Below are positions 1-25,148 of a DNA stretch of 25,148 nt, piece after piece. A program made the translations under genes and the position numbers. This DNA comes from a virus: positions 1 to 25,148 of the IMG/VR virus record IMGVR_UViG_3300045999_003304. One strand, given 5' to 3'. Positions within the stretch are counted from its first letter, which is position 1; every line of letters begins with the position of its first letter. The notes under the pieces were generated by a model. It had not been told where the DNA came from. It searched no databases and saw only the letters and a program-made list of their open reading frames with translations.

Positions 1-88
1 CGTTGGCTTTGATGCCAGGGATGTAGGTCAACAGTTCCGAGCCAGCCAGTAGTGCAATGGCCAGCCCCGCGAGTTCCTCTGGCGTCAT
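1..88 (-). CDS. Small hydrophobic protein, N-terminal part only
   Basis: An ATG at 88-86 opens a frame that runs out of the window after 29 codons, starting MTPEELAGLAIALLAGSELL. Residues 5-20 form a hydrophobic stretch that could be a membrane segment. It follows a terminator (126-150) and a junction motif (about 108-121), so it may have its own transcription start. The product is not recognised; small hydrophobic proteins are common at the end of phage late operons (for example holin-like ones), but nothing visible here proves lysis function. The 3' end is missing, so length and topology cannot be judged. Confidence 0.55.
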   Translation of the reverse strand, partial: MTPEELAGLAIALLAGSELLTYIPGIKAN

Positions 89-107
89 CAGAGCGGCGCT
101 TCTGATC

Positions 108-121
108 TAACTTGCCCCTGC
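108..121 (-). repeat. Junction motif copy (GGGGCAAGTTA)
   Basis: Minus-strand GGCAGGGGCAAGTTAG lies just after the T run of the terminator at 126-150 and 19 bases before the ATG at 88. Confidence 0.5.
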
Positions 122-125
122 CAAG

Positions 126-150
126 AAAAAGCCCCCGCCGTAGCGAGGGC
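126..150 (-). terminator. Rho-independent terminator after the capsid cluster
   Basis: On the minus strand an 8-bp stem (GCCCTCGC/GCGGGGGC, one G-U pair) with a TACG loop is followed by five T. It sits 22 bp after the stop of the 63-residue gene. Its core is almost the same as the hairpin at 1833-1856. Confidence 0.85.
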
Positions 151-171
151 TCCCGTCTCCCAGCTCGCAGC

Positions 172-363
172 TCAGCTCTCGCCGTTAGCTGCTTGCTCGG
201 AACTTGCCTTTTTCTTGCCGCTGGTCTTGGCCACCACCGCCTTGCGCTCGTCAGCGCTCAGGGTCCAGCCATTGCGCAGGGCATCCATCATCTCCAGCCG
301 GGTCGAGGCCACATAGGTGGCCCCTGTGTCCGGGTGGGTGAGGGTGACCGGATAGGCCGACAT
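172..363 (-). CDS. Small hypothetical phage protein (63 aa)
   Basis: The ATG at 363 overlaps the TGA of the upstream gene by one base (TGATG), which favours this start over the GTG one codon earlier. The 63-residue product has a folded-looking N-terminal half (SAYPVTLTHPDTGATYVAST) and a charged, lysine- and serine-rich tail (KKKASSEQ). It is the last gene before a strong terminator and is translationally coupled to the 135-residue gene behind the capsid gene. Position suggests a head-associated or connector-related accessory protein; no family is recognised. Confidence 0.65.
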   Translation of the reverse strand: MSAYPVTLTHPDTGATYVASTRLEMMDALRNGWTLSADERKAVVAKTSGKKKASSEQAANGES

Positions 364-770
364 CACTTAGCGATGTAGACCGTGGCGGTGGCAGCGCCAG
401 GGCTGCCGGTCTTGGTGATCACACCCTTGACCACAGCAGCGCGACCGCCGAGGCGCTCCGTCACTTCAGGGCCAGAGAAGGGCACCTCTACGGTCTTGGC
501 CGTAGCGGGCAGGGTGATGGATTCGATCACCACAAAGGTGCCACCAGCAGCCGTGGCGGCTTGCAGGCTCACAGTCCACTCGGCCGAGCCGGCGGTGTAG
601 GAGCTGTAACCACCGGAGGCGATCACCACCTTGGCGGTGTTCAGGCTGGAGGCATCAAACACCACCTCAGAACCGGTGACGGTGGCGGTGGCGCCGCTGG
701 CAACAGCCAGCTGCAGTTCAGCGTCGCGCAGGTAACCCCGGCGATCACTCATTCCAGTTGCGACAGGCAT
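363..770 (-). CDS. Hypothetical capsid-adjacent protein (135 aa)
   Basis: ATG start at 770-768, 32 bp after the capsid stop codon. The 135-residue product is rich in Ala, Val, Thr and Ser with alternating hydrophobic residues, suggesting a beta-sandwich. Lying directly behind the major capsid gene, such small beta proteins are often capsid decoration or stabilising proteins; that role is inferred only from position and composition. The stop overlaps the start of the next gene by one base. No catalytic motif or membrane segment is visible. Confidence 0.65.
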   Translation of the reverse strand: MPVATGMSDRRGYLRDAELQLAVASGATATVTGSEVVFDASSLNTAKVVIASGGYSSYTAGSAEWTVSLQAATAAGGTFVVIESITLPATAKTVEVPFSGPEVTERLGGRAAVVKGVITKTGSPGAATATVYIAK

Positions 771-802
771 GGGTCAATCCTCAGTAAGAGAAGGGGAAGC
801 GA

Positions 803-1732
803 TCAGGCAGCGACAGCGGCATTGGTGATGCCAGCCAGACGTGCAATGGCACGGGGGTGGAACACGGCCATGCCGAGGTAGGCCTCCACGCGGATGCGAC
901 GCACCGGCTTGGTGTCGATCTCGCCCAGATCACGCACGCCGATGCCACCGTTGGTGATCAGAGTGGCGCCATTGACGCCAGCGGCCACGCAGTAGACCGA
1001 GCTGCAGGCGCTGCTGCTGCCTTGGGTCTCGTTGAAGGCCATGATCTGAGCACCGGCCTCATCGTGGTCGATGTCGATGATCGGCACGCCGTTGTAGGAG
1101 AGCTGCTGGCGGCCCAGGGCGTCTTGGCCGTACTGCAGGTTGCCCACCGCAGCTGCCACGCGAGCAGCAGCCGAGAGGCGGCGGCGCAGGGTGCGGTTCA
1201 TGATCAGCACCGGGTTGCCCACGGTCTCATCCACCGCGTCGATCAGCTCATCGAGGGCAGCGAGGCTCAGGCCACCGCCGTTGGCAGCGTTGGTGATCAG
1301 CTGCGAGGAACCGCTGGGGATGCGGGCCTGCAGACCGTCGAACTCATTGACGTTGCTGGTGGAATCACCCTTGATCAGGGTCTTCTCCAGCTTGAGGCGG
1401 GCAGCCTTGACCTTCATCGCTACTTGAGCGGTGCGGATCTCGGGGCCTTGCATGGCCTCAAGAGCCAGGTCAATGTCCACATCACCGCCGAAGATCTTGA
1501 GTGCTTCAGACTGGGGATTGATGATGCCGGTGGACTCGGAGTAGGCCTCGTTGACACCACGGAAGCCGATGCCGGGGAGGGTCTGCTCTTGGTTGTAGTG
1601 AATGCCGGTGCCAGTCACCGACAGCTGAGGCATGGCTGCGTACAGCTTGCCTTCGCGGAAGATTTCAACGATCCCCTGCTTGAGGGAATCCTGCCGGCCC
1701 AGTTTGCCGGCCTCGATGGTGGTAAGTGCCAC
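803..1732 (-). CDS. Major capsid protein (HK97-like fold)
   Basis: This 309-residue protein forms the phage shell. Features expected of major capsid proteins are an N-terminal helix followed by a beta-rich E-loop region (about residues 20-60), a long helix (about 100-125), and a C-terminal pattern with GVPIIDIDHDEAGAQIMAF and GVRDLGEIDTKPVRRIRVE before a final PRAIARL segment. The start is GTG at 1732; no good ATG lies near. It is preceded by a terminator and a junction motif, so it may be transcribed separately at high level. Unusually, it lies about 19 kb downstream of the portal gene, behind the tail fibres. Family assignment rests on sequence pattern, not a search. Confidence 0.85.
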   Translation of the reverse strand: MALTTIEAGKLGRQDSLKQGIVEIFREGKLYAAMPQLSVTGTGIHYNQEQTLPGIGFRGVNEAYSESTGIINPQSEALKIFGGDVDIDLALEAMQGPEIRTAQVAMKVKAARLKLEKTLIKGDSTSNVNEFDGLQARIPSGSSQLITNAANGGGLSLAALDELIDAVDETVGNPVLIMNRTLRRRLSAAARVAAAVGNLQYGQDALGRQQLSYNGVPIIDIDHDEAGAQIMAFNETQGSSSACSSVYCVAAGVNGATLITNGGIGVRDLGEIDTKPVRRIRVEAYLGMAVFHPRAIARLAGITNAAVAA

Positions 1733-1908
1733 GATTCAGAGGTGGGTGGGTGTGGTTGATGTCCTGATGGCGTCGCACCGCAAGACAGGCCGCACATCGC
1801 GTGAAAGCCGTGGTATGAGTTGCCAACCATGCAAAAGCCCCGCCGTAGCGAGGCTTGATCAGCCCGCTGCAAAACAGAGCGGGAACACAAACAAAGTAGA
1901 CGGCAGGA
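1733..1908 (-). promoter_or_regulatory. Intergenic control region upstream of the capsid gene
   Basis: This is the longest gap in the window. Read on the minus strand it holds, in order, about 50 bases after the preceding stop, the terminator at 1833-1856, a copy of the junction motif (GGCAACTCA, at about 1816-1824), then about 85 bases before the capsid GTG. A terminator followed by unexpressed space before a highly expressed gene suggests a promoter here. I see no clear consensus -10/-35 pair, so the exact site is not assigned. Confidence 0.45.
1833..1856 (-). terminator. Rho-independent terminator upstream of the capsid gene
   Basis: On the minus strand a 9-bp stem (AAGCCTCGC/GCGGGGCTT, one G-U pair) closes a TACG tetraloop and runs into four T. 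It ends the fibre transcript. Stem core and loop match the terminator at 126-150, so the capsid cluster is bracketed by twin terminators. Confidence 0.8.
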
Positions 1909-2439
1909 CTACATCACGATCTGGCCGCTGGTGACGCCACCTTCAAAGGAGATGGTGTCGTTGCCGTCTTCCACCGGGGCGGGTTCTTCCTCGCTCCAGC
2001 TGCTGTAGGCGCTGCTGGTGATGTAGGCCGCCAACTCCTCGGTGCTGGTGGTGGCTTCAATCGCGGCCTCCTTTTCGTCGCTCTTGGCGCGGATGGCAGC
2101 ACGTTCAGCTAACACGGCATCAGAGGCAGGCTTGCCGCCGGGTTCAGCGCTGCGGGTGATCATCCAATCGGTGGGTGCCAGCATCGACCCAGCGGTGGTC
2201 TTGGTTTGCGCCACCCACTGCTCCACCAGCTGCGCGTGATCTTTCGGGATGCCGGTGTCCCACCAGAAGCGCTGATCGACAGGGGCGGGGTCGGACTGCT
2301 CTGTGATGCCAATCGCCTCGCGCTCTTCCGGCGACGCAAGGCGCAACCAGTTGGCGGGGAACTGAATCAACTGCCCATCGCTGTCGGTGGCGGTGAACGC
2401 CACGTCGGGGCTCAGGGGCTTGCCGTCGAGGATGAACAT
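1909..2439 (-). CDS. Tail-fibre-associated protein, possible fibre chaperone (176 aa)
   Basis: The ATG-started 176-residue protein opens with MFILDGKPLSPDVAF and a segment FPANWLRLASPEEREAIGI, a pattern I associate with small proteins encoded beside phage tail fibres. The middle has PTDWMITRSAEPGGKP followed by a helical Ala/Glu/Lys stretch (about residues 125-155), and the C-terminus is acidic. Such proteins often assist folding or attachment of the neighbouring fibre, here the 801-residue adhesin immediately upstream. Gene position and pattern support this; a structural role as a fibre tip protein is an alternative. Confidence 0.6.
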   Translation of the reverse strand: MFILDGKPLSPDVAFTATDSDGQLIQFPANWLRLASPEEREAIGITEQSDPAPVDQRFWWDTGIPKDHAQLVEQWVAQTKTTAGSMLAPTDWMITRSAEPGGKPASDAVLAERAAIRAKSDEKEAAIEATTSTEELAAYITSSAYSSWSEEEPAPVEDGNDTISFEGGVTSGQIVM

Positions 2440-2465
2440 GGCTGGTGGTGCGGTGTTACATGGGG

Positions 2466-2483
2466 TAAGCCCCGGCGGGGCGA
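2466..2483 (-). terminator. Weak hairpin after the adhesin gene
   Basis: A 5-bp GC stem (GCCCC/GGGGC) with a 3-nt loop lies about 25 bases after the adhesin stop codon. No T run follows, so it may be an mRNA-stabilising hairpin or an attenuator rather than a true terminator. Confidence 0.3.
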
Positions 2484-2505
2484 GAAGTCTTGTTCTCTAG
2501 TGGGG

Positions 2506-4911
2506 TCACCTGGCGCGGGCGTATTGGAAGGGCGATTCGGCCCAAGCAAATCCAATCATTGTGGCTCCATTTGCGTTCATACCAGTACCTGTATTCCGAA
2601 TCTTGAAACCGTTAGAGAGGAAGTCAACTTGGGAATAGGTTTCTTCCGCTGCGCTTGTATTCGGATTCAGCAGCTTGTCATTGACGTTGTACGCACCCCT
2701 AGCCGAGTCAATTAGATACCAGTTCTCGCTTCCACCATCTGACCGCTTGGCCAGGATTAGACGGGGGCGGAAGCCTAGGAAGCAGAAAGGGCCATCACTT
2801 GACCCATTCCCGGTGAAAGAAAACGCACTAGAGTACCCGGCTACTGGGGCGAAGGCGTATATCACATGGGTGTAGCCAGAAAAGTTAGTTGAGCCCGAGA
2901 CGCCTAGTGTGATTACGGTAGAAGTCGGGCTAGTGCTATTCCAAGTGGAGGAAGAGCTTGCCGCTGCAGTGGTATTCAGGATGATGGACTGAGCATTTCC
3001 GAGCGACTGATGGTAGCAGGACCATTCGCTGGAATTACTGCGACTCTTAGAGATTATGAATGCCGGAGCAACACCTAATCCGTGCCCCACCGTGGCGCCT
3101 GCGGTGCTGTTCCCCGTATAAGTAACAATTGAGAACCCCGCACTTGCATTAGCCCTCACCTGACTAGAGATGGAGCCAGCGGTATTCGTGACGGTGGAGC
3201 TTCCGGCGTCCCAGGCCCAAGTCACATATGAAGCGGAATTAACAAGCAATCCGTTCGCAGTTGTAAAGCCGTTGCTCCCAAAAGCTGAGATATATGTTGT
3301 ACCCGTACCTTCGGCATCCGAGTTATTAGTGCGCAGAAGCGACGCGCCACCTCTAATGACATCAAATAAATAATGGAACTCAATATTGTCTCTACGCTTG
3401 AACCACAGGAAGTCTGGCGAGAAATTGAGACCGGTATATGCTTGATTGGCACCCGTGATTGTCAGTACATCCATCACCGTAGAAGGATTCGTGACTACTG
3501 GGGCGGGCAGGTTTGCCGTGCAGAGCGCCTTGAAGCCCGATGGTGATTGATACGCCCAACTTCTTTGGCCAAAGTTGACGTTGCAAGTGCCAGTGGCGCT
3601 ATCTGTTGACTGCAGACCGAACGTCCATGTGGCGTCAATGCCGCTACTGCCTGCCGGATTCGTACCTGCTGCAGGATCAGAGGATCCCTGCCATGTTCCG
3701 TTTTTACTGAAAAAGACCTTGCCGTTATCAATGTCCAAGGCGACGCCAATCACATCGCCTGTAGTAAACGTCGAATACGTGGCAACTGATCCTGAGGCGT
3801 TGTAAACGCCACCATCCCCAAAGTAGCGAAAGTTAGTCTGCTGATACGCGTACAACGAAGGACTAAGTGGCGTCTTCCAAATACCAGCACCAAAGTTGGC
3901 GTTGGCCATCGTGACTTCCATATACCATTTGCCACTGCCGGGCAGGATGGTGGCTAAGGCAAACGAGCCGACAGAGCTGATGTTGCCGCCTTGATCTAGG
4001 TTTCCATTGGAGAGATTTGGCTTGTTGCCATTAAGTGAGTGAAGGGTTGGGTTCCACGTCGCATAATTCCCCCGCACTTCCCCGCCCACACCGGTATCCG
4101 TCTGCGCTCCGTTGATGGGTACATCGACAAGGCTGTCGTTGCCTGCACCAGCAGCCACGCTGATGTTGTTGACAGTCCACGTATTCCCCGCCCCACTAAC
4201 GTCCGTCCCTAATGCGGCGGCGGTGCTGTTGTCGGAGAACGAGAGTTTGAAACCATTCGTACCGTAGACACCAGCAAACTTTTTAGGTTGCCAGATACCG
4301 TTGGCATCGAACTCTCCAAATGCCGATGCGTCGTAAGCGGTGCCATCGCAGAAGTGCAGGTCGGCGAGGAGGCCGTCAAAGTATTCAGCGCTTGACTGCG
4401 AAGCTCTGCCAATGTTATGAGCAGATGTGTTGTTGACTTCGTAGTCAGTGTGCTGGGCTGGGTAGTTTGTCTGCGCCCAGGTCTGCTCAACACCGTTTAC
4501 CCAAAGCCTTAAGCGATTAGCGGATGTTGCCTGCGTTGTGTCGAACGCCAAGCAGATGTGCATCCAAGCTGAAAAGTCTCTGAATACCGCATTGGTCAGG
4601 CAACCGGCATTGGTACCGCGACTGATGTTGACCTGAATTGCGTCGTTACGGCTGTCCTTGTCAAAACCAAGAATGAACCCTGGATTGCTGCCACCTGCGC
4701 TGAAGATGACAGCATTGTTGTAGGTTCCACCGCTAACGAGAGAACTCCGCTTCACCCACCCCGCCCAGGTCCACGTCTTGCGGTTGCCGGCTGATGCAGG
4801 CGTTCTGGACAAGTAGGCACTGTCACTGCTGTTGAATCTGAGTGAACGTGAGATGGCGTACCCACCACCACCTTCCTGCCCCAGCAGCAGGCTGTTGTTG
4901 AGGATGCTCAT
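2506..4911 (-). CDS. Large tail adhesin / receptor-binding protein (801 aa)
   Basis: Probable host-recognition protein. About residues 20-200 resemble a LamG/concanavalin-like fold (WTWAGWVKRSSL, AWMHICLAFDTTQ, LRLWVNGVEQ, then a DGLLADLHFCDGTAYD motif). About 325-455 look like a SPRY domain (GSGKWYMEVTM, then GVALDIDNGKVFFSKNGTW). The C-terminal third holds three imperfect repeats (about 495-570, 612-695, 705-795), each with an F-x-P-x-hydrophobic segment, a Trp/Tyr-containing strand, an NGF or Gly/Asn loop and a final aromatic-Ala strand. The ATG overlaps the upstream stop by 4 bases (ATGA). Base composition is clearly more AT-rich than its neighbours (3241-3300 is 43% GC), which suggests import or exchange of a host-range module. 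Confidence 0.8.
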   Translation of the reverse strand: MSILNNSLLLGQEGGGGYAISRSLRFNSSDSAYLSRTPASAGNRKTWTWAGWVKRSSLVSGGTYNNAVIFSAGGSNPGFILGFDKDSRNDAIQVNISRGTNAGCLTNAVFRDFSAWMHICLAFDTTQATSANRLRLWVNGVEQTWAQTNYPAQHTDYEVNNTSAHNIGRASQSSAEYFDGLLADLHFCDGTAYDASAFGEFDANGIWQPKKFAGVYGTNGFKLSFSDNSTAAALGTDVSGAGNTWTVNNISVAAGAGNDSLVDVPINGAQTDTGVGGEVRGNYATWNPTLHSLNGNKPNLSNGNLDQGGNISSVGSFALATILPGSGKWYMEVTMANANFGAGIWKTPLSPSLYAYQQTNFRYFGDGGVYNASGSVATYSTFTTGDVIGVALDIDNGKVFFSKNGTWQGSSDPAAGTNPAGSSGIDATWTFGLQSTDSATGTCNVNFGQRSWAYQSPSGFKALCTANLPAPVVTNPSTVMDVLTITGANQAYTGLNFSPDFLWFKRRDNIEFHYLFDVIRGGASLLRTNNSDAEGTGTTYISAFGSNGFTTANGLLVNSASYVTWAWDAGSSTVTNTAGSISSQVRANASAGFSIVTYTGNSTAGATVGHGLGVAPAFIISKSRSNSSEWSCYHQSLGNAQSIILNTTAAASSSSTWNSTSPTSTVITLGVSGSTNFSGYTHVIYAFAPVAGYSSAFSFTGNGSSDGPFCFLGFRPRLILAKRSDGGSENWYLIDSARGAYNVNDKLLNPNTSAAEETYSQVDFLSNGFKIRNTGTGMNANGATMIGFAWAESPFQYARAR

Positions 4912-5369
4912 TTAACGTCGGAAATCAGGCGAGCGGTAATGCGAGTAGAGGACTCCACGTAGTAAGCCAGCACGTCGGTGGCGCTGGCGGTCAACGTGGG
5001 TGCTGTGCCGCCAGGGAACTTCCAGTAACTACCAAACGCCATGGTGTAACTACCGCCGTTCGTGATGACGATGGTGCCCGACTGGCCGGCGGTGATGTTC
5101 GTTGGATTGGCCAGCGTGGTATTCGTGGCGAGGCTGAGGCTGTAGTTGTTGGCTACGGCCAGATCGGGGGTGATGGTTGCCGCCGAGGTGAGGGCAGAGA
5201 CGCTCCCTCGTTGTGCTGCAGTGAAGGTCTGGGCAACGTCAGTCTTGGCCGTGTCGGCGTCATACGCCTGCACACTGGTGCCAACCGCACCGCTGCTGAG
5301 CAAGTTGTCCACCGTCACCGTTTGGGTGCTGGTGACAATCGAATCAACCTTGACGGATCCGTAAGCCAT
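4908..5369 (-). CDS. Short tail fibre protein (153 aa)
   Basis: A 153-residue protein with a fibre-type middle motif (VQAYDADTAKTDVAQTF followed by TAAQRGSVSAL) and a beta-rich C-terminus (NLTNITAG-like and SYWKFPGGTAPTLTASATD patterns) ending in ITARLISDVK. This arrangement is common in short fibre or fibre-tip proteins of aquatic phages. ATG start at 5369, 6 bases after the previous gene; its stop overlaps the adhesin start by 4 bases, so the two are coupled and may form one fibre. The role is inferred from motif and neighbourhood. Confidence 0.7.
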   Translation of the reverse strand: MAYGSVKVDSIVTSTQTVTVDNLLSSGAVGTSVQAYDADTAKTDVAQTFTAAQRGSVSALTSAATITPDLAVANNYSLSLATNTTLANPTNITAGQSGTIVITNGGSYTMAFGSYWKFPGGTAPTLTASATDVLAYYVESSTRITARLISDVK

Positions 5370-5375
5370 GGCGAA

Positions 5376-5693
5376 TTAAGCGGCGATGAGCCAGGTAGCG
5401 TTTGCAGGAACGGTCACGGCATAAGTGGCCGCCACCGCAACGGGGCCAACAGAGAAGCCATTGCTGCCGGCGCTCAATTCGAGGTTTTGACTGATCACCT
5501 GCGCGGTCTCGGCAATCGGCCCGCCGCCGCCGCCACCACCGGACAACTCGACGATGCTTGCGGTGCCGTTGTCTTTCTTGGTGTAGAGCTTGCCGTCGTA
5601 GGTGTTGAGCGCAAGTTCACCCAACTCCAGATCACTGGTCGTGGGCGCCTTGCCTGCAACGGCAGAGCGTTTCAGCTTGATCAGGTTGGCCAT
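5376..5693 (-). CDS. Short tail fibre / collar-type protein (105 aa)
   Basis: The N-terminus MANLIKLKRSAVAGKAPTTS followed by LELGELALNTYDGKLYTKK is a well-known start of phage tail-fibre proteins, probably the virion-attachment part. It then has an eight-glycine linker (about residues 52-59) and a short beta-rich C-terminal piece. At 105 residues it is much shorter than a full fibre, so it may be an attachment adaptor for the next two proteins. The N-terminus is related to that of the 296-residue protein just upstream, suggesting duplication. Confidence 0.7.
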   Translation of the reverse strand: MANLIKLKRSAVAGKAPTTSDLELGELALNTYDGKLYTKKDNGTASIVELSGGGGGGGPIAETAQVISQNLELSAGSNGFSVGPVAVAATYAVTVPANATWLIAA

Positions 5694-5725
5694 CTGGCGT
5701 CCTTGAGTGGCTATCTAGCCGGACG

Positions 5726-5740
5726 CTTGAACTTGCCTAG
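5726..5740 (-). repeat. Junction motif copy (GGCAAGTTCA)
   Basis: Minus-strand GGCAAGTTCA lies just after the TGA of the 296-residue fibre gene and ahead of the 105-residue fibre gene. It is one of about twelve copies of a GGCAANTTCA-like motif found at gene junctions. Confidence 0.6.
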
Positions 5741-5741
5741 A

Positions 5742-6632
5742 TCAGCAGGAAACCCCACCAGCAAGAACTGCATTGAGCACCAGTGAAGTGATGCCAACGA
5801 TCCAGAGGAACGTACCGCCATCAATGGTGGCGCTGGGGCTCAGATAATCCGTGCCATCCACCGCTGCGGCATAACCACTGCCATTGCCCTTGAGCAACCC
5901 GGTCACCGCGCTGGTCAGGCCGGTGCCGCCATAAGCCACGCCCACGGCCGTGCCCTGCCAAACACCGGTGCCGATGGTGCCGACGCTGGTGAGGCTGGAG
6001 CTCGTGACACCAGAGCCCAGCGCCGAGCCTGACAGCACGGCCGTGCCGTTGATGGAGTAGCTCTTGCCGCTGGCCAGGTTGACGTGCTCGCTGGAAGTCC
6101 ACGCATCGGTGGCATCCACCCACAGCCAGGTCTTATCCGTGGCGCCCTTGAGCACCAGGCCGCCACCATCGGCGGTGGAATCATCCGGGCTCGCAACGGC
6201 ACCTAGCTCAAACGTCTTGTCATCCACCGAGACGGTGGTGGAGTTGATCGTGGTGGTGGTGCCGTTGACCGTCAGGTTCCCCGAAACCGTCAGGTTTCCC
6301 GACAAGGTGCCACCGGCGAGCGCCAGATAGACGCTGCTCAGATCGGGGATGTCAGCCGACACCAAACTGCGGAAGGTCGGCGCTGCAGCCGAGCCCGTCG
6401 TCGGTCCCGCCAGCACCGTGTTGGCAGTGCGGCTGGTCGCTGAGCTGATGTAGGCGCCAGGGCCGCCAATCGCTAGCGCACTGGTTGCCGTTCCACCAGC
6501 ACCGCCAGTGCCGAGGCCGTAATAGAGAACTTGGCTGTCTTCGTTAAAGGCCAGCTCGGCGTTGGCCAAGCTGCTCGGCGCACCCGAACCGCCACCAATC
6601 GCTCGCCGCTTGATTCGGATCGTGTTGGCCAC
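5742..6632 (-). CDS. Tail fibre protein (296 aa)
   Basis: The N-terminus MANTIRIKRRAIGGGSGAPS plus AELAFNEDSQVLYYGLG is a fibre attachment pattern. The middle repeats GNLTVSGNLTVNGTTTT and continues INSTTVSVDDKTFELGA, a hallmark of cyanophage-type fibres, then a Ser/Thr/Gly-rich beta shaft with YGGTGLTS and YLSPSATIDGGTF near the end. The last about 20 residues (LWIVGITSLVLNAVLAGGVS) are unexpectedly hydrophobic for a fibre tip. The start is GTG at 6632; a junction motif (6655-6670) lies about 25 bases before it. Confidence 0.75.
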   Translation of the reverse strand: MANTIRIKRRAIGGGSGAPSSLANAELAFNEDSQVLYYGLGTGGAGGTATSALAIGGPGAYISSATSRTANTVLAGPTTGSAAAPTFRSLVSADIPDLSSVYLALAGGTLSGNLTVSGNLTVNGTTTTINSTTVSVDDKTFELGAVASPDDSTADGGGLVLKGATDKTWLWVDATDAWTSSEHVNLASGKSYSINGTAVLSGSALGSGVTSSSLTSVGTIGTGVWQGTAVGVAYGGTGLTSAVTGLLKGNGSGYAAAVDGTDYLSPSATIDGGTFLWIVGITSLVLNAVLAGGVSC

Positions 6633-6654
6633 GGACTAGCTGCTAGGTCTTTGC

Positions 6655-6670
6655 GCTGAAGTTGCCCCTA
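6655..6670 (-). repeat. Junction motif copy (GGGGCAACTTCA)
   Basis: Minus-strand GGGCAACTTCAGC directly follows the TAG of the 197-residue gene and lies about 24 bases before the GTG of the fibre gene at 6632. Confidence 0.65.
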
Positions 6671-7261
6671 CCAGTGGCCGCCATCGGTCAAGGTCAAGGT
6701 GGTGTGTTGATTCACCTTCCAGCTACTGCTGGCTGCATCCCACACCAGCACCGCGTCATCCACCAGGCCCGTATCATCCACATCCGCCAGATCGGCGAGG
6801 TCAAGGCTGACGTGGCCGGTCTGCCCGTTGACGCTCTGCACCTGCAGGGTCGGCGGCACCTGAAAGGCAAACGACCCGCCAGCACGGCTGAGCGGGATCC
6901 TGAGCTGCGTCTGCCGCTTCGGGCCAACGTCTTCAATCACCGCGAGGATCTGAGCGGTGGTGCCCGGAAAGCCGGCCTGCACCAATGCCGCCGCACCCTC
7001 TAGATCAGCGCCGCCCCAATCCAGCAGAAACACATTCCAGGTCTGCAGGAACGGGCTGCTGGTGTACTGCGCCTGTTGCTCCAGCTCCGGCACGCTGCTG
7101 ATCACCACCTCAAGGCCGCTGACGCTAGTGCTAGCGCCCATGCCGGCACCGGGATCGCGCACCACTAGCGCTGGTGTGGTGCTGCCATTGGCAAGGGTGT
7201 AGGTGCCGAGGTGAGCAGTGAGAGCCGTGGCCAGGGCTCCCCGTAGCGCAAGGATGTCCAC
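6668..7261 (-). CDS. Tail-terminator-like domain joined to a fibre-type C-terminus (197 aa)
   Basis: The first about 130 residues (ILALRGALATALTAHLG at the N-terminus, and FLQTWNVFLLDWGG in the middle) resemble small tail-terminator/minor-tail proteins that cap the tail tube. The last about 65 residues change character: VNGQTGHVSLDLADLADVDD then VLVWDAASSSWKV is a linker/collar motif typical of fibre proteins. I read this as a fusion or domain accretion at the border between the tail and fibre blocks. The start is GTG at 7261; a junction motif overlaps the 3' end of the preceding gene. The terminator assignment is tentative. Confidence 0.55.
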   Translation of the reverse strand: MDILALRGALATALTAHLGTYTLANGSTTPALVVRDPGAGMGASTSVSGLEVVISSVPELEQQAQYTSSPFLQTWNVFLLDWGGADLEGAAALVQAGFPGTTAQILAVIEDVGPKRQTQLRIPLSRAGGSFAFQVPPTLQVQSVNGQTGHVSLDLADLADVDDTGLVDDAVLVWDAASSSWKVNQHTTLTLTDGGHW

Positions 7262-7270
7262 GCCAGAGCT

Positions 7271-7954
7271 TTAGGTTGAAGTTGCCCCTAACAGCCGGCC
7301 AGCACTGCTCTGCTCATTGAGCAGCAGCACACCGGCTTCAAAGTGAATCGGCTGCAGCCGCGACGGCAGACGCAGCTGATAGCGCAGCAGCGGGCGGTCA
7401 ATGTCGCTCAGCTCCACGCTGGTGCCGGGGGTTTGCCCTTTGGCCGCAATGAAGCCGCGCACATGGCCCCCTTCCCAGCTGGGAGCCACCACCACCAGAT
7501 TGCGATCTGCGCTCACCAGCGCCCGGATCTCCGGCACCTGTGCCGGCACTGCTGCACGCTTGACCACATCGCGCCAGATGCCGATCAACAGCGGCGGCAG
7601 CTGCTCCTCATGCCGCAGCGCCAAACAGATGTGCGCCACCACGGCCGGCAGCTGATCTTCTTCGCTGCGCTCTTCTGTGCGGAAGAACAGCCAGTCCTGA
7701 TGGCTGGTGGCTTTGCCCTTCTTAGCATCGCGGTTGATGTTGTACAGCAGGCTGCACAGCTGCGCTCCTTGCAGCTCCTGCAGTTGCAGCTCTTGCCGCT
7801 GCAGCTCCAGCAAGCTCCGATGCGCCGCCATCACCACCACCACCTTCTCGCTTGCAAAGGTGCTGCGATGGAACTGGCCGGGGAAGGCCTTGACCAAGGC
7901 CCAGAACAGGGCCGGCCAATCTATGCGGCTTGGCTTCCAGTCCCCGGCCGCTGC
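7271..7954 (-). CDS. Tail-assembly chaperone, T-like part reached by -1 frameshift
   Basis: This frame has no good start codon of its own (the first candidate is TTG at 7897) but is open back to the slippery site at 7954-7960. Reading through a -1 shift there adds AAAGDWKPSRIDWPALFWAL, natural-looking sequence, and gives 227 residues after the shift and a fusion of about 404 residues. The segment LLYNINRDAKKGKATSHQDW resembles the T-domain pattern (Asn-Arg/Lys-Lys-Lys followed by an aromatic-ended motif) of gpGT-type chaperones that bind tube subunits on the tape measure. A Gln/Leu-rich helix lies just before it. It normally sits next to the tape measure gene; here it is about 6.5 kb away. 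Confidence 0.7.
   Translation of the reverse strand, partial: AAAGDWKPSRIDWPALFWALVKAFPGQFHRSTFASEKVVVVMAAHRSLLELQRQELQLQELQGAQLCSLLYNINRDAKKGKATSHQDWLFFRTEERSEEDQLPAVVAHICLALRHEEQLPPLLIGIWRDVVKRAAVPAQVPEIRALVSADRNLVVVAPSWEGGHVRGFIAAKGQTPGTSVELSDIDRPLLRYQLRLPSRLQPIHFEAGVLLLNEQSSAGRLLGATST
7275..7290 (-). repeat. Junction motif copy (GGGGCAACTTCA)
   Basis: Minus-strand GGGGCAACTTCAACC forms the last codons and stop of the chaperone frame (encoding G-A-T-S-T) and lies about 15 bases before the GTG at 7261. Confidence 0.65.
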
Positions 7955-8484
7955 TTTTTTATCTCCTCCTCAGACGGTGGGGCGGCGGTGTCGTCTTGCC
8001 CGGCTTGGCGCTCCTCTTCAAAGAAGGCAAAGAGGGCATCCATCAACGGCTGCGGCAGCTGGCTGGTGTCTGCCATGCTCCACTCGGGCCGCTCCAGCCG
8101 GTAGCGAATCAAGGCCGTGACGCTGGCCAGCATCCGCTCCCGGCCGCGCTGCACATAGATGCGCGTTAGCTCTGCAATCTCGCTGAGGTATTGCAGGCGA
8201 ATGGCATCCTGCTCGGGGCTCATGCTGCTGCCCACCGCTGAAGCTTCGACCAAGGCGAACGCTTCCAGGATGGTGATCTCCTGCTCAGCGCTGATCCGCT
8301 GCGCCAACTTGGCGGCCACCACTACCGCTGCATCGTTCTCGGTGGTCAGATCACTGACAGCAATCACCTCACCGACCTGCAGCGAGCCATGCACGGGCAG
8401 CTCTAGGATGCCGGTGGCTTTGGTGCCAATGCGGCGCTTGCTGCGCTTAGCCGGCGCCACAACAAAGGGCAGATCAACGCTCAT
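7921..8484 (-). CDS. Tail-assembly chaperone, G-like short form (187 aa)
   Basis: The zero-frame product starts at the ATG at 8484, which overlaps the scaffold TGA by one base; an upstream TTG is less likely. The N-terminal half is beta-rich (ATGILELPVHGSLQVGE), the C-terminal half helical (ELTRIYVQRGRERMLASVT), and the end acidic (PPSEEEIKK) before a short tail QRPGTGSQAA. The codons ATA AAA AAG for I175-K177 form the slippery heptamer A AAA AAG; a -1 slip there continues into the T-like frame. In long-tailed phages, the unshifted and shifted forms are made in a fixed ratio and are both needed for tail assembly. The role is inferred from architecture. Confidence 0.65.
   Translation of the reverse strand: MSVDLPFVVAPAKRSKRRIGTKATGILELPVHGSLQVGEVIAVSDLTTENDAAVVVAAKLAQRISAEQEITILEAFALVEASAVGSSMSPEQDAIRLQYLSEIAELTRIYVQRGRERMLASVTALIRYRLERPEWSMADTSQLPQPLMDALFAFFEEERQAGQDDTAAPPSEEEIKKQRPGTGSQAA
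7954..7960 (-). promoter_or_regulatory. Programmed -1 ribosomal frameshift site (A AAA AAG)
   Basis: On the minus strand the heptamer is in the correct phase (ATA AAA AAG CAG) of the short chaperone frame, whose stop lies 31 bases further on. An AGGAGG stretch (7965-7970) lies 4 bases upstream. A weak 5-bp stem (GCGGC at 7947-7951 with GCCGC at 7925-7929) follows. The same heptamer type drives -1 shifting in Escherichia coli dnaX and in several phage tail chaperones. Confidence 0.7.
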
Positions 8485-9182
8485 CAACCCAGCCCGTAGC
8501 CGATCTTGTCGAGGGCACTCATGCCCTGCAGACTGCCGGCCGTCAGATTGCCGCTGCCGCGCATCCCGCCCCCATGGCCGTTGCTGGTGGGAGCAAAGAA
8601 GTGACCGTAGACCGGGCTGGTCTTAAGGCCTTCTAGGTAGGCCGCAGGGGTCATGGTGTCGCCGTTCTCGGTGAGCATCGGTTCACCGTTGGCATTGATC
8701 ACCACCACATCACCGGCGTCGGTGACCTTGAAGCGATTGCCCACCGCACCCATCAAGGCATCGAAGTAGGTGGTGCCATCGTCGGCGCCACCACTGCGGC
8801 CGCCAGCGACTTGGAAGGCATTGGCGAGGGCCTGCTTCCGGTACAGCTCCGACTTTTCGGCGAGGGCTTCGGCCAGCTTCTGATCCTTGACCTTGACCTG
8901 CGCATAAGCCTCAGCCTTGGCCGCTTCTGCCGCTTCTTTGATGCGCTGATCCATTTCAGCCCGCAGACGCTCTTCCCGCTCTTGCGCTTCTTTGATGTTG
9001 CGCAGTTGATCGGGGTCGAGGCCTTGCAGCTGCTGCTCAATCGCCTTAAGGCGGCGCTCAGCTGCCTTGCGGGCTTCCCGTTCTTCCTGCAGTGCCGAGA
9101 GACCTGCTTCACCTAGGGGCTCTACAGCAGGTGTTGGCGTTGATTGCTCTTGCTGCAGCGCTTGTTGTGTCTCGTCGGCCAT
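8484..9182 (-). CDS. Capsid scaffolding-like protein (232 aa)
   Basis: The 232-residue protein has an acidic, Gln/Pro-rich N-terminus, then a long charged coiled-coil-like helix (about residues 30-115, e.g. LQEEREARKAAERRLKAIEQ, and GLDPDQLRNIKEAQEREERL), followed by ALANAFQVAGGR and a C-terminal AYLEGLKTSPVYGHFFAPTS segment. This is the usual pattern of phage scaffolding proteins, which guide capsid subunits during prohead assembly and bind through a C-terminal end. ATG start at 9182. In most phages the scaffold gene lies directly before the capsid gene; here it is separated from it by the chaperone and fibre genes, about 6.7 kb away. Confidence 0.7.
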   Translation of the reverse strand: MADETQQALQQEQSTPTPAVEPLGEAGLSALQEEREARKAAERRLKAIEQQLQGLDPDQLRNIKEAQEREERLRAEMDQRIKEAAEAAKAEAYAQVKVKDQKLAEALAEKSELYRKQALANAFQVAGGRSGGADDGTTYFDALMGAVGNRFKVTDAGDVVVINANGEPMLTENGDTMTPAAYLEGLKTSPVYGHFFAPTSNGHGGGMRGSGNLTAGSLQGMSALDKIGYGLG

Positions 9183-9214
9183 AAATCAGGCACTACTGGA
9201 AAGGTTAGCTGTTG

Positions 9215-10480
9215 CTAGTCACGGATCCAGTAATGGGTGAAATAGGTGCTGATCAATGGACTACCGGCAAAGCTTGGCCGGTAATTGCTACTCATGAAAA
9301 ACACCGGATCAGTGGTTGTATACGCCTCACTCCCAGGTGGCACCGTGCCCGTTGGCGCTGTCGCCGGAGGTGTTGGCGTCGTCACCAGACCCTCTTGGTC
9401 CACTGCCGGCAGACCACTGAGATCCAACAAGGTTTCAAGATCCTGCACCTCCTCAGCGCTGTAGTCCGCAAAGGAAGTGGCAACAAAACGGCCGAGCAGC
9501 GAATAGCCCGCGCAACTGCTCCAGATCGCGTTCAGCGTGCTCAGCTCATTGACACTGCCAGAGCCACGCAACACACGTTGGCTGAGTGTGCTGCTGTAGC
9601 CACCCATGTTCAGCAATGCGGTTTGAGCAAGGAACGGCTGCCGTGTGATCGCAAACCAAGCAGGTGCAGCCACATCACGCCCGGCCACATTGCTGCCACT
9701 GGTGATCAAGGCAGGCAGGGCTGTGTTGGTTGAGGCGGTGTAGCTGTAGTCCCCAAGTGTGGTGGTGTCGAAGTTGCTGAGATACGCCCAAGCCGAGGCG
9801 CCGCAGCTCTTGAACGGATGCACCGCAGGAAGGCTAAGGCCAATGCCTTCCTTGATGCCTGTATAAGTCCCAGATCGCGTATAGCGGGCGGTCATACTGG
9901 CCGACGACGTGGCCACCACACCGACCTGAACAGCCGATAGGCCACTGGTAAACAACGGCACCTGCGTGCTGCTGACGCTGCCGCTCTCCAGATCTACCGC
10001 AACCGTCAGCAAGTCATAGGACGCACTAGAGATAATGCCGTCGTCTTGCTGGGTGTAAGGGCTGCCAGGTAGTGCGTTCTCCGCATTGACATAGAACGCT
10101 CCAACGAAATAAGCACCCCGCAAAAAGCTCACATACAGAACACCGTCCACCACCTGATTGAACAGGTGCAGCTGAGCCTGTGATGCGCTACCGCTCCAGC
10201 CAGAGCCTGTAATCGTGATGGGGAAGCCCAAGGCAGCCCAAAAGCTCTGGATGCCAGCAATGGTGCTGCTGACAAAGCCTGGATCTTCGCTGGATGCCAC
10301 AGGTGCCGCTCCCAGCTGCCATGGCACAAACTCCGCGATCTTGCCGCCGCTACCGGTATGCACCTCCACCACCCGATCAATGCCGGTGTCGGTCGTCAGC
10401 TGCGTAACCAGATAGACCGGCTCCAGCGAGGCACCCGAGCGCCGTGCAGCCGGGCGGAACCGTGCAACCGGCCTAACCAC
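9215..10480 (-). CDS. Minor tail protein, unknown family (421 aa)
   Basis: GTG start at 10480, overlapping the end of the 50-residue gene by 8 bases. The 421-residue product has a basic N-terminus (MVRPVARFRPAARRS), then a beta-rich, Ser/Thr/Gly-rich body with no obvious repeats, and a Pro/Thr linker (TPTPPATAPTGTVPP, about residues 362-380) before a C-terminal about 40-residue tail with several aromatic residues. A segment EEVQDLETLLDLSGLP before the linker is helical. Its place between the tail hub block and the scaffold, plus composition, suggests a tail-tip or side-fibre component. I do not recognise a family. Confidence 0.6.
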   Translation of the reverse strand: MVRPVARFRPAARRSGASLEPVYLVTQLTTDTGIDRVVEVHTGSGGKIAEFVPWQLGAAPVASSEDPGFVSSTIAGIQSFWAALGFPITITGSGWSGSASQAQLHLFNQVVDGVLYVSFLRGAYFVGAFYVNAENALPGSPYTQQDDGIISSASYDLLTVAVDLESGSVSSTQVPLFTSGLSAVQVGVVATSSASMTARYTRSGTYTGIKEGIGLSLPAVHPFKSCGASAWAYLSNFDTTTLGDYSYTASTNTALPALITSGSNVAGRDVAAPAWFAITRQPFLAQTALLNMGGYSSTLSQRVLRGSGSVNELSTLNAIWSSCAGYSLLGRFVATSFADYSAEEVQDLETLLDLSGLPAVDQEGLVTTPTPPATAPTGTVPPGSEAYTTTDPVFFMSSNYRPSFAGSPLISTYFTHYWIRD

Positions 10481-10625
10481 GCTGGGCCTTGATCACCGTG
10501 ATCTTGGCCTGCATCCGCAGGTTCATCGCAATGCGGTTGGCATCCACTACCTCCTGCAGGCGCTGCCGCAACTCGGAGCTGCCAGCGTTGCCGCTCACTT
10601 GCACATTGACCTGCGGCTCAGCCAT
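10473..10625 (-). CDS. Small helical protein in the tail block (50 aa)
   Basis: The ATG at 10625 overlaps the TGA of the 231-residue gene by one base, and the TAG at 10475-10473 overlaps the next gene's GTG start, so a 50-residue frame is fitted exactly between its neighbours. It begins MAEPQVNVQVSGNAGSSELR, continues with a helix (QRLQEVVDANRIAMNLRMQA) and ends KITVIKAQRG. Function is unknown; the coupled position argues that it is translated. The composition suggests a soluble helical protein. Confidence 0.65.
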   Translation of the reverse strand: MAEPQVNVQVSGNAGSSELRQRLQEVVDANRIAMNLRMQAKITVIKAQRG

Positions 10626-11320
10626 CAGTCATTCACTGCCAGCTTGACGCTGTAGCCCACGGTCTGGCCGTTGCTGATCGTGACCGCTGCGGTCTCGCTG
10701 AGGATGCCGTAGACGCTGCCGGCGCACTTGCGGATGCGCAACGTGCCGCTGCCGGTGCTGGTGATATTGACCTTGTTACCACTGGCCACCGGTGTAGCCG
10801 TGTGCAGCGTGATCGTCGAGCTGGTGACGCTATCGACGTAGTAGAGGCTGCCAGCCGTCAGACCACCAGGCAGCGTGCCGCCGCTGTCCACCGTCACCGT
10901 GACGGCATCGCCATCGCTGAGGCCATGGCTGGCCACGGTGATCACATCCGTCGCTGGATCCACCGCACTGCTGGCGGTCAAGCTCGCACCGGCCTGGCCA
11001 TCCGCTGCGGCATCCACCAGCAGCACCACATGGGTGTAGGTCAGGTTGCCGCCATTGGCGCTGAACTCCACGCTCACCGAGTCCTGCTCGTAGCGGGTGT
11101 TGGTGGCGCTGTAGGTGCCGCCGGTCAGGGCAGCGCTTTGAAAGCGGGCATAGCCATTGGTGCCTTCGGTCAGCTCGTATTGCAGCCAGCTGGCGATCCC
11201 GGCATCAGTGGCCGGTGCGCTAGCGGCATTCACCAGAGCAGCGATGAGCACCTTACCGCTGTAGGCCTCAGACATCACACGGGCCAGTTCAGCCTGCGTC
11301 AGTGCGGTGGTAACGGCCAT
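10625..11320 (-). CDS. Minor tail protein with an inserted beta domain (231 aa)
   Basis: ATG start at 11320. The outer parts (about residues 1-120 and 197-231) make one beta-rich unit related in pattern to the 146-residue protein encoded upstream: both have a TYT-hydrophobic strand and end in a G-x-I/V-x-E/S... strand followed by a Gly-Ala/Gln-x-x-x-Tyr-Ser/Arg motif. Between them, about residues 121-196, sits a separate domain starting DPATDVITVASHGLSDGDAV and containing GGTLPGGLTAGSLYYV, a module I have seen inserted in many phage tail proteins. Probable tail tip or fibre-base component. Confidence 0.65.
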   Translation of the reverse strand: MAVTTALTQAELARVMSEAYSGKVLIAALVNAASAPATDAGIASWLQYELTEGTNGYARFQSAALTGGTYSATNTRYEQDSVSVEFSANGGNLTYTHVVLLVDAAADGQAGASLTASSAVDPATDVITVASHGLSDGDAVTVTVDSGGTLPGGLTAGSLYYVDSVTSSTITLHTATPVASGNKVNITSTGSGTLRIRKCAGSVYGILSETAAVTISNGQTVGYSVKLAVND

Positions 11321-11334
11321 GGATCAACCCTTAT

Positions 11335-11350
11335 GCCTGAACTTGCCCTA
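11335..11350 (-). repeat. Junction motif copy (GGCAAGTTCAGGC)
   Basis: Minus-strand GGCAAGTTCAGGC directly follows the TAG of the 146-residue gene and ends 14 bases before the ATG at 11320. Confidence 0.65.
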
Positions 11351-11788
11351 GATCCACTGCGAATAGAGATCCAAGCGATAGGACTTGGTGGCACCAGCGG
11401 TCAGCGTGAAGGGTGTGGATTCGTGAATCACACCGATCAGAGGGAAGGCATGAACTGGCGCACCAGCCCCTGGATCTACGGCTGGAATGATGGCAACCAG
11501 CACATCGGTGTAGGTCACCGTTGAGGCAAACGAAAGTGTGATTTCCTGTTGCGGCAGTTCAGCCCGCTGGGTCAACGTGCCGTCGTAAGCCACGGTGCCA
11601 GATGCGGTGAAGGTATCAAACTGACCAGCCAACACATAGGGATCCCATGCGCTGTAATCCGCATTGAGCGCTGGCGGTGATGCAGCCCCAGTGGTATCAG
11701 CCAAGAAGCTGGCAAAGGTGGCACCTTCAAACAACCACCACAGGGCACCCAGAGCGGCCTCACGATTGGGCGTAAAGCTCGCAGGCAT
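11348..11788 (-). CDS. Minor tail protein (146 aa)
   Basis: ATG start at 11788. The 146-residue product begins MPASFTPNREAALGALWWLF and is otherwise beta-rich, with TYTDVLVAIIPAVDPG and a final AGATKSYRLDLYSQWI strand. The overall pattern matches the outer parts of the 231-residue protein that follows, so the two may be duplicated copies, one with an extra inserted domain. It sits directly after the tail hub, where baseplate and tip genes usually lie. No enzymatic motif is visible. Confidence 0.6.
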   Translation of the reverse strand: MPASFTPNREAALGALWWLFEGATFASFLADTTGAASPPALNADYSAWDPYVLAGQFDTFTASGTVAYDGTLTQRAELPQQEITLSFASTVTYTDVLVAIIPAVDPGAGAPVHAFPLIGVIHESTPFTLTAGATKSYRLDLYSQWI

Positions 11789-11802
11789 AACGGCGCTCGG
11801 TC

Positions 11803-14217
11803 TTAGCTGAGGTTGCCGCCAAGACCCAAGCCAGCACTAAAGGCTTGGATCAGCAGTTGCCGCTCACTGCTCTCCAGCTGCAGCACCACCTGCTCGCTGA
11901 TTGCTTGCACCGCCTCCAGTTGCAGCACGCTCTGCAGGGTTGCCTCACCCAGGCTGCGGTTGATGCCCAGCGGCACCAGCAGCGTCTCCAGCTGCAAACG
12001 CACCTGCAGGGCAGCGGTGCTGATCGGCTTGAACGGCAGCGCCAACGCCACAGGCGTCAGCTCGGTTTCAAACACTTCGGTTTCATCATCCGGCAGGCTG
12101 TCAATCAGCGTTGTGACCGCAGCGCTGTCGCTCACATCCACTGGCTCCACCAGCGTCACGCTGTTCACCGGATCCTGCGGGCCGTTGTCCACATCCGCTG
12201 GCGGAGTCGGCAAGGCACTGGTGCCAGGCGCCACAGGGGTCCAGCGCGGGCCGCTGATGTCACCACCCGCTAGACCCCAATACAAGGCATCCGTGGAAAC
12301 CAGACAGCTGTTGGCGTCAAAGCTCCACGCGGTGCCATTGGTGCGGTAGGTGGCGGTGATGCCACCGTTGCGCAGGTGAAACGCACCTAAGGGCTCAGTG
12401 GGCAGCACACCCAAGCCGGTGGTGACCTGCAGGCCAAGGCGATTGCCCAGCAGCAGGCGGTTTTGATCTTCGCCATAGTTCTGAGCTGATGTGATTGCGT
12501 TGCCAACGGTGATACTGCCGTCAACATTGACGACATCATCAGGCAGGAAGGGAACCTCAAACTGCGTTGCAGTGTTGGTTCTTGTTGGCTCTTGAGCACC
12601 AATCTGCATCCGACTGGCCCCCTGGATCACTACATCTGCATTGACCAGATGGGCAAGGTAGCCGGGGACAGGCCTCCGCTCCCTTGGTTGGTCTATATCA
12701 GAAATAACAACCTTTTCATCTTCCAAAACAAGAGAATGGAACTGATCTAGGAATCTGTAAATATCAAGATCAGCTGGCTCTTTCTGCACGGCAGCCGATA
12801 TAGCTTGCTGCCCCATTTGGGTTAGCCCATAAGCAACATACACACGCTCAACCCTTTTTACTTTATCGCCTCCATACAGGTAGTCGATGATTGTCATCTG
12901 CTTGTAACCGCTTGATGAACCAAGAGGCAGCGGCGTTGTTAGTTTCGTATAGTCTTTAATCCCAATTCGCCCGAGAGCCTCCGCTGACGGCATAAACTCT
13001 TCGATTGTTTCTCGTTTGATTCTGTACGTCGGCAGCTTTGGCAGCATCACAACAGTGGCTGCCGTGGCCTCTTCATCTGACTTGCCGTTGTTAATTAGCT
13101 CTTGCTTTGCCGACGCAATTTCTGCTTCAAGGGATTTCTGCTCTTCCGGGGTCAGTGGATCTGGCTGGATCTCTTCGTATTCAAGTTCTTCAAACCGCGC
13201 ACCAGTGACAATGGACTGAGCAGGCGGAGGAAATAGACCAACATTCAGGTAATCTTGTATCACCTGAGCATTGGCCTTTAGCAAAGAGTTTTGATAGATA
13301 ACAGTGCGACTAACAACCCTGTCATCAGGCTCTGACGTTGTTTCGTATGAAATAGTCTTTTCAACAACTGGCAGCTTGGGGCTTGTTCCGTCTTTGAGGT
13401 TAAAAGGCATCTGCGTTATAGTTTCCGTTTCGTGACGATTAAAGGTCAACTCAAAACGTCCGTAACCACCTGGAACAAAAAACACATCGCGATCAGGGGT
13501 TTCAACTTCTTCTGCGGTTGCGGGTGCATTTGCCACCTGCGCTGTGCCAGTAGCGCTTGGCGTTTCGGTGTAATCCAGGCCACCTTGATTGCCATTCAGA
13601 TCAATCAAGTTCCTAAAGCGTACAACAGGCCCTTTGTCAGACAGCATTCTGTAGCTCTTGCTGACCAGATTTCCCGCTCTATTGACATAGCCGTAAGTTC
13701 CAGCGCTAGCCAGGATCTCCGAGATTGTCTCTACATAGTCTTCTGACTTGATTGAGACGACCTGTTTATTGATGTTGAAGTTAGCAAGGCCGCCAATGGG
13801 AACACCAACGCGGCTGCAGATCACCGATAGGACATCAAATAGATCAACAACCTCAGCCTGCGTAGTCAGCTCACCTTTTAAAGCTGTGACCAGTTGCGTG
13901 TTGATGATGCCGCCGCCTTTGCCCTTCTCATACGCCAGCTTGTCGGCCATGCTGATCTGCGTCTGATTGCGCAGCGGATCGGCATAGGCCTTGGTGACAT
14001 AAAAGGGGCCACGCGGGAAGCGCACCGCCTTGGTCTCATCAGGGGTGATGTAGGCCAGCTTCACCACATCACCGTGCGCAGGTGTCACCAGCCCGGCAAT
14101 CACCAGCTCGCCGGTGGTCATCACCAGGCCCTGGCCCTGCACATGGTCATCCTTGACGCTGCCAGAGATGACCGGCCCCAAGTTGCAGAGGATCTGAGCG
14201 CGAACGTCAAGCACCAT
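11803..14217 (-). CDS. Tail hub / tip protein (804 aa)
   Basis: The chosen ATG at 14217 shares one base with the upstream TGA; a longer frame to 14316 would overlap the previous gene by 100 bases and is rejected. The N-terminal about 200 residues (VITPDET-type strands, FPRGPFYVTKAYADPLRNQT, then DVLSVICSRVGVPIGG) resemble the hub domains that close the tube in long-tailed phages. The middle carries a charged helical insertion (LTPEEQKSLEAEIASAKQEL), and the C-terminal about 120 residues a Pro/Asp-rich linker and helices rich in Leu and Gln. About residues 120-540 are markedly AT-richer than both flanks. The hub role is inferred from position after tape measure and Dit-like genes. Confidence 0.65.
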   Translation of the reverse strand: MVLDVRAQILCNLGPVISGSVKDDHVQGQGLVMTTGELVIAGLVTPAHGDVVKLAYITPDETKAVRFPRGPFYVTKAYADPLRNQTQISMADKLAYEKGKGGGIINTQLVTALKGELTTQAEVVDLFDVLSVICSRVGVPIGGLANFNINKQVVSIKSEDYVETISEILASAGTYGYVNRAGNLVSKSYRMLSDKGPVVRFRNLIDLNGNQGGLDYTETPSATGTAQVANAPATAEEVETPDRDVFFVPGGYGRFELTFNRHETETITQMPFNLKDGTSPKLPVVEKTISYETTSEPDDRVVSRTVIYQNSLLKANAQVIQDYLNVGLFPPPAQSIVTGARFEELEYEEIQPDPLTPEEQKSLEAEIASAKQELINNGKSDEEATAATVVMLPKLPTYRIKRETIEEFMPSAEALGRIGIKDYTKLTTPLPLGSSSGYKQMTIIDYLYGGDKVKRVERVYVAYGLTQMGQQAISAAVQKEPADLDIYRFLDQFHSLVLEDEKVVISDIDQPRERRPVPGYLAHLVNADVVIQGASRMQIGAQEPTRTNTATQFEVPFLPDDVVNVDGSITVGNAITSAQNYGEDQNRLLLGNRLGLQVTTGLGVLPTEPLGAFHLRNGGITATYRTNGTAWSFDANSCLVSTDALYWGLAGGDISGPRWTPVAPGTSALPTPPADVDNGPQDPVNSVTLVEPVDVSDSAAVTTLIDSLPDDETEVFETELTPVALALPFKPISTAALQVRLQLETLLVPLGINRSLGEATLQSVLQLEAVQAISEQVVLQLESSERQLLIQAFSAGLGLGGNLS
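11805..11820 (-). repeat. Junction motif copy (GGCAACCTCAGC)
   Basis: Minus-strand GGCGGCAACCTCAGC encodes the last G-G-N-L-S of the hub protein before its stop and lies 17 bases ahead of the ATG at 11788. Confidence 0.5.
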
Positions 14218-14966
14218 CAGACCTGCTCCACCGTCAGGCTCACGGTCCAGAGATTGGTCTTCAGGCCACCGACAATGCGGGCCTCCACGCTGGCCGTGGG
14301 CGGGCTGGTGGGCCACCAGTCACCCGTTGAGGGCGTGCTCTGCACGGTGCTGGCCACCCAGTTGCGCAGGGTGGTGTAGGCCGCTTCATTGGCCACGGTG
14401 CCAGTGATCTGCCGCACGGCAGAAGCCCTGAGCGGGCCATTGATGTAGGCGAACCCACCGGCGGTGCGCTCCAGGCTCGGCAGGTCGTCAAGCGTTTCCA
14501 TCGGCTCGGTCAGCGTGATCGTGACCCCGCCCAAGGTCACGGTGCCCAGGCTGGGCAGCAGGGCGTCATCGGCAGCGCTGCTCTTCTCCAGCGACTTCTT
14601 GGCCACCGTGAGCGCCTGATTGGCATCCACCAACGTCGCAGTCAGCTGCACGTAAGCGCCGACCTGCTCAATAGTGGGCGCCTCGGTGAACCAACAGGCC
14701 ACACCGCTGGCCGTCAGGCCATTGGCGCTAAAGCTGAGCGCCACGGTGCTGCCGACGCTGTTGCTGGCGATGGAATCGGCATCGCCACGCCGTGCTGCCA
14801 GCCACGTCTCAAAGATCGAGATGAACTGCCCCAGCTCGGTGCTGTTCAGCAGGCCGCTCACGGTCCAGCTGCGGGCGGCTAGGCCCAGGCTCACATCCTC
14901 AGAGGTGTAACCCAGCGGCTGCGCGGTCAGCTTGCTGATGGTCAGGCCGTTGATCGTGACGCTCAT
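14217..14966 (-). CDS. Distal-tail-like protein (249 aa)
   Basis: ATG start at 14966, sharing one base with the tape measure TGA. The 249-residue beta-rich protein looks like two related halves: each opens with a G-V/L-T-I strand (GLTISKLTAQPLG and GVTITLTEPMETLDD), then an SWTV-/RQIT-G-type strand and a helix (ELGQFISIFETWLAARRGD and AYTTLRNWVASTV), and ends in a beta stretch. A gene between the tape measure and the hub usually encodes the distal tail protein, so I assign that role by position and fold pattern. Confidence 0.6.
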   Translation of the reverse strand: MSVTINGLTISKLTAQPLGYTSEDVSLGLAARSWTVSGLLNSTELGQFISIFETWLAARRGDADSIASNSVGSTVALSFSANGLTASGVACWFTEAPTIEQVGAYVQLTATLVDANQALTVAKKSLEKSSAADDALLPSLGTVTLGGVTITLTEPMETLDDLPSLERTAGGFAYINGPLRASAVRQITGTVANEAAYTTLRNWVASTVQSTPSTGDWWPTSPPTASVEARIVGGLKTNLWTVSLTVEQV

Positions 14967-17248
14967 CAGCCGCCTGTTCCGCTAACCACCGCACCACTTG
15001 AGTTGCCCCTTGTGCCGCTGTTGTTCACGGTGACATTGACCACCGGTGGTTTGGCGGTGTTGGTGGCGATGGTGGAGAGGAAGCTGTTCATCTGGGAGAA
15101 CTGCTGGCTGCCGTCGATCACCGTGTTGACCTGCGCCTGGAAGGCGGTGGCCAGATCACCGCGCGCCTCAGCAGCACCTTGCAGCTGCGCCTTGAAGTTT
15201 TGAGCGGAGACGGCAGCGGCGTTGGCGTAGCCGGCCTGATTGCGCAGCTCGGCATTCACGTCGGCCTGCAGCTGTGCCTGCTGCTCCACGGAGCCGTATT
15301 CCGCTTGGGCGTTGAGGGCAATGAGGCGTTGCTGGGCGAGCTGATCACGGGCAGCGGCTTGCTGATCCGCGAGTAGCTGCTGGCGCAGGGTGCCGAGGCC
15401 TAGCTCCTCAGCGTTGGTCTGACGGATCAGGTCCAGGTTCTGCTGCGCCAGCGCTACCTGTTGCTGCGTTGCTGCATTGCCCTTCTCTGCGTTCTGCTGT
15501 TGGGCGCTGATCAGGGCGATCTGGGCCTCAATCTCAGCCCGCTTACCGGCAGCAGCGACCTTCTGCTGCTCAAACGCCAAGCTGGCCTGCTGCGCCTGTT
15601 GCTCAGTAACCAAGGCACGAGCCTTGAGGTCAAACTCGGCAACGGTCTGATTGAACTTGCGCTGGCCAAACTCCAGCTCTAAGGCCCGGCGCTGCGCGTC
15701 ATTGGTGGCCAGTTTCTGCGCCTGCGACAGCTCCTGATCCAGCAGGCTCTTGATCGTGTCGCTGCGGCCAATGGCAGCGTCGTTCCGGACTTTATTGATC
15801 TGGCCAAGGAGCTGGTATTCCTGGCTGTAGAAGCCCAGCCGCGCCTCTTGCGCCTTGAGGGTGCTGGCCTCGCTGCTCAAACTGGCCAGCTTGGCCGTGC
15901 GCAGCTTCGCTTCACCTTGCAGCTGTGCTGCCAACCCCTGCGCTGCTGCCGCATTGGCAGCCTGCAGCTCGCCGGTCACATCCTTGTAGCGAGCGCGAAA
16001 CTTCTCCGCCAAACCAGGCAGCCGCGCCAACACTTTCTCAAACTCAGCGGGCTTGGCAAAGGCAATGTTGTTGATGCCTTCCAGCTTCACCGCATCGGTG
16101 AACAGGGCTCGCGCCTGTTTGTCGGTGAGGTTGAATTGCTGCTGCAGGTTGCGCAGGGCGGCGACCGCCTTGGTGCCCTCTTCTGGAATGCTGCCAAGTG
16201 CATTGCCAAACAAGCCGCCGCCAAGGCCGAGCTTGTTGGCATCAATCACCACTTTGACGCCTTTGAGCGCACCAGTTAGCGCCTTGACCTGCTCAATAAT
16301 CGTGGGCACCAGGCTTTCACCAAAGGCCACCTGCAGCTCTTCCCACGCGTTACCAAGCTTTTGAAACTGCTGGGCACTGGTCTCCACACCACCGGCACCA
16401 GCGGTGAGTTGATTGAGGCCTTTGGCCAAGGCCGGGAAGAACTGCTGCGCAGTCAGCTGGCCCGATTCCACCAGCTTGTTCAGCTCCTGCTGCGTGACGC
16501 CCAGACCTTGCGCGGCTGCCGAGAAGGCAATCGGCAACCGTTCACCCAACTGCTGGCGTAGCTCCTCCATGGAGACCACACCTTTAGAGGCGATCTGCTG
16601 CAGGGCCAGCAAGCTGCCGGTGACGGCATCACCGCTAAGGCCGAGGGATTGACCGGCCTTGGCCACGGCCTGGAAGACCGCCTGCTGCTGCTCCAGCGGA
16701 ATCCCCGCCGCACTAGCTGCCGCCGTGAAGCTGCCGAAGTCACTGGCCAGCTGCTTGTAGGAGAGGCCGAGCTGATCGGCCAAGCCCTTGGTGAACTGCA
16801 GCGCACCGGCTGCGCCTTGCGGGCCGAGTGTGTTCTGCAGCTTGCGGGTGATGGATTCAAACTCCACCGCCGCACCGACTGCATCTTTGATCCCGGCAGC
16901 AATACCGGCAAAGCCTGCTGTTAAACCAATGGCGCCAGCAAGGTTGCCAATGCCCTTGAATGCTGATCCTGCATTTCTGGCTTCGTTACCTGTATTTCTA
17001 ATGCCAGCAGCTAAACGTTCTTGAACCGATAAAAACCGACCCGATTCAGCTCTTGCCCGTCCTTGCTCGTCTGTGAAGTATTTAAGACCGTTGGCAGCGG
17101 TCTGAATTGGCCTGCCAGTGCGAGTGAACGATTGCTCAACCGTGCGGCCAGTCTCTGAGACCTGTCGCTTGACAGCATCAAGCCCGGCAGAAAACGCACT
17201 GGTGTCTAGGTCCAGGTCAAACGTTGCCCGCCCCAGCGATTCCGCCAC
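14966..17248 (-). CDS. Tape measure protein (760 aa)
   Basis: This protein sets tail length and is threaded through the tube. About residues 1-30 carry the typical start (RATFDLDLDTSAFSAGLDAV). A hydrophobic stretch (GIGNLAGAIGLTAGFAGIAA) lies near residue 100-120. About 130-290 form the conserved tape measure domain (EFESITRKLQNTLGPQGAAG, YKQLASDFGSFTAAASAAG, VVSMEELRQQLGERLPIAFS). From about 430 to 720 it is a long Gln/Ala-rich helical region. The start is GTG at 17248 after an AGGAAG stretch. At 760 residues it is moderate in length; by the usual rule of about 1.5 angstrom per residue, a tail of roughly 110 nm would follow. Confidence 0.9.
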   Translation of the reverse strand: MAESLGRATFDLDLDTSAFSAGLDAVKRQVSETGRTVEQSFTRTGRPIQTAANGLKYFTDEQGRARAESGRFLSVQERLAAGIRNTGNEARNAGSAFKGIGNLAGAIGLTAGFAGIAAGIKDAVGAAVEFESITRKLQNTLGPQGAAGALQFTKGLADQLGLSYKQLASDFGSFTAAASAAGIPLEQQQAVFQAVAKAGQSLGLSGDAVTGSLLALQQIASKGVVSMEELRQQLGERLPIAFSAAAQGLGVTQQELNKLVESGQLTAQQFFPALAKGLNQLTAGAGGVETSAQQFQKLGNAWEELQVAFGESLVPTIIEQVKALTGALKGVKVVIDANKLGLGGGLFGNALGSIPEEGTKAVAALRNLQQQFNLTDKQARALFTDAVKLEGINNIAFAKPAEFEKVLARLPGLAEKFRARYKDVTGELQAANAAAAQGLAAQLQGEAKLRTAKLASLSSEASTLKAQEARLGFYSQEYQLLGQINKVRNDAAIGRSDTIKSLLDQELSQAQKLATNDAQRRALELEFGQRKFNQTVAEFDLKARALVTEQQAQQASLAFEQQKVAAAGKRAEIEAQIALISAQQQNAEKGNAATQQQVALAQQNLDLIRQTNAEELGLGTLRQQLLADQQAAARDQLAQQRLIALNAQAEYGSVEQQAQLQADVNAELRNQAGYANAAAVSAQNFKAQLQGAAEARGDLATAFQAQVNTVIDGSQQFSQMNSFLSTIATNTAKPPVVNVTVNNSGTRGNSSGAVVSGTGG
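14995..15010 (-). repeat. Junction motif copy (GGGGCAACTCA)
   Basis: Minus-strand AGGGGCAACTCAAG lies within the last codons of the tape measure gene (encoding R-G-N-S-S), about 30 bases before the next ATG. Confidence 0.5.
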
Positions 17249-17263
17249 GCTTCCTGCCTCTGT

Positions 17264-17280
17264 GCTGTGAAGTTGCCCCT
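17264..17280 (-). repeat. Junction motif copy (GGGGCAACTTCA)
   Basis: Minus-strand GGGGCAACTTCACAG directly follows the TGA of the gp10-like gene and precedes the tape measure GTG by about 19 bases. Confidence 0.65.
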
Positions 17281-17687
17281 CAGCGCAGCAGCTTCTGCAG
17301 CGTGTTCAAGGGCGGCAGCTTGAACAGTGCCGGCGTGATCCAGTCCCGTGGTGGCATCTGATTGCCCGCACTGGTGCGGTAGCCCTTCAGCACATAGAGC
17401 GAATAGTCCACGTTCCAGCTGAAGCGATAGGCAAACTTTCCGGTCTGCGTGCGCTGGATGCTCTGGCGCAAGGCGCCGCTATCAATGATGTCCCTCGGGC
17501 TGCCAACGCTCTCGCGGCCTTTGCCCTTGCGGTTGTAACTGCCGCGTGTGGTGCGGTACTCCGTGGGCCAGCTGAACTGCTTAGTGCCGATCTCCTTGGT
17601 GAACTGCGCCTCAAGCCGCTGGCTGTAGCGCTCCCAAGCCCGCTCTAGGCGATCTTCAATCAGGTTGGCATTGATCTCGATCCGCAC
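17280..17687 (-). CDS. HK97 gp10-like neck protein (135 aa)
   Basis: GTG start at 17687, 3 bases after the stop of the stopper-like gene. The 135-residue protein has an N-terminal amphipathic helix (LIEDRLERAWERYSQRLEAQ), then SPRDIIDSGALRQSIQRT, a segment seen in the HK97 gp10 family (usually followed by a strand with Tyr-x-x-Tyr), and YRTSAGNQMPPRDWITPALF near the end; the family often closes with a P-x-R-x-hydrophobic motif. Proteins of this family join head and tail. Length fits the family. Confidence 0.75.
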   Translation of the reverse strand: MRIEINANLIEDRLERAWERYSQRLEAQFTKEIGTKQFSWPTEYRTTRGSYNRKGKGRESVGSPRDIIDSGALRQSIQRTQTGKFAYRFSWNVDYSLYVLKGYRTSAGNQMPPRDWITPALFKLPPLNTLQKLLR

Positions 17688-17690
17688 GGC

Positions 17691-18086
17691 TCACTCCTGC
17701 CGCACCGCATCCAAGACCACCACATGGCCAACGTTGGCCTCCAGCAGCGCACCGATGCCGCCACGGCCGTAGGCGCTGCGCAAGGCCACCAGCGTCACGT
17801 CATAGGTGCTGCCGTCGTCAATCTCCAGGCTGCCGGTCATGCCTTCCAGCACCGCATCATCCAGCAGCTGCGGGTCGGTGACATAACCCTCAAAGCGTGA
17901 GGTGCGCACATCCACGCCAGCGAAGTTCTGGCCGATGGTGGCGCCGATCTCTTTGACAAAGACGCGGTAAGTGGTGGCCGTTGTGTTGGCCACCACGTTG
18001 CCGGTGTAGGGGTCGGTGGTGGTGCCCGCTGCAGGGAGCTGCACGGTCAGCTCCCCGTTGCTGTAGGCATCGAGCGGGCTCGCCAT
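17691..18086 (-). CDS. Head-tail stopper-like protein (131 aa)
   Basis: ATG start at 18086, 8 bases after the tail tube stop. The 131-residue product is beta-rich with a segment RTSRFEGYVTDPQLLDDAVL followed by G-x-x-G and a DDGSTYDVTLVALRSAYGRG motif, a pattern I connect with small head-closure proteins of phages from cyanobacteria and related hosts. It stands between the tail tube and the gp10-like gene. The assignment is by pattern and position; a tail terminator is an alternative. Confidence 0.5.
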   Translation of the reverse strand: MASPLDAYSNGELTVQLPAAGTTTDPYTGNVVANTTATTYRVFVKEIGATIGQNFAGVDVRTSRFEGYVTDPQLLDDAVLEGMTGSLEIDDGSTYDVTLVALRSAYGRGGIGALLEANVGHVVVLDAVRQE

Positions 18087-18094
18087 CAGCTACC

Positions 18095-18568
18095 TCAGGG
18101 GGTGGGTGCAGTGGCTTCGGTGTAGGTGTAGGAGCCGTAACCCTGCAGGGTGAAGCTCACGGTGGCGATACCACCGGCCTCAATTGACTCCGAGAAGTCG
18201 GTGATGATGCCGATGCCGGCGTGCTTCTCCACAGTGGCCACAGAAGCGCCAGGGTCAGGCGATTCCCGATACCACTTCACGTATTGCCCGGTCGGAGCAT
18301 CCAGAGCCGCGTCCTTCAGGAGCTTGTAGCCGGCATCCACGGTGTCCAAGTTCATGGTCATCGGGATGCTGTAGCTCTGCGAAGTCGCCACAGCCTTCTG
18401 GAAACCTCCGGTGGTGCCGTAATCGGTCACCGTCTGGGTTTCAGTGGTGCCTTCAATACCGGCGTTAGTGAGATTGAGGATCTCAGTCAGGCCGGTGCTG
18501 CTGCTCGGATGGGTGTCGTCGGCGGAAGAGGCGTCGGCCATCCAAAGCCGATAGCCCTGCGATGCCAT
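18095..18568 (-). CDS. Major tail tube protein (157 aa)
   Basis: I choose the ATG at 18568 (MASQGYRLWMADASSADDTH) over the TTG three codons upstream. The 157-residue protein has the usual features of a siphovirus tube subunit: a small N-terminal strand, TEILNLTNAGIEGTTETQTV, a central loop, and a C-terminal AGIGIITDFSESIEAGGIAT followed by VSFTLQGYGSYTY, in which alternating hydrophobic residues make the inner beta barrel. It polymerises around the tape measure. It lies unusually early, ahead of the stopper and gp10-like genes. Confidence 0.75.
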   Translation of the reverse strand: MASQGYRLWMADASSADDTHPSSSTGLTEILNLTNAGIEGTTETQTVTDYGTTGGFQKAVATSQSYSIPMTMNLDTVDAGYKLLKDAALDAPTGQYVKWYRESPDPGASVATVEKHAGIGIITDFSESIEAGGIATVSFTLQGYGSYTYTEATAPTP

Positions 18569-18601
18569 AAAAGCCAAGAGGGTTGTCTCCAGAGGCGATC
18601 T

Positions 18602-18618
18602 GCCTGAAATTGCCGATC
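18602..18618 (-). repeat. Junction motif copy (GGCAATTTCAGGC)
   Basis: Minus-strand GGCAATTTCAGGC follows the TGA of the 123-residue gene after two bases and lies upstream of the tail tube gene. It is identical over 13 bases to the copy upstream of the portal gene. Confidence 0.65.
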
Positions 18619-18988
18619 AGGACCGCAGCAGCTCCGCCTGGCCGCCGGCCTTGGCGTAGAGGTTGGAGAAGCGGCCGTCGTAGCCGATGGCCAGCGACAG
18701 CTGCTCACGCCAGTAGGCCTGCTGGGTGCGGATGCCGGCGAGCTTGGCCTCGGGGTTGCCGGGCTGCCATTCGAGAACGTCGGCGCGGATCAGGCCCAAG
18801 TCTTCAGAGGCCTTGGCTTCAAAGCTGGTTTCGAGGGTGTTGAGCTTGCCGATAGCGCTCTGGCTGGTGGTGATGGAGGCGGCAGAGGCCTCAGCCATCA
18901 GCACGTCGAGGTGATCGAGGGCGATGGTGGTGGCCGGGATGGCGAGGTGGCGGCGGATTGCTTCGCGGTCAGTGGAAACCCAGGCCAT
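18617..18988 (-). CDS. Small helical head-tail connector-like protein (123 aa)
   Basis: ATG start at 18988. The 123-residue product is mostly helical and begins MAWVSTDREAIRRHLAIPAT. It contains SAIGKLNTLETSFEAKASED and ends with RFSNLYAKAGGQAELLRS. In this position, just after the portal and MuF genes, many phages encode a small helical adaptor that docks on the portal; that role is inferred only from position, size and predicted helicity. No known family is recognised with confidence. Confidence 0.6.
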   Translation of the reverse strand: MAWVSTDREAIRRHLAIPATTIALDHLDVLMAEASAASITTSQSAIGKLNTLETSFEAKASEDLGLIRADVLEWQPGNPEAKLAGIRTQQAYWREQLSLAIGYDGRFSNLYAKAGGQAELLRS

Positions 18989-19000
18989 GGCTAGTGCTTT

Positions 19001-19016
19001 TGCTTAGGTTGCCCCT
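19001..19016 (-). repeat. Junction motif copy (GGGGCAACCTAA)
   Basis: Minus-strand AGGGGCAACCTAAGC makes up the last codons (G-A-T) and stop of the minor head gene and lies 12 bases before the next ATG at 18988. Confidence 0.55.
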
Positions 19017-20863
19017 GCTGTTGGACGTGGCGGGCTCCACAGCGCCTCTGGCGCCTGCTCCATGCCCAAGCTCTTCTCAAACGGCGTCGGCCCGCTGATT
19101 GGTTGTTTGCCTGCGGCCTCCAGATCGGCCAGCACCTCCGCCCGTGCCTTGGCCTCCTCCTGCGGATCAATTAGCCCCAGCTCTTCCCATTCGGGATCCC
19201 AAGGGGTGACGGTGCAGCGGCAGTTATGGGTAACGCAGTTGTCTACAATGTATGAACTCGAATTCGTTGTGAAGTCATAAACAGGGATTGCCTCATGAAG
19301 CGTTTTGATCTGGACCACGAGAACCTCGTCAAGCTCTACAACTCCGGAGCCAGCGTCAAAGCACTCTCTGAGCAGCTCGGCTGCAGCAGGAATGTCATCA
19401 CTAGGAGGCTCAAGCAGCTCGGGATAGCTGTTCGAGGCAGAGGAGAGGCTCAGCAGCTCCGCATGGACCAACTCACGCCTGAAGGACGCAAACAGCTCAC
19501 GCGCAAAGCCAATCAAGCCGCAAGAGGCCGCATTGATAGCGAGGAGAGCCGCATCAAACGAGCTGAGACACGGTTCCATCGACAGCTCGGCATCTCCGCT
19601 TATGAGGTTGAGCTTCAGGGGGTCTTGATTAGCAAAGGCCTTACAACCAGCCTGCAGCTGCCGATTGGCAAATACAACATCGACTTGGCCGTTGATTGCT
19701 GCCCCATCGCCGTGGAATTGCACGGAGGCGGATGGCACCGTTATGGGCGGCACTGGGCTAGACGCCAAAAGCGCATTGAAGACATCCTCAGCGCGGGCTG
19801 GAGTTTGCTTGAGGTGTGGCAGGTCAATGCCAGATCCTGGAATCCCGCTGAGGTGGCGAATCAAATAGTCGCCTTGGCGGAGATCCATCGCCTTGACCCA
19901 TCCGCGCTGGGTGGCCATTGGATGATTGGCGGTGACGGTGACTTCGCCGTTACACGTACCAATGGCTACGAGATTCCCGCGATACCAAGCGCGAGTCGCC
20001 GCGATGACCGTACCGGTCGTTACAAGCGAGTCACCTAGGACGCAATTCGGGTGCGCCGGCGCCACCACATCCCCGAGGCGATACACCTTGCCGTGACGCG
20101 GGGCGCAATAGCCGCAGGTGCGGCTGCTGCCCACCGCCTGCCATTGCACTTGCTCAATGCCTTCAGCCTCGTAGCGCAGCTTGCTGCCTTCCACCATCGC
20201 TGCTGCCATCTCGGTGCGAGCGACGGTTTGAGCGCGGCTCTTGCTCAGCTCCACGCTGTTCTGCAGCGTCTTGCGCAGCTGCCGCCAGCTGTCGCCTGAG
20301 GCCAGGTGAAACTCCACGCTGCCGATGATGCGGCCGCGCAGGTCCACATCCACCAGGCGGTTCAAGGTGGCGAAGGCTTGGGTGCCCTTGCCGCCTGCGG
20401 CGTAGCTGGCCAGTGCGTTCTGCCGTTGCGCGGCGGCGATCAAGGCCGTGGGGTTCTGCTGCACCATCCCCGGCGAAAGGATGGCGGCCGGGTCCGTGAC
20501 GGCATCGGCGAAGACGGCAGCGGCCTGATCGGGTGTGAGCTTGCTGGCTTCTTGCTTGACCTTGTTCAGTTCAGCCAGTGCCCAGAAGTCGGCGGCCTTT
20601 TGTCCATCCAGCAGGGCCTGATTGACCGTCTGCCGCAGTTGCGGTGGCAGCGTCATGGTCTGCAGCTCCTGCTCCAGCTGCTGCCGCAGGATCAGCAACC
20701 GCTGGAGGGGGAAATCACCCGCGCCTTCTAAGGCCCGCTTGTAGGCGACTTCGATGCGCGGCTCCAGGGCGCGATAGGCACCGGTGAGACCGTCGATGAT
20801 GTCCCGCTCAAACGGGCCGAGTAGGGCATCGCTGAGCTGCTCCCAGCTGTCGGCGGCCTGCAT
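19004..20863 (-). CDS. MuF-type minor head protein interrupted by an intein (619 aa precursor)
   Basis: The ATG at 20863 shares one base with the portal TGA. The N-terminal extein (residues 1-273) is helical and ends in the MuF domain: RAQTVARTEMAAAM, then WQAVGSSRTCGYCAPRHGKV and APAHPN. The C-terminal extein (548-619) resumes at CRCTVTPWDPEWEELGL, restoring the conserved HPNCRC motif. Residues 274-547 are an intein that should remove itself, leaving about 345 residues. MuF proteins are minor head components that act with the portal and may enter the cell with DNA. The insertion hits the most conserved motif of the host protein, as is usual for inteins. Confidence 0.9.
   Translation of the reverse strand: MQAADSWEQLSDALLGPFERDIIDGLTGAYRALEPRIEVAYKRALEGAGDFPLQRLLILRQQLEQELQTMTLPPQLRQTVNQALLDGQKAADFWALAELNKVKQEASKLTPDQAAAVFADAVTDPAAILSPGMVQQNPTALIAAAQRQNALASYAAGGKGTQAFATLNRLVDVDLRGRIIGSVEFHLASGDSWRQLRKTLQNSVELSKSRAQTVARTEMAAAMVEGSKLRYEAEGIEQVQWQAVGSSRTCGYCAPRHGKVYRLGDVVAPAHPNCVLGDSLVTTGTVIAATRAWYRGNLVAIGTCNGEVTVTANHPMATQRGWVKAMDLRQGDYLIRHLSGIPGSGIDLPHLKQTPARAEDVFNALLASSPVPPITVPSASVQFHGDGAAINGQVDVVFANRQLQAGCKAFANQDPLKLNLISGDAELSMEPCLSSFDAALLAINAASCGLIGFARELFASFRRELVHAELLSLSSASNSYPELLEPPSDDIPAAAELLRECFDAGSGVVELDEVLVVQIKTLHEAIPVYDFTTNSSSYIVDNCVTHNCRCTVTPWDPEWEELGLIDPQEEAKARAEVLADLEAAGKQPISGPTPFEKSLGMEQAPEALWSPPRPTAGAT
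19244..19294 (+). promoter_or_regulatory. Possible promoter and ribosome-binding region of the endonuclease gene
   Basis: A TACAAT hexamer (19244-19249, plus strand) could be a -10 element about 46 bases ahead of the ATG at 19295; no good -35 is seen. A weak AGGGA stretch lies at 19283-19287. Both lie inside the C-terminal splicing block of the intein on the other strand, so any control signals there must coexist with splicing residues. Confidence 0.3.
19295..20038 (+). CDS. Homing endonuclease, HTH plus Vsr/EDxHD-like nuclease (247 aa)
   Basis: This is the only gene on the plus strand that I accept. Residues about 9-44 form a helix-turn-helix (LVKLYNSGASVKALSEQLGC, SRNVITRRLKQLGI), followed by a basic linker (TPEGRKQLTRKANQAARGR). 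About 90-195 match the Vsr/EDxHD branch of the PD-(D/E)xK nucleases: D130 in GKYNIDLAV, E141 and H143 in AVELHGGGWHRYGRH, then an RRQKRIEDILSAGWSLLEVW helix-strand. It should cut intein-free MuF genes and drive copying of the intein. The last about 60 residues lie opposite the N-terminal splicing region and may have little function of their own. The TAG stop is 6 bases from the intein boundary. Confidence 0.85.
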   Translation: MKRFDLDHENLVKLYNSGASVKALSEQLGCSRNVITRRLKQLGIAVRGRGEAQQLRMDQLTPEGRKQLTRKANQAARGRIDSEESRIKRAETRFHRQLGISAYEVELQGVLISKGLTTSLQLPIGKYNIDLAVDCCPIAVELHGGGWHRYGRHWARRQKRIEDILSAGWSLLEVWQVNARSWNPAEVANQIVALAEIHRLDPSALGGHWMIGGDGDFAVTRTNGYEIPAIPSASRRDDRTGRYKRVT

Positions 20864-22338
20864 CAGCTACCAGACTGCAGGGCCTGCGGGGGGAGCATGA
20901 CGTTCTGCTCAAGGAGCAGGCGATCCCGCTCCAGCTGCGCCTGCAGTTGCTGTTGATCGCTGCCATCCAGGCCGAGCACCTCCGCTTCCACATCAAAGTC
21001 AATGGGCAGGACTCCGCCGCGTTGGAGCAGTTCGAGGGTGGTCTCTTTGCTGATGTAGCCGCCATCGGCGAGGCTCTGGATCTGCGCCACCTGCTGCGGC
21101 TCCAGGCGCGACTCCAACGCTTGTGCAGCAATCTGCAGCGTGCCGGTGGGTTCATCGTTGGTGTACGCGCACCAGAGGAATTGCAGCTGCTCAAACAGGC
21201 TGGCCTTCTGCATCCCGGCCAGCGCCAGGCCGCTTTGCACCTGACCGGCCTGCAGCCTGGCTTGGGTGGCGGTGACGGCCTCCTGGCCGCTCATGAACGC
21301 CAGCGTCTCCTTGTTGATCAGCTGCTCGATGTGCAGCAGGTGTTCCTGCTGCTGCTGCAGGCTGCTGCCGGACGGTTCCGCGAAACGGAAATCGCCATCG
21401 ACCGGCACATCCACCACGCTGTTGGGGCCGATCACCAGCGGCGGTGGGGTCTGGCCATCCATCAACAGCGCACCACGGCGCACCGGCACCGGCAGGGCGC
21501 AGCGGTGCAGCAGCTCGTTGAGATCGGAGCGGCTGCGGTAGTGCTGCAGGGTGAGCAGCGCCAGCTCGCGGAAGGGCGGCAGGCCATGACCCCAGCGCTG
21601 CGGCTGCGGGCTGTACCAAACCAGCGGCACCTCGCTCAGGCTGGTGAAGCCTTCCTCCACCAGCTGCAGCTTGGTGGTGGCACCGAGCTGTTTGTTCAGC
21701 GCATACACCTGGAAGGCACCAGGGGTGAGCACGCGGAAGAAAGGCTCCACGGTGAAGCCAAAGCTGCCGGCTTCCACTTCACGCCATTCGAGCAGCGTGG
21801 CCTGCACCAGCTGCTCCTGGCCGGCGATGTATTCAGTCTTCCAGTTGAGGATGTTGCGGCGCTCCAGCAACACCAGATAGGGCTGACGGCCAAAGGCCAA
21901 GCGGTCGGCCTCAGATTCCACCGCCACCTGCTGCGGCATTTCGACCATGACGGCGCAACCGCCATCGCGCATGGCGAGGCTGTCGGCCATGGCCATGAAG
22001 GCCGTCAGGTTGTTGCCCAGTTGGTCAATGTCGTCGAGCTGCTGCTCCAGCGAGGCGGGCAGGTCGCTGAGGGTGAACTGCGAGAGGATGCCGCTCATGG
22101 CCTCAATGGCCTTGCGGAAGCTGGGCACGTAGGTGGCCCGCGCCAAGCGGTTGCGATAGGCGCGGTCGGGCTCCTTGGTTTCCTGCGGCAGGTAGGTGGC
22201 TTCACTACCGCGCAGGCCCAGCCAGCAGTCACCTAAGAGCTGCAGATCGGGCTCAATGTCCCGCAGGACCGGATGCTTCCAGGTCGGCAGGTTGGGCGCA
22301 TCGAAGAGATCGCCGTCAATGGCAGGCCTGCCGTCCAT
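20863..22338 (-). CDS. Portal protein (491 aa)
   Basis: Forms the dodecameric ring through which DNA enters the head. The sequence pattern matches a portal family found beside MuF genes (DUF4055-like): RAYRNRLARATYVPSFRKAI and GILSQFTLSDLPASLEQQLD near the N-terminus, SLAMRDGGCAVMVEMPQQ in the middle, RWGHGLPPFRELALLTLQHY, then a long helical C-terminal half (SLQQQQEHLLHIEQLINKET, AVTATQARLQAGQVQSGLAL). The ATG at 22338 follows a junction motif by about 17 bases. The stop is coupled to the minor head gene. Length is within the usual portal range. Confidence 0.85.
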   Translation of the reverse strand: MDGRPAIDGDLFDAPNLPTWKHPVLRDIEPDLQLLGDCWLGLRGSEATYLPQETKEPDRAYRNRLARATYVPSFRKAIEAMSGILSQFTLSDLPASLEQQLDDIDQLGNNLTAFMAMADSLAMRDGGCAVMVEMPQQVAVESEADRLAFGRQPYLVLLERRNILNWKTEYIAGQEQLVQATLLEWREVEAGSFGFTVEPFFRVLTPGAFQVYALNKQLGATTKLQLVEEGFTSLSEVPLVWYSPQPQRWGHGLPPFRELALLTLQHYRSRSDLNELLHRCALPVPVRRGALLMDGQTPPPLVIGPNSVVDVPVDGDFRFAEPSGSSLQQQQEHLLHIEQLINKETLAFMSGQEAVTATQARLQAGQVQSGLALAGMQKASLFEQLQFLWCAYTNDEPTGTLQIAAQALESRLEPQQVAQIQSLADGGYISKETTLELLQRGGVLPIDFDVEAEVLGLDGSDQQQLQAQLERDRLLLEQNVMLPPQALQSGS

Positions 22339-22357
22339 CCATGTGATTTTCTTCCGT

Positions 22358-22373
22358 GCCTGAAATTGCCGGT
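22358..22373 (-). repeat. Junction motif copy (GGCAATTTCAGGC)
   Basis: Minus-strand CCGGCAATTTCAGGCACGG lies 5 bases after the stop of the 61-residue gene and about 17 bases before the portal ATG. Confidence 0.65.
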
Positions 22374-22375
22374 GA

Positions 22376-22561
22376 TTAAGACAGCGCGAGGCGCACTTGA
22401 TAGCGAGAGATCTGGAGGTGAGCGGCGATGCGTTGCTGCGACCAGCCTTGGCGGCGCAGGCGATGAATGCGTTGGCTGCGGGATTCAGTGGCCCAGAGGA
22501 TCACGCCGAGGGCGATCACGATGGGGAACACCAGCGCCCACAGCAGGGCGGTGATGGTCAT
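22376..22561 (-). CDS. Membrane-anchored HTH-like microprotein (61 aa)
   Basis: ATG start at 22561. Residues about 3-24 (ITALLWALVFPIVIALGVIL) form one clear membrane segment. After a short charged linker (ATESRSQR), residues about 32-60 (HRLRRQGWSQQRIAAHLQIS plus RYQVRLAL) look like a helix-turn-helix. The combination suggests a small membrane-tethered DNA-binding or regulatory protein. It lies between the sigma factor and the portal gene. Function is unknown; the HTH call rests on pattern (G-x-S-x-x-x-I-A-x-x-L-x-I-S) and could be coincidental. Confidence 0.55.
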   Translation of the reverse strand: MTITALLWALVFPIVIALGVILWATESRSQRIHRLRRQGWSQQRIAAHLQISRYQVRLALS

Positions 22562-22656
22562 GGTGGAAAGACTTGGGGTTCGCGGTGGTGAGCTGCTGCT
22601 CAGCGCTGCCGCACCCCATCCATAGCATCTGTGGCTCGTTAGCGCAAGTCCCTGCG

Positions 22657-23271
22657 CTAGAGCCAGCCAGCATCCATCTGATCGTCGGCGGAGTGCAGCT
22701 CAAAGCCGCCCAGCTCGTGCCCCATGCCGGCGGTGGCCCGCAGGTCCAGCTTGAGTTCTTCCGCGCTGATGCCGAGCTTCACGCACACCTGCGCCATGGT
22801 CTCGCCGCGCTCCAGCAGGCGTCTGGCGTGCATTCCCCGCTGACGCACCGCACCGGGGGCCTTGAGCCAGAAGTTGTGGTCCCGGATGTAGTGACGCCAC
22901 TCACCGAGGATGAAGGGCAAGGCGATGGTGGAGAACTTGTAGCCGGTGGCGGCGTCGTATTTGCGCACCGCCTTGAGCAGGCCGATCAGGCCGAGGCTGT
23001 AGAGGTCTTCGATCTCAATGCAGCGGTATTTGTGGTGCTGCTGTTTGATGATCAGCTTGAGCAGGGGGATGTGCTGCTGCACCATGCGCTCTTCTTTGCG
23101 GCGCTGCTTGGGGCAGGTCTCGCGGTAGAGGAGGGTTTTGGGGCGGGTGCTCTTGGGCTTGCGCGGCGGCAGCTTGCCCGTGGGCAGGGGTGCAGGCTGC
23201 CAGGGGCCATCGGAGAGGAGCGGAAGGCTCAGCTGACCGTCGCAAGGTCTGTGGCGCTGGGGTTTGGTCAT
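22657..23271 (-). CDS. Sigma-70-family factor lacking region 4 (204 aa)
   Basis: Likely directs RNA polymerase to phage promoters. The second ATG at 23271 shares one base with the terminase TGA; an ATG two codons upstream (23277) is the alternative. After a basic, Pro-rich N-terminal extension of about 60 residues comes region 2 (about 62-133 in the longer numbering): EDLYSLGLIGLLKAVRKYDA, YKFSTIALPFILGEWRHYIR, containing core-binding and -10-recognition motifs. Residues about 139-181 resemble region 3 (GETMAQVCVKLGISAEELKL). I see no region 4, which normally binds the -35 element, so the protein is short for the family (typically 250 or more). Confidence 0.8.
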   Translation of the reverse strand: MTKPQRHRPCDGQLSLPLLSDGPWQPAPLPTGKLPPRKPKSTRPKTLLYRETCPKQRRKEERMVQQHIPLLKLIIKQQHHKYRCIEIEDLYSLGLIGLLKAVRKYDAATGYKFSTIALPFILGEWRHYIRDHNFWLKAPGAVRQRGMHARRLLERGETMAQVCVKLGISAEELKLDLRATAGMGHELGGFELHSADDQMDAGWL

Positions 23272-24674
23272 CACCATGCGGCGGCCTGCCCGTAGGAGAC
23301 AGCGGCAGCCGTGCTGATCGCTGGGCGGCTGCGCAGCCAGGAGAGGCCTTGGCTCAGAGCGTCCACTTGGTCGTCGTGGGCGGCATTGGGGAAGGCAGCT
23401 GCCTCTTCGATGAGAGCCGATGCCCAGCTGCTGCGCTCCGGCAGGAAGACGTTGCCGGCTTCGATCATTGGGGAGATCGCTGAGGCGCGAGAGAACTTCC
23501 CGCCTTGTGGGTTGACCGCGATCAGACCGGGCACCTTGGTGCGGAGCATGGCGATGACGGCGGGGCCGTTCGCCTTGTCTTCCACCACCGTGGCGACAGG
23601 CTTGTAGCGGTTGAAGGTGTTGACGATGGCGGGGATCGTCTCGGTGATGTCGAGGCGGTCGCGGATGCAGTCGAGCAGGTAGAAGCTGGCGCCTTTCTGG
23701 CCGATCACCAGGCCCACCACGTAGTCAGTGTTGGGGCCGTCTTTGAAGGTGAGATCCCAGGAGGTGATGATGCGATCCAGCTGGGGCAGCTCGCGGTAGG
23801 TCTGCCACCAGGAGCGCTTGAACAGGCCACCGGCTGGTGGGGAGGGCCGCTGCTGGAAGAGGGCATTGAAGCCGTATTCACCAAGCACACGGCGGCGATC
23901 TTGCAGGGCGGTGAGGTCGTAGCGCTCGGGGCAGAGCGCAGCACCGGGGGTGCGGCCGAGGGGGTCGTTGTCTTCCGCGATGGCGGGCAGGTTGACGACG
24001 GTCCAGCTGTCGGCGTCGTCGGAATTGAGGATGCGGCCGGCCAGGTCGTCTTCATGCCAGCGCGTCATGGTGAGCACGACGGCACCACCGGGTTCAAGGC
24101 GGGTGTAGAGGTCGTCTCGATACCAGTTCCAAACCCGTTCGCGGTAGGCCTCAGATTCGGCCTCCTCTCTGCTCTTAGTTGGGTCGTCAATGAGTGTCAG
24201 GGAACTTCCCAAACCTGTGATCCCTGCACCTACACCAACGGCGCGAAGACCACCACCAGCGGGTGTCTCCCACTGCTCCACAGATTTGCGGTCGCTGCTG
24301 ATCTCAAAGCGCTGCGAAGCAATCCGCCGAGCTTGCCGACTAAAGGTATTGGCCAGCGTCTGCGAATAGGCAGCGATCACCACGCGCTGCGTGGGGTCTT
24401 GCTCTAAGCGATAGACGGGATAGCGGATCGTGCCTTGGTGGCTTTTGCCATGGCGGGGCGGCACGGTGACGATCAGACGCTTGAGAGTTCCGGCGGTGAT
24501 GGCGTCGAGGTAGGTGCGGATGTAAGCGAGGTGCGGCCAGTCCCAGTTGTCGTTGGGGGAGACCTGCTTGAGCCAGTCGTAGAAGGAAAGGCGCTCTACG
24601 GGCTGGGTGGAGCGGTCGTTCAGAAAGGCCGTGATGGGCTCGGGCTTACAGAGACCAGCCAGGAGCGATGCCAT
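23271..24674 (-). CDS. Terminase large subunit (467 aa)
   Basis: DNA-packaging motor with ATPase and nuclease domains. The ATG at 24674 shares one base with the TGA of the small subunit; a longer frame to 24800 would run through that gene and is rejected. Visible motifs are Walker A PPRHGKS (about residues 72-78), Walker B LTLIDDP (about 159-165), the coupling motif LTMTRWHEDDL (about 201-211), and the RNase H-like nuclease with ITSWDLTFKDG (D307), VVEDKANG (E366) and AAHDDQVDAL (D434-D438). Length and motif spacing fit the family. It sits in the usual place before the portal, but a sigma gene intervenes. Confidence 0.92.
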   Translation of the reverse strand: MASLLAGLCKPEPITAFLNDRSTQPVERLSFYDWLKQVSPNDNWDWPHLAYIRTYLDAITAGTLKRLIVTVPPRHGKSHQGTIRYPVYRLEQDPTQRVVIAAYSQTLANTFSRQARRIASQRFEISSDRKSVEQWETPAGGGLRAVGVGAGITGLGSSLTLIDDPTKSREEAESEAYRERVWNWYRDDLYTRLEPGGAVVLTMTRWHEDDLAGRILNSDDADSWTVVNLPAIAEDNDPLGRTPGAALCPERYDLTALQDRRRVLGEYGFNALFQQRPSPPAGGLFKRSWWQTYRELPQLDRIITSWDLTFKDGPNTDYVVGLVIGQKGASFYLLDCIRDRLDITETIPAIVNTFNRYKPVATVVEDKANGPAVIAMLRTKVPGLIAVNPQGGKFSRASAISPMIEAGNVFLPERSSWASALIEEAAAFPNAAHDDQVDALSQGLSWLRSRPAISTAAAVSYGQAAAW

Positions 24675-24997
24675 CAGGACATCTCGAAGCGGAGCAGCTT
24701 GGCTTGGTCTTCCAAGGCCTTGAGGGCGACACCGAGCTGATTGGATTCGGATGCGCGGCGTTCGTAGTCGTAGAGGCGAGCGACTGCAGCTGCTAGCCAC
24801 TGAGGGCGTTCAAGTTCGGCATCCAGTTGCATTAACTGGCGTGCGCGTTGGATGTAAGTCTCGGCTGTACGTTCGGCCACTCCCCATTGCTCCGCCGCGT
24901 ATCGCAGGATTTGGGTACGGCTATAGGCGCGAAGAAGCAGGTCGTAAACGGCGTTGACCCGCTCATCAATTTCTACGTTAGTGCTCTTCTTTGCCAT
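24674..24997 (-). CDS. Terminase small subunit (107 aa)
   Basis: I choose the ATG at 24997 (MAKKSTNVEIDERV) over the TTG two codons upstream. The 107-residue product is all-helical, with an N-terminal HTH (RTQILRYAAEQWGVAERTAE followed by TYIQRARQL) and a C-terminal helix (ALKALEDQAKLLRFEM). Size, fold and position just before the large terminase fit the DNA-recognising small subunit. It overlaps the large-subunit start by one base (TGATG), so the two are translationally coupled. Confidence 0.8.
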   Translation of the reverse strand: MAKKSTNVEIDERVNAVYDLLLRAYSRTQILRYAAEQWGVAERTAETYIQRARQLMQLDAELERPQWLAAAVARLYDYERRASESNQLGVALKALEDQAKLLRFEMS

Positions 24998-25006
24998 AGC
25001 CAAAGT

Positions 25007-25148
25007 TTAACCGGAGGCCGGCATGAAGAGGGTGCCGTCTGAGGCGAGCACGTTGAGGCGCAGTTCAGCGTCTTGTGCATCAAAGGCCCAGATGGTGCCC
25101 ATGCGAGGGAGGGTTTCGGGCTCGATGGTGAAGAGGAAGAGGTATCCT
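25007..25148 (-). CDS. Unknown protein, C-terminal part only (46 codons)
   Basis: A frame enters from the right edge and ends with TAA at 25009-25007, nine bases before the small terminase ATG. Its visible residues are beta-rich: GYLFLFTIEPETLPRMGTIW, then AFDAQDAELRLNVLASDGTL and FMPASG. It is presumably the gene upstream of the terminase in the same operon. Function cannot be assigned from this fragment. Confidence 0.55.
   Translation of the reverse strand, partial: GYLFLFTIEPETLPRMGTIWAFDAQDAELRLNVLASDGTLFMPASG

Follow-up and report, generated by a model that had tools for sequence, protein, structure and literature searches.

The locus described here raises the question whether one segment of viral DNA can encode a protein-splicing element on one strand and, on the other, the endonuclease by which this element would spread. 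The window, i.e. the whole stretch of DNA that was analysed, comprises positions 1 to 25,148 of the IMG/VR virus record IMGVR_UViG_3300045999_003304 (25,148 bp), and its minus strand carries a head-tail gene module. An original prediction had placed a canonical intein into the minor head gene of this module and a complete, independently expressed plus-strand gene for an HTH plus Vsr/EDxHD-like nuclease entirely inside the intein DNA. The features on which the argument rests are the following.

19004..20863, minus strand: MuF-like minor head (head morphogenesis) gene, with exteins on both sides of the intein (PF04233, 2.8e-12; TIGR01641, 1e-13; phrog_15127, 8.6e-29)
19223..20044, minus strand: class-1-type intein of 274 aa (Cys1, block B TANH, block F VYDFTT, HN/C; the slash marks the junction here and below)
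19283..19286, plus strand: putative Shine-Dalgarno sequence AGGG, 8 nt 5' of the nuclease ATG at 19295 (sequence reading)
19295..20038, plus strand: antisense homing endonuclease gene (cleavage inferred), complete ORF of 247 aa in exact codon register with the intein
19319..19453, plus strand: HTH DNA-binding domain of the nuclease, aa 9-53 (HTH_58, 9.7e-6; AlphaFold2 helices 8-16, 21-28 and 32-41)
19607..19870, plus strand: Vsr/DUF559-like nuclease domain, aa 105-192 (MTES_1575, 8.6e-8; DUF559; 3r3p and 3hrl; Foldseek match 1vsr)
19703..19717, minus strand: sense motif FHGDG of the intein, exactly opposite PIAVE of the nuclease including the catalytic-type E141
19892..20038, plus strand: C-terminal tail of the nuclease, aa ~200-247, opposite intein blocks A and B (codon analysis, AlphaFold2)
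20863..22338, minus strand: portal-like protein, upstream neighbour given as context (ORF, named from the head-module order in relatives)

The minus-strand element comprises 274 codons (822 nt) and reads CVLGDS...TANHPM...VYDFTT...THN/CRC, with Cys1 in CVLGDS, T38 and H41 in block B, a terminal His-Asn and Cys at position +1, and it is inserted within the HPN/CRC motif of the MuF minor head gene. Coordinates, Cys1, TANH and the His-Asn/Cys junction are exactly those originally proposed, and PF04233 and TIGR01641 identify the host gene as the MuF minor head gene named there. A profile search with the intein retrieved the KlbA intein 2jmz (5e-12), the Mtu RecA intein (1.7e-10) and further inteins, whereas PF14890 was matched in the inteins of relatives only under Pfam's own cut-off. 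In the AlphaFold2 model the splicing domain is built from residues 1-66 and 236-274, mostly with pLDDT values above 90, and Foldseek matches of the model are inteins. The linker 129-233, which sits opposite the nuclease, is largely predicted with pLDDT below 50 and mostly disordered, and no match between the sense linker and nuclease families was obtained in family and profile searches. The features expected of a class 1 intein (Cys1, a TxxH block B, block F, a terminal Asn with Cys at +1, and an in-frame position in the host protein) are all present, as are homology to known inteins and intein-free host alleles with an exact join. The presence of a class-1-type intein at 19223-20044 is thus confirmed, while splicing itself is inferred from its canonical residues.

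The plus-strand ORF runs from ATG to TAG, starts 72 nt and stops 6 nt inside the two intein ends, and hence lies, as predicted, entirely within the 822 bp of intein DNA; nuclease codon position 1 faces intein codon position 3. Long antisense ORFs are frequent in the GC-rich window, so that the openness of this frame alone proves nothing. That both proteins are real is concluded from independent profile and structure evidence. The MTES_1575 match of the window nuclease remains under Pfam's own cut-off, but the family is matched by 28 of 40 members of the nuclease family, and a profile of 40 homologues hits the PDB entry 3hrl (5.5e-6) and the catalytic domain of the homing endonuclease I-Bth0305I (3r3p, 4.5e-4). 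The AlphaFold2 model of the nuclease has a mean pLDDT of 85 and exceeds 90 across most of residues 11-200, with the HTH domain at about 90 or above from residue 11 onwards; disorder is predicted at the end of the tail (220-236 and 241-247). The top four Foldseek matches are Vsr (1vsr, 1cw0), I-Bth0305I and 3hrl, with probabilities of 1.00 for 1vsr and 0.98 for I-Bth0305I. Owing to the HTH, linker and tail in the query model, the corresponding E-values are weak, the best being 5.9e-3, but the four nuclease matches agree with each other. Homologues of the 247-residue protein, whose absence among nucleases would have spoken against the original prediction, are therefore found in MTES_1575, I-Bth0305I and Vsr.

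Among 51 non-redundant homologues, Y127, N128, D130 and E141 are invariant. The Vsr-like fold is accordingly accompanied by conserved acidic residues, D130 and E141 being joined by E104 in ca. 90% of the sequences. The conserved set E104, YNxD130, VE141 and R160 resembles MTES_1575/DUF559; a residue-by-residue match to the EDxHD signature could not be established. In summary, the plus-strand ORF, together with its HTH_58 domain, encodes a real HTH plus Vsr/I-Bth0305I-like nuclease, the cleavage activity of which is inferred.

A homologue search with the nuclease covered IMG/VR, GTDB genomes, INPHARED phages and PLSDB. At 75 of 76 nuclease-encoding loci (a count including a few near-identical contigs) the entire match lies inside a long ORF on the opposite strand, the codon grids being always in exact register; the host ORFs are head genes and one deaminase gene. 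Intein blocks A, B, F and G are carried by all 53 non-redundant aligned units, with Ala1 in two of them and, in several, Ser, Ala, Gly or Arg in place of the penultimate His. Retrieval with the sense intein, built on a closer sequence set rather than on the too diverse 39-sequence profile, yielded at least 561 relatives; an antisense nuclease of full length and identical register is present in all of the best 80, in 76 of which a simple pattern detects its YNxD...VE motif. Such relatives occur in about 120 public phage records, and the carriers, whose hosts are very diverse, include cultured Salmonella, Gordonia, Pseudomonas, Klebsiella, Vibrio and Mycobacterium phages and a Melioribacter-assigned MAG. 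The commonest insertion site is the HPx/C...HN/CRC motif of MuF, other hosts being Phage_min_cap2 (Rhodococcus phage REQ3) and portal-MuF fusions. In the cultured-phage records examined (Salmonella SE1 and LSPA1, Gordonia Vivi2, Cronobacter ES2, Pseudomonas CF23a, E. coli Snoke and others) the head gene alone is annotated; the Snoke entry names the intein as well, but not the nuclease. The distribution in cells and prophages is probably under-sampled, as a scan of genome contigs with degenerate peptides gave one locus only. Inteins with an antisense nuclease, homologues of which the original prediction had asked for, are a whole class and not a single case.

Several members deviate from the common arrangement. 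In Virus Rctr197k (L072 748-1632 (-)) the antisense-nuclease intein resides at PCVA/C in a dCMP deaminase gene (PF00383, 5.1e-11), at its zinc-binding PCxxC motif; this gene is annotated as head morphogenesis protein. Rhodococcus phage REQ3 (L071 2848-3522 (-)) contains a shortened unit with a 225-aa intein and Ala1, in which much of the HTH half of the nuclease is lost and the splicing blocks are kept; it possibly represents a decay stage. The nuclease at L005 4728-5771 (+) carries a second N-terminal HTH-like repeat, and its ORF extends 57 nt beyond the intein end into the N-extein. In P. aeruginosa phage CF23a (L066) the nuclease frame extends over 1197 codons from stop to stop, far past the intein, which is probably a GC effect. 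The intein-bearing MuF genes of Salmonella phages NBSal007, ZCSE7 and others are annotated as NAD+--asparagine ADP-ribosyltransferase; a genuine MuF-ART fusion (PF01129) exists in the Melioribacter MAG (L055).

Intein-less MuF alleles with an identical insertion point, proposed as a check on mobility, were also found. The same MuF gene without the intein is present in 21 IMG/VR contigs with 82-95% DNA identity, contiguous across AAT/TGC and with neither gap nor duplication at the join. In Salmonella Guernseyvirinae, an intein-containing gene of 1860 bp compares with an intein-free counterpart of 1042 bp over the matching 1858 bp; the length difference is exactly 816 nt or 272 codons and the exteins are 88-94% identical. 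Empty alleles so closely related imply a recent gain or loss of the unit. Presence and absence with exact joins is the pattern expected from homing; cleavage, conversion and splicing are themselves inferred.

We therefore consider it highly probable that the locus is a mobile intein with a homing endonuclease encoded by the strand complementary to its own linker, although no biochemical data on splicing, DNA cleavage, target site or plus-strand transcription stand behind this reading. In the proposed scenario, the MuF precursor from the minus strand would hold a Hint splicing domain built from both intein ends which, judged by its canonical residues, excises the intein and joins HPN to CRC. 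The plus strand would provide a separate, ATG-started gene, translated from a plus-strand mRNA into the HTH plus Vsr/I-Bth0305I-like nuclease, whose core faces the mostly disordered linker of the intein. This nuclease would presumably bind MuF alleles without the intein and cut them at the HPNCRC codons; the whole segment would then be copied into the cut allele by repair.

Counting against this reading, as the exception to the nested layout, is a free-standing relative of the nuclease in Acinetobacter phages P1068 (L070 2788-3723 (+)), IME285 and BUCT629. It is convergent with an intein-free MuF gene whose end it overlaps, the opposite strand being full of stops, and the P1068 nuclease groups loosely with the intein-borne nucleases of Klebsiella RCIP0054 and Edwardsiella MSW-3 (L067, L069) in the tree (SH-aLRT 92, long branch). 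The nuclease is consequently not strictly dependent on the intein, and it is conceivable, if improbable, that it is active for purposes other than intein homing, such as attack on competing phages elsewhere or antisense regulation of the head gene, with the intein serving as a safe harbour. An antisense mRNA would necessarily pair with the head-gene mRNA, and the plus-strand genes that run straight into the nuclease in L067 and L069 would also fit this view. On the other hand, homing predicts both the strict tie of the nuclease to insertion at a single conserved MuF motif and the existence of precise empty alleles, and even the free-standing copy sits at a MuF gene.

Slightly less credible still is that the nuclease is a relic of former homing and that the element now persists as an intein alone. 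Expression data are absent and the shortened REQ3 unit, with much of the HTH half gone, would be compatible with such a fate, but a full-length nuclease match in every one of the best 80 among at least 561 sense-retrieved relatives, with YNxD...VE recognizable in nearly all, is not, nor is the purifying selection that sister sequences reveal in the nuclease frame, nor the recent gain or loss implied by the close empty alleles.

Selection on the nuclease frame, another check suggested at the outset, was assessed by codon-position rates and by shuffling; it is supported by both. Under the nuclease core, intein position 1, which equals nuclease position 3, evolves fastest (0.516 per site vs 0.412 at intein position 3; p3/p1 = 0.80; 13 of 14 pairs), whereas at the C-terminal end of the intein, which is free of overlap, the order is reversed (0.307 vs 0.461; p3/p1 = 1.50; 12 of 13 untied pairs). 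The contrast between core and C-terminal end gives a Fisher p-value of 1.4e-7; the codon-position p-values are indicative only, as related sequences are not independent. The N-terminal region of the intein, opposite the nuclease tail, is intermediate (0.338 vs 0.397). To regard the tail as selected by the intein only is too simple, since its p3/p1 of 1.17 falls between the intein-only and the core values; the tail opposite blocks A and B is likely under some dual constraint. In the shuffle test, synonymous codons of the intein were shuffled 200 times per locus with the intein protein unchanged. For the window, only a single one of the 200 shuffles left the nuclease frame open, and the HMM score, 269 bits for the real sequence, averaged 83 bits. 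In 14 of 14 loci the score of the real nuclease lies at least 70 bits above that of the best among 200 such shuffles, the frame usually closing. Shuffled sequences retain ca. 60-120 bits because the two strands are linked. The losses upon shuffling and the flip in codon positions together argue that the nuclease is selected in its own right and that its signal is no mirror of the intein; on this evidence from sequence, both reading frames are under selection.

The weakest alternative, that the antisense ORF is a by-product of a GC-rich intein gene and its tblastn homologues merely mirror intein conservation, can invoke the many long spurious antisense ORFs in the window and the partial scores surviving the shuffles, but it is excluded for practical purposes by the reversed codon-position rates under the core, the margin of the real scores over the best shuffles, the independent profile matches to unrelated nuclease and HTH families and to solved structures, the conserved start and ribosome-binding-site codons described below, a frame that stays open even at 36% GC (L055) and the free-standing copy of the nuclease family.

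Selection on both frames implies that the two proteins are locked into a single codon register with common signals. The nuclease ATG lies, in about half of the units, exactly 60 nt from the C-terminal intein end, opposite the block F His (GHVYNLET), and in relatives a GAGG or GGAGG precedes this ATG opposite the YNL[EQ] codons of block F. The His codon is CAT, which gives ATG, in 28 of 31 cases (background in these genes 43%), and the Leu codon is CTC, which gives GAG, in 25 of 38 (9.5 +/- 2.5 expected). In many relatives the putative start codon and ribosome-binding site of the nuclease are thus the complement of intein block F. The ATG of the window is located 12 nt deeper, at 72 nt instead of the more usual 60 nt, and its putative ribosome-binding site is not that of block F; both points weigh against the main reading.

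A second signal of this kind is found at the active site, where the [FL]HGDG motif of the intein linker faces P-[VI]-A-V-E141 of the nuclease exactly in the relatives as well. His is conserved in 48, Gly in 47 and Asp in 47 of 51 sequences. The nuclease Val opposite the His is encoded by GTG in 48 of 49 Val cases (background 25%), the Ala by GCC in 47 of 49 (49%) and the Glu by GAA in 44 of 51 (48%), and in the second, sense-retrieved set the codon opposite the His is GTG in 74 of 76. The Asp of the motif is kept via GAC as well as GAT. This skewed codon choice cannot be explained by the nuclease alone and points to selection of the motif in the sense frame; a protein-level role of FHGDG in the intein would be the simplest reading, its function being unknown. 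We lean, with considerable reserve, towards viewing the unit as a dual-coded complementary gene pair, matched codon for codon, in which both proteins would be functional and mutually constrained, the start signals being the complement of block F and the active-site Glu that of FHGDG; a linker with its own protein-level role might stabilise the overlap, so that neither partner could easily be lost alone.

These shared signals also bear on expression. The two genes had been thought to be expressed independently, and a separate plus-strand gene is indeed present; full independence cannot be upheld, because the nuclease start and ribosome-binding site of relatives are built from block F and the frames constrain each other at the active site. 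A promoter scan revealed no sigma-70-like promoter near the nuclease gene of the window, a point against the main reading, but the scan is uninformative and the host unknown. In L067 and L069 the nuclease is directly preceded by rows of small plus-strand genes, which suggests, in the absence of expression data, expression by read-through from a convergent operon.

Mobile inteins are usually described either as one protein combining splicing and homing or as inteins lacking an endonuclease. The unit analysed here appears to act like a mobile intein, with splicing, cleavage and homing inferred, and it is conserved, widespread and overlooked: a large class of phage inteins keeps its endonuclease on the other strand, outside the view of annotation pipelines. 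It is also a natural example, on a large scale, of two proteins coded antisense to each other in a conserved and fixed register, with dual selection that can be measured. The questions of how a homing gene antisense to a head gene is expressed, whether the overlap shields a selfish nuclease from decay and what FHGDG does become testable, and cultured laboratory phages supply inteins and endonucleases for this purpose.

The open-licence literature, to which the search was restricted, yielded no account of an intein that contains an antisense endonuclease gene; an earlier report elsewhere is not excluded. The nuclease shares its fold with I-Bth0305I, an EDxHD homing endonuclease (3r3p) residing in a group I intron, and with Vsr (1vsr), but differs from both by an N-terminal HTH part and the invariant YNxD...VE. 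Split inteins with free-standing Vsr-like endonucleases were reportedly described as 'fractured genes' by Dassa and colleagues in 2009. As in these, a separate Vsr/EDxHD-type nuclease is tied to an intein insertion site in phages; unlike them, the window intein is uninterrupted (ORF 19004-20863, contiguous in relatives) and the nuclease overlaps it antisense instead of splitting its halves.

Nuclear group I introns may hold an antisense homing endonuclease gene, e.g. Didymium squamulosum L2066 (PMC9548176), which likewise lies on the strand opposite to the splicing element. That gene is situated in a non-coding RNA loop and dual coding is not needed, whereas the phage unit codes for protein on both strands and would use protein splicing; an Rfam search of 18600-20900 for self-splicing RNA at a permissive threshold gave only a chance-level mir-6132 hit (E 0.81). 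The ShiLan-type insertions in phage methylases are out-of-frame HNH genes on the same strand, with no intein or intron splicing domain detected (PMC11855218). They resemble the phage unit in that the insertion, itself open in the host frame, conceals in a different frame an endonuclease missed by annotation, and differ from it in strand, in nuclease type (here Vsr-like) and in the lack of a canonical intein. Full-length mobile inteins such as TliVMA/PhoVMA contain an in-frame LAGLIDADG or HNH endonuclease domain (PMC8966425). As in these, the Hint domain is interrupted between blocks B and F, the insertion occupies a conserved motif of an essential gene, and homing is inferred to depend on the element's own endonuclease; unlike in these, splicing and homing are not united in one polypeptide, which is the defining feature of the classical full-length type, as the endonuclease of the window is a separate protein encoded on the opposite strand.
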